Below are positions 1 to 48,018 of a DNA stretch of 48,018 bases, one piece after another. The stretch's first letter is position 1, and every line of letters starts with the position of its first letter. The notes below the pieces were generated by a model. It saw only the letters and a program-made list of their open reading frames with translations. It was not told the origin of the DNA and did not search any database. A program made the translations under genes and the position numbers. This DNA comes from Chthonomonadaceae bacterium. Lineage in GTDB: Bacteria > Armatimonadota > Chthonomonadetes > Chthonomonadales > Chthonomonadaceae. The stretch lies in contig JANXSG010000253.1 in assembly GCA_025352825.1 (NCBI GenBank), forward strand, positions 1-48,018, given 5' to 3'.

Positions 1-299
1 TTGCGTATGGAGGATGGGAGATCTTGTCCGCGGAACTGTTCGAGCATAGGTTTGTTATCAAACAGTTCCATTTGAGATGGTGCGCCAGACTGGAACAGGT
101 AAATTATTCGTTTCGCTTTTGGCTGGAAGTGAGGCAGTCCAGGCAGTGCTCCCGTGTCGGCCGGATTTCCTATGGCAGCTCCTGCTTCCGTGCCCATAAT
201 AATTTCAGCGAGAGCAGCCAGACCAATCCCAGAAGCGGAACGCGCCAAAAACGTTCGGCGATTGATAGCATCTTGAATTTGAGTTGTTTTATCCATCAT
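1..299 (-). CDS. DUF1501 family secreted protein, N-terminal part only
   Basis: Reading the minus strand from an ATG at 299 gives an open frame that runs off the window edge, so only about 99 residues are visible. Residues 14-18 are RRTFL inside a twin-arginine-type signal (Arg pair, then a hydrophobic stretch rich in Ala, Gly, Leu and Ile), which suggests Tat export. Around residues 70-80 it has YLFQSGAPSQMELFD, matching the conserved start of the DUF1501 (sulfatase-like fold) domain. DUF1501 genes typically sit directly after a DUF1549/DUF1553 gene in Planctomycetes, Verrucomicrobia and Armatimonadota, exactly as here: the DUF1553 gene ends 133 bases upstream on the same strand. The biochemical function of the family is not established. 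A second ATG at 296 is an equally possible start. Confidence 0.85.
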   Translation of the reverse strand, partial: MMDKTTQIQDAINRRTFLARSASGIGLAALAEIIMGTEAGAAIGNPADTGALPGLPHFQPKAKRIIYLFQSGAPSQMELFDNKPMLEQFRGQDLPSSIR

Positions 300-329
300 A
301 GATTCCTGTAGCTTAGTATATGAACCTTC

Positions 330-419
330 TGAACTCGGATTAAACGGATTAAAGAATTTATTATGATTGATCGCTCGTAAAATCAAAGTTAATCATACAA
401 TCCGTTTAATCCGAGTTCA
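330..419. repeat. 21 bp perfect inverted repeat between the DUF1553 and DUF1501 genes
   Basis: The arms lie at 330-350 and 399-419 and are perfect reverse complements over 21 bases (TGAACTCGGATTAAACGGAT, then T). The 48-base spacer is AT-rich. There is no T tract after either arm, so it does not look like a simple terminator. It could be an RNA hairpin that modulates read-through into the DUF1501 gene, or a dispersed repeat. Confidence 0.8.
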
Positions 420-431
420 AAAAACTTCATC

Positions 432-3400
432 CTACTCCTTTGAAATAGTCTCATCCATATTAAGGATAATGCTGGCTGTTATCGTGTAGGCAGCCAATTC
501 GGAAGCATCGATTTTTGGGTCGCGCGGTGAATCACCTATGCTGACCAGCTTGGTCGCAGCCTCAGGATTGGCGCGATACTGATCGGATAACTGCTTCTGA
601 CCGGCGAGCAGTATCTGCCCTTCCTTCGCATTGGGACGTCGGCTCATGGCACGTTCAAAGGCGTAGTTGATGCGCTCCGCAGGAGTCGAGCCTCCCTCAG
701 TGAGTATTCGCTGAGCGAAAACACGCGATGCTTCCACGAAAGTTATCTCATTCATCAAAGCCAGAGCCTGCAGAGGTGTATTGGTTCGAGAGCGGCGAAC
801 CCGGCATGTATCACGACCTGGCACATCGAACAGCGACATACTTGGCGGCCCCTGAGTGCGTTTCCAAATCGTGTAAAGACTGCGTCTGTAGAGACCATCA
901 CCCTTGTCATGCTGATAGTTGATAAGGTTGCCGTAGACGTTGATCTCGTTCCATATCCCCTCTGGCTGATACGGGCGCACGGACCGGCCACCAATTTTCT
1001 CAACGAGCAGCCCGCTGATCGCTAGGGCCTGATCTCGAATGACTTCTGCGGATAGGCGGAAGCGCGGTCCTCGCGCCAGCAGATGGTTCTCCGGGTCGTG
1101 CAGCTTGAGTTCCGGAGTTAATTTGGATGATTGCCTGTAGGCAGCGCTCATCACGATCTCTTTTTGAAGCGCTTTCAAATCCCAGTTAAGCCTTACGAAC
1201 TCAGTCGCAAGCCAGTCTAGAAGTTCAGGATTTGAAGGATACTCCGCTCTTGTTCCGAAGTCCTCTGTAGTTTGCACTATCCCCAAACCGAAATACTTCT
1301 CCCACAACCGATTTACAGCTACTCGTGCCGTGAGTGGGTTTTCCGTGCTGGCTATCCACTTCGCCAATCCCAGCCGATTGTTTTGCTCCCCATTGGGAAG
1401 TTTGGGAAAAACTGCAGGCAGCCCAGAAGTCACAGCCTCTCCGTGCTTGTCGTACTGGCCCCGAACCAGCACGAAACATTCACGAGGCTTGGGCATTTCT
1501 TCCATTACCATCACCGTGGTGATGTCAGAGTCTAGTGCAGATCGCTCTTTTGCCGTTTTTTCATGTTCCTCACTGTGAACTTTGTAGTCGGGGTCATTGC
1601 TCTCCGACCAGAGTTTCGAAAGCTCCTTTTTCTGATCGGGAGTTCTTTTCTCCGGCGCAATCGCAAGCAGAACCTTCGCAGGATCGGCATCTGCAAGCTG
1701 GAATACCTCTTCAGGCTTGAGAGTTCGTTTGAAGATAGCGACATCCTCAATTTTGCCCTTAAAGTTATCCGAGCCAGATCGCGAGCCAATCTTTGTGGTT
1801 ACAGGAGCGGAGGCACGAATCGAGTCTGTGAGAGTGTTGGCTTCTATATCAAAATCTACCGATTTACCGTTAATGTAAAGCTTCATTCCATCTGGCTTTG
1901 CTAATCCGTTATAGGTAACAAAAATATGAGTCCACTGGTTATTCGGTATGGTCTGTTTTGAGACAATTTTTAATGCATTGACAGGCCACTTATTCACAAG
2001 GTGTGCATCAACATGACCATCCGCTAAGAAGATGTCCCAACCGCGGTCGTTTCCTCTGCCATCAAATCTTGAAAGCGGCACACCGCTGCCAGTGGCGGGG
2101 TTTACCCAGGCCCCGTAAGAGAAAGAATCCTTAGTGTCGAAATCACCGGTTTCTCCCAGATCGATATAACTTGAGCCGTCGAGAACGGCCGCCCCAGTCC
2201 CTCTGCCGGTTTCGAATTTTATCTTTCCATCGATTTTCGGCGCTGCCGCGTTTCCATCTATGATCAGCGGTGTTGCCTGCATTCGGTATCGAGCGACAAT
2301 TCCGCTCATCAGAGTTTTCTTGTCTATCGGTCCGTTATCTATCTTCCATGTCGAGGCTGTGGATTCATTGGAAGTGATACGCTCCTTGAGCCAGGCTTCC
2401 ACCGGAGCGAGCTTTGAATCGAGCCCCGCAAGCTTTTCGGCCTGTTCGGGGTAAGGGGCTTTGATCAGTGGAGGATGGTTTACGGGCCTTTCCTCCCCAC
2501 TGCCAGTCTCGGGGACATTGTTGAAATAGCTCCCAAACTGATAGAACTCTTTCTGGGTGATAGGATCATATTTATGATCGTGGCAGCGTGCACATCCCAT
2601 GGTTAGCCCCAGCCAAACTGCGGATGTTGTTTCGACACGGTCGATAACTGTTTCCAATCGCCACTCTTCCGGAATCACTCCCCCTTCAGTATTGATACGA
2701 TGATTTCTGTTGAAGCCGGTCGCGATTTTCTGTGATAGTGTAGCATTGGGAAGCATATCACCCGCTAGCTGTTCAATTGTGAACTGATTGTAGGGCATAT
2801 TGTTGTTATAAGCGTCTATTACCCAGTCACGCCATCTCCACTGAAACCGCTCATAATCGGCCTGATAGCCGTTGCTGTCGGCATATCTGGCTCCATCCAT
2901 CCACGACTGTGCCATTTTTTCGCCGTAACGTGGGGAGGTAAATAGTCGGTCTACTACTTTTTCATAAGCTTTCGGTGATTTATCCGCAAGGAAAGATCTC
3001 ACTTCAGAAATGGTTGGCGGTATGCCAGTGATATCAAGGGAAACTCTACGAATCAATGTAGCTTTATCTGTCTCTGGAGATGGTTTGAGATGCTCTTTCT
3101 CGATGCGAGCGAGCACAAACTTATCAATGGGATTTCGAGCCCAACTTGAGAATTTAACTGCAGGTGGAATCGGGCGGAGAGGCTTTATGAATGCCCAGTG
3201 CTGTTTGTACTCTGCTCCTTGAGCAATCCATCGTTTAATAATCTGCTGCTCAGCTGGCTTAAGAGCCTTATTCGCACTCAAGGGGGGCATTACGATCCCT
3301 CCATTTTTGGTGAAAATACGGTTAATCACTTCACTCAAAGCGGGTTTTGCAGGAACGATCGCCGTGTGGCCACTCGCGAGCAGCTTAACTGCTCCCTCAC

Positions 3401-3623
3401 GATTATCAAGCCGCAATCCGGCCTGAATTGCTTTGGGATCGGCTCCGTGGCAATGAAAACATTTCGCCGCAAGGATTGGGCGTACATCCCTATTGTAGTC
3501 GAGTTTTATGGTGGGAGCGTGAGTCTCGCGCGGCAGCCCCTGGTCTGCGAGAAGTGGGGAGCTCATGAGTGTGCAGTAGATGAATAATGTGACTGGGATA
3601 TAGTATTTTGGTAGGCGATGCAT
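432..3623 (-). CDS. DUF1549/DUF1553 (PSCyt2/PSD1) cytochrome-c-like protein with LamG domain
   Basis: A secreted protein of 1063 residues. The order is: signal peptide (about residues 1-27), a planctomycete cytochrome-C domain with a haem-binding CFHCHG at about residue 55, the DUF1549 domain carrying a second CxxCH (CARCHDH, about 344), a LamG/concanavalin-like domain (about 475-640), and C-terminal DUF1553/PSD1 (about 765-1010). These multidomain proteins are common in Planctomycetes and relatives and are thought to act in extracytoplasmic polysaccharide or redox metabolism; the reaction is not known. A TTG at 3638 would add five residues, but GGAG lies 9 bases before the ATG at 3623, so I prefer the ATG. 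The gene lies between a GDPD gene and a DUF1501 gene on the same strand, probably in one transcription unit with the latter. Confidence 0.9.
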   Translation of the reverse strand: MHRLPKYYIPVTLFIYCTLMSSPLLADQGLPRETHAPTIKLDYNRDVRPILAAKCFHCHGADPKAIQAGLRLDNREGAVKLLASGHTAIVPAKPALSEVINRIFTKNGGIVMPPLSANKALKPAEQQIIKRWIAQGAEYKQHWAFIKPLRPIPPAVKFSSWARNPIDKFVLARIEKEHLKPSPETDKATLIRRVSLDITGIPPTISEVRSFLADKSPKAYEKVVDRLFTSPRYGEKMAQSWMDGARYADSNGYQADYERFQWRWRDWVIDAYNNNMPYNQFTIEQLAGDMLPNATLSQKIATGFNRNHRINTEGGVIPEEWRLETVIDRVETTSAVWLGLTMGCARCHDHKYDPITQKEFYQFGSYFNNVPETGSGEERPVNHPPLIKAPYPEQAEKLAGLDSKLAPVEAWLKERITSNESTASTWKIDNGPIDKKTLMSGIVARYRMQATPLIIDGNAAAPKIDGKIKFETGRGTGAAVLDGSSYIDLGETGDFDTKDSFSYGAWVNPATGSGVPLSRFDGRGNDRGWDIFLADGHVDAHLVNKWPVNALKIVSKQTIPNNQWTHIFVTYNGLAKPDGMKLYINGKSVDFDIEANTLTDSIRASAPVTTKIGSRSGSDNFKGKIEDVAIFKRTLKPEEVFQLADADPAKVLLAIAPEKRTPDQKKELSKLWSESNDPDYKVHSEEHEKTAKERSALDSDITTVMVMEEMPKPRECFVLVRGQYDKHGEAVTSGLPAVFPKLPNGEQNNRLGLAKWIASTENPLTARVAVNRLWEKYFGLGIVQTTEDFGTRAEYPSNPELLDWLATEFVRLNWDLKALQKEIVMSAAYRQSSKLTPELKLHDPENHLLARGPRFRLSAEVIRDQALAISGLLVEKIGGRSVRPYQPEGIWNEINVYGNLINYQHDKGDGLYRRSLYTIWKRTQGPPSMSLFDVPGRDTCRVRRSRTNTPLQALALMNEITFVEASRVFAQRILTEGGSTPAERINYAFERAMSRRPNAKEGQILLAGQKQLSDQYRANPEAATKLVSIGDSPRDPKIDASELAAYTITASIILNMDETISKE

Positions 3624-3738
3624 TTTTTCAAACTCCAAGATGTTTATGGCACAGCTGTGAGTCTCTCTATTTGCTTTGTAAGTTACATATTCCTGACATA
3701 AATCGACTCAACATATTCTTCCCACAATACGATTCATC

Positions 3739-4368
3739 TCAACATGTAAATATCGTTTGCGCTTCATCAGGAAGATCGGTGCAGAGATATAGTTCCGATT
3801 CTGCAAACAATCCGCTTGTCAGAAGCAGATCCCACAGCGTGATATGCGAGCGTCTATGCAGCTCAGGGGAGACCAGGCACACTCTTTTTCCAGAAGCTAA
3901 ATGTGCCCTTACCGTCTCTTCGGTATACCACTCTCTTTCGAAGCAGTCTATCCACACTCCTGCTGCATGTTCGTATAGGGCTGGCGCTGGCTCATATTCA
4001 CTTTGTCGTGTAAAGTACGGCTCTTTGCCATCGTAGTAAGAGAGTGTATCTGGAATCGACATGTCGAATACGAAATAGCAGGAGGGATCCATATCACTCA
4101 GCTGTTGTGAAAGCAGAGTATAGATACCGTCAGATTTGATGTTGAGCGCTAATGGACATCCATTTCCGATGGATCTATAAATCGACAGAAATTCATCAAA
4201 TGGCAGGAAGTGATCCATGGGAGGGTCGTGAGAGATAACGAGTTCGCCCAGACGATCACGAATATCTGTCTCCACTCCCATTCCATTTTCGAAAGCACGA
4301 TGAAATGCGGCGCGAGTGTTTTCTTCACCTCGATTGTTCCACCAGCCACGATGACATAGAATTCTCAT
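3739..4368 (-). CDS. Glycerophosphodiester phosphodiesterase family protein
   Basis: A cytoplasmic-looking protein of 209 residues with no signal peptide. It has the GDPD signature: HRG at residues 6-8, E15/N17 followed by AAF, metal-ligand E33-x-D35, and HD at 47-48. The family hydrolyses glycerophosphodiesters to glycerol-3-phosphate and an alcohol with a TIM barrel and divalent metal. At 209 residues it is somewhat shorter than typical 240-300-residue members, so the exact substrate is uncertain. There is no good Shine-Dalgarno before the ATG at 4368. A 13-codon reading frame (4365-4406) ends in an ATGA overlap with this start. The gene is transcribed away from the phosphoesterase gene at 4541. 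Confidence 0.82.
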   Translation of the reverse strand: MRILCHRGWWNNRGEENTRAAFHRAFENGMGVETDIRDRLGELVISHDPPMDHFLPFDEFLSIYRSIGNGCPLALNIKSDGIYTLLSQQLSDMDPSCYFVFDMSIPDTLSYYDGKEPYFTRQSEYEPAPALYEHAAGVWIDCFEREWYTEETVRAHLASGKRVCLVSPELHRRSHITLWDLLLTSGLFAESELYLCTDLPDEAQTIFTC

Positions 4369-4540
4369 GAAATGAATATCCGACAGACGAAAATTACATA
4401 TAGCATCTCCTATTGTATCACATACGGCTTGCAGAGATTACAATTGTGGAAGGAAATCTAGTGCTACAAAGTAAATATTATAGCTGGAATATTGACTTTG
4501 TATGAAAAGCAATAATATGAGCTTCAGGGAGAGAAGATCG

Positions 4541-7309
4541 ATGGTTACCCGCCCTATAATGTATATGAAACTACCGCTGATTGCGGCTGCCTGCTCAATG
4601 GTGGTGCAGAGCAACGCACTCTTAGCGCAGACTCAGCGATATCTGCATGCGCCGTCTGTCAACACCTATGCAAAACATAATCCAGATGGATTGACTATTA
4701 TCTCCTCAGGCCGATTTATCAAACCAGTCGGCAAACATCTTCCTGTCGCGCAGTGGCCGCATGGAATGACACTTAGCCCAGACGGCAAAACTGTCTTTAT
4801 AGCCAGTGAAAATCAGGGTCAGTTCGTAAAGGATTGGGATACGGAAACGCCGATTATCGTTCCTCTTTTAGCACACCCAAAACGCAAAAACAACACCGGT
4901 GGAGCTGCTTTCTCAAAAGACGGACAGACACTATACTGGAGTGCTGGAGAGAGCGGGGAGCTCTATTTTCTAGATGTTGCAACCGGAAATGTGACAGACA
5001 CTGTAAAACTTAATACTTCCCTCAACGGCCGGAAATTTGAAGACAGTGTCGCGATGGATATAAAACTCAGTGATGATGGCGGCACCCTGTACTGCGCAGA
5101 TGTCACCAATTTTCGAGTTGCCATAGTGGATATCGGAACCAAATCTATGATCGGATCAATACCTGTCGGAAGATATCCGTATGCACTCGCCGTGGCTGGA
5201 AACAGAGTATATGTTGCTAATATCGGTATGTTTGAGTACAGCGCGATTCCAGCCCCAAGAGTTTTAGCCACCGGCCCTACCAATCCCCCCGTGCTGAATG
5301 GCGTTCATTCCCAAAAACTGCCAACAATCGATAAACGCGGACTCACATTCCCTCCTTTTGCCTATCCTAGTAAGGAGTCAGAAGAGGGGGTTGAAGTAGA
5401 AGGTCGTAAGGTTCCAGGGATTGGGCCGGCAAACACTCCAGAATCTTTCTCAGTGTGGGGAATTGATGTCACCGATCCCGCGCAGCCGAAAGTCGTTGCT
5501 CGCATAAAAACAGGGCTGCTGGTGGGAGCAAAAGCTGATCAGGATAAGGCCGTAGGCGGAAGCGCTCCGAACTACCTGTTGGTCCATGGGAACAGCCTCT
5601 ATGTGTCAGACGGCAATAATGATATGGTTGAGAAGATCGATCTGAAAACAAATACAATCGTCGCAAAAATCAGAATTCAGCCATCTCCTCTGACTGCTAA
5701 ACTTAGAGGTGTAGGTCCATCTGGAATGGTGATTTCCGCTGATGGAAGTAAACTCTATGTTGCGGAATCCGGAATCAATGCAATCGGTGTCATAGATACG
5801 CTGGCAGGAAAAGTTATCGGACAGATTCCAAGTGCGTGGTATCCCTATAGATTAGTACTCTCACCGGATGGAAAAAAACTAGGTTCCATCTGTTTCCGTG
5901 GTTTCGGCAGCGGGCCGAATGCAGGAAAAAATATTCCGAAGAGCGACTTCCTGCACATGAAGGGTGCCTTTATCACACTGGACATTCCTAATAGCGCGCA
6001 GCTTCAGCAGATGACACAGGATGTACTCACGTACAATGGTATGATCAATAAAATTGTTGATCTTCCTGCGATGGCTTCGGCGGTAGTACCTACCGTTCCT
6101 GGTAAAATCTCTGAACAGATCAAATATGTGATATTCATTACAAAAGAGAATCATACTTACGATACAATTTTTGATCATATTCCAGGAGCAAACGATGATC
6201 CCAGTCTGCTAAAATGGGGCTATCATCAGACGATCAGTGGCGCAGGGGTTCCCACTCTTACCGATGCTGCAGTAATGACTAATCACAACGCACTTGCTAA
6301 ACAGTTTACAGTGAGTGATAACTTCTACATGGAGCCAGAAGCATCAGGTGTAGGACATCGTTGGCTGATAGGCGTACAGCCAGATAATTTCTGCCAGATG
6401 ACCTATACACTCGGTTGGGAATTCAAAGTGAACAGCACTGCGCCTGGCAGGCGCGCTTCCTTTGGTTCCAACGGGTCGATTACGCCAGAAGACTATCCTG
6501 AGGCTGGATCGATGTGGGAGCATCTTGATCGTCATGGAATCAAGTTTCGCAACTACGGGGAGGGATTTGAATTCGCTGGTGTTGGCGAAGATGAGGATGA
6601 GCACAAAACAGGCGCGCGAGAAGTGATCAATATGCCGATGCCGAAGGTAGTATATGATAACACTTGCAGAGATTTTCCGATATTCAATATGAATATACCA
6701 GACCAGTACCGAGCATACTGGTTCCAGCAGGACTATACGAAGCTATTCCTGAAAGCGAAAAACCCTGTACCGAGTTTTATCAATATATGTATCTGCAACG
6801 ATCACGGAAATGGAGCAAATCCCGCGAAGGGAATTCCTTATGTCGCTTCGTGGATGGCTGATAACGATTTGGCCCTTGGCCGCATTGTCGATTTTCTGTC
6901 GCATACTCCTCAATGGAAAAACATGGCGATCTTTGTAACTCAGGACGATAGCGGGGGTGAGCCAGATCATGTGGATGCCCAGCGGAGCGTGTTGCTCTGT
7001 ATCAGTCCGTGGGCGAAGCGCCGCAATGTTTCTCATCGCCATACCACTATTGTGAGTATGCATCGCACTCTTTACGAGATATTTGGGCTGCCTGCGCTAA
7101 ATATGTTTGATGGACTGGCGAACGACTTTTCGGACTGTTTCACAACAACCCCGGACTACACTCCCTACAAGTATGTTCCGGTCGACAGCCGCATATTCGA
7201 CCCTGAAAAAGTGAAAGATCCCAACGACCCTGACTATATGGAAGCCCGGAAACTCCCATCTATACGCAGGGATGATCCCGAGGTGGAGGCAAAGATTCTA
7301 AAGCAGTAA
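4541..7309 (+). CDS. Secreted bifunctional YVTN beta-propeller / phosphoesterase (alkaline-phosphatase-like) protein
   Basis: 922 residues from the ATG at 4541, which has AGGGAG 9 bases upstream and gives a short basic n-region followed by a hydrophobic signal segment ending near ALLAQ. An ATG at 4502 is in frame but has no ribosome site. The N-terminal half contains repeated propeller motifs (for example HGMTLSPDGKTVFIA, LVLSPDGKK) typical of YVTN/NHL-type seven-bladed propellers. The C-terminal half matches the phosphoesterase family PF04185: ITKENHTYDTIFDH near residue 530 and AIFVTQDDSGGEPDHVD near residue 800 provide the likely metal and catalytic residues. This fusion is widespread in Planctomycetes, Acidobacteria and Armatimonadota. 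The substrate is unknown; a phosphodiester or phospholipid is plausible. It is divergent from the GDPD gene, so the pair may serve extracellular phosphate scavenging (inference). Confidence 0.87.
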   Translation: MVTRPIMYMKLPLIAAACSMVVQSNALLAQTQRYLHAPSVNTYAKHNPDGLTIISSGRFIKPVGKHLPVAQWPHGMTLSPDGKTVFIASENQGQFVKDWDTETPIIVPLLAHPKRKNNTGGAAFSKDGQTLYWSAGESGELYFLDVATGNVTDTVKLNTSLNGRKFEDSVAMDIKLSDDGGTLYCADVTNFRVAIVDIGTKSMIGSIPVGRYPYALAVAGNRVYVANIGMFEYSAIPAPRVLATGPTNPPVLNGVHSQKLPTIDKRGLTFPPFAYPSKESEEGVEVEGRKVPGIGPANTPESFSVWGIDVTDPAQPKVVARIKTGLLVGAKADQDKAVGGSAPNYLLVHGNSLYVSDGNNDMVEKIDLKTNTIVAKIRIQPSPLTAKLRGVGPSGMVISADGSKLYVAESGINAIGVIDTLAGKVIGQIPSAWYPYRLVLSPDGKKLGSICFRGFGSGPNAGKNIPKSDFLHMKGAFITLDIPNSAQLQQMTQDVLTYNGMINKIVDLPAMASAVVPTVPGKISEQIKYVIFITKENHTYDTIFDHIPGANDDPSLLKWGYHQTISGAGVPTLTDAAVMTNHNALAKQFTVSDNFYMEPEASGVGHRWLIGVQPDNFCQMTYTLGWEFKVNSTAPGRRASFGSNGSITPEDYPEAGSMWEHLDRHGIKFRNYGEGFEFAGVGEDEDEHKTGAREVINMPMPKVVYDNTCRDFPIFNMNIPDQYRAYWFQQDYTKLFLKAKNPVPSFINICICNDHGNGANPAKGIPYVASWMADNDLALGRIVDFLSHTPQWKNMAIFVTQDDSGGEPDHVDAQRSVLLCISPWAKRRNVSHRHTTIVSMHRTLYEIFGLPALNMFDGLANDFSDCFTTTPDYTPYKYVPVDSRIFDPEKVKDPNDPDYMEARKLPSIRRDDPEVEAKILKQ

Positions 7310-7317
7310 AATGTGCA

Positions 7318-7364
7318 TCACCCCCGGCCCCTCTCCTGTCTTTGGGAGAGGGGGCCGGGGGTGA
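7318..7364. terminator. GC-rich hairpin between convergent genes
   Basis: The left arm 7318-7336 and right arm 7345-7364 pair over about 19 bases with a single bulged G, giving a very stable stem of the CCCCCGGCCCCTCTCC type. It sits between the convergent phosphoesterase and sigma factor genes, so it could stop transcription from both sides, although neither side has a long T tract. The sequence belongs to the C/T-rich hairpin family seen also near 10.9, 17.9, 33.4, 41.7 and 45.8 kb. Confidence 0.6.
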
Positions 7365-7373
7365 GGGTTATTT

Positions 7374-8678
7374 TCAGGCAGTTGCGCTGATGATTCTAAT
7401 TTTTGGTTCGAGCATAAGTGCGGGATTAAGCGGTTCTTGCGAAAGGATAACAATGGGCAGGTCACCATTGTCGCACCCCTCATGATCTGAGCTGAGAAAA
7501 GTTATTGGCTGTTCTGGCCAGTCCAGACAAGCTTTGAGGTGTCGACTACAGTGTGGGTTACGTAGTTTTTTGAGTGCTTTCGCTTCTATTTGGCGTATTC
7601 GTTCACGAGTTACTCGGAAGTATTTTCCTACCTCTTCCAGCGTCTTCTGACATCCATCCTCTAGTCCGAATCGCATCATCAGCACTTCGCGTTCGCGCAG
7701 GGTGAGGTGATTTAGAACATCATCAATTTTTTCACGAAGAATTAGATGAGATGCTGCTTCTGCCGGCGACATTGCATCGTGGTCTTCAACAAAATCTGAC
7801 AGGTGGCTATCTTCTTCTTCACCGATTGGCGTTTCTAACGAGAGAGGTTCGGGAGCAATGCGAAGAATTTCGGATACTCGCTCAACGGGCATATCAAGTG
7901 CCTTTGCGAGTTCATCGAGGGTAGGTTCACGTCCATTTTCCTGCAGGAGAAGCGAAGATGTCTTGATGAGGCGATTGATTGTTTCAACCATATGAACTGG
8001 AATGCGGATAGTTCGTCCCTGATCTGCTATGGCGCGAGTAATGGCCTGCCGGATCCACCAGGTGGCATAAGTACTGAATTTGTATCCCTTGCGGTAGTCG
8101 AACTTCTCGACTGCGCGCATGAGGCCGATGTTCCCTTCCTGAATAAGATCCGGGAAGGACATACCACGCCCGCTGTATCTTTTGGCGATGGAGACCACGA
8201 GGCGTAAGTTTGATTGAGTGAGAGTGTCTTTCGCTCTTTTTGCAGCGCATGGATTGATATGTTCATTCTCAATACGCTTTGCTAAAACGATCTCTTCATC
8301 CAGCGATAGGAGCCGGGTTTTCCCTATTTCCCGAAGCCACATACGAACTGAATCATCTATGGGAAGCGCTTCTAATGCGATAATTTCGTCATCCGGGAGC
8401 ACTTCTTCTTTGACCACAGCTGCAACAGGAAGTTCATGAAAGCCTAGTCGCGGAATAAAATCTTTGTCGATCGAAATTTTGTTGATAACCTCAATGCCTT
8501 CGTGCGCGAAGAGCTCCATCACCTCATCCATCTGATCTACATCCAGATCATCGTGTGAGAGCCCATCATTGATCTCTTCGAAGGTGAGAAATCCCCGATC
8601 CTTTCCATGATCGAGCAAGCGTTGGAGTTCGGTTGTCCCATTGGCCGATGATTGCTCGGCGACATTGGTATCTACCAC
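7374..8678 (-). CDS. rpoD: RNA polymerase primary sigma factor (RpoD/SigA type)
   Basis: 434 residues, starting with GTG at 8678 with GGGAGAG 8 bases before it. A shortened region 1.1-like N-terminus is followed by region 1.2 ([16 protein letters not shown]), region 2 with [31 protein letters not shown] and [15 protein letters not shown] (-10 binding and melting), region 3 ([14 protein letters not shown]), and region 4 with the helix-turn-helix [20 protein letters not shown] (-35 binding). All of this is diagnostic for a primary sigma-70 factor. About 50 extra residues follow region 4, where most homologues end within a few residues of the LRNP motif. dnaG lies 43 bases upstream on the same strand, matching the dnaG-rpoD order of the macromolecular synthesis operon. 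Confidence 0.96.
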
Positions 8679-8721
8679 TATTCTAACTCTCCCTTCGCAT
8701 TTTTCCTCGACCAGCTAACCG

Positions 8722-10845
8722 CTATTCTTGTTTCACGAGAGGGCTTCCAGAATACTCCCTCATTTTAATGTGATACTGCTCAATGAATGCGCGTCGCTGT
8801 TCTAAAGGCATCTCCTGCGCCTGTTGGAGAACAAGCGCCAGCTCGCGCCTGGCTTGGTCTTTCCAATGCTTTTGCAGTTTGATAATTAGTGAATTCAAAC
8901 TAGCTTCAGATAGCTTGTCATTCGACACCAGAAACGGGGAATCCTCCAAGACGTTGCGAATAAAGTGAGATAATTTTGAAGGATCGTTTTTTTCAGACTC
9001 AACATCTAATTCTGAGCCAACTGGCAGGGAATTATATTCTTCACTAGCTTCCTCCGCATAAGGGTCATCGATTGGTTCGCGTTCCTTTTGTTCCACAGTG
9101 TGTATGAGTTTTGGGATATTGATACTGCCGTCTGTTTCCGCCGTGGTGCGTGCAATCAGCACGAAATATTCCCGGCCAAGGTCCGAGACTAACTGCTCCG
9201 GCTTAAGGCGATTCAAGATAAATAGACGCCACTCTGCAGTGAGAAGTGCCCGGAGCAACTCTCTCTCCGCTTTTTCCGTACCTGTGAGACGGGTGTTGGC
9301 TAATAGCGGTAACGGCATCCTAACTAGGCTGTTCTGATACGAGCCCTCGCTGCCGGGAAAATTAGAGTTACTTCCCTTCCGAACAACTTGATTGGTGTTT
9401 GGCCATGTTCCCCAGCTTTCTTTGGAAGGAGGCTGATAACCCATGCCGTTTGGAGGTGGATTGAGAGGAGCCTGATTGGTGCGTGCTGTGAGTGGATATC
9501 CCTGAGCCCTCGGCGAACTTTTACCATTTTTGAGCGCGATCTGTGCGGCATCAGCCAGTATTTCTCGAATGGCACGGCTGAGATCGTATGTCGATGCAGG
9601 GTGCAGACGTGCGATGCGGATTGCATACTTATCACGATCCACCATAGAATCTATTTTTGCAAGAACGGGAATCAACTCATGGAGAGCAGCATCTTTTCCG
9701 GTTTCCATACTCAGGTCATGCTTTTGCTGGATGAGCTCCATTTCAAATTCCACTCGGGGTATGGCGTTGTCGATGGCGCGCTGAAATCCTGCGGTATCTC
9801 CTTTAAGCAGCATCGAGTCGGGATCTTCACCAGCGGGAAGTCGCGCAATCAAAACTTTTGAATCTTCTATAGCTAGAGTTTCCCACACTTCCGCGCCGCG
9901 CATCGTTGCTTTGATGCCTGCCGAATCAGCGTCGTAACAGATTACAACGTGTGGATTATATCTTACTAGTATTCGTGCGTGATCTTCGGTGAGTGAAGTT
10001 CCGAGAGTGGCGACACACTGCTGAAATCCGGCCTGGTGTGTGGTGATGACATCGATATAGCCTTCTACAAAGACTGCAGGGGTATTCGAACTCAACTTTT
10101 TACGTGCGAAGCATAGCCCGTAGAGAGTGCGTGACTTATCGAAAATGGGTGATTGATCTGAGTTGATATACTTGGCAGGGTCGTCTCCCATTGCCCGCCC
10201 ACCAAATCCTACGATGCGACCATTGATATCGTGAATGGGGAACATTAAGCGATTGCAAAAAGTATCATAAATCCCCGAACCAGCTGGCTGCCTCGACCGG
10301 ACAATCCCCAATTTAATCGCTAGTTCGATATCCGCGCGGGTATTGTGGAGGTGAGCAGTTAATGCTCCCCGATCGGGAGGTGCATAGCCGATATCGAACT
10401 GCTCCTGTGTCTCTTTGAGGATTCCACGTTTGGCAAGCGCGTCCCTGGCATCGGTGGATTTGGCGAGGCGCTCCTGATAGAACTTCGAAGCGATCTGGTT
10501 CAGTTCATACATACGCTCCCGTTCGGAAGCCTGTTCTTTGCTAAATCCTTTTCGTTCAAACGTGATTCCAGCACGTCGTGCCAAAAACTCAAGAGCCTCA
10601 ATGAATTCCAGATTCTCTTTTTTTTCTATAAACTTGAATACATCTCCGCCCTCGCCGCACGACCAGCATTTATAGTTTTGCTTATCCTGAGACACAGTGA
10701 AAGAGGGACGCTTATCATCATGAAAAGGACATAGTCCCGTCCAGTTTTTGCCTGATCGCTTCAGTCTCAAGTACTGGCTGATGATATCTACGATATCACT
10801 GCGGGTACGAATTTCTTCTTTTATAGAATGTAGATCGCGTTGCAT
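8722..10845 (-). CDS. dnaG: DNA primase DnaG
   Basis: 707 residues. The N-terminal CHC2 zinc domain shows CPFHDDKRPSF and KCWSCGEGGDVFKFI within the first 75 residues. The TOPRIM catalytic domain has VFVEGYIDVI followed by the DADSAG acidic motif. The enzyme makes RNA primers for Okazaki fragments at the replication fork. Residues of about 435-515 form a low-complexity linker rich in Pro, Asn, Gly and Ser, before a C-terminal helical region that would bind the replicative helicase. At 707 residues it is longer than E. coli DnaG (581), mainly because of this linker. No clear Shine-Dalgarno precedes the ATG at 10845. It is probably co-transcribed with rpoD. Confidence 0.96.
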   Translation of the reverse strand: MQRDLHSIKEEIRTRSDIVDIISQYLRLKRSGKNWTGLCPFHDDKRPSFTVSQDKQNYKCWSCGEGGDVFKFIEKKENLEFIEALEFLARRAGITFERKGFSKEQASERERMYELNQIASKFYQERLAKSTDARDALAKRGILKETQEQFDIGYAPPDRGALTAHLHNTRADIELAIKLGIVRSRQPAGSGIYDTFCNRLMFPIHDINGRIVGFGGRAMGDDPAKYINSDQSPIFDKSRTLYGLCFARKKLSSNTPAVFVEGYIDVITTHQAGFQQCVATLGTSLTEDHARILVRYNPHVVICYDADSAGIKATMRGAEVWETLAIEDSKVLIARLPAGEDPDSMLLKGDTAGFQRAIDNAIPRVEFEMELIQQKHDLSMETGKDAALHELIPVLAKIDSMVDRDKYAIRIARLHPASTYDLSRAIREILADAAQIALKNGKSSPRAQGYPLTARTNQAPLNPPPNGMGYQPPSKESWGTWPNTNQVVRKGSNSNFPGSEGSYQNSLVRMPLPLLANTRLTGTEKAERELLRALLTAEWRLFILNRLKPEQLVSDLGREYFVLIARTTAETDGSINIPKLIHTVEQKEREPIDDPYAEEASEEYNSLPVGSELDVESEKNDPSKLSHFIRNVLEDSPFLVSNDKLSEASLNSLIIKLQKHWKDQARRELALVLQQAQEMPLEQRRAFIEQYHIKMREYSGSPLVKQE

Positions 10846-10860
10846 ATATTGTTAGGATTT

Positions 10861-11040
10861 ACCCTCATCCCCGGCCCTTCTCCCTGACCACTCGTTCCTC
10901 GTTAGGGAGAAGGGAGAGAGTATATTGATCGTCTCTTTGCATTTGAAGTATATAGAATGCGAAGTGCAAACAGTAATAAAATTGCTCCTCTCTCCCTCCG
11001 AGGCACGAGGGAATCAGGGAGATAGGCCGGGAGTGAGGGT
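10861..11040. repeat. Composite palindrome: outer stem with two inner hairpins
   Basis: The outer arms 10861-10876 and 11025-11040 pair over 16 bases with two mismatches. Inside are a perfect 11-bp hairpin (10875-10885 with 10904-10914) and a second hairpin around 10990-11023. The inner hairpin loops carry a CTCGTTCCTCG-like motif and its complement (CGAGGCACGAGG). The same loop motif and the same three-stem design occur at 17915-18075, so this is a repeat family. It fills the 248-base gap between dnaG and the carboxypeptidase gene. Confidence 0.7.
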
Positions 11041-11093
11041 ATGACTTTATGCGAATGCGAATCCTTACGTTCTGCACCTTATCAATCAGCCTA

Positions 11094-12599
11094 TTACAAG
11101 CTATAGATATCGCTGTACTTTTTGTTCAAATACTCCATATAGTATTTGGAGCTAAGAGGTTCGCCAGTAGCTTTTTTTATTAGTTCACCGGGCAGATATT
11201 TGCGTCCATACTTATGGACGTTTTCTCGAAGCCAATTTAGCAGTGGTGCAAACTCGCCACGTTCAATTTTTTCATCAATATCCAGGATGGATTTCGAAGC
11301 TGCGTTCCAGAGCTGGGCAGAAAGTAGGTTGCCTATAGAGTAGGTGGGGAAATACGCCACCAATCCACAAGACCAGTGGATATCCTGGAGCACTCCATCC
11401 GCATCGGTTTCTGGACGAATTCCTAAATATTCGGTCATTTTTGCATTCCAGGCTTCGGGAAGATCTTTCACCGCAAGAGTCTTGGTGAGAAGGTCGCACT
11501 CCAGTTCAAATCTCATAAGGATGTGCAGATTATAAGTAACCTCGTCTGCTTCTACTCGGATGAGAGAAGGTGTAACCTTGTTAACTGCCCGATAGTATGC
11601 TTCGGGGTCGACCTCGGCAAGTGATGCGGGGAAAGCAGATTTGAGTTTAGGCAGAACAAATTTCGAGAACGAACGGCTGCGTCCAACCTGGTTTTCCCAC
11701 AGTCTTGACTGACTTTCGTGTACCCCCAGGGAGACTCCACCTGATAAGAAAGTCGCTTCGTACTCTGGAGGAGAACCCTGTTCGTACATGGCATGGCCGG
11801 CTTCATGCATGGATGCGTAGACTGCCTGGTTCAGGAACTCAGGATTGTATCGAGTTGTGATTCGCACATCATCCCTGGAGAAGTTAGTGCAAAACGGGTG
11901 AGCAGCTTCATCCTGTCTGCCGCGATCTGTATCGTAACCTATGGCGGAGACTATCTGTAGTGTTAGCTGTTTCTGTTGATCGACAGGGAAGTTACCTCGG
12001 ATCGGGCTGTCGTCCACCGGATTACTACTGTCCGCGATAGCGCGTGTCAGCTCCACCAGGTAGGGCTTCATATCCGCGAACATAACCGCGACGTCTCGCT
12101 GTTTCGCGCCAATCTCGTAGGCATCGAGGAGAGCATCGTATACATGATCTTCATAGCCGAGATATTCGGCCTGACGCAGAGAGAGATCGATCATTTTATC
12201 CAGCGCTGGTGCGAAGTATGCAAAATCATTCGTTTTTCTAGCTTTGATCCATATCTCCTGAGATAGGGATGTGTGTCTGGCGATCTCTGAAACCAACTCC
12301 GCAGGAAGTTTCGTTTCGCGGTCGAAATCGTGGCGCAAGACGGCAAGCATTCGGACATCATCCGCATCAGGGTCTTGTCCCTTCAGGTCATTTTCAGAAT
12401 TCGCCAGCAAATTGCCTGTTTCCTGTGCGGTAAACATCTCATGAGTAACCTGCCTCATTGCCGCCGAGTGCTCTGAGCGAGATTCAGCAGCTCCCTTCGG
12501 CATGTAAGTCTGCTGATCCCAATCCAGCAGTGCGGAGGTCTGACCAAGCCGACTGATCAGTGCCATTCTGGTTTTTAGTTGGGAAAGATTATCGCTCAT
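11094..12599 (-). CDS. M32 metallocarboxypeptidase (carboxypeptidase Taq family)
   Basis: 501 residues, the standard length of the M32 family. The zinc signature is MHEAGHAMYEQG (HExxH plus downstream residues), preceded by DVRITTRYN and followed by HESQSRLWEN, both conserved blocks of thermophilic carboxypeptidase Taq/Pfu. The C-terminal part includes DIHWSCGLVAYFPTYSIGN, also characteristic. The enzyme removes C-terminal amino acids from peptides in the cytoplasm and needs a divalent metal. There is no signal peptide. The start at 12599 has AGGAG 5 bases upstream. It stands alone between structured gaps, and its promoter may lie in 12600-12660 (a TATAAA-like element). Confidence 0.95.
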   Translation of the reverse strand: MSDNLSQLKTRMALISRLGQTSALLDWDQQTYMPKGAAESRSEHSAAMRQVTHEMFTAQETGNLLANSENDLKGQDPDADDVRMLAVLRHDFDRETKLPAELVSEIARHTSLSQEIWIKARKTNDFAYFAPALDKMIDLSLRQAEYLGYEDHVYDALLDAYEIGAKQRDVAVMFADMKPYLVELTRAIADSSNPVDDSPIRGNFPVDQQKQLTLQIVSAIGYDTDRGRQDEAAHPFCTNFSRDDVRITTRYNPEFLNQAVYASMHEAGHAMYEQGSPPEYEATFLSGGVSLGVHESQSRLWENQVGRSRSFSKFVLPKLKSAFPASLAEVDPEAYYRAVNKVTPSLIRVEADEVTYNLHILMRFELECDLLTKTLAVKDLPEAWNAKMTEYLGIRPETDADGVLQDIHWSCGLVAYFPTYSIGNLLSAQLWNAASKSILDIDEKIERGEFAPLLNWLRENVHKYGRKYLPGELIKKATGEPLSSKYYMEYLNKKYSDIYSL

Positions 12600-12695
12600 A
12601 TTTGCTCCTAATAGTTATGGTTTATATACGACTGTGCCACGACCCACGTCCCTCATTCTCTACTAAATCGGAGGGAAGGGATTAGGAAAAGGTAT

Positions 12696-13712
12696 TCATG
12701 GTTTCTTAGATTCGGAAATAAAATTCTGATATCCTGGAATACTGATCTTTATGACCGCCTGTTTTCTGAAATCAGCAATTTTTTTCTCGGCCACTTGATA
12801 TCCGCCTGCACGCTCAAGCAGTGCTGTACGTTCCACCTGAGCTTTAACTTCTGAAAAAGGATGCACTACTTCAGCCTCTTTGCTGATGAGTTTTACAAAA
12901 AACCAGATACTAGATTTCGGTTTACCTGGCCCTACATCCATATCAAGTTTGATGGGAGCGCTGACTTCACCAAGTTTTATTGTTTGAACGACACTTTGAA
13001 TCGCAGGTGGCAGGCCGTTGTTTTTCGCATTTATAAGTGGCAGCCGGCCGCCATTTTCTTTCGTGCGTATATCTTCTGAGTACAATGCTGCCACGTCTGC
13101 AAAGGATTTCCCAGAAGTAAATGCTGCCTGTATCTTCGGAATATCGGTGAGTTTGGACGTTCGCAGAATGGCGAGACCCCACCTTTCCGGAGTGATGTAG
13201 TTTGCAGAATGCGCTTTATAGTAATTTTCGGCATCCGCCGGCGCTAACGATGCACTGTTCGTTGCGACATTAAATCGTGACTTCTCAATGATAACTTCGT
13301 ATTTCAGATCGCTTTCTGTAATGAATCCACTGGTGATGGCTTGTTGTATATTGGGCTGCTTTTTAATGCGATTCACTTCTTCGTTAACTTCTGCATCTTT
13401 AGGCAGATTTGTGGTTTTACTCGCCCATTGTAGCAAAAGATGCTCATTTATCAGGTTGTTCATCACGATTTGACCAGCAACTTCCGGACGCATCTGAACG
13501 GGATTCATGGAAACAATAAAATCCTGAGCGCCAATTCTTTGCAGCCGGTTAAGAAATTCCGAGGCAGATACAGAATCGCCATTTACATTCAATACCACAT
13601 TATCAAGCTTCTCCTGAACAGCTTGAGATGCAATTGCCATGCATGACAGCGAACCTGCTAAAATTAAAAGAATTGACCTTTTACGATCAGCGATTTTCAT
13701 TTGAACATTCAT
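12696..13712 (-). CDS. Secreted parvulin-type peptidyl-prolyl isomerase (SurA/PrsA-like)
   Basis: 338 residues with AAGGAG properly spaced before the ATG at 13712. A hydrophobic signal segment (about residues 13-31) directs export. The N-terminal helical chaperone region (about 40-165) is followed by a PpiC rotamase domain at about 175-275, recognised by RWGLAILRTS, the FADVAALYSED block and NGGRLPLI. A helical C-terminus follows. Such proteins help fold exported proteins in the periplasm. A TGGTATTCT extended -10-like element lies in the upstream gap on the same strand. It is divergent from the polymerase gene, across a gap that may hold a small RNA. Confidence 0.88.
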   Translation of the reverse strand: MNVQMKIADRKRSILLILAGSLSCMAIASQAVQEKLDNVVLNVNGDSVSASEFLNRLQRIGAQDFIVSMNPVQMRPEVAGQIVMNNLINEHLLLQWASKTTNLPKDAEVNEEVNRIKKQPNIQQAITSGFITESDLKYEVIIEKSRFNVATNSASLAPADAENYYKAHSANYITPERWGLAILRTSKLTDIPKIQAAFTSGKSFADVAALYSEDIRTKENGGRLPLINAKNNGLPPAIQSVVQTIKLGEVSAPIKLDMDVGPGKPKSSIWFFVKLISKEAEVVHPFSEVKAQVERTALLERAGGYQVAEKKIADFRKQAVIKISIPGYQNFISESKKP

Positions 13713-13756
13713 TTCTGGCTCCTTGCGAATACCATTAATTTGATATGATATCAGAA

Positions 13757-14020
13757 TACCATAGTTCGTTACGCCTCGCTGAAATTCCTACTTCGCAAAT
13801 CCCGGTATCTCTTTCAGTACAGATAAATGCTATAAATCAGGAATAACTATGTTGGGAGAACGAAACTAGACATACCTTTTATACCCACAAGTTCGATCCC
13901 CCACCTAACCTTAGTCCTCGCACTCCGATCTAAGAAGCTCGGAAGCGTTGATATATAATATGGCTTAATAATTTGAAAAATGCCACTGTGCCTGAGAGTC
14001 AGCTACAGTGGCATTTTTAT
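13757..14020 (+). ncRNA. Candidate structured small RNA upstream of polB
   Basis: The region between the divergent isomerase and polymerase genes contains several stems in a row. CATAGTT at about 13760 pairs with AACTATG at about 13850, continued by ATTCCT/AGGAAT. GGGAGAAC pairs with GTTCGATCCC around 13853-13900, with a bulge. CGC..CCGA pairs with TCGG..GCG around 13918-13946. The series ends in a strong rho-independent terminator at 13974-14020. A terminator in front of polB, with no protein gene upstream of it on the plus strand, implies a separate transcript. I could not match it to 6S RNA, SRP RNA, tmRNA or RNase P by eye, so identity is open. Confidence 0.35.
13974..14020 (+). terminator. 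Rho-independent terminator, possibly bidirectional
   Basis: TGCCACTGT (13981-13989) pairs perfectly with ACAGTGGCA (14005-14013). A run of A precedes the stem and a T-rich tract (TTTTTATTTT) follows, so it can act on both strands. It lies in front of polB, outside any recognised transcription unit. Confidence 0.75.
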
Positions 14021-14021
14021 T

Positions 14022-14050
14022 TTCGTGAGGGAATCAAATTTTGGTATAAT
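14022..14050 (+). promoter_or_regulatory. Extended -10 promoter for polB
   Basis: TGGTATAAT at 14042-14050 is a perfect -10 hexamer (14045-14050) with the TGn extension. A weak TTTCGT-like -35 lies about 17-18 bases upstream. The predicted start of transcription near 14057 is downstream of the ATG-less longer reading frame and supports translation from the ATG at 14082. Confidence 0.6.
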
Positions 14051-14081
14051 AGGCTTAGTAAACAGATGCTTCGAGGCAAAT

Positions 14082-16238
14082 ATGCTGACTGCACAGAATG
14101 CGAAAACAATCAGTGAAGATGCGTTATTTGGAAACGATCCTGAAGAACGCATCGTTTGCGCAGAACCTGACCCTGATGGTGGTATATTTATATTTCGACG
14201 AACCGATGCTGGTGTCCACAAGCATGAGATTGATTTCAAACCATGGTTACTGCTCACTGAAACTCCCTCTTTCCCCCTAGCTGACGCAGAATATTCATGT
14301 TTAGAGGGAGAAGGCTGTCGTATTCTTGCTGAGTTTGAAAATGTGCGCGCCTGGCAGATTGCGCGTTCCAGAGTGCGAAATGAGAACCTTCCGTGTTTTT
14401 CTTATCCCAGTCTGGTTAAATCGGCTCTGGTAAGAATGGGAAAAACTCTCTTCAAAGGGATGGTTTTTGAAGATATATACCGCATTCAGTTCGATCTCGA
14501 AACGAATGGGCTTTCACCGGATCACCCTGAAAATCGCATTCTGCTTATTGTCGTTTCAGACAATAGAGGAATGCTCGAACTCCTGGAGGGTGACGAGCGT
14601 GAAATCATCGAAAATTTCTGCAAGCTGGTGAGTGAGCATGATCCCGATGTACTGGAGGGTCATAATATTTTTGGATTTGACCTGCCTTTTCTTATAAGCA
14701 GAGCAAAACAGTGCGGTGTGCATCTATCGTTAGGCCGAGATGGTTCTGATCCTAAGATAGCTGCTGAACGGAATTTTGCTATAGGAGGACGAACTCGCCC
14801 ATTCCTGCCTTACCATATCTACGGACGCCACCTTTTGGATACATACCTGATAGTACAGCGGTTCGATTGGGCAAAAGGCGAATTAAGCAGCTACGGTTTG
14901 AAGGAGTGTGCCAGAACATACGGCTTTGCTGGAGAGGATCGTGTTGAGATCCCGGGCGCTGAAATTCCTCGAATCTATAATGAAAATCCGGATTTAGTAA
15001 GAATGTATGCTCGCCAGGATGCAGAAGATACCCGTTCTCTTGCCGATCTTATCACCCCTGTTGAATTTTATCAGACGCAGATGGTGCCGGATAACTACGA
15101 CAACTGTGTAATTACAGGCACTGGGGAAAAAATAAACTCTCTTTTTGTACGAGCTTACCTTGCGTCCGGTAGATCCGTGCCTATTCCGCGCAGTGCTCAG
15201 GCTAATTTAGGGGGATACACAGCGCTTCTGCGAACAGGGGTGCTGGAACGCATCGTGAAGGCCGATGTTGAAAGTCTGTATCCCAGCCTGATGCTTACGC
15301 ACAAAATTGCGCCAGAATCCGATACTCTGGAAATATTCCTTCCCATGTTGCGCACCCTTACAGAACGCCGTCTCGAAGCGAAGAAAAAAGCATCTGGATC
15401 AGCGTATTGGGATGGAATACAGAATACATTTAAAGTCTTCATCAATTCATTTTACGGATATTTAGGTGGGCCATTTCCCTGGAACGATTATAAGGCCGCC
15501 GGTAGAATTACCGAATTTGGACGCGAAATAGTGCAGAAAGTTGCAGCAGAACTCGAAGAGACCGGCAGTGAGGTCATTGAAATAGATACCGACGGAGTTT
15601 ACTTCGTTCCTCCTGAAGAAGTTTCAGGCGAAGCTGACGAACAGCAGTACGTTGCTAAGATTGCCAAAGTGCTGCCGGATGGTGTGCGCCTTGCATTCGA
15701 TGGCCGCTACGAAAAAATGCTATCGCTTAAAATGAAGAATTATGTTCTTCAGGATTATGGGGGCAAGCGAATATTCCGAGGGGCTTCACTGCGGTCGAGA
15801 GCTGATGAAAGATACGGCCGGAGGTTTTTGGCAGAAACTGTCGACCGGATTATGGAGCGAGATTTCGATGGCGCAGCAGAACTATATGCAAAATATGCGA
15901 ACGATATTCTTGAGCGCCGCATTCCAATTGAAGATCTATCTCGGCGCGAGAGGGTGACACATAAAACATTTAATAGTGAGCTAAAGCAGCGAAATGCACG
16001 AGTGGCCGTAGGCGTGCCCGTGGGGGACTATCTGCAGGTATACGAACGCAATGATGGCAGCCTGGGGCTGGTTGAAGACTTTGCAAACGATGAAAATGTG
16101 AAATACTATTTGGATAAACTTTACAAATTCGCACGCCGATTGGAAAACGCCTTCGATGGCAAATTCTCTGACTATATCTTGAAACCGACATCTTCTGGTG
16201 TGGGCGAACGTGCCCAGCAGGCCATGGATTTTTTATAA
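14082..16238 (+). CDS. Family B DNA polymerase with 3'-5' exonuclease
   Basis: 718 residues from ATG 14082, chosen because GAGG lies 5 bases upstream and a perfect -10 promoter sits at 14045-14050. The frame is open further upstream (to 13980) but would start inside the terminator. All proofreading motifs are present: ExoI FDLET (137-141), ExoII NIFGFD (195-200), ExoIII YARQD (309-313). The polymerase motifs are also intact: motif A DVESLYPS (395-402), motif B KVFINSFYG (451-459) and motif C DTDG (502-505). The protein should be a functional proofreading DNA polymerase. It is compact and stands alone, with no phage, plasmid or lexA-like gene beside it. A role in repair or lesion tolerance, as for E. 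coli Pol II, is inference. Confidence 0.93.
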   Translation: MLTAQNAKTISEDALFGNDPEERIVCAEPDPDGGIFIFRRTDAGVHKHEIDFKPWLLLTETPSFPLADAEYSCLEGEGCRILAEFENVRAWQIARSRVRNENLPCFSYPSLVKSALVRMGKTLFKGMVFEDIYRIQFDLETNGLSPDHPENRILLIVVSDNRGMLELLEGDEREIIENFCKLVSEHDPDVLEGHNIFGFDLPFLISRAKQCGVHLSLGRDGSDPKIAAERNFAIGGRTRPFLPYHIYGRHLLDTYLIVQRFDWAKGELSSYGLKECARTYGFAGEDRVEIPGAEIPRIYNENPDLVRMYARQDAEDTRSLADLITPVEFYQTQMVPDNYDNCVITGTGEKINSLFVRAYLASGRSVPIPRSAQANLGGYTALLRTGVLERIVKADVESLYPSLMLTHKIAPESDTLEIFLPMLRTLTERRLEAKKKASGSAYWDGIQNTFKVFINSFYGYLGGPFPWNDYKAAGRITEFGREIVQKVAAELEETGSEVIEIDTDGVYFVPPEEVSGEADEQQYVAKIAKVLPDGVRLAFDGRYEKMLSLKMKNYVLQDYGGKRIFRGASLRSRADERYGRRFLAETVDRIMERDFDGAAELYAKYANDILERRIPIEDLSRRERVTHKTFNSELKQRNARVAVGVPVGDYLQVYERNDGSLGLVEDFANDENVKYYLDKLYKFARRLENAFDGKFSDYILKPTSSGVGERAQQAMDFL

Positions 16239-16316
16239 GCTAGCAGGGAATTTCGGCGGTACACGTTAGTCTTTTGATGGATTGTCGAAGAAACAGAAAA
16301 TTTCTCCCATTGAGAG

Positions 16317-16444
16317 CCGGGCACTGAAGTACCCGTCTGTAAGACCTTCGGCCAACCGCCCTGCGGGCGGGATATTAGCCCATGTAGGGAGCCTGAGCGA
16401 CCGGAGATGGGCTTCGCAATTCCAGACCGGTACTTTAGTGCGGC
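16317..16444. repeat. Palindromic dispersed element, composite copy
   Basis: The ends are inverted copies of each other: CGGGCACTGAAGTACCCGTC at the left and CCAGACCGGTACTTTAGTGC at the right. The left half matches the elements at 22204 and 22331; the right half matches the partial element at 19373-19446. It occupies most of the 248-base gap between polB and the sulfatase-fold gene and ends about 40 bases before the latter's start. Confidence 0.85.
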
Positions 16445-16486
16445 GTCCAAACTGAATTTAATCCACTCTCAGGACTATATCATTCT

Positions 16487-17914
16487 ATGAAAAATGTGAT
16501 ACTCATCAGCCTCGATACTACGCGAGCAGACAGGCTTAGCTGCTACGGGCATTACCGGAAGACCAGCCCTCATCTGGATAAATTAGCGGAGCATGGTGTG
16601 ATCTTTACAGATCACTTTAGTCCGCACATTCCAACGTTTCCCGGCCATACCACGATGATGACTGGCAAGGATCTCTACGCGCATCAGATCTCTTCTCAGT
16701 CGGGAAATCCCGAGCCAGCGGACGGTGTGAAAATGATAGCTGAACTGTTAAAAGAGCAGGGATACTTTACAGCGTCTGCGGATAATCTTGGAAGGTGGTT
16801 TTTGCGAGGGATCGATCATACCGAGGACTATAAATGGGATACGAGCGTGCCTCGCGATTGGAGGAAAGCGGAAGCGGTGAACCATGCTGCTGTGAAAGCG
16901 CTGAAACATTGCGCATCGCAGGACGATCCATTTTTTCTATTTCTTCACTACTGGGATCCACATACGCCCTATCTGCCACCTGCGCCTTTCGACCGGATGT
17001 TCTATGCTGGAAATGAACTCGATCCGGAAAACGACAGCATGGATGAGTTATGGGAGTTTGAGAACTTTAAATACTACTTTGCTGAGTGGATGCCGGGCGT
17101 TACCGATATCGAATATCCTAAAGCTCAATATGATGCATGCATAGCTTATATGGACACGTGCCTTTCGCATCTATTTGAGCAGCTGGATGAACTAGGGCTG
17201 ATGTCGGAAACGCTTCTTGTCATCACGGCGGATCATGGGGAGGAACTGGATGAGCATGGCTGCTGGTTCGATCATCATGGGCTGTACGATACAAATCTAC
17301 ATATTCCTCTCATCTTGCACTGCCCAGGGGAACTGCCCGCCGGCAAACGGGTTCGTGGGCTTACACAGATGCCGGATGTTACGCCAACCATTCTGGATTT
17401 TCTCGGGCTCTCGGAAATATCCACTCGCGAAGGGATGTCCGGTAAAAGCCTGATGCCGCTTATCAATGATCTCTCGGAGACAACCCGTGGCTCAACGGAT
17501 ATCCTGCACATCACCGAGAACACCTGGATGAAGAAGCGTGCGGTTCGTACTTCTACCTGGAAACTGATTGTACCGCTGGAGATTCCCGATCTACATGGCA
17601 GATCAGAGGTGGAACTCTATAACTTAGTCGATGATCCTGGTGAACTGAATAATCTAGCCGAGGAACTGCCAGAAAAAGTCAGCGAACTTAGAACGATCAT
17701 GGATCGACATGGTGCGAAACGAGAAGCAGAGACTGGAATGCCCGATCCCTTGCCGCTGCAGCCAATTCCACTTCATCGTGTCGGAAATATGGAGATGGCG
17801 ATACCACGCGACCACCGTGCAGACAGAATCGCGGCTGCCACTCATAAATCGAGTTCCAAGTCCGACGCGAAATTAGAATCGGGTGATTTCATCGGATACG
17901 ATCGTGAGGAATAG
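16487..17914 (+). CDS. Sulfatase-family (alkaline phosphatase superfamily) hydrolase with Thr nucleophile position
   Basis: 475 residues, no signal peptide, so probably cytoplasmic. Metal ligands appear in LISLDTTRAD (D10) and ITADHGEELDEHG (D249, H250), and the fold pattern is that of sulfatases. At the position of the formylglycine Cys of true sulfatases (CxPSR) the protein has T50 in PTFPGHTTMMTG, as in nucleotide pyrophosphatase/phosphodiesterases with TFPNH. It therefore cannot use formylglycine and is more likely a phosphodiesterase, phosphonate hydrolase or phosphotransferase (inference from the superfamily). No Shine-Dalgarno is visible. A TATATC element ends 5 bases before the ATG, so the mRNA could be leaderless. 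Confidence 0.85.
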   Translation: MKNVILISLDTTRADRLSCYGHYRKTSPHLDKLAEHGVIFTDHFSPHIPTFPGHTTMMTGKDLYAHQISSQSGNPEPADGVKMIAELLKEQGYFTASADNLGRWFLRGIDHTEDYKWDTSVPRDWRKAEAVNHAAVKALKHCASQDDPFFLFLHYWDPHTPYLPPAPFDRMFYAGNELDPENDSMDELWEFENFKYYFAEWMPGVTDIEYPKAQYDACIAYMDTCLSHLFEQLDELGLMSETLLVITADHGEELDEHGCWFDHHGLYDTNLHIPLILHCPGELPAGKRVRGLTQMPDVTPTILDFLGLSEISTREGMSGKSLMPLINDLSETTRGSTDILHITENTWMKKRAVRTSTWKLIVPLEIPDLHGRSEVELYNLVDDPGELNNLAEELPEKVSELRTIMDRHGAKREAETGMPDPLPLQPIPLHRVGNMEMAIPRDHRADRIAAATHKSSSKSDAKLESGDFIGYDREE

Positions 17915-18075
17915 AGATAGTTTTCCTAACCCCCCGACCCTTCCCTGATTCCCTCGTTCCTCGGAGGGAAGGGGAGAATTTGAAGTTACCGTTTCTGACT
18001 CCCCCTTCCTTAGCGCAAACATCTTTACCGTTTGTGCGAACAAGGAAGGGGGTCGGAGGGTTAGGAAAACTATCT
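17915..18075. repeat. Cloverleaf-like composite palindrome between convergent genes
   Basis: The outer arms 17915-17940 and 18050-18075 match as inverted repeats over 26 bases with a single mismatch. Inside are two further hairpins: CCCTTCCCT with AGGGAAGGG (about 17938-17976), and a longer one in which CCCCCTTCCTT and CGCAAAC pair with GTTTGTGCG and AAGGAAGGGGG (about 18000-18053). The left arm begins immediately after the stop codon of the sulfatase-fold gene and the right arm overlaps the last codons of the ABC permease. It probably ends both convergent transcripts and belongs to the same family as 10861-11040. Confidence 0.8.
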
Positions 18076-19350
18076 ACCGCCGAGCCCGGTGAGGGTGACG
18101 CCTTCGATAAAATACCGTTGTGTGAAGAAGAACAACACGACTACGGGCAGCATCACCATGGTGGTTGCTGCCATTAACATGCCTGGTTCAGCGCCGTGGG
18201 CAGAATTGAAAAGCTGCAGCATGTAGGAGAGGGGCATCTTCTCCGGGGAAGATATGTAGATCAAGGGGTTCATGAAGTCTTTCCAGGCTCCGATGAATGT
18301 CATGATCGTTACCGCCGCAAGAGCCGGTTTCACCATAGGAAGCATAACTCGCCAGTAGGTTCCGAAGTAGGTGCAACCATCGATTTTGGCAGCGTCCTCC
18401 AGTTCCTGTGGTATACCCATGAAAAACTGCCGCAGCAGAAAGACATTGAACGCCGCGGCAAAAAAGGAGGGTACCCAGAGTGGGTAGAGGGTATCCACCC
18501 AGTGCAGACTGCGGAATATGAGAAACCGAGGCATCATGGTGACAGCGTCCGGGAGCATCATAGTTGCGAGTACCAGCCCAAACAGCCAGTCTCTTCCGGG
18601 CCATCGCAGTCGTGAAAATCCGTACGCGACCAGACTTGACGAGAGCACCGTGCCTATGACCGACATCAGCGCGATGACAAGCGTATTCTGCAGGTTGATC
18701 AGGCCGTAGTTACTATCTTTTGGCAGGAACTTGAGAGCATCGGGATAGTTTTTCCATACTGGCGCAAAGTGTCGGATTTCTGTAAGTTCCGCTCTAGATA
18801 CCTGTTGAAGCGCGTTAGGATCGTCAAGAGATCTGGCGAGCATAGTTCCATCCGGGAAAGATTTTAGCACTGCAGCTTTCACTCTGGTTCCACGATAGTT
18901 CATCCAGACCAGTCCAGCTTCCTTACCATCCACATGGATCGTATCCTGCTGAGTTGGAACCCATTCAGGAGGAAAGTGCGACATCTGCTTGTCTTCCTTA
19001 AGGGAAGTGACCACCAACCAGACGAATGGAATAAGGAAAAGCGCTGATCCTGTGAGCAGTAGGAGATGAAGCAGCGATGGTTTAGACTCTCGAATGGGGA
19101 TGATTGCATCAATCGGAGCTAACGACTTTGCCAATCCCAGAGTGAGTACTCCAAGAATCGCCTCAAGACAAATGATTCGGAATGTGCTTGCTAAAAACGG
19201 CGAAAACACTATAAGAATAATGGGCAGCGCTAAAAGAGCGCCCGCCAGAGACTTCTGTTTCAGACGCAGGGCACGAGTCGTATGCGCCACCCAGAGTGTC
19301 AGCACAGTATAACCAATTAGTATTAGTATAAGCGAGATAATCGCGTTCAT
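18070..19350 (-). CDS. Carbohydrate ABC transporter permease (MalG-type) with long periplasmic insertion
   Basis: 426 residues, well above the roughly 280 of typical MalG-type permeases. The extra length comes from two or three additional N-terminal membrane segments (about residues 1-75) and an insertion of about 90 residues (about 118-210) after the first permease helix. That helix is FLIPFVWLVVTSLKEDKQMS. The core permease (about 215-426) has the EAA loop ELEDAAKIDGCTYFGTYWRV, which contacts the ATPase. The last residues GVTLTGLGGR are typical of sugar permeases. It follows the SBP-permease fusion on the same strand and would be its partner subunit. The substrate is unknown. No ATPase gene is nearby, so a shared MsmX/UgpC-type ATPase encoded elsewhere is likely. 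Confidence 0.88.
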   Translation of the reverse strand: MNAIISLILILIGYTVLTLWVAHTTRALRLKQKSLAGALLALPIILIVFSPFLASTFRIICLEAILGVLTLGLAKSLAPIDAIIPIRESKPSLLHLLLLTGSALFLIPFVWLVVTSLKEDKQMSHFPPEWVPTQQDTIHVDGKEAGLVWMNYRGTRVKAAVLKSFPDGTMLARSLDDPNALQQVSRAELTEIRHFAPVWKNYPDALKFLPKDSNYGLINLQNTLVIALMSVIGTVLSSSLVAYGFSRLRWPGRDWLFGLVLATMMLPDAVTMMPRFLIFRSLHWVDTLYPLWVPSFFAAAFNVFLLRQFFMGIPQELEDAAKIDGCTYFGTYWRVMLPMVKPALAAVTIMTFIGAWKDFMNPLIYISSPEKMPLSYMLQLFNSAHGAEPGMLMAATTMVMLPVVVLFFFTQRYFIEGVTLTGLGGR

Positions 19351-19372
19351 AATTTATTCCAAAATAGCCAAA

Positions 19373-19446
19373 AATATAGCCCCTGTAGGGAGCCCTAGCG
19401 AGAGGAGATGGGCTTTGCAAATCCAGACCAGTACTTTAGTGCCGGG
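19373..19446. repeat. Partial copy of the dispersed palindromic element inside the ABC operon
   Basis: The sequence from about 19373 to 19446 (CCCTGTAGGGAGCCCTAGCG, then GAGATGGGCTTTGCAAATCC and CCAGTACTTTAGTGCCGGG) matches the right half of the element at 16317-16444. It separates the two permease genes of one operon. Confidence 0.8.
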
Positions 19447-19451
19447 TAATT

Positions 19452-21893
19452 CTATTTTCCATCCGTCTCATAGTGCACCCATCTTGGCGCGAGTTTGAGT
19501 TGGCCCAAAGTCAGTCCTAGAATGATAATAAACAGTATCCAGGCGAGCGCACTGGCATAGCCCATCTTGAAATACTGAAAGGCGTTATTGAACAGGTAGA
19601 CCACTGGAACAAGAAGGCTGTCATCAGGCCCTGTACTCTGGCCGCCTCCTGTGTTGCCTAGAATATAAGCTGTCTCAAACGTCTGTAAGGCACCGATGGT
19701 CCCCACAATCAGATTGAAGAAAATATAGGGTGAGAGCATCGGTAAAGTGATGTGCCTGAACTGCTGCGGGCCACTGGCGCCATCCAAGTTTGCAGCCTCA
19801 TAGAGAGTGGCAGACACAGACTGAAGACCTGCCAGCCATAGAATCATCCCGCCGCCCGCGCCCCATAGCCCAATCAGTATGAGTGAAGGTTTAGCCCAGC
19901 TAGGAACCGCAAGCCACCCGGGAGGAGGCAGGTGAAACCAGTTAGTCATGGTGCTCTGCCAGAAGGCGTTGATCAGGCCCCTGCTGGGATCAGCGTTCAG
20001 AATCCACGCCCAGAGAACTGTCGTCGCGACTACCGGCACAATGCTGGGCATATAAAAGGCGGTGCGGTAATACTGCAGGCCTTTCACTTTTGTGTTGAGA
20101 AGCATTGCCATAGACAAGCTAGTGACCATTCCCAGTGGGATACCAAACATCGCGAGGTAGAGGGCATTGCGAATACTTTTTAGTATAAACGATCTATCCA
20201 AGGTTGCCAGTGAGATGTAGTTGGATACTCCCGCCCAGCGGGCAGGATGCAGCACATCGTAGTCGCAAAAGGAGAGAATGAGCGATGCAATAATTGGGCC
20301 GAGTGTAAAAACAACAAAGCCAATTACCCACGGAAGCACGCTTGCGAACCCCGCCCATGCTTCTGCGCGTACCATCCGGCGTTCATTCTTCATCCAGAAT
20401 GCCAGCTTTATCGCAAGAACGGCAAACCCGATGACTACTAGAAGTGCGGTCACTCCAATTACCATCCCGGAGGGAAGCAGAGGGTGCGATTCTCTCTGAA
20501 ATACTTTATCCAGCTCGATCTGAACCTGCTGCTGCCCGTACGACAGAGCTGCTTTTGGTGACTTCGTATGGCGAATAGCGGCATCGACCGCGCGTGCGTG
20601 CTCATCCCATAGGCGCTGGCCTACAAATGTCACCGGTCGGAATTTGGTATAGGGCAGCAGGTCAAGCGTTATCTGTTTCGCGTCAAGGAATTTCGGTGGG
20701 AGAGTCGATTTGTAGGCGTCGAAAACAGCCTGAGTCGCTGGTATATTCGCTCGAAGACCGGGTACAAAAAGCCTACCTTTGCTAGCCACATAGGCAGCCT
20801 GTGCTTTAGCGCCTATAATCACGGCTTTGGGAGAGTTCATCCACTGCACGAACTCCCACGCCTCTTTAACATGCTGTGCGCCACGAGGAATAGCGAACGA
20901 GAATCCTCCCGACCAGGTTACCCACTGGGGATCGGATTTGAATCTTCCTTCACGGCGAAAACGTTCTGCAGGAATAGGGACAGCACAAACTCCGAAATCC
21001 ATCTCAGGATGGTATCTTGCTATTGATGAAATGAAACCATCACCATCCACCTTCATCGCAAGTTTGCCAGTCATAAACGGGTCTTGATCTTCAGTAGTGA
21101 ATCCCCCTGAAAACGCATTGATTCCATCCACACCCCCTAGTTGGTCGTACCATGATACCATGGTGGTGAGCGCCATCTCAGTGAAGGGATTGTCTAGAGT
21201 GCAATGACGCCCGTCCGGCGCCATGAACTCTCCATCCTGCTGCCATGACCAAAGATAGAGCCAGCCCTGACCATAAATCGGAATAAATCCTAGTCTGTCG
21301 TATCCACCTCCTGGGGTGCGTCTGGTCAGTTTTTTGGCATATTCTATCAGCTCGTCCCATGTCTGGGGAGGGTGGTTCGGATCAAGCCCCACTTCACGAA
21401 AGAGAGTTTTATTATAGTACAGCACACGATCATCAGTTTCGTATGGGATGGCGTATACGTTACTCTCATAATTAGCTTCTGCCCAGGTGGCAGGTACATA
21501 GTCCACTTTACGGATAGCATAGGGACTCTTACTGTTCAAGTCACGAGCCAATAGGTCATTCAATGATCGGAAAGCATCCCTGCTAGCCCAGTCGCCAATA
21601 GTAAATCGATCCTGCCGCACCAGATCGGGAGGAACTCCTCCAACGATTGCAGTCATCAGTTTTTGCGGATTCATCGCTCCCGCGCCCATCGACAAAACGG
21701 CGACGTGAATATTGGGATGCATGCGTTCAAATGCTGCTATCTTAGCATCTTGATCTTTGGTCTCTGTACCCGATTCGAGCCCCCATACAACAAGTCTGAT
21801 AGGAACATCAGACATGCAATCTTGCGGCACTATAAAAGCAAAAATTGAGAACACACAGAAAAGTAATGAAAAGAGGTTGAGTAACTTGGTCAT
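19452..21893 (-). CDS. Sugar-binding protein fused to ABC permease (SBP-MalF-type fusion)
   Basis: 813 residues. The N-terminal signal/anchor is followed by a family 1 extracellular solute-binding domain (about 30-460), with IRLVVWGLESG, a disordered-to-fold segment around PPDLVRQDRF, and FAIPRGAQHVKEAWEFVQWM. A membrane segment at about 475-500 leads to a MalF-like permease domain (about 515-813), with the EAA loop YEAANLDGASGPQQFRHITLP-type sequence near residue 700. Binding protein and channel are thus one tethered polypeptide, which would sit with the sugar-binding domain outside and the permease in the inner membrane. It has no Shine-Dalgarno of its own; its ATG overlaps the stop of a 28-codon ORF with a perfect ribosome site. 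It is co-directional with the second permease. Confidence 0.9.
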   Translation of the reverse strand: MTKLLNLFSLLFCVFSIFAFIVPQDCMSDVPIRLVVWGLESGTETKDQDAKIAAFERMHPNIHVAVLSMGAGAMNPQKLMTAIVGGVPPDLVRQDRFTIGDWASRDAFRSLNDLLARDLNSKSPYAIRKVDYVPATWAEANYESNVYAIPYETDDRVLYYNKTLFREVGLDPNHPPQTWDELIEYAKKLTRRTPGGGYDRLGFIPIYGQGWLYLWSWQQDGEFMAPDGRHCTLDNPFTEMALTTMVSWYDQLGGVDGINAFSGGFTTEDQDPFMTGKLAMKVDGDGFISSIARYHPEMDFGVCAVPIPAERFRREGRFKSDPQWVTWSGGFSFAIPRGAQHVKEAWEFVQWMNSPKAVIIGAKAQAAYVASKGRLFVPGLRANIPATQAVFDAYKSTLPPKFLDAKQITLDLLPYTKFRPVTFVGQRLWDEHARAVDAAIRHTKSPKAALSYGQQQVQIELDKVFQRESHPLLPSGMVIGVTALLVVIGFAVLAIKLAFWMKNERRMVRAEAWAGFASVLPWVIGFVVFTLGPIIASLILSFCDYDVLHPARWAGVSNYISLATLDRSFILKSIRNALYLAMFGIPLGMVTSLSMAMLLNTKVKGLQYYRTAFYMPSIVPVVATTVLWAWILNADPSRGLINAFWQSTMTNWFHLPPPGWLAVPSWAKPSLILIGLWGAGGGMILWLAGLQSVSATLYEAANLDGASGPQQFRHITLPMLSPYIFFNLIVGTIGALQTFETAYILGNTGGGQSTGPDDSLLVPVVYLFNNAFQYFKMGYASALAWILFIIILGLTLGQLKLAPRWVHYETDGK

Positions 21894-21976
21894 TTAATTC
21901 TGAAAATCCATTGAAAGCGGTGCAGTCGATAACTAATATCAACATAGTTATAATTGTGATTATTCTTGGTCGGCAT
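21890..21976 (-). CDS. 28-residue small ORF translationally coupled to the SBP-permease gene
   Basis: On the minus strand, a perfect AGGAGG (21985-21990) lies 8 bases before an ATG at 21976. The frame runs 28 codons and its TGA (21890-21892) overlaps the ATG of the SBP-permease gene in an ATGA arrangement. The larger gene has a TAA directly before its own ATG and no ribosome site, so this small frame is the likely entry point for ribosomes. The peptide is rich in Asn, Tyr, His and Arg (it begins MPTKNNHNYNYVDISY). It has no recognisable domain. It may be a leader or coupling peptide. An overlapping 73-codon frame (21808-22029) lacks a ribosome site and is less likely. Confidence 0.5.
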   Translation of the reverse strand: MPTKNNHNYNYVDISYRLHRFQWIFRIK

Positions 21977-22065
21977 TGGATATTCCTCCTGAAGTTTCCA
22001 AGCGCCAGTGTTAATTTCAAGCGTTTCATGTAGTTTAAATACTTGTCACGCCCTCACCCTCCCGT

Positions 22066-22101
22066 CTTCGGAAGCTTCGGGAGCTTCGGGAGCTTCGGGA
22101 G
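22066..22101. repeat. Four tandem 9-base repeats
   Basis: The unit CTTCGGGAG is repeated four times (the first copy is CTTCGGAAG), between C-rich sequence on the left and GGGGGACTGGGAG on the right. The flanks resemble the C/T-rich hairpin family, so this is probably an expanded hairpin member. The gap from 21977 to 22764 holds this tract, the two large repeats at 22204 and 22331, and the leader of the gene at 22765. Confidence 0.85.
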
Positions 22102-22203
22102 CGGGGGACTGGGAGCGTAGGCGTTCGGTTAAGGATTTTTGTAATTGTATCGACGGGTTAAAAGGGATGTGTAAGTAATCGAAAACCACCCATAATAAGA
22201 GGC

Positions 22204-22312
22204 GGGCACTGAAGTACCCGTCTGGAAGGCCTGCGGCCAACAGCCCTGCGGGCAGATTCGCGTCTGAAAGACGCCTGTATTTTATTGCCGGGAGTTTTCA
22301 ACTCTCGGAAAT
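22204..22312. repeat. Dispersed palindromic element, tandem copy 1
   Basis: 109 bases starting GGGCACTGAAGTACCCGTCT and ending CAACTCTCGGAAAT. Internal small palindromes include GCCCTGCGGGC, GCGTCTGAAAGACGC and CCGGGAGTT/AACTCTCGG. It differs from the next copy at only two positions. Related copies lie at 16317 and 30741. Confidence 0.9.
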
Positions 22313-22330
22313 AATCTCCTGCACATTGCC

Positions 22331-22439
22331 GGGCACTGAAGTACCCGTCTGGAAGGCCTGCGGCCAACAGCCCTGCGGGCAGATTCGCGTCTGAAAGACG
22401 CCTGTATTTTAATGCCGGGAGTTTTCAACTCCCGGAAAT
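22331..22439. repeat. Dispersed palindromic element, tandem copy 2
   Basis: 109 bases, 127 bases downstream of copy 1 and identical to it at 107 of 109 positions. The terminal hairpin is perfect here (CCGGGAGTT with AACTCCCGG). Near-identity implies a recent duplication or gene conversion. Confidence 0.9.
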
Positions 22440-22764
22440 CTGCATAAATAACTGAATTTGAAATGTCTTCGCCAGTCACCTTATTTTACTAAAATAATGA
22501 GCGAGATATAACAAATTGAGTCACATATACAGGAGAGGTACAGTTTTTAAACTTGCTATTTTAGAAATAGATACGGTAATATATGCTTGGCATAGGGTTT
22601 TTTGTAATAATGTGCCTCTGTATACTAACTCAGACGGTTCGGCTTCTGGCTCGAATGCAGCCATAGAATAGCGAGCCGAAAATCAATCTGTATCTGTCGG
22701 AGTGCGGCAATATCTAGCGCCTCAGACGCGATCATGCCCTGGTGTGGGCAAGGAGATGTTTCCT
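22440..22764 (+). other. Leader region before the small secreted protein gene
   Basis: No protein gene is visible. A possible promoter is TTGCTA, 18 bases, TAATAT around 22553-22582. A stem with TTCGGCT (about 22639) and AGCCGAA (about 22675) can form, and the overlapping GGCTCG/CGAGCC gives an alternative pairing of the same right arm. This could be an untranslated leader with two competing folds; I recognise no known riboswitch. Confidence 0.3.
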
Positions 22765-23058
22765 ATGAAAAAGTATTCCGCTATTTTTGCATCCATCGCG
22801 ATCCTCAGCGGTGTGGCTGTGTTTGCAGCGCCACCTAAGAAGACTGCGAAAGCTGTAGATGTATGGACTTGCCCGATGACTGGCGAAGCCATCAAAGACC
22901 ACGCGACGGCAGCCAAGAAAACAGTCGTAGTTGCCGGCAAGACAGTCCATTTCTGCTGCGCGGGATGCCCGGAAAAATTCAGTGCTCTAAGCGCCAAAGA
23001 GCAGAAAGCCAAAGTGATAGCAGCCGCCAAAAAAGAGGCTCCTGCAAAGAAAAGCTGA
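22765..23058 (+). CDS. Small secreted YHS-like metal-binding protein
   Basis: 97 residues from ATG 22765, which has AAGGAG 9 bases upstream; longer frames starting at 22702 lack this. Residues 1-22 form a signal peptide (KK, hydrophobic core, VFAAPP). The mature part has WTCPMTGEAI and, about 25 residues later, HFCCAGCPEKF, the cysteine pattern of YHS/TRASH-like heavy-metal-binding domains. The C-terminus is Lys/Ala-rich. It is probably a periplasmic metal- or redox-sensing/binding protein; the metal is not predictable from sequence. A hairpin follows its stop codon. Confidence 0.8.
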   Translation: MKKYSAIFASIAILSGVAVFAAPPKKTAKAVDVWTCPMTGEAIKDHATAAKKTVVVAGKTVHFCCAGCPEKFSALSAKEQKAKVIAAAKKEAPAKKS

Positions 23059-23073
23059 CTACAATAAACTCTG

Positions 23074-23107
23074 ATAGATCGCTGTTCTATTGATTTCAGC
23101 GATCTAT
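23074..23107 (+). terminator. Hairpin after the YHS-like gene
   Basis: ATAGATCGCT (23074-23083) pairs with AGCGATCTAT (23098-23107), 10 bp with a 14-base loop. There is no T tract, so it may be a weak terminator. A second small stem (TTCAGACG/CGTTCTGAA) lies at about 23122-23142. Confidence 0.45.
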
Positions 23108-23179
23108 TAGGAATGCTATTAATTCAGACGTAATCGTTCTGAAATATTCTAAAGAATTGTGCATTGCACCCTCTAATTT

Positions 23180-23911
23180 ATGCCTAAGTTCCTTCTCATA
23201 TTCGAGAAAAATGAACCTGTACGCTGGCTGGGTCATCTCGACATACTCCGAACATTTGAACGCTCCATCAGACGAGCCGGTCTCCCCATCGCATTCTCAG
23301 CCGGTTTTAACCCGCGTGAAAGGCTGTACTTCGCATCCGCACTTAGTACAGGAATCACGGGCAGCGCTGAACCGATGGTGCTCGAACTTACGGAACCGAT
23401 GACTCCGCTAGAGATAACGAGACTGCTGAACGACTCGCTGCCGCCAGGTATTCGTATCAAATGCTGCTCTGAGATCCCTGACGCTGGATCTAAAGACCTT
23501 TTAAATACCTACTGCAGAGCGGAATATAATGTTCTGGTCGATGCACCGGACAAGCCAAATCCAGCAGAAGTGAAAATGGCTATTTCTGAAACTCTTCTTC
23601 TCGAGGAGATTCCATGGATACGTGCGCGAGAAGGTCGAAGCAAGACGGTAGATCTCAAGCCGTATATTTTTGAACTAGAACTGACTGGGGATCGGAATGT
23701 AGATTCACGTTTTACGGTTCGTATGATCGTAGCAATTGGCGAGAGCGGATCAGCAAAGCCATCGGAAGTGATCGCTTTCCTCGGAACGAAAATCCCCAAT
23801 ATCAAGCTTCGCCGTGCGCACCGAATTCAGCTTTTAAAGAATGCTATTGTTGAAACGATTGAATTGACCGGCGCACCAGCGGATAATGCAGCCGATTCAG
23901 TAGATATTTAA
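23180..23911 (+). CDS. TIGR03936/DUF2344 family protein
   Basis: 243 residues. The N-terminus has the family signature LGHLDILRTFERSIRRAGLP followed by FSAGFNPRERLYFASAL. In many bacteria this domain is fused to or adjacent to a radical SAM protein (TIGR03960) and followed by RNase G and ribosomal protein L21. Here it is free-standing and 17 bases upstream of the RNase G gene, so the two are almost certainly co-transcribed. The function is unresolved; a link to tRNA or ribosome modification has been supposed from context. The ATG at 23180 has no Shine-Dalgarno. No radical SAM partner lies in this window. Confidence 0.88.
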   Translation: MPKFLLIFEKNEPVRWLGHLDILRTFERSIRRAGLPIAFSAGFNPRERLYFASALSTGITGSAEPMVLELTEPMTPLEITRLLNDSLPPGIRIKCCSEIPDAGSKDLLNTYCRAEYNVLVDAPDKPNPAEVKMAISETLLLEEIPWIRAREGRSKTVDLKPYIFELELTGDRNVDSRFTVRMIVAIGESGSAKPSEVIAFLGTKIPNIKLRRAHRIQLLKNAIVETIELTGAPADNAADSVDI

Positions 23912-23928
23912 CCGAAAGGTGAGGCTTC

Positions 23929-25947
23929 ATGAGTAAAGAGATTGTGGTGAACGTGGGAGAACGCGAAACCCGAATAGCGGTGATGGAAGACTCCAAGCTT
24001 GTTGAGCTCCATATTGAGCGCGCCGAACGTGTGGTTGGCAGCCTATACAAATGCCGTGTTGCAAATGTACTCCCTGGCATGGATGCAGCTTTTGTAGATA
24101 TTGGATTAGAACGAAATGCATTTCTCTATGTGGGTGACGTACTGCCAACAGGAGATGACAGCGGTTCTGGTGCAAGAAGCGCAGGTCCGCCAAATGAAAG
24201 CTCAAACAGCCGCAGGCCGCGCTTTGAAAAGAGCCAGAAACCTGCCGCAAACGGCATTCCATCTCGAACTCCTTCTGATGATTCTGTTTCTCCGCAAAAT
24301 GTAGGAATGGCTATTACGGATGCGTTTGGAGAAACCTTTGGCGATGCCGGACTTCCTGCAGACTTGAGTTCAATGGATATTGAACTTCTGGATGATGACG
24401 CCGAGGAGGGCGAAGAGGAGTCTTCTGAGAGTACAGAACAAGGTAGATCGGCACAGTCCCCTCGCAGAAATATAAGAAGATCTGCGCTGCGCCAGCAAAA
24501 AATAAAAGATGTTCTCAAAGTGGGACAGGAGCTTCTGGTACAGGTTATTAAAGGACCCCGCAGCACTAAAGGAGCTCGAGTCTCCACCCGTATTTCTCTG
24601 CCAGGCAGATATCTGGTGTTGATGCCGGAAGCGGATAATTTGGGCGTATCCAGGAAAATCGAAGATGTGAAAGAGAGAGATCGCCTTAAAAAAATTGGTG
24701 ATAAACTTCGAGAGCCTGGCTTTGGACTGATTATTCGCACAGAGGCGGAAGAGAAGACGGAAGAAGAGCTTCGTCAGGATATGGATTTTCTGCTCCAGAC
24801 CTGGAGGCAAATGCTTGAGAATACAAAAAAACTGCGTGCTCCTGCCCTTGCACAACAGGATCTCACGCTGCTCTATAAGACGATAAGGGATGTGTTTGGA
24901 TCGGATGTGCAGAAGCTTATTATCGATGAGCCGGCTGAGTATGAGAAGGCTAATGAACTGCTTGATAGAATATCTCCCAAGTTAAAAGGGCGCATACATC
25001 TCTACGATGGCGTTCAGCCAATCTTTGATCATTTTGAACTTGAGTCTGAAATAGACAGGCTTCTTCGCCGTAAAGTGTTCCTGAAATCTGGTGGTTCACT
25101 TGTTATTGACGAAACTGAAGCGCTCACTGTGATCGATGTCAATACTTCAAAATTCACAGGGGGCAGCAGTTTAGCAGAGACGATAGTAAAAACCAATGTG
25201 GATGCAGCATTAGAGATTGCCCGTCAGCTGCGACTGCGAGATATTGGCGGCATCATCGTGATTGACTTTATCGACATGAGTAATCCTAGAGATAAGCAGT
25301 CTGTCATTAAATCTCTTGAGATTGCTCTTAAGAAAGATCGTTCTCGCACCAAGATATCCAACATTAGCCCGTTAGGTTTGGTGGAGATGACTCGCAAGCG
25401 TACAGGTGAGACGCTTACTGGTTTTATGACGGATGAGTGCCCTTACTGCAAAGGAAGAGGCAATCTGCCATCGGCAGAGAGTGTAAGTATCGTCGTAGAA
25501 CGAGAGCTTCGCAGGATGGTTAATGATCCTAAAGCAAGCAAAAAGGATTCATTCTTGCTGACATGCCACCCTGAAGTTGCTGAACTTCTCATTGGGCCGG
25601 AAGGCGCTACCATAGAAGAGATAGAGAGAGAGCTTCAGAAGGGTGTCTATGTGCGAGCGGATGACGATGCTCATATTGAAAAATTTTCGATTGAGCCTTC
25701 GGACATGTCTGAGATGGATAAATCGACCCTCAACTATCGTAGATCACAAGTGGTGGATTGCGTGATTACAAAATCTCTTTTGAAAGAACCAACCAAATGC
25801 ATCGGCTGGGCAGGCGGATATCTTCTAGATTTGGAGGAGAGCAACAAGTTTATCGGACAAAAAGTGAAAGTCACGATTACAGATGTTCGCCGATCCTTTG
25901 CTGCGGGCCAGATTGTTCCTGGGACTAATCGTCCAGTAGGTGTTTGA
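23929..25947 (+). CDS. rng: Ribonuclease E/G family endoribonuclease
   Basis: 672 residues with AAGGTGAGG before the ATG. The N-terminal S1 domain (VGSLYKCRVANVLPGMDAAF) is interrupted after residue 72 by an acidic, Ser-rich, low-complexity insertion to about residue 188, and resumes with DVLKVGQELLVQVIKGP. The catalytic DNase-I-like domain has the two metal-binding Asp residues in TVIDVNTSKF (D403) and GIIVIDFIDM (D446). The zinc-link CPYCKGRG is at 504-511. There is no long C-terminal scaffold, so it is RNase G-like. It processes rRNA and degrades mRNA. It follows the DUF2344 gene by 17 bases. Confidence 0.95.
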   Translation: MSKEIVVNVGERETRIAVMEDSKLVELHIERAERVVGSLYKCRVANVLPGMDAAFVDIGLERNAFLYVGDVLPTGDDSGSGARSAGPPNESSNSRRPRFEKSQKPAANGIPSRTPSDDSVSPQNVGMAITDAFGETFGDAGLPADLSSMDIELLDDDAEEGEEESSESTEQGRSAQSPRRNIRRSALRQQKIKDVLKVGQELLVQVIKGPRSTKGARVSTRISLPGRYLVLMPEADNLGVSRKIEDVKERDRLKKIGDKLREPGFGLIIRTEAEEKTEEELRQDMDFLLQTWRQMLENTKKLRAPALAQQDLTLLYKTIRDVFGSDVQKLIIDEPAEYEKANELLDRISPKLKGRIHLYDGVQPIFDHFELESEIDRLLRRKVFLKSGGSLVIDETEALTVIDVNTSKFTGGSSLAETIVKTNVDAALEIARQLRLRDIGGIIVIDFIDMSNPRDKQSVIKSLEIALKKDRSRTKISNISPLGLVEMTRKRTGETLTGFMTDECPYCKGRGNLPSAESVSIVVERELRRMVNDPKASKKDSFLLTCHPEVAELLIGPEGATIEEIERELQKGVYVRADDDAHIEKFSIEPSDMSEMDKSTLNYRRSQVVDCVITKSLLKEPTKCIGWAGGYLLDLEESNKFIGQKVKVTITDVRRSFAAGQIVPGTNRPVGV

Positions 25948-25977
25948 ACAGAATATCTCTAACTCAGCCTTTATATC

Positions 25978-26009
25978 CATACAAGATTACCTTGATGTAA
26001 TCTTGTATG
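25978..26009. repeat. Perfect 13-bp hairpin after rng
   Basis: CATACAAGATTAC (25978-25990) pairs perfectly with GTAATCTTGTATG (25997-26009) around a 6-base loop. It lies 30 bases after the rng stop and may end that transcript, although no T tract follows. Confidence 0.75.
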
Positions 26010-26012
26010 TTC

Positions 26013-26050
26013 AGTAAACTATTTTTAGCTTTGGCTAAAAATAGTTTACT
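26013..26050. promoter_or_regulatory. Perfect 17-bp palindrome upstream of the dtxR promoter
   Basis: AGTAAACTATTTTTAGC (26013-26029) and GCTAAAAATAGTTTACT (26034-26050) are perfect reverse complements with a 4-base TTTG loop. The centre TTTTTAGCTTTGGCTAAAAA is an AT-rich dyad resembling sites of metal-dependent DtxR/MntR-type repressors. It ends 6 bases before the -35 hexamer of the dtxR promoter. It may be an operator or an RNA hairpin ending rng; the sequence alone cannot decide. Confidence 0.5.
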
Positions 26051-26056
26051 ACATGC

Positions 26057-26085
26057 TTGACATTATCTCCTCCAGCTGCTAAACT
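26057..26085 (+). promoter_or_regulatory. Strong sigma-70 promoter for dtxR
   Basis: A perfect TTGACA (26057-26062), a 17-base spacer and TAAACT (26080-26085). The predicted transcript would start near 26092, about 50 bases before the dtxR ATG. Confidence 0.75.
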
Positions 26086-26144
26086 CCTAAATAGTTAATT
26101 CATTGATCATTCCAAACATCCTTGTTAATAAGGAACGATAACAT

Positions 26145-26867
26145 ATGTCTGTAAAAGAAGTGTTGCTTAGAGTTCCAGCCACGTGCAGGCCGACTTCACG
26201 AGATCGTGAAAAGCATGAGCTTACCGAGAGTATTGAAGAGTATACAGAAGGAATATTTCGTCTTCAGGAAGAAATCGAAGTTGTCAGTACTGGTGATATC
26301 GCGAAATACATGGGAGTTGCTCCCGCTTCTGTTACTACTATGCTGAAGAGGCTTGTTGAGATAGGGCTGGTTGAACACATTCCATATCAAGGTGTACGAC
26401 TTACCACAAAAGGAGAGCAGCTCTCAATTGCACTCTTGCGTAAACACAGATTAGTTGAGCGGTTGCTTGTCGATTTCCTCGAACTGCCATGGGAAGATGT
26501 TCATGATCTCGCCTGCAAACTCGAGCACTATATTAGTGAAGATGTGGCTTCCAGAATTTCAAAAGCGATGGGGCATCCGAGTACTTGCCCCCACGGGAAC
26601 CCCATAGACGTCACGGTGGGAGATGGATCTAAACGACTTGCTGACTGCATCGAAGGTGAAGAGTTGACCGTTGCTAAGATCACCGATGAGCGTCTGGAGT
26701 TCTTAACCTACATAATGCAGATTGGCCTGCTGCCAAATACGCCGATAACCGTTCAGAGTAGAACACCATTCGGCGATGTGTTATCGCTGGATGTGGAAGG
26801 TATTGAAGGAACTATCGCGATTGGCAGAGATGTTGCGAATAGTGTCTGGGTATTTGGCAGAGGATAG
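26145..26867 (+). CDS. dtxR: DtxR-family metal-dependent transcriptional repressor
   Basis: 240 residues. After a 24-residue N-terminal extension come the winged helix-turn-helix (about 25-85; ELTESIEEYTEGIFRLQEE, VAPASVTTMLKRLVEIGLV) and the dimerisation/metal domain (about 86-155). The latter has ligands H101, E105, C124, E127, H128 (LACKLEH) and H144 (GHPSTCPHGNPI). A C-terminal FeoA/SH3-like domain (about 165-240) completes the long DtxR form. The Cys at the first metal site favours iron sensing over manganese (family knowledge from DtxR/IdeR). It precedes feoA and feoB, so it probably represses ferrous iron uptake when iron is plentiful. Confidence 0.92.
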   Translation: MSVKEVLLRVPATCRPTSRDREKHELTESIEEYTEGIFRLQEEIEVVSTGDIAKYMGVAPASVTTMLKRLVEIGLVEHIPYQGVRLTTKGEQLSIALLRKHRLVERLLVDFLELPWEDVHDLACKLEHYISEDVASRISKAMGHPSTCPHGNPIDVTVGDGSKRLADCIEGEELTVAKITDERLEFLTYIMQIGLLPNTPITVQSRTPFGDVLSLDVEGIEGTIAIGRDVANSVWVFGRG

Positions 26868-26947
26868 TTGTGTATATGCGAATGAAACTTACTGATTGCT
26901 TGCACGTCAAACACAATATTCACCATATTCTTTTTGGACGAATTCGC

Positions 26948-26953
26948 TATAAT
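26948..26953 (+). promoter_or_regulatory. Probable -10 element for the feo genes
   Basis: A perfect TATAAT, 29 bases before the feoA GTG. No good -35 is seen at the usual distance; an upstream TTGCAC (26900-26905) with CATATT forms a second, weaker candidate. Confidence 0.4.
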
Positions 26954-26982
26954 TTAAATGGTTTGGCATATCAGGGGAAAAA

Positions 26983-27294
26983 GTGCAGAAACATAATATA
27001 GAAGCAGTGAATAGTATGATATCAACTGAGCCAAATAACACCATTATCTCCGCTCCCGCTGGAATAACTTTGGCGGATCTCAAGCCCGGAGAGTGCGGCA
27101 CTATTGTGCGACTATTAGGTAACAGTCAGGGCAGACTCCGGCTCCTTGAGATGGGACTTACTCCTGGTACACATGTTAAAGTGGTTCGGGCAGCAGCATT
27201 TGGTGGTCCGCTTGATATAGAAATCCGCGCTTACAAACTATCCCTGCGTAGGGAAGAAGCGTCAAGTGTATGGCTAGGCATTGCAGATATTTAG
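26983..27294 (+). CDS. feoA: FeoA ferrous iron transport accessory protein
   Basis: 103 residues starting at GTG 26983, with AGGGGA just upstream; an internal ATG at 27016 lacks a ribosome site. The SH3-like FeoA fold is seen from ITLADLKPGECGTIVRLLG through RLLEMGLTPGTHVKVVRAAAFGGPLDIEIRAYKLSLRREEA. It is a small cytoplasmic protein that supports FeoB activity. feoB starts 20 bases after its stop, so they form an operon. The first 25 residues are an extension beyond the usual 75-85-residue FeoA. Confidence 0.93.
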   Translation: MQKHNIEAVNSMISTEPNNTIISAPAGITLADLKPGECGTIVRLLGNSQGRLRLLEMGLTPGTHVKVVRAAAFGGPLDIEIRAYKLSLRREEASSVWLGIADI

Positions 27295-27314
27295 TCAGAC
27301 AGGCATAATTCGCC

Positions 27315-29477
27315 ATGAAAACCTCACTCGCTATGAATGGCAGTTCTGCCGAAGGCGAGAAGTCTTCGAAAAACATTACAATTGCACTTGTTGGAAATCC
27401 GAACTGTGGAAAAACAACACTTTTTAACGCACTGACAGGTCTTCGACAGAAGGTCGGGAACTATCCTGGTGTCACTGTCGAAAAAAAGGAAGGGCATTTC
27501 CAACTGCCAGGCGGCACGACTGCCACTCTTCTTGATCTCCCTGGTCTCTACTCTCTCACTCCTCACTCCCCTGATGAACAGATCGCTCGTGAAATACTTA
27601 TGGGTATTCTGCCGGACACTCCTAAGCCAGATGTCATTCTGAATGTTGTAGACGCATCCAATTTAGATCGCAACCTCTACATGACTAGTCAACTCCTCGA
27701 TCTGGGCGTACCGATGGTTATAGCCCTCACGATGACTGACTCCACCCTAAAAGAGGGAATTCTGGTGTGCCCTGGGGTTCTGGAAAAAGCAATTGGAGTG
27801 CCAGTTCGGTCTGTAGTGGCTTCCAGAAAGCAGGGACTGGAGCAGCTTCTATCTGCAGTGGAGATGGCTGCTAGTTCAATGCCTGCAGAGCCAGCGTGGC
27901 CAGTACCAGATCAGATAGTTGATGAAATCACCGATCTCCAGCATGCGCTTGAAAAAGAGCATCATCTGCAACCCCGCATCGCCTTTTCAGAAGCTGTTTC
28001 ACTGCTCATGCAGGAGTCAGAACATGTCCCCATGCAGCATCTTCCTGAATCCGTAAAATCTTTAGTGCGCACTACTCAAGAGCATCTGGCGTCGGACGAT
28101 ATCGACTTTGCCACCACTGCCATTGACGCCCGTTACCGCTGGATTGCACATATTATTCAGGGTGTGAATCAGCCAACCAACAGACCTCGAAAACATCCCA
28201 TATCGACCAATGAGCGTGTGGACAGTGTAGTGATGCATCCGTTCTGGGGTTATGTGATATTCTTTCTAATAATGACAGTAATGTTTCAGTCGATATTTTC
28301 CTGGGTTCAGGCTCCTATGGAGTGGCTTAAAAACGGAATTGATTTTCTTGGCGGCATGCTCGTCCGGCACATGCCTGCAGGTGATCTGCGTGCACTGCTT
28401 AAAGATGGAGTTCTTGGCGGGGTAGGGAACACAATTGTTTTTCTCCCTCAGATACTTCTGCTGTTTTTATTCGTCAGTCTGCTGGAAGATACTGGCTATA
28501 TGGCGCGCGCAGCGTTTCTCATGGATAAGCTGATGAGCAAGGTCGGTCTGCATGGTAAAGCGTTTATACCGCTGCTCTCCTCATTCGCGTGTGCAATTCC
28601 AGGCATCATGGCGACCAGAACCATTGGGGATAGAAAAGCGCGTCTCATCACGATCCTGATTGCACCGCTGATGTCTTGTTCGGCACGACTGCCCGTCTAC
28701 TTCCTGATGACGGGCGCTTTCATACCGAACAGGCGCGTGCTCGGAATTGGGAGCCATACCCTGCTTACTCTGCCAGGGGTAACCTTCATTGGTATGTATT
28801 TCCTCGGGATGATTGCGGCCTTCCTTATCGCGTGGATGTTTCATCGGACTCTGCTCAAAGGCGTCGCTCCCACCTTCTTAATGGAGCTTCCACCCTATCG
28901 TGTTCCAAGTTTGAAAACGGCTTTTATACAGATGCTGGAGCGTGCCGGTCTATTTTTGAAGAGGGCGGGAACTGTAATAGCGGCAGTGTCTGTTGTACTC
29001 TGGGCGCTCTCCACCTACCCAAAACATCCAGATCTGCCAAAAGATTCACAGCTTGCCCACTCTTTTGTAGGATCGATTGGGCACGGAATCGAACCGATAA
29101 TCAAGCCGCTCGGGTTCGACTGGAAGATGGGTATCGGCATCGTTTCGTCATTTGTTGCGCGCGAGGTGTTCGTTTCGGCGATGGGAACCGTATATAATGT
29201 TGATGACCCTGAAGACAGCGGTCAGGTGAACCTGCGCAAGAAACTTCAAGACGATGTCGATCCGAACACAGGCAGGCACATCTATTCGGCTTTGGTGGCT
29301 GTCTGCTTGATGGTATACTATGTATTAGCGATGCAGTGTATGTCGACCGTAGCGGTGGTCCGCCGCGAGACCAATGGCTGGAAATGGCCGTTGTTTCAGG
29401 TTGGGTATATGACTGTTCTGGCGTGGGTAGTGACGTTTTTCATCTATCAGGGCGGCAGAATGTTAGGCTGGGGTTAG
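27315..29477 (+). CDS. feoB: Ferrous iron transporter FeoB
   Basis: 720 residues. The N-terminal GTPase has G1 GNPNCGKTT (27-35), G2 around T54 (PGVTVEKKEG) and G3 DLPG (74-77). The G4 position, normally NxxD, reads TMTD (139-142), an Asn to Thr change. A helical GDI-like region follows to about residue 300. The membrane domain has two Gate-type repeats, with GYMARAAFLMDKLMSKVGLHG, SFACAIPGIMATRTI and FVAREVFVSAMGTVYN. It moves Fe2+ across the inner membrane. It is part of the dtxR-feoA-feoB-feoB-associated cluster, the complete ferrous uptake system. Confidence 0.96.
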   Translation: MKTSLAMNGSSAEGEKSSKNITIALVGNPNCGKTTLFNALTGLRQKVGNYPGVTVEKKEGHFQLPGGTTATLLDLPGLYSLTPHSPDEQIAREILMGILPDTPKPDVILNVVDASNLDRNLYMTSQLLDLGVPMVIALTMTDSTLKEGILVCPGVLEKAIGVPVRSVVASRKQGLEQLLSAVEMAASSMPAEPAWPVPDQIVDEITDLQHALEKEHHLQPRIAFSEAVSLLMQESEHVPMQHLPESVKSLVRTTQEHLASDDIDFATTAIDARYRWIAHIIQGVNQPTNRPRKHPISTNERVDSVVMHPFWGYVIFFLIMTVMFQSIFSWVQAPMEWLKNGIDFLGGMLVRHMPAGDLRALLKDGVLGGVGNTIVFLPQILLLFLFVSLLEDTGYMARAAFLMDKLMSKVGLHGKAFIPLLSSFACAIPGIMATRTIGDRKARLITILIAPLMSCSARLPVYFLMTGAFIPNRRVLGIGSHTLLTLPGVTFIGMYFLGMIAAFLIAWMFHRTLLKGVAPTFLMELPPYRVPSLKTAFIQMLERAGLFLKRAGTVIAAVSVVLWALSTYPKHPDLPKDSQLAHSFVGSIGHGIEPIIKPLGFDWKMGIGIVSSFVAREVFVSAMGTVYNVDDPEDSGQVNLRKKLQDDVDPNTGRHIYSALVAVCLMVYYVLAMQCMSTVAVVRRETNGWKWPLFQVGYMTVLAWVVTFFIYQGGRMLGWG

Positions 29478-29508
29478 CAATATCGACTCTTGGCTGAGGT
29501 AATTTAAG

Positions 29509-29763
29509 ATGATGCAACAGTTAATTGTGGCAGTGATTGTAGCTGCTGCCAGTATATATGTGGTTCGATATCTGATCCAGTCGGTCAAAGGCATCCTCAC
29601 CGCCACTTCCAAAACTGGCTGCACCACCGGCTGCGGAAAATGCGAGTTCTCCGCCAAATCTTCAGGTTCCAAAACCAGTTCCACTGCTTCAAATCTCATC
29701 TCGTTGAGCGATATTCGAGTGCTCCACTCCCAAAATTCACCCTCCAGCAAAAAGAGTGACTAA
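29509..29763 (+). CDS. FeoB-associated Cys-rich membrane protein
   Basis: 84 residues, 31 bases after feoB, with GAGG upstream of the ATG. Residues 4-26 form one membrane helix, followed by GCTTGCGKC (three Cys in C-x3-C-x2-C), the hallmark of the FeoB-associated Cys-rich family (PF12669, sometimes treated like FeoC). The C-terminal 45 residues are Ser-rich and not conserved. It probably binds iron or helps FeoB at the membrane; the precise role is unknown in the family. Confidence 0.82.
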   Translation: MMQQLIVAVIVAAASIYVVRYLIQSVKGILTATSKTGCTTGCGKCEFSAKSSGSKTSSTASNLISLSDIRVLHSQNSPSSKKSD

Positions 29764-29797
29764 GATTATTCAACTCTGCGGCTTTCCAATGGTGGAA

Positions 29798-29981
29798 TTT
29801 TTTTCGTGTTATTTCCTATATTTCGTGGACAAAATTATTCAACTGAATCACTTCAGGAAATTTTCCTGGAAAGTGAAGTACATTGATCATAGAGCTATTT
29901 TCGTTGTAGTTGACTGCGGTTGAAACCGATCATCTTCACACAGATTTTGTCCACGAAATATACGATATAACACGAAAAAAA
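29798..29981. mobile_element. MITE-like element with 38-bp terminal inverted repeats
   Basis: Arms 29798-29835 and 29944-29981 match as inverted repeats at 36 of 38 positions (outer end TTTTTTTCGTGTTAT, inner end TTTCGTGGACAAAAT). The 108-base centre has a smaller stem (CACTTCAGGAAA with TTTCCTGGAAAGTG). There is no coding capacity. Length, terminal repeats and lack of genes fit a miniature inverted-repeat element or a long hairpin RNA. It fills most of the 314-base gap 29764-30077. I could not identify a clear target duplication. Confidence 0.65.
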
Positions 29982-30077
29982 GAGCGATAAAATCATCACC
30001 ACAAAATCTTCGCCACTGACTTTGTGATTACTCGTCGCTTTGAAAGTAACGAGTATTTCATTTCTACCAAGTAATTT

Positions 30078-30662
30078 TTATGCCGTATCCTTAACCGTGA
30101 TTCCGATGATAACTTCCTGTACTGCCTGAATTATTTCATTCGTTGGAATTGAAGTAAGATCGAAATGCCTTTCCTTTAGAGATGCAAGTAATGTTCCGCC
30201 AACACTATCTGCGAGAAGTTTTCCATTGATAACCGGCGCGCGGATATCGTTTGAAGATTGAACGACGCAGAGGTTTTTGAACTTACTTTTTATTTTATCG
30301 TATCTAAGCTTTCGTGTAAGTAAAGAGGGCAGCCAGGGGAAAATTATATAAGGCGAGAATACAGCGACAAGCACGAGACCATTTGCAGATTGATGCGGCT
30401 CCAAGTCCTCAAGATATCTTAGCGCTGTTAGAGCGCCGCAGCTATAACCAAGAAAGTAAGTATCTTCATTCGGTAGAGAAAGAATCTCTTTTAATTTTGA
30501 TACCCATTTGTTGAGGTCGGGAAGCCACGGGCTCGGCATTTTAAGAATATGGACGTCGCATCCACTATCCTCACATAGTTTTTGGATTGCTGGAAACCAG
30601 GGTGCAAAAGCACCCCAGCCATGGATCATATAGACTTGCTTTGTTGGATTAAGGTTTTCCAT
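30078..30662 (-). CDS. RBBP9/YdeN-type serine hydrolase (alpha/beta hydrolase)
   Basis: 194 residues, typical of the RBBP9/YdeN family. It opens with VYMIHGWG, followed by the conserved MPSPWLPDLNKWVSKL block. The nucleophile elbow is GYSCG (S74), where GHSLG is usual. The acid is D139 in QSSNDIRAP and the base H166 in KERHF, so the triad is complete. No signal peptide is present. The natural substrate of this family is unknown. It has no Shine-Dalgarno and stands alone between two repeat elements. Confidence 0.87.
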   Translation of the reverse strand: MENLNPTKQVYMIHGWGAFAPWFPAIQKLCEDSGCDVHILKMPSPWLPDLNKWVSKLKEILSLPNEDTYFLGYSCGALTALRYLEDLEPHQSANGLVLVAVFSPYIIFPWLPSLLTRKLRYDKIKSKFKNLCVVQSSNDIRAPVINGKLLADSVGGTLLASLKERHFDLTSIPTNEIIQAVQEVIIGITVKDTA

Positions 30663-30740
30663 TTGCTATGTTTCTGAGGAACCTATAGTGGTGTTCTTTT
30701 GGGGCTGTGAAAGCAATCATTAAACTTGTCCCTTAATGTG

Positions 30741-30850
30741 CCAGGCACTGAAGTAGCTGTCTTGGAGGCCTACAGCCAGCCGTCCTCCAGACGGGCATCG
30801 GGTCTGAAAGATGCCTGTTTTTATTGCCGCGAGTTTTCAACTCCCAGAAG
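30741..30850. repeat. Diverged copy of the dispersed palindromic element
   Basis: It runs from CCAGGCACTGAAGTAGCTGT to GAGTTTTCAACTCCCAGAAG. It keeps the order of the 22204 copy (GGCACTGAAGTA, GTCTGAAAGA, GCCTGT, TTGCCGCGAGTTTTCAACTC) but with many substitutions. It fills the gap between the RBBP9-type and methyltransferase genes. Confidence 0.8.
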
Positions 30851-30891
30851 TAGCCAATAATGGGATTACTTTCACAGCCCCCTTTGCTCTA

Positions 30892-32076
30892 TCATCTCAT
30901 CAGCTCTTCAATCAACGGATGAATATTCCACTCGTCGCGGAATTGAGCGTACTCTTCGGAAGCACGTTTACTGGAATCCGCTGTGCCATTCTTCATGGCT
31001 CGTATGAGAAGATTTTTTGGGGTATGTTCCAGGTCAACAAACTCCAGCATATCTACTGAATAACCCTTCGTCTCCAGCATCAGAGCACGCACACTATCTG
31101 TAATCAGGGAAGAAAGACGTTCTTTGATAAGGCCATGTTTAAGGAGAGGGTGCATATTGAGGTTATCGATCTGATTCAGAAGTTCGTGCTGGCAGCAAGG
31201 GACAGCGAGAATAACTTTCGCTCCTCGCTGAACCGCGTCCACAAGAGCATCGTCGGTAGCGGTGTCGCAAGCATGCAGGCAGACCACCATATCAGCAGGC
31301 TCTTTATTTTCGAAATCTCGTATCGACCCTTGCTGGAAAGTCAGTCCGGTGTATCCGAGTTCAACCGCAGTTTTACTGCAGAACTCCACGACATCCGATT
31401 TTAGATCGAGTCCGACAATCTGTACTGCCCGAGCTTTAATCACCGTAAAATAGTGGTAGAGAGCGAAGGTGAGGTAAGCTTTCCCGCATCCGAAATCGAT
31501 AATCTTCAACGTCTCCGTATCGCCAAGTTCCGAACTCACGTCCGCAACCATCTCCAGAAATCGGTTGATCTGGCGGAATTTATCCCATTTCTGGGCGATC
31601 ACTTTTCCCGAACTGCTCATTACGCCAAGCCGTATCAGGAAATCACACGGGGTATTATCCGGCAGAATATACTGTTTGGCGCGGTCATGCGTGAGTGGAA
31701 TGCTAACTGATGTAGGTGCCAGACCGCGCATAACAAGAGAGCCGTCTTTCTGTTTCTGAAGCTGGATCTCCTGATCAGCAGTTGTGATCAAGCAGTTCCG
31801 GAACGTCTCGGCAAACAAGCGCAGCACTTCTTCAGACGCTTCCTCGCTTCGGAGGTTGACGTGAGTCATCTTCTTTGCGGATCTATGTGAAAACTGCCAA
31901 TTTCTGTCGCCACGAATCTGCACAGCCCTCACATCCACTCGCTCTACGGCCTCCTCAGAATCTTTGATATTCGGATTGCCGCTCAGCACCGCGCGGACAA
32001 CCGCACCACTCACAAACAACGGTTCAAAGATCGGGGCACACTCTTCTATATTTACTTTTCTAGCTGGAATTTTCAT
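30892..32076 (-). CDS. SAM-dependent methyltransferase (PF13679-like)
   Basis: 394 residues. An N-terminal domain of about 170 residues precedes a class I methyltransferase fold. The SAM motif I is [14 protein letters not shown] (about 191-204), the acidic motif II is VGLDLK (221-226), and a later [12 protein letters not shown] matches the PF13679 pattern. [12 protein letters not shown] (about 291-302) is another conserved block of this group. Members of the family are related to GSTCD and predicted RNA methyltransferases; the substrate is unknown. Its ATG overlaps the ruvB stop (ATGA at 32073-32076), so it is translationally coupled to ruvB. Confidence 0.85.
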
Positions 32077-33146
32077 AATAGGCGGCCCTGGATATCATCT
32101 GCCTGTGGGGAATTCGGCTTAAATGGCAGACCGAGATGAGCACAGGCGGCGCGAGTGACCATCCGCCCGCGCGTGGTACGGTTCAAAAATCCTAGCTGCA
32201 GAAGGTATGGTTCGTACAAGTCTTCGATAGTATCTCTCTCCTCGCCAAGCATGGCAGCAAGTGTTTCCAATCCCACAGGGCCACCCTCAAACTTCTCTAC
32301 AATCGCAGTAATAAATCTTCGATCAAACTGATCCAGCCCGATATGATCGATTTCCAGCATCGCCAGCGAATCCGAGGCGACTTTTGAAGTGATCACTCCG
32401 TTTGCCCGAACCTGCGCATAGTCTCGGACACGTTTGAGCAGTCGGTTGGCGACACGTGGAGTTCCACGTGAACGGCGGGCTATCTCCAATGATCCCTCTT
32501 GTTCGATAGGAACATTCAGTATTTCTGCCGATCTGCGCACGATTGTATCCAACTCTTCTATCTTATACAGCTCAAATCCGTGCTGTATACCGAATCGGTC
32601 TCGCAGTGGTGCCGAAAGAAGTCCTGCTCTAGTTGTCGCTCCAATCAATGTGAAGTGTGGTAGATCTAGCCTCAGTGTGCGAGCGCTGGGGCCGCGCCCA
32701 ATAATAATATCCAGCTTGAAATCCTCCATCGCCGGGTAAAGGATCTCTTCGATCGTGCGGTTGAGGCGATGTATCTCATCGATGAATAGTACACTGTGTT
32801 TTTCCAGGCTGGTGAGAATCGCGGCCAGATCGCCCGCTTTCTCTATCGCAGGCCCACCTGTGATCCGAATAGGTGCGTCCATCTCGTTCGCAAGAATGTT
32901 GGATAGCGTGGTTTTCCCTAAACCTGGAGGACCGTGAAGCAGAACATGATCCAAAGCTTCGTTACGGCCTTTAGCAGCTTCGATAGCAATGCTCAAATTC
33001 TCTTTAATTTTTGCCTGGCCAATGAGTTCTCTCAGCCTTCGCGGACGAAGAGAGAGTTCACTTCCATCATCTGGCATCGTATCGGGTGAAATAAGGCGTT
33101 CATCCAATACATTTTGATCGTCATTAGGTTCTTCGTGTGAGCGCAT
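32073..33146 (-). CDS. ruvB: Holliday junction branch migration ATPase RuvB
   Basis: 357 residues from ATG 33146, chosen because AAGGAG lies 8-9 bases upstream and a promoter at 33192-33220 would start transcription near 33185, inside the longer frame that begins at 33266. Walker A is [12 protein letters not shown], Walker [11 protein letters not shown], sensor 1 [18 protein letters not shown], and sensor 2/arginine region [17 protein letters not shown]. The C-terminal winged helix includes [14 protein letters not shown]. RuvB drives branch migration with RuvA during recombinational repair. ruvA and ruvC are not in the window. It is coupled to the downstream methyltransferase. Confidence 0.97.
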
Positions 33147-33191
33147 ATCCACAGCTCCTTTCGAAGGATTTCTTATAGCATATCGACAGGC

Positions 33192-33220
33192 ATTGTAGCA
33201 CAGAAGTCGTAATCTGTCTA
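33192..33220 (-). promoter_or_regulatory. Sigma-70 promoter for ruvB
   Basis: On the minus strand, TAGACA (33215-33220), a 17-base spacer, and TACAAT (33192-33197) preceded by TGc (extended -10). The start of transcription near 33185 supports the internal ruvB start at 33146. Confidence 0.7.
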
Positions 33221-33729
33221 CTAAACTAGCATGGACTTTCTGACTTTTCGAATCTGAAACTCCCATATACTACCAGTTCTCATATTGTCACCCTCGTTTT
33301 GATAGACATTAAATTTTGAAGGTTCCCAAAGTGGCAGGTTTTTAGTAGATGACTTGCATACAAAACGAATGCAAGTAGTATTCGGAATGGGGCTATTGAG
33401 GTTGAAAATTAGGTATTTCAACCTCACCCCCCGAGGCACGAGCAACTGGGACAGGGGCTGGGGTGAGGTTTAGAGTTCCTCGTTTGATTCTGGCTTCGCC
33501 AGTTTAGGATTTCGTTCCTTCATCAATAATTGGAAAGCGAATGAGAAGAGGAGAGAAAATAATCCGCATTTCTAAGAGATTTGTAATTTTATTTTGTAAA
33601 ACCCGAATTTCTACTAGTATATTTGTCGAGGTCACTCTGGAATATATAAGTATTGTAAGTGAAGAGGCAAGTAAATGCATTTGAAAAAAAAATGTAAAAT
33701 GCTGGTTTCTGCTGGGTTAAGGTTTACAT
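33221..33729. other. Intergenic region between ruvB and the unknown secreted protein
   Basis: About 510 bases without a credible gene. It contains competing hairpins at 33398-33470: GAGGTTGAAA/TTTCAACCTC (33398-33407 with 33416-33425) and AACCTCACCCC/GGGGTGAGGTT (33420-33430 with 33460-33470), which share bases and cannot form together. A weak promoter (TTGTCG, 16 bases, TATAAG near 33630) may serve the gene at 33730. Confidence 0.5.
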
Positions 33730-34752
33730 TTGAAAGTCAAATTTGCGATGTTAAGAAATAATCATGTTAAATTGCTCGCTATTTTGATGTTAATCTGTAT
33801 CACTGCACTCACTTGTCGTGATGTGTCAGCTTCCACTTCAATGCCGATAGGTGCATTCCTTCGTCAGCCGGTGATGAGTGTCTCGGCCCTGGTCAAGCAG
33901 GTTCACACGGACACGACTGTTAGATCACGATATGCCAGACTGTTTAATTCCCAGCCAGATAAAGTAGAAATGGTATTTGCTGGACTTCATCTGGCGGAGA
34001 TGCCGCGTACGGGGCATTTTGCTATCTGTTTTATTCGTCCGAACGGCCATCTTGGCTTCAGTCTACAAAAAATGATTCGTGGCAAGCTTATATTTGCTGA
34101 TAGCCGAGGTGTTCCGGTTCTGGTGCAAGCTTGCGGAAATCCGATCAAATGTGGGTGGCCAAAAGAATTTGAGCTGCCTTATTCTGCCACTCCCTACAGT
34201 GATCTTCAATTAGAACAGTCAATTGTTACCATTGTGTCGCAGGATCTGCTGCCACCTGAACTTAGATATAACTGCCCGCAGGAAATCCATATGATTTCGG
34301 ATGTAATTTCTGTTTCGGCAGTGGAAACAATATTACAGCCGCACCCGACTACTATCTCACAATCGCATCCCGGCAGTTCACCAGTGACGCAAGAACATGA
34401 TACTCTTGCATCAAGTGGAATACCTGGCTGGATATTCCATTTAATGCCCCCATTTAGATTTGTCCCATTAGTGGCATTTCCGATGCATACACGTGATCCA
34501 AGAGCCATAGTATCATTGAAAGTGCCATTGATTCCGACTCTTTTTTCCAATTCATCCATAATAACATCCGGATTCCAACCTTCCTTTGTTGCCCAATCCA
34601 CCGAACACCCCATCGAGTATACATACTCAGATGCGCCAACTTTATCAGATTTCAAAAGTGTTGCTGATGTTCCTGAGAGCGGAGTGGTAGTATTATGTTC
34701 AGCACTGATATCAGCACTATTCATATTTCGCAGAAAATGTATAAAATGTTAA
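33730..34752 (+). CDS. Secreted protein of unknown function with PEP-CTERM-like tail
   Basis: 340 residues from a TTG at 33730 (AAGG 7 bases upstream); an ATG at 33748 is an alternative. Residues of about 12-35 are a signal peptide ending SASTS. The middle has no domain that I recognise. A region of about 30 residues around HPTTISQSHPGSSPVTQ is a Ser/Thr/Pro-rich linker. The end, VPESGVVVLCSALISALFIF followed by RRK, has the layout of a PEP-CTERM sorting signal (Pro-Glu motif, membrane helix, basic tail). Processing by an exosortase is therefore possible, but no exosortase is in the window. Function unknown. Confidence 0.65.
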   Translation: MKVKFAMLRNNHVKLLAILMLICITALTCRDVSASTSMPIGAFLRQPVMSVSALVKQVHTDTTVRSRYARLFNSQPDKVEMVFAGLHLAEMPRTGHFAICFIRPNGHLGFSLQKMIRGKLIFADSRGVPVLVQACGNPIKCGWPKEFELPYSATPYSDLQLEQSIVTIVSQDLLPPELRYNCPQEIHMISDVISVSAVETILQPHPTTISQSHPGSSPVTQEHDTLASSGIPGWIFHLMPPFRFVPLVAFPMHTRDPRAIVSLKVPLIPTLFSNSSIITSGFQPSFVAQSTEHPIEYTYSDAPTLSDFKSVADVPESGVVVLCSALISALFIFRRKCIKC

Positions 34753-34785
34753 CTGCTCTTGCAATTCTCCAAGCTGGATATAGCG

Positions 34786-34791
34786 TATAAT
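34786..34791 (+). promoter_or_regulatory. Possible -10 element for the thioredoxin gene
   Basis: A perfect TATAAT 34 bases after the upstream stop codon and 85 before the thioredoxin ATG. TTGCAA (34759-34764) lies too far upstream (21-base spacer) to be a good -35. Confidence 0.35.
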
Positions 34792-34876
34792 GATTTGAGT
34801 GATACTGGTATTACACGTATTTGCCGATATTCATTTACTTTGCAAAGCACATCCATTCCTTGTTGGAGAATATAGA

Positions 34877-35734
34877 ATGCATTATAGATCGTTTATAAAA
34901 GCGATGTTCCTTTTAGTTTGCCTAGCTGTCCCAAAATCGGGGCATGCTGCGGGTGGAATAAGGTGGGGACGCTCCTACTCGTCTGCGATAGCAGATGCCA
35001 AACGCTCCAACCGACTCGTAATGTTAGAATTCTACACAGAGTGGTGTGGATACTGCAAAAAGCTGGAAGCAACTAGTTATCAAGACCCGCAGGTGGTAGG
35101 GCTAACGAATCAAGTCATTCCAGTAAAGTTAGATGCAGAAAAAGAGGGGCTTCAGCAGGCTCGCCAGTACCGAGTGAGTGGATTCCCCACGATCATTTTC
35201 GTCAATGGTTCGGGTGAAGAAGAAGACAGAATTGGAGGTTATCTGCCTCCCAATCCATTTCGTCAGGAGTTAGGCAGAATCATTCAAGATCATCGGCAAT
35301 TTCCTGTACTGGAGGCCAAATTCAAGTCTAACTCCTCGGACGTCAATTCCGGTTCCCTCCTTTTAAGCCAGTATATTAAACGTAAAAATTTGGGGCATGC
35401 TTCCAATATTCTTGATAAAATGGTGCAGGGAGATCCAAGAAACTCCAAAGGCAAACTTTTTCAAGGATACACTCAAATTGCCATTCTAAATGCGGAAAGT
35501 GGCTCCCTGAACAAAGCGGAGCCTGTTTTCCGCACCGCTTTGAAATATGCAAAGTCTCCTCCTGAGACGGCTGCGGGCCATCTCAATCTGGCTTTCTGTT
35601 TTCTCTCTGCCAACCGAAAAAAAGAGGCTATCGCGGAGCTAAAATCGGTATGTGCTACACCCAAAGCTCCAGCAGGAGCAGTGGATGCAGCTCAGAAATA
35701 TCTTGCCCAATTAGAACGCGGAGGTTCGAGATAG
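34877..35734 (+). CDS. Secreted thioredoxin-fold protein with C-terminal helical repeats
   Basis: 285 residues from ATG 34877, with GGAGAA 6 bases upstream; the frame is open to 34799 but without a ribosome site. A signal peptide (residues 1-25, ending GHAAGG) directs export. The thioredoxin domain has the active site EWCGYCKKLE (C57, C60) and the cis-Pro loop SGFPTIIFVN (P104). The part after about residue 150 is helical and TPR-like (for example KLFQGYTQIAILNAESGSLNKAEPVF). It is probably a periplasmic thiol-disulfide reductase acting on exported proteins or cytochromes. Confidence 0.87.
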   Translation: MHYRSFIKAMFLLVCLAVPKSGHAAGGIRWGRSYSSAIADAKRSNRLVMLEFYTEWCGYCKKLEATSYQDPQVVGLTNQVIPVKLDAEKEGLQQARQYRVSGFPTIIFVNGSGEEEDRIGGYLPPNPFRQELGRIIQDHRQFPVLEAKFKSNSSDVNSGSLLLSQYIKRKNLGHASNILDKMVQGDPRNSKGKLFQGYTQIAILNAESGSLNKAEPVFRTALKYAKSPPETAAGHLNLAFCFLSANRKKEAIAELKSVCATPKAPAGAVDAAQKYLAQLERGGSR

Positions 35735-35756
35735 CAGAGAGCAAGTGCAGTTGATA

Positions 35757-35798
35757 CAACAAATCCCCAATTCTATCTGAAGGATTGGGGATTTGTTG
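35757..35798. terminator. 15-bp perfect hairpin between convergent genes
   Basis: CAACAAATCCCCAAT (35757-35771) pairs with ATTGGGGATTTGTTG (35784-35798) around a 12-base loop. It lies between the thioredoxin gene and the convergent beta-propeller gene and probably ends both transcripts, although no long T tract follows. Confidence 0.65.
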
Positions 35799-35813
35799 AT
35801 TCGGTGGGCTGAT

Positions 35814-36815
35814 TTATTTTCTTAATACTTGAAGATGGTAGGGAATACCGGGCAGTTTAATTGACCACAACTCTTCACCATTGTCTCTATCCAGTTCGAC
35901 TGCGCGTCGACCGTTGCAGTCGCCCACGAGCACTCTCTTTTCATCCAGAATACTGACGCTCTTTCCAAAATTTATATTTTCAGCCGTCCAGATTCGTTTG
36001 CCTGATTCAAGATCGAGCTCTGTTACCTGGTTAGTACCTGAGATACATACGAGAAGCGTACCTCGTTTATAATCGATAAGCGGGGCGTGACATTTTGGAA
36101 AGTACGACCAGCTTCGTTCGATATAACACTCTTCATTTCCTGTGAACTTTAGAATAGCAATCATACCAGGAACATACATGGAGACGAGCATCGTATCTCC
36201 TTCCACTATCCACTCCGCCCAGTTTACATGAAAAAGTTCACGCTGAATTTTGATGGGGATCAATCGATGGTCCGGAAACTGCCGACTCATCTTGATAACT
36301 TCGGCGCTTGGATTGACCCGGTGGACATCCTGCATCGCGATGCGCCGGTGAATTTTACCATCCCAGTCTGCTTCCTGAATCTCTTCTATGCCTGTCGAAC
36401 TCAAGAGTACTCGGGAATTGCCGGCATTCGGAAACGCACTATGGAGATCAGTGAATTCTGGAAGTGAAATATGACGCAGAACATTGCCTCTTAGGTCAGT
36501 TTCATAGGCGCCAAATACATCACAGATTATAAATGTATCATTATCTGTCTGCTTGATGGTGCGAAGGCCACGGGCAAATGCTTTTCCTGCCCAGCCTTGG
36601 TGTTGTATAAGATTTTCCACCACATCTTTTTCAAGGCACTGTGGCAGTGTAAATAGCGAGGTACAGGTATCTTTATCACGATCGACCATGAAGAGTGTTC
36701 TTCCGAGTTGAGATTTTGGCTTTCTAAGCCTATCCTCCCACCACTCTTTTCTGTAGATCTCATATTTCTTGGTCTCTGTCCACTCATTTCGATCGATAGT
36801 TACCAGGTACTTCAT
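35814..36815 (-). CDS. PQQ-like beta-propeller protein of unknown function
   Basis: 333 residues from the ATG at 36815, which has GGGAG 5-6 bases upstream (an ATG at 36833 is in frame without one). No signal peptide. Repeats such as VTELDLESGKRIWTAENI and RRAVELDRDNGEELWSIKLP are PQQ/WD-type propeller blades with a conserved Trp, and NSRVLLSSTGIEEIQEADWDGKI resembles blades of arylsulfotransferase-like propellers. No catalytic residues could be assigned. It may be a cytoplasmic propeller scaffold or enzyme. Confidence 0.65.
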   Translation of the reverse strand: MKYLVTIDRNEWTETKKYEIYRKEWWEDRLRKPKSQLGRTLFMVDRDKDTCTSLFTLPQCLEKDVVENLIQHQGWAGKAFARGLRTIKQTDNDTFIICDVFGAYETDLRGNVLRHISLPEFTDLHSAFPNAGNSRVLLSSTGIEEIQEADWDGKIHRRIAMQDVHRVNPSAEVIKMSRQFPDHRLIPIKIQRELFHVNWAEWIVEGDTMLVSMYVPGMIAILKFTGNEECYIERSWSYFPKCHAPLIDYKRGTLLVCISGTNQVTELDLESGKRIWTAENINFGKSVSILDEKRVLVGDCNGRRAVELDRDNGEELWSIKLPGIPYHLQVLRK

Positions 36816-36942
36816 TGAAACTCCCATAATCATTCCATTCTTAGAGTATGCAAGAGTTGTGCCAAATGCTTTGGAATTGAGGTAATTCAGTATAATTGAG
36901 GTCTAGAAATGCAACGAATATCTGAGAGATATCACTTATGTT

Positions 36943-38379
36943 TTAACGGGTGCCTTTTCGATTTTTCCACCAGTCAATGAGAGCTGCACAAGCAGCAATC
37001 TTATCGCCTTCAGCAATCCTGCCTTCGATCACTTCATTGGTGAGAAACTCTTTAGCCTCTTTCAGATAAACTCCCGGGTCAACTTCAAGAAGTTCCATTA
37101 TTTCCCGGCCATCCAGAGGGCTTTCGATCTGAACAATATTCGAAACGGCATTTAACGAATCGATACGCGCACGCAGTCCAGGCAGATCTGCGATCATGCC
37201 CTCTTCAATGTTGGAGGCAGCAATATCACATCGAGCCAGCTCAAAAAGATCGTCCAGATAGCTTCCAGCATCACGAATCAACCGCTTTACGGGCGGGTCA
37301 GCCCAATTGGATTTGTACTCGCCCAGGCGCATATGCTTCTCCACGAGCATTGTCACATCTCGAATCTCCTCGTTTGAGAACTTCAGACGGTTCATCATCA
37401 GACGAGCTAGATTTGCACCTCCCGTTGGGTGCCCGTAGAAATGAATGCCTCTCTCGTCTTCAGAACGCGTTGGCGGCTTTCCGACATCGTGCCACAACAA
37501 ACCGAGGCGCAGCTCCAATGAAGCATTTTTAGGCAGGTTTTCCATAGCGACAAGCGTATGAGTCCAAACATCATACAGATGCCAGCTTCCCTGGGTGCAG
37601 CCGACCATAGGCAGCATCTCCGGCAGAAACTGTTCGATCAGCTTAGATTTACGCAGCAGTTCCATGCCAATTCTGATCTGCGGGCCAGGTAATTTGATTA
37701 TCTTAACCAACTCTTCGCGTATTCGTTCGTACGCAATGGCTGGGGGTCTGAGTCGTTCTGTTTCGGCAACAATGGCATCCCATGTCGCTGCTTCTATCTG
37801 AAATCCTAATTTGGCTGCAAATCGAACAGCACGCAGCATACGAAGTGGATCATCAAAGAAAGTAACTTTTGGTTCCAGTGGAGTGCGTATCGTTCCGCTA
37901 AGCAGGTCTTCATGAGCGAGTCCGGTAATATCCAGAATCTCCCAGGTATGCAGGTTCTGCATCATTGTATTGATCGTGAAGTCTCTTCGGTAGGCATCGT
38001 CTCTCAGGCTGCCTTCTCGCACGAAGGGTTTTCTAGAGTCAGCATCATAGCTCTCTGCGCGTGCAGACACGAGCTCCACAGGGAATCCATCTTCGTCATT
38101 CGGGCTTGTGCGAATATGTACCATCGCCGTTCCAAATCGGGGATAGAGGACAGGGTAGTGTGTGGAGCAGCCTGCGTTGTGCAGATAGAGCGCCAGTTCG
38201 ACAGCATCACCTTCCATTACCAGATCGAGATCATTCGGTACTGGTAGTTTTAGTAAACGGTCTCGCAGCAGCCCACCCACTAGATAGAGCCTACCTTCAT
38301 AATTTGAGTTCCGTGTGACTTCACGCAGAATGTTAATCACCAGTTCCACATTATTAAAAACAGAAATCTGTTCACCCAT
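36943..38379 (-). CDS. CCA-adding enzyme / poly(A) polymerase family with HD domain
   Basis: 478 residues from ATG 38379 (AGGA 6-7 bases upstream); the frame extends to 38448 but would overlap the kinase gene much further. The class II nucleotidyltransferase head has LVGGLLRDRLLKLPVPNDLDLV (glycine loop and DxD), the RRDFTINTM motif and the ERIREEL motif. An HD domain follows (HTLVAMENL, LLWHDVGKPPTR, HPTGGANLARL), as in bacterial tRNA nucleotidyltransferases that also have phosphodiesterase activity. It adds or repairs the CCA end of tRNAs. Its start overlaps the end of the heptose kinase gene by 8 bases, so the two are translationally coupled. Confidence 0.9.
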   Translation of the reverse strand: MGEQISVFNNVELVINILREVTRNSNYEGRLYLVGGLLRDRLLKLPVPNDLDLVMEGDAVELALYLHNAGCSTHYPVLYPRFGTAMVHIRTSPNDEDGFPVELVSARAESYDADSRKPFVREGSLRDDAYRRDFTINTMMQNLHTWEILDITGLAHEDLLSGTIRTPLEPKVTFFDDPLRMLRAVRFAAKLGFQIEAATWDAIVAETERLRPPAIAYERIREELVKIIKLPGPQIRIGMELLRKSKLIEQFLPEMLPMVGCTQGSWHLYDVWTHTLVAMENLPKNASLELRLGLLWHDVGKPPTRSEDERGIHFYGHPTGGANLARLMMNRLKFSNEEIRDVTMLVEKHMRLGEYKSNWADPPVKRLIRDAGSYLDDLFELARCDIAASNIEEGMIADLPGLRARIDSLNAVSNIVQIESPLDGREIMELLEVDPGVYLKEAKEFLTNEVIEGRIAEGDKIAACAALIDWWKNRKGTR

Positions 38380-39385
38380 GGAGTTCCTGCCGTAGTTCAT
38401 CCAGCGAAACTCTCGCCGTACCCAGCTTTCCCACCACAATCCCAGCACAGAGATTTGCGAGTTTTGCAGCTTTCTGCATATCAGCTCCTGCTGAGAGCGC
38501 CATTGCTATTGTACTTACCACAGTATCGCCTGCCCCAGTTACATCATACACGTTCTTGGCTACCGTAGAGAGATGGAGGGGAGGCTCCTCTGCGCTAAAC
38601 AGGGACATCCCCTGCGCACCTCGGGTGAGAAGCAGCCTGCCAATGCCCATGGTATCCATCAAAAGTTTGCTGACAACAATAATATCATCGTCACTTCGAA
38701 TTTCGCGTCGGGTGGCGCGTTCCGCTTCCGATATATTAGGAGTGATCACACTCGCACCCCTATATTTAGTGAAATCAGCTCCCTTTGGATCGACGACTAC
38801 TGGCTTATGATATTGCTTGGCAAGTAAGATGATCTTTTGAGCCAAACTGGCCGAGACCACCCCTTTATCGTAGTCGGATAGAATACACGAGCCTGCCATC
38901 GGGAGCATCTTCTCAACCCATTCAAGAAGTGTATCTTCCATTTCCCTGGATAACGGAGCTTTTGATTCCTGATCCACTCGGGCAATCTGCTGACTATGGG
39001 CAATAATTCTCATTTTTGAAGTAGTTGGTCGATGATGATCAGTTAACAGTCCTTCAGAATCTACTCCATTTTCGGCCAGGACGATCCTAAACTGATCTGC
39101 ATATTCATCAGCGCCTACTATACCGCCGATCAGAGCTATCCCTCCTAGTGCCGCCACATTGGAAGCTACATTTGCTGCTCCACCAGGAGCGTGAGTACGG
39201 CTTCGAGCTTCGACCACCGGGACAGGAGCTTCAGGCGATATGCGCCGTACATCGCCCCAGATGTAGGTGTCGAGCATGACATCCCCGACTATAAGAATAC
39301 TCTGCTTGGGAAATAGCGATATCAGCTCTTCAAATTCCAATTCGTTTCCTTTCCAGCTATCGTCAAACTGAATCCTCATTACCAT
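38372..39385 (-). CDS. D-glycero-beta-D-manno-heptose-7-phosphate kinase (RfaE1/HldE kinase domain)
   Basis: 337 residues from ATG 39385, with GGAG 7 bases upstream (an ATG at 39400 is also in frame). The PfkB/ribokinase fold shows GDVMLDTYIWGDVRRISPEA, the RfaE1 signature, then GGAANVASNVAALGG and the catalytic DVTGAGDTVVS. Unlike E. coli HldE it lacks the C-terminal nucleotidyltransferase domain, so that step would be encoded elsewhere. The product makes ADP-heptose for the LPS core or glycans, which implies a diderm cell. It overlaps the CCA enzyme gene by 8 bases. Confidence 0.9.
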   Translation of the reverse strand: MVMRIQFDDSWKGNELEFEELISLFPKQSILIVGDVMLDTYIWGDVRRISPEAPVPVVEARSRTHAPGGAANVASNVAALGGIALIGGIVGADEYADQFRIVLAENGVDSEGLLTDHHRPTTSKMRIIAHSQQIARVDQESKAPLSREMEDTLLEWVEKMLPMAGSCILSDYDKGVVSASLAQKIILLAKQYHKPVVVDPKGADFTKYRGASVITPNISEAERATRREIRSDDDIIVVSKLLMDTMGIGRLLLTRGAQGMSLFSAEEPPLHLSTVAKNVYDVTGAGDTVVSTIAMALSAGADMQKAAKLANLCAGIVVGKLGTARVSLDELRQELHG

Positions 39386-39805
39386 TCTGACACTCCACAT
39401 TCAGTATGATATGAGACATCGGAATGTGAGCCAAGAAAAATTCCTATTCCAGATATTTTTAATATTCGCATTGCCTAAACATATGAAATTATTTGTGCAC
39501 AACTATCTCTTATCATACCTTAGAAGTAAATGAGCTTGGGTACGGGTCGACTTATTAAGCAGCTTATGCGGTGGTTATTTCTTCGAAATTTTGAATCGTA
39601 ACTGATATAAAATAAAAGTTGAAATACAATTTACATTTCTATTACCACAATCCGTCGAAAAGGTGATGTTTTTGCCAGATACATGCATTCATACTTTACT
39701 TAAGATGTAGAGTACTCGCAAAAGTTCGATTCCAAATGAGGCTTGATAACCTCTTGATAATTCAATTAGGAGAGAGTAACTCCCCTATGTCAAAGGAGAA
39801 ATATT
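39386..39805. other. Gap before the beta-helix gene
   Basis: About 420 AT-rich bases. I see no gene or known RNA. Near the end, GAGG/CCTC and GGAGAGAGTAACTCCCC can form small stems, and AAAGGAG precedes the ATG at 39806. Two TTGAAA/TTGATA elements could be -35 sequences, without a convincing -10. Confidence 0.4.
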
Positions 39806-40210
39806 ATGAAACGGATTTTATCTCTAGGCACGCACCGTGTTGTTCTTACTGGGCTAATACTTCTGTGCATTTCAACATCTGTCCAGGCTGTCACTAGGAA
39901 CGTACCTGCCCAGTATCCCAACATTCAGGCGGTCATAAACGCAGCATCTGCTACAGGTGATACGATTCTAGTTGGTACTGGCGTCTATAAAGGTGTGGGT
40001 AACGTGAACCTTGATACGCTCCACAAAGCAGTGATTATTAAATCTCTCGCAGGTGCGGGTTCATGTGTTCTGGATGGTGAAGGAGTGAATTCGATTTTTA
40101 ATATCCACAGTGGTGAACTCAAGACTACAGTCATTAATGGTTTCACAATTCAGCATGGTTATGGTTTCAACCATCAAGATCTTGATGGAGGTGGCATATA
40201 TATATGGTAG
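39806..40210 (+). CDS. Beta-helix protein, N-terminal fragment
   Basis: 134 residues with AAAGGAG 8 bases before the ATG. A signal peptide (about residues 1-28, ending VQA) is followed by the start of a right-handed beta-helix (PAQYPNIQAVINAAS, TILVGTGVYKGVG, VINGFTIQHGYG). The frame ends just after a GGGIYIW stretch encoded by the AT repeat, where the next coil continues in another frame. Confidence 0.7.
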   Translation: MKRILSLGTHRVVLTGLILLCISTSVQAVTRNVPAQYPNIQAVINAASATGDTILVGTGVYKGVGNVNLDTLHKAVIIKSLAGAGSCVLDGEGVNSIFNIHSGELKTTVINGFTIQHGYGFNHQDLDGGGIYIW

Positions 40211-40381
40211 CAGCCCGACAATCACGAATTGTCTGTTTCAATATAACTCGGGAGGAGAAAATGGCGGAGCAGGAGCTGTCATAAGCGGTGCGCCTATATT
40301 TACGAATGATACATTCTACGCTAATACCAGTGGCGCGGGAGGTGGGTTGTATATAACGAATAGCTCCGCAACAATTACCAA

Positions 40382-41641
40382 TTGTACATTTTTCAACAAT
40401 GTTACAGTATTGGGGGGGCGTTAGATATAGAAGATCATGACAAATCGAAGATCACAAATTGTATCTTTAGCAATAATACGGGGGAATTAGGAGGCGCCGC
40501 TTTTGTCTACTACTATTCTATCACTACTTTTACTAGCTGTACCTTCCATACGAATCACACAGATAGTGCTTCAGGTGGATATGGTTATGGTGGTGGAGTA
40601 TTAGTGTATACACTATCAAGTCCAACTTTCACGAGCTGTATGTTCAGTAATAATAGTGATGCAAATGGTGGCGGATTGGCATTGTTTGGTCAAAGTACAG
40701 GAAAAATAGTTAGCTGCACTTTTGAAAATAACACTGCTGAACAAGGTGGTGGAATGTATATCGAAGATTCCAGCGCTACATTGACCAACTGTACTTTCGG
40801 GTCGAACCATGCAATATCAATTGGTGGTGGAATTGCTGCAATGGGAAAACAGACTATCACCAACTGCACTTTCCTCGACAACATAGCGCCTCAAGGAGGG
40901 GGGATAAGTATTGATCTATCCAACTGCACAGTTTCCAATTCTGCATTTATCGGAAATATGGCTACCAGCAACTATGCTGCAGAAGGAGGAGGAGCTATGC
41001 TGATAGACGGAACGGGTGGCACAATCACTGGCCGCTTATTTTATGAAAATACTGCAGTGCAGGATGGAGGCGGGATTCTAAATCACGGAAGCCCTATTAT
41101 TAAGAACTGCATTCTGGATAGCAACACTGTGGGAATGAACGGCGGCGGTCTGGAATCACTGGGCGGCTCCGCGACACTTGTCAACTCTGTGATTGAGTTT
41201 AACCGAGTGCAAAATGAAGGCGCTGGGCTTCGCCTGAGCGGAAGTAACACTCAGACCCATATCACCAACTGCAGCTTCTACGGTAACTACTCTTCGAGCT
41301 CTATCGACGGAATCTACGCGGATGCATCCACTTCGGTGTTCATTAACAACAGCATAGTGTACGATTCTAATGACGGTGCGATATTCGAACTAGGCAGTGA
41401 TGGCGCGGCGATCTTTACCATCAACTATAGCGATATCTACGGAGGATGGAGCGGTCTTGGCGCTCACAACATAAGTGCTGATCCACTCTACACCGATGTA
41501 AGCACTGGTGACCTGACCCTGAAACTAGGATCACCTTGCATCAATACAGCCAGTAAAACAGCTCCTAGTTATCAATCCAGGGATATTGTAGGAACTTCTC
41601 GGGTGGGAAATCCAGAAATGGGAGCCTATGAACATCTCTGA
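40382..41641 (+). CDS. Beta-helix protein, C-terminal fragment
   Basis: The open frame is 419 codons long, but its first ten codons are out of frame with the protein; real beta-helix sequence begins near 40412 with GGALDIEDHDKSKITNC. At least ten coils follow (for example TITNCTFLDNIAPQGGGIS, PIIKNCILDSNTVGMNGGG), ending in a PSYQSRDIVGTSRVGNPEMGAYE module typical of secreted choice-of-anchor or beta-helix proteins. It has no ribosome site of its own, so it probably depends on the upstream fragment. Confidence 0.7.
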   Translation: MYIFQQCYSIGGALDIEDHDKSKITNCIFSNNTGELGGAAFVYYYSITTFTSCTFHTNHTDSASGGYGYGGGVLVYTLSSPTFTSCMFSNNSDANGGGLALFGQSTGKIVSCTFENNTAEQGGGMYIEDSSATLTNCTFGSNHAISIGGGIAAMGKQTITNCTFLDNIAPQGGGISIDLSNCTVSNSAFIGNMATSNYAAEGGGAMLIDGTGGTITGRLFYENTAVQDGGGILNHGSPIIKNCILDSNTVGMNGGGLESLGGSATLVNSVIEFNRVQNEGAGLRLSGSNTQTHITNCSFYGNYSSSSIDGIYADASTSVFINNSIVYDSNDGAIFELGSDGAAIFTINYSDIYGGWSGLGAHNISADPLYTDVSTGDLTLKLGSPCINTASKTAPSYQSRDIVGTSRVGNPEMGAYEHL

Positions 41642-41668
41642 ATAAATGACAGAAACTACAGTTATGCT

Positions 41669-41707
41669 CCCCACCCATTCTCCCTATTTCCAAGAGAGTG
41701 GGTGGGG
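41669..41707. terminator. C/T-rich hairpin between convergent genes
   Basis: CCCCACCCATTCTC (41669-41682) pairs with GAGAGTGGGTGGGG (41694-41707) with one G-T pair. It separates the beta-helix gene and the convergent peroxiredoxin gene and is another member of the C/T-rich hairpin family. Confidence 0.6.
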
Positions 41708-41714
41708 GGAATTT

Positions 41715-42245
41715 CTATTTTAGTGATCGGATCATTTCAGCAGGTGAAGGCGCTCCTCTGCGAGCAAATCGAATTTTCCCATCCTGCCCAATTACGTATA
41801 CAGTCCGCTTGACAATTCCGAAGAACCATCTGCATCCGTAAGTTTCGGCAATCTTTCCGCCTTCATCAATCAACAAGGGAAATGGGAGACGCTGTTTTAC
41901 CTTGAAATGCGCGTGTTTCTCTTTACCAGCTGGATTTACCCCGAATACTTTCCCCCCTGCCTGCTGTATTGAGCTCCAGTTATCCCGGATTGCGCAGAGC
42001 TGGGCAGTGCAGCCAGGGGTCTCATCGGCTGGATAGAAAACAAGCACCACCGGACCCAAGCTACAGAGCGATTTCAGATTTACCCGTTCGCCATCGCTAG
42101 AGATGGCAGAGAAATCTGGAGCAACGGTTCCCTCCGCTAAAAGCGCACTACTACCCATTGGAATTTTCTCCTGAACCAGAGCAAAAACAATCACAATGGC
42201 AGAAAGCACCACCGCAAACAGCACCTTGCGCCTCAGGCTTCTCAT
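41715..42245 (-). CDS. Membrane-anchored peroxiredoxin (Bcp/AhpC-TSA type)
   Basis: 176 residues from ATG 42245; a GTG at 42263 is in frame but has no ribosome site. Residues 8-25 form one membrane helix or uncleaved signal. The thioredoxin-like peroxidase domain has APDFSAISSDGERVNL, LVFYPADETPGCTAQLC (peroxidatic C79, resolving C84) and CAIRD, as in the BCP (PrxQ) group. It reduces peroxides outside the inner membrane using a thiol donor. It is divergent from the flavoprotein reductase gene, from which it is separated by a 150-base AT-rich spacer with two GTATAC motifs. Confidence 0.87.
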   Translation of the reverse strand: MRSLRRKVLFAVVLSAIVIVFALVQEKIPMGSSALLAEGTVAPDFSAISSDGERVNLKSLCSLGPVVLVFYPADETPGCTAQLCAIRDNWSSIQQAGGKVFGVNPAGKEKHAHFKVKQRLPFPLLIDEGGKIAETYGCRWFFGIVKRTVYVIGQDGKIRFARRGAPSPAEMIRSLK

Positions 42246-42395
42246 GTTTCTGCACTCTTTCACAGCAAATCAAAATAGAATCTTGAATGAAAATAGTATA
42301 CAACAGGAAGTGGATAAAATGCGAAGTGTAAAACATGAAATGTGATACAATAACTGTATACAATCGTAAAGTGCCTTAAGCGAGGAGCTAAGACT

Positions 42396-43391
42396 TTGTG
42401 CGACATTGAGTTATACGATATCACTATAATTGGTGGAGGGCCAGTGGGTCTGTTTGGTGCGTTCTATGCCGGGTTGCGGCAGATGAAGACGAAGATTATC
42501 GACAGCCTTGCAGAACTTGGCGGCCAGTTAACGGCGCTCTATCCTGAAAAGTATGTGTTCGATATGCCCGGTTTTCCAAAAATACTGGCACGTGATCTGG
42601 CCAAAGGCATGGCAGAACAAGGTACCCGATTTCAGCCGGCTATCTGCCTGGATGAAAAAGTACTGGAACTGAGGCATGAATCTGATGGCTCTATCAACAT
42701 TACAACCCATCGCGGAACGCATCAAACAAAAACGCTTATCATCGCCACTGGTGCTGGCGCATTCTCACCCACGAAACTGCAGGCTCCCGGGCTGGATGAG
42801 TTTGAAGAAAAAGGAGTTCATTACTTTGTTCGAGATAAAGAGCAGTTCGCAGGAAAACGGCTATTGATCGTAGGCGGAGGTGATTCTGCGCTAGACTGGG
42901 CTATGAACCTTGAACCTCTTGCTCAAAATATCACGCTTATTCATCGAAGAGATGTATTCCGAGCTCATGAAGATTCCATTGACTGGCTGCTCAACCGATC
43001 CAAAGTGAATGTCATGCTTTGGCATGAGCTGGCTAATGCAGAGGGCGACACCTATGTGCGCAAAGCTACTATTGTTAACAACAAAACGAAAGAAGAGATA
43101 CCCATTGAAGTCGATGCGGTGCTGCTAAATCTAGGATTTAAAGCAGATATCGGCCCCATCCGAAACTGGGGACTGAAGCTGGAGGGCAAAGAAGATATTG
43201 CAGTGAATCACTTTATGGAGACTAATCTGCCGGGAGTATATTCTGCCGGTGATATATGTATCTATCCAGGCAAGCTGAAACTCATTGCGACAGGAGTAGG
43301 GGAGATATGCATCGCGGTGAACTGTGCAAAGACACGTATCGATCCCACTTCCAAACTATTCCCAGGCCATAGCAGCAGTATGGATTTATAG
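42396..43391 (+). CDS. Ferredoxin/flavodoxin-NADP+ reductase, thioredoxin reductase-like
   Basis: 331 residues from a TTG with GAGGAG 8 bases upstream. It has the FAD GGGPVGLFGAFYAGLRQ motif, the NADPH motif IVGGGDSALDWAM, IHRRDVFRAHEDS, and the second FAD motif VYSAGDICIYPGK. It lacks the CxxC redox pair of true thioredoxin reductases, which places it in the ferredoxin-NADP reductase (type 2) group of Bacillus YumC and Chlorobium FNR. It supplies reduced ferredoxin or flavodoxin, or works the reverse way. Confidence 0.88.
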   Translation: MCDIELYDITIIGGGPVGLFGAFYAGLRQMKTKIIDSLAELGGQLTALYPEKYVFDMPGFPKILARDLAKGMAEQGTRFQPAICLDEKVLELRHESDGSINITTHRGTHQTKTLIIATGAGAFSPTKLQAPGLDEFEEKGVHYFVRDKEQFAGKRLLIVGGGDSALDWAMNLEPLAQNITLIHRRDVFRAHEDSIDWLLNRSKVNVMLWHELANAEGDTYVRKATIVNNKTKEEIPIEVDAVLLNLGFKADIGPIRNWGLKLEGKEDIAVNHFMETNLPGVYSAGDICIYPGKLKLIATGVGEICIAVNCAKTRIDPTSKLFPGHSSSMDL

Positions 43392-43540
43392 AGATAAATT
43401 ATCAGCAAGAGAGCATTTCGCGCACAGTAGTATCTATTGCAAACTGAGACTTCACCTGACATCTCTACCGGTTCTGCCCGTGAATGGTGATATTAAGGTA
43501 TACTGTCTTCTGTAAACAAACAAGGAGAAATCAAGTTTTA

Positions 43541-45676
43541 ATGTGCCCACCCGAATTAATCACAGAAGGGGCCGAAAGCCTCACAAATGGCGCGACCATC
43601 GCGCAGTCACTAGAGGCAGAAGGTGTAGCCGTGGTAATTAAAAAAAAATCAACCAGGAAAGCGAAAACGACGCAAATAGACCCAGTCGAAGCTTCCGCTG
43701 GCGCTGTTGAGATATCGCAGCCACCTGTAGCGAAAAAAGAAACTAAAGTATCGAAAGTCGCAACGGTTGACCCTGTTCAGAAATCGAAGAGTGATACTAT
43801 ATCACAAACTAAGGTCAAGACTGATGCTGTTCAAGCTGTTACAAGCGAAACTAGCGTACCTTCGGCTGCAAAAGTTGCTCCTGTTCAAGCCGCAATAATT
43901 GAGGAAGAGACTCCTGTAACTGCAGCTCCATTTCGTGCTCTCGGTCTGAGCGATGCAGTAATGCGTGCCGTCGTGGAAGCAGGCTTCGAAACACCAACGC
44001 CCATCCAGGAGCAGTCGATCCCTATCCTTCTTAAACGGGGCGATCTCATTGGTCAGGCGCAGACTGGTACCGGTAAAACAGCAGCTTTTGCTCTGCCGAT
44101 GGCAGAACTGCTAGATTCATCCAAGCAGCATACGCAGGCGATTATTTTACTCCCCACACGTGAACTCTGTATCCAGGTTGCTCAGGAGATGCATAATCTC
44201 AGCAAATACAGTCGTCTAAAAATCGTACCGGTTTACGGTGGTCAGCCGATCGACAGGCAGTTTAGATCACTGATGCACGGTCCCCAAATCGTTGTGGGAA
44301 CCCCGGGGCGAGTTCTAGATCATCTGCGCCGTGGAACCCTCAATCTATCGCAGATTTCGATGGTAGTTCTGGATGAAGCCGATGAGATGCTGAACATGGG
44401 ATTCCTGGAAGACGTGGAAGAGATTCTGAAATCTGCACCTGCGGATCGTCAGACGGCACTATTTTCCGCGACGATGCCGCCTAGAATTGCCGCGCTGGCA
44501 CGCACTTATCTCAAAAATGCGCAGCGAGTAACCATCGAAAGCAAACATCGTACGGTCGATCAGATCACGCAAAAATATTATGAGGTCATTCCATCTCAAA
44601 AAGTGGAAGCTCTCGCAAGAATTCTGGACATGGAATCTCCGGGCAGCGCCATTCTTTTCTGCAGAACACGACGCGAAGTAGACGATTTAGGCGAGGCGCT
44701 GCAGTCGAGAGGTTTTGAAGCAGAGACGCTTCACGGCGAAATGAATCAAGCATCACGAGATCGTGTGATGAATAGGTTCCGAACCGGGCAGGTTGATCTT
44801 CTAATTGCCACCGATGTGGCTGCTCGCGGCCTTGATATAGACCAGATTACCCATGTGATCAACTATGATATTCCCTGGGATGTGGAGAGCTACATTCACC
44901 GCATTGGCCGTACCGGACGAGCAGGGCGAGCAGGGGATGCGATTACTCTCGTAAGCCCTAGAGAGCGTTTTCAGCTAAAGCAGATCGAGCGCTTCATCAA
45001 TACTCCGATACTCGCGGCCAGAGTTCCGAGTTCTGCAGATATCGCTTCCAGAAGAAAAGAGACCTTCAAATCCAGCTTGAAAAAAGCCTTGGAAGAGGGC
45101 AGTTATGAGAATCACTTGAGCGCCGTTAAGGAAGTGATGACGGAGGGGAAATTCGATCCCACTCACATTGCTGCTGCTGCGATGCATCTTTTGTGGCTGG
45201 AGCAGAAGGGTGTCTCTCCGTATGAGGCTGAGGAAGTGGATGTCTTCTCGGATAGAGTAGAACAGGGGATGACCAGGCTCTTCCTGCAGATCGGCCGCCA
45301 GGATGGAATACGGCCCACGGATATCGTAGGTGCGATTGCAAATGAAGCGGGTGTTGCCGGAAACATTATTGGCGCTATCGACATTATGGAGCGCAGCACG
45401 TTTGTAGATGTGCCAGAGAGTGTTGGGAAGCGAGTAATAGAAGCTCTCAGCCGCACTAAAATCCGTGGAAAGAGCATTCATGTGGACATTGCGCGCCCGC
45501 GAGATGAAGGCGCCGGAGGGTTCTCCGGACCACCCAGCCGATTTGGTGGAAACAGAAATGGTGGTGGCTTTCCTCCGCGCAACAATCAGTTCGATAGGGG
45601 TAACCGGCATCACTCCCGCCCGAACGCGCCTCATCCTCCAAGATCAGGCCGGACTTACTCTGGAAACAAACCATAA
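43541..45676 (+). CDS. DEAD-box RNA helicase (DeaD/CsdA-like)
   Basis: 711 residues from ATG 43541; AAGGAG lies 13 bases upstream, and the frame starts further up at 43484 without a site. About 130 low-complexity residues rich in Ala, Val, Lys, Ser and Thr precede the helicase core. The core shows Q motif GFETPTPIQEQSIP, motif I AQTGTGKT, Ia PTRELC, II DEAD, III SAT, V ATDVAARGLD and VI HRIGRTGRAG. A DbpA-type RNA-binding domain follows (LFLQIGRQDGIRPTDIVGAI, through GKSIHVDIARP), then a Gly/Arg/Asn-rich tail. It unwinds RNA during ribosome assembly or cold adaptation. Confidence 0.93.
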   Translation: MCPPELITEGAESLTNGATIAQSLEAEGVAVVIKKKSTRKAKTTQIDPVEASAGAVEISQPPVAKKETKVSKVATVDPVQKSKSDTISQTKVKTDAVQAVTSETSVPSAAKVAPVQAAIIEEETPVTAAPFRALGLSDAVMRAVVEAGFETPTPIQEQSIPILLKRGDLIGQAQTGTGKTAAFALPMAELLDSSKQHTQAIILLPTRELCIQVAQEMHNLSKYSRLKIVPVYGGQPIDRQFRSLMHGPQIVVGTPGRVLDHLRRGTLNLSQISMVVLDEADEMLNMGFLEDVEEILKSAPADRQTALFSATMPPRIAALARTYLKNAQRVTIESKHRTVDQITQKYYEVIPSQKVEALARILDMESPGSAILFCRTRREVDDLGEALQSRGFEAETLHGEMNQASRDRVMNRFRTGQVDLLIATDVAARGLDIDQITHVINYDIPWDVESYIHRIGRTGRAGRAGDAITLVSPRERFQLKQIERFINTPILAARVPSSADIASRRKETFKSSLKKALEEGSYENHLSAVKEVMTEGKFDPTHIAAAAMHLLWLEQKGVSPYEAEEVDVFSDRVEQGMTRLFLQIGRQDGIRPTDIVGAIANEAGVAGNIIGAIDIMERSTFVDVPESVGKRVIEALSRTKIRGKSIHVDIARPRDEGAGGFSGPPSRFGGNRNGGGFPPRNNQFDRGNRHHSRPNAPHPPRSGRTYSGNKP

Positions 45677-45699
45677 CCAGTTCAAATCAGTTCTTAACC

Positions 45700-45728
45700 C
45701 CTCCTCACATATGAGGAGGTTTTTTTTT
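45700..45728 (+). terminator. Rho-independent terminator of the helicase gene
   Basis: CCTCCTCA (45700-45707) pairs with TGAGGAGG (45712-45719) around a 4-base loop, followed by nine T. It is the clearest terminator in the window. Confidence 0.88.
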
Positions 45729-45915
45729 ACCTACCAGCACGCTAAGTCGAAGATAAATCTTGAAATCTAATTCGATAGTCGTGCATATAAGTGAATTTCT
45801 GCCCTCACTCCCTATCCCTCTCCCAAAAACATGAGAGAGAGAGTTTGTCTGCACCAGAAATCCACAAGTTTACTAAAATTTCCAAAACCTAAATCAAAAT
45901 TTAATATAAAATCTA

Positions 45916-45944
45916 TTGACATATAAATTCACAGTTGCTATACT
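45916..45944 (+). promoter_or_regulatory. Consensus sigma-70 promoter upstream of the DNRLRE/RHS gene
   Basis: A perfect TTGACA (45916-45921), a 17-base spacer and TATACT (45939-45944) with a TGc extension. It predicts a start near 45951, giving a leader of about 115 bases before the ATG at 46066. The rest of 45729-46065 holds a small C/T-rich hairpin (about 45806-45850) and AT-rich sequence. Confidence 0.82.
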
Positions 45945-46065
45945 AGCTTTGAAGTTATGCATTGTCCAGGATGACAATTCAATACCACTGTTCACATCCT
46001 CTTTTTTCACCAAAATAACTCGTCTCTTCACTCGTTCTGTTGTATTCTAATAAAGGAATTCAACG

Positions 46066-46149
46066 ATGCATCCCCGCAGAAATACGCACCAGCCCGCCAT
46101 AATGGCAGATATGACTTCACTGCCTGCCCGCCAAAACACAGTTTTGTGA
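46066..46149 (+). CDS. 27-codon small ORF before the DNRLRE frame
   Basis: AAAGGA lies 8 bases before the ATG at 46066. The frame ends with TGA at 46147-46149, and this stop overlaps a GTG (46146, GTGA). The sequence after the TGA, in the same frame, encodes a signal-peptide-like segment (SLKKYLLLVLIVLGLASRS) and then the DNRLRE protein. So either the TGA is a nonsense mutation in one larger gene, or the true gene starts at GTG 46146 and contains a 1-base shift near 46164. The peptide itself has no recognisable domain. Confidence 0.3.
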   Translation: MHPRRNTHQPAIMADMTSLPARQNTVL

Positions 46150-46194
46150 GCAGCATCTTCACTCAAGAAATACTTACTACTCGTTTTAATCGTA

Positions 46195-47034
46195 TTGGGA
46201 TTGGCAAGCCGATCAGTTCAGGCTGTGACGGTTACTTCAGTTATTCTGAACCCGACTATCGTTTACAGCGGCACCTATACCACGGCGACTATCAAGCTCA
46301 GCGGTGCGCTTCCCGCAGGGTCTGGAGCATTCTATCTCTCCAGCATCAACTCTTCTATTGCCTCTGTGTCCACCTCCATCGGAGGGGCGACTGGCGATAC
46401 TCAAGAGACCTTCATCGTGGATGTCGCGCCGCTCACCACCGGCAGCATACAGACCCCCAGCATCACCGTCACCTACGGCGGAGTGCCCACATCGGCGACA
46501 CTCACAGTGCTCGTCGATACCACCACAACTTTCTTTCTGACACCTATAGCGGACGCCTTCGGGCCGGCCGGCACCTCTCATGCAGCCAACTTCGGCGGCC
46601 TCACCACTCTGGTGGTAAAGACCGACTCAACTCCGCCTGCTGCTGGCACACGAGTCACCTACCTGAAGTTCGATCTCACCGGCGTGACTTCTTCGCCTGC
46701 ACGAGCGCTCTTAAAACTCTACTTCTCCAGTGCTCCTAATGTCGCAGATAGAGCCTTCGCCGTCAATGTCTATTCGCTGCCAGGCAACCCTGCCTGGTTG
46801 GAGACCGGAATCACCTGGGACATCGCCCCGAACCTCAATAAGACCAACACCACGAATATCGATGGAACGCTGCTGGATATCACCTCCGTTCTGCTCCAGC
46901 CCGGGATGACCGCCATCGATGTTACCGGATTCGTGCAATCGCACCTAGGGCAGGTGGGTACTATACAGATTATTGCGAGCTCGATCTGGAAGGCTTGGGA
47001 ATACTCCCTTCCTATCCAGCGTGACCGTGCCTAA
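46195..47034 (+). CDS. DNRLRE/CBM96-like secreted protein, 5' part of a broken RHS-type gene
   Basis: 279 codons from a TTG that is probably not the native start, because the preceding in-frame codons 46150-46194 encode the hydrophobic core of a signal peptide. After an immunoglobulin-like segment (SVILNPTIVYSGTYTTATIKL) comes a DNRLRE/CBM96 domain (FFLTPIADAFGPAGTSHAAN, RVTYLKFDLTGVTSSPARA, LETGITWDIAPNLN), found in large secreted RHS-repeat and carbohydrate-binding proteins. The frame ends at 47034 in sequence that does not resemble the domain, while RHS-like sequence continues in the next frame from about 47010. Removing one C at 47006-47008 would join them. Confidence 0.7.
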   Translation: MGLASRSVQAVTVTSVILNPTIVYSGTYTTATIKLSGALPAGSGAFYLSSINSSIASVSTSIGGATGDTQETFIVDVAPLTTGSIQTPSITVTYGGVPTSATLTVLVDTTTTFFLTPIADAFGPAGTSHAANFGGLTTLVVKTDSTPPAAGTRVTYLKFDLTGVTSSPARALLKLYFSSAPNVADRAFAVNVYSLPGNPAWLETGITWDIAPNLNKTNTTNIDGTLLDITSVLLQPGMTAIDVTGFVQSHLGQVGTIQIIASSIWKAWEYSLPIQRDRA

Positions 47035-47893
47035 TCCATCCGGTTCAGGCTCGCCGGTCTCAAATTCCGTCACCTACGATGCCAATGGCCGTGTGGCGCT
47101 CTATACGGATGCCCTCACTTACGGCAGGAAGTATACCTACGGAGGCGGAACCACCAGCGTTTCTATAGGTACCGTAGTCGGCGGCTCGCTCACCGGCACA
47201 ACACTCAGCTGGACTCAGAACTGGTCACCTCTCAAAGTGGATACAGGTATCACGGAAGTAACGGGCGGAGGCACATCCACTATTGGTTACGGAGATATTA
47301 ACAACCCGTTCGCCAGAAACAACGCAATCAACAACAATCTCCAGCAAAGCAGTGCGACCTACGATACCGTCGGCAATCTGAGCACGATTACAGTCTCTGT
47401 CCATCCGTCAACGCTCACCGCTTCCATTGGTTATGATACGGTCGTCTCGCCTATCCTCAAGCTGCCAAACTCGGTATCGGTGCCAGGGAGAACCGCTACC
47501 ACCTACGCCTTCTACAACTCCGGAGACACCGCAGGCGGAATTGCACAGGCGGCAGGGCTGCTAAAAAGCGTGTCCTCGCCAATACCAGGCACTACAGCTG
47601 GTGGCACGGTTACCACCACCTATACTTACTCCCTGCTGGGCAACCTACTCACCGCAGTCACTCCCGGTACCAACGGAACCAACGTCACATACACCTTCGG
47701 ATACGGAAATGATGGAGGCTATTCCAAAACCGAAGGACTTGGTGAACCGACCACAATACAAGATATACTTGGTCATGTCACCCATTTCCAATACGACACG
47801 CAAAAAAATGTGAGCAAGGTCTTCGATGCGCTGGGCCACGAGACGGACTTCTACTATAACGCAGTAAACCAGCCTACCCCGGATTATTTATGA
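46973..47893 (+). CDS. RHS/YD-repeat protein fragment
   Basis: 306 codons; only the part from about 47010 on (FLSSVTVPNPSGSGSPV) is likely native. YD/RHS-type repeats follow: VTYDANGRVALYTDALTYGR, ATYDTVGNLSTITV, TYTYSLLGNLLTAVTPG, HVTHFQYDTQKNVSKVFDAL and LGHETDFYYNAVNQ. RHS proteins form large extracellular shells, some carrying toxins. The frame stops at 47893, just after NQPT, where the RHS pattern breaks, so no core domain or toxin tip is seen. It has no ribosome site and probably belongs with the DNRLRE part. Confidence 0.65.
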   Translation: MRARSGRLGNTPFLSSVTVPNPSGSGSPVSNSVTYDANGRVALYTDALTYGRKYTYGGGTTSVSIGTVVGGSLTGTTLSWTQNWSPLKVDTGITEVTGGGTSTIGYGDINNPFARNNAINNNLQQSSATYDTVGNLSTITVSVHPSTLTASIGYDTVVSPILKLPNSVSVPGRTATTYAFYNSGDTAGGIAQAAGLLKSVSSPIPGTTAGGTVTTTYTYSLLGNLLTAVTPGTNGTNVTYTFGYGNDGGYSKTEGLGEPTTIQDILGHVTHFQYDTQKNVSKVFDALGHETDFYYNAVNQPTPDYL

Positions 47894-48018
47894 ACACGCC
47901 GATAATCCCGGATACTTCCTTTTGCAGACGTTTGTCGTCGATTTCCCGCCTTTTACGGGTAATCATCATTGGTCTGAGCGACAGAAACTGCAGGATATTT
48001 TTATGGAACCTCCTTTTT
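47874..48018 (-). other. Edge segment with open frames on both strands and a hairpin
   Basis: Where RHS sequence ends (about 47877), an imperfect hairpin lies at 47879-47911 (CCGGATTAT with ATAATCCCGG). Beyond it, a 48-codon frame on the minus strand (stop at 47874-47876, Arg/Lys-rich) and a frame on the plus strand (including DFPPFTGNHHWSERQKLQD) are both open to the window edge. Either could be the end or start of a gene that interrupts the RHS gene. I cannot decide which, or name a family. Confidence 0.3.

Follow-up and report, generated by a model that had tools for sequence, protein, structure and literature searches.

A 28-codon open reading frame with a strong Shine-Dalgarno sequence overlaps the start of a fused transporter gene in a Chthonomonadales genome: a putative coupled small upstream ORF

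A transporter gene that lacks a Shine-Dalgarno (SD) sequence, and whose start codon overlaps the stop codon of a small open reading frame (ORF) that possesses one, raises the question of whether the small ORF supplies the gene with ribosomes or lies there by coincidence. We addressed this question in a 48,018-nucleotide stretch of DNA (the window) from an Armatimonadota MAG of the order Chthonomonadales (4.87 Mb, 298 contigs). The gene (21893..19452, minus strand) encodes an 813-amino-acid fusion of an ABC solute-binding protein and a permease (Pfam SBP_bac_1 and BPD_transp_1) with a hydrophobic signal or anchor sequence at its N terminus, and its product is a component of a sugar-type transporter. 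A second permease of 426 amino acids (19350..18070, minus strand; BPD_transp_1 by Pfam), whose start is likewise devoid of an SD sequence, probably belongs to the same transporter. At a cutoff of E <= 1e-250, 105 of 291 Armatimonadota genomes contain an orthologue of the 813-amino-acid protein, which is thus widespread across the phylum; the nearest named relatives for this gene are Chthonomonadales MAGs.

The anatomy of the locus was established by direct reading of the minus strand. The SD sequence AGGAGG (21990-21985) lies 8 nt 5' of the ATG of the small ORF (21976-21974), separated from it by the spacer AATATCCA. The small ORF (21976..21890) consists of 28 codons, MPTKNNHNYNYVDISYRLHRFQWIFRIK, followed by TGA (21892-21890). 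This stop codon and the transporter start codon (21893-21891) share the tetranucleotide ATGA (21893-21890), in which the A of the ATG is the last base of the small ORF's final AAA codon and the TG belongs to its TGA. Directly 5' of the transporter ATG, and in the same frame, there is a TAA (21896-21894), and the 813-amino-acid ORF can therefore not be extended upstream. A search for an SD sequence of at least 4 bases in the interval 4-11 nt upstream of the transporter start returned none. These readings agree with an earlier note on this DNA, which had described a 28-codon ORF with a perfect SD sequence, its ATGA overlap with the transporter gene, and a large gene preceded by TAA and devoid of a ribosome site. 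The small ORF thus shows two features of coupled small upstream ORFs, namely, a short frame whose stop overlaps the start of the next gene and an initiation signal of its own. Two other interpretations of the region were rejected. A programmed frameshift into the transporter frame would bring the shifted ribosome to the TAA at 21896-21894, where it would terminate before the ATG. A 73-codon ORF in the third minus-strand frame (22029..21808), which contains a hydrophobic stretch and overlaps both the small ORF and the transporter start, has no Pfam match and no SD sequence by eye and was considered a chance frame.

To place these signals in context, start statistics were derived from a 596-kb sample of the genome. 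Of 364 sampled genes, 44 have an SD sequence of at least 6 bases close to their start, as compared to 1 of 364 mid-gene control positions, so that a well-spaced AGGAGG belongs to a genuine class of signals in this genome. At the same time, 145 of the 364 genes (about 40%) have no SD sequence of even 4 bases, and such sequences are also absent from most genes in the window; an SD-less transporter start is therefore ordinary here. Long frames frequently overlap through ATGA, which was the case in 18 of 137 close codirectional pairs.

We consider the small ORF to be a ribosome-delivering upstream ORF for the transporter gene with a probability of roughly 0.48, that is, slightly below even odds. 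The transcript would begin upstream of position 21990, and ribosomes would bind AGGAGG, translate the 28 codons, and terminate at the TGA (21892-21890). The post-termination ribosome would then step one base back and reinitiate on the overlapping transporter ATG, which has no SD sequence of its own. We infer the upstream transcript start, the translation of the small ORF, and the dependence of the downstream start on it; the coupling in particular is deduced from the observation that 13 of 14 tested ATGA pairs were strictly coupled (PMC6728339) and from the proposed delivery of ribosomes by short upstream ORFs (PMC12548453). The well-spaced AGGAGG together with the TGA/ATG overlap, the enrichment of SD sequences at gene starts, the frequency of ATGA pairs, and the SD-less, TAA-preceded gene all argue for ribosome delivery. 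Against it stand the near-chance frequency of the arrangement (1 in 436 genes versus 0.28 expected), the lack of a conserved peptide, DNA sequence, or architecture, and the failure to find a convincing promoter on the minus strand near the small ORF. The sole promoter-like match in the region on that strand, at 22173-22144, agrees in 9 of 12 bases and by itself constitutes no evidence. Moreover, SD-less starts are so frequent in this genome that the transporter may need no help in initiation.

Coincidence is nearly as likely as a function. In this case, an AGGAGG-ATG in the AT-rich 5' region would be open by chance up to the gene start, the transporter would be initiated independently without an SD sequence, and the small ORF would have no selected role. 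We assessed this by replacing the 200 nt upstream of each gene with an order-1 Markov sequence in 40 simulations and counting the full arrangement, defined as an SD sequence of at least 6 bases, an ATG small ORF of 8-60 codons, and a stop/start overlap. It was observed in 1 of 436 sampled genes as compared to a mean of 0.28 expected (maximum, 2), a ratio that has to be read in the light of the fact that the one case is the site at 21890-21976 itself, which was picked for carrying the feature. Relaxing the SD requirement to at least 5 bases resulted in 1 observed and 1.6 expected, and the 436 genes thus revealed no excess of SD sequence, small ORF, and overlap in combination. At 0.28 per 436 genes, at least one such arrangement per genome, and by this rate several, is predicted by chance. 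The codon usage of the small ORF points in the same direction, as its mean codon score (27 codons after the ATG) lay within the range of shuffled sequences, 17% of which scored as well; the absence of conservation (see below) and the frequency of SD-less starts likewise favor coincidence. On the other hand, a strong, well-spaced SD sequence is rare at random positions, as the mid-gene controls indicate, and this one sits directly upstream of the transporter start, where it would bind ribosomes if transcribed.

Conservation, which the earlier note had named as a check in relatives with the same fusion, was absent throughout a set of compared genomes that includes no close relative of this species. 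A search of 290 other Armatimonadota genomes returned no homologue of the peptide MPTKNNHNYNYVDISYRLHRFQWIFRIK, and a narrower search of 61 genomes likewise matched only this genome. The 166-bp leader DNA produced only short matches at chance level in 60 relatives, so that a conserved DNA element in the leader was rejected, and a longer upstream stretch had no match in 30 other genomes of the order. Orthologues with 71-75% identity are preceded by genes or sequences unrelated to the small-ORF leader and begin with a weak SD sequence, with one of their own (AAGGAG, L055/L056), or with none. Among 49 other orthologous loci, an ATG small ORF overlapping the transporter start occurred in none (0/49). 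Two of them have non-ATG overlapping frames, of 16 codons (TTG, L101) and 54 codons (GTG, L147), with SD sequences of 5-6 bases at a spacing of 11 nt, the edge of the allowed range; being non-ATG, marginally spaced, and unrelated in sequence to the small ORF, they were dismissed as chance frames. In L101 (the same locus as L030), the TTG frame (approximately 3866-3917) lies behind AAGGAG, and its stop overlaps the GTG/ATG start region. A coupled small ORF that is conserved, or commoner than chance, was therefore not found, given 0 of 49 orthologous loci and the frequency in the 436 genes. Ribosome delivery is still compatible with this outcome, because it requires no conserved peptide, and the peptide itself is probably functionless. 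Such an arrangement would probably be a recent, lineage-specific, sequence-independent 5' leader and not a conserved regulator.

A less probable explanation is that the small ORF represents the former n-region of the transporter's signal sequence or, if one base was lost in assembly, the present one. If the AAA run at 21895-21893 contained a fourth A, the two frames would become one (...SYRLHRFQWIFRIK-MTKLLNLFSLLFCVF...) with its start at AGGAGG, so that one homopolymer base suffices to generate a start with an ideal SD sequence. The small ORF ends in a basic tail and, on inspection, orthologues with 71-75% identity have n-regions in which several basic residues precede the hydrophobic stretch (e.g., MSWGRFKRIYNRT and LSKRFSIRRQPS), whereas the present transporter start offers only MTK. 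However, MTKLLNLFSLL... is already adequate as the beginning of a signal sequence, the small ORF is dissimilar to every orthologue N terminus, and a 31-residue n-region beginning with MPTKNNHNYNY would be unusual. In addition, ORFs of 100 amino acids or more account for a coding fraction of 0.78, which hints at no abundance of indel errors. We thus regard a split N terminus as unlikely.

The idea that translation of the Asn/Tyr-codon-rich small ORF senses a signal and gates translation of the transporter is highly improbable: its position and overlap would permit gating, its N-terminal half is rich in Asn and Tyr, and a weak possible hairpin (21971..22007, minus strand, by folding; 41 nt, -11.6 kcal/mol, z -1.9, equaled by 8 of 200 shuffles) holds the SD sequence in its loop and the ATG in its 3' arm, but this hairpin is not significant in a longer context, the leader fold shows no excess stability over shuffles (z 0.4), the small-ORF stop and the gene start leave no space for an attenuator, and neither peptide nor DNA is conserved. 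An Rfam search of the leader returned no family on the minus strand, and a riboswitch or other known RNA was rejected, as the sole match was a chance one on the opposite strand. The combination of a conserved peptide or codon run with alternative RNA structures, characteristic of leader peptides and attenuators, was thus not observed. The earlier note had suggested a leader or coupling peptide, possibly regulatory, and had itself named lack of conservation as evidence to the contrary; the reading as a conserved regulator consequently fails, whereas the architecture, together with the 18 ATGA overlaps in 137 pairs, fits coupling. It appears doubtful, at about half the likelihood we give to ribosome delivery as such, that the small ORF is a natural "bicistronic leader" of young age, which evolved in a single Chthonomonadales lineage and furnishes the SD-less transporter gene with a ribosome-binding site; if true, it would be an example of coupled small ORFs arising de novo.

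Several other features were noticed upstream of the small ORF. A tandem 9-nt repeat, CTTCGGGAG, is present in approximately four copies at 22066-22101, between the small ORF and two 98% identical copies (22203-22312 and 22330-22439) of a 110-nt element that is composed of successive short palindromes, such as GCGTCTGAAAGACGC and CCGGGAGTTTTCAACTCCCGG. Genome-wide, the element is matched at least 24 times, a lower bound for which only 21 of the 126 candidates from a first look were scored, and relatives contain half-matches only, covering its positions 1-49 in G028, G032, and G034 and positions 56-108 in G006, as if it were modular. Further upstream, 22765-23058 encodes a small secreted protein of approximately 97 amino acids with an HFCCAGCPEKF motif, which resembles YHS/heavy-metal-like domains by eye, and AAGGAG upstream; a Pfam search of this protein returned no match at 1e-3.

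If the small ORF is translated, Armatimonadota, a phylum for which we know of no translation start mapping, would provide one more example of a coupled short ORF that delivers ribosomes. Its relevance would lie mainly in correct start annotation and in how SD-less genes gain ribosome loading, with no new mechanism involved. In mycobacteria, "coupled" small ORFs with an RTGA overlap are overrepresented and visible in ribosome profiles (Shell et al. 2015, PMC4633059). The ORF described here resembles these unannotated frames, which comprise 5-50 codons and end in a TGA that overlaps the RTG start downstream. Those frames were, however, identified on leaderless transcripts with RNA-seq and ribosome profiling, and their placement is sometimes conserved between species, whereas the present case is predicted from the sequence, possesses a strong SD sequence, and is not conserved in its placement. 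The gene pairs analyzed for termination-reinitiation, of which 13 of 14 were strictly coupled (Huber et al. 2019, PMC6728339), share with it the four-base ATGA overlap and codirectional ORFs, but both partners were annotated genes, whereas the first ORF here has 28 codons and is of a kind that escapes annotation. In engineered bicistronic design cassettes (e.g., PMC5995908), a short leader cistron likewise precedes a coupled target gene, and the arrangement described here would be a putative natural counterpart. It would thus represent at most a further putative case of the already known class of coupled small ORFs.
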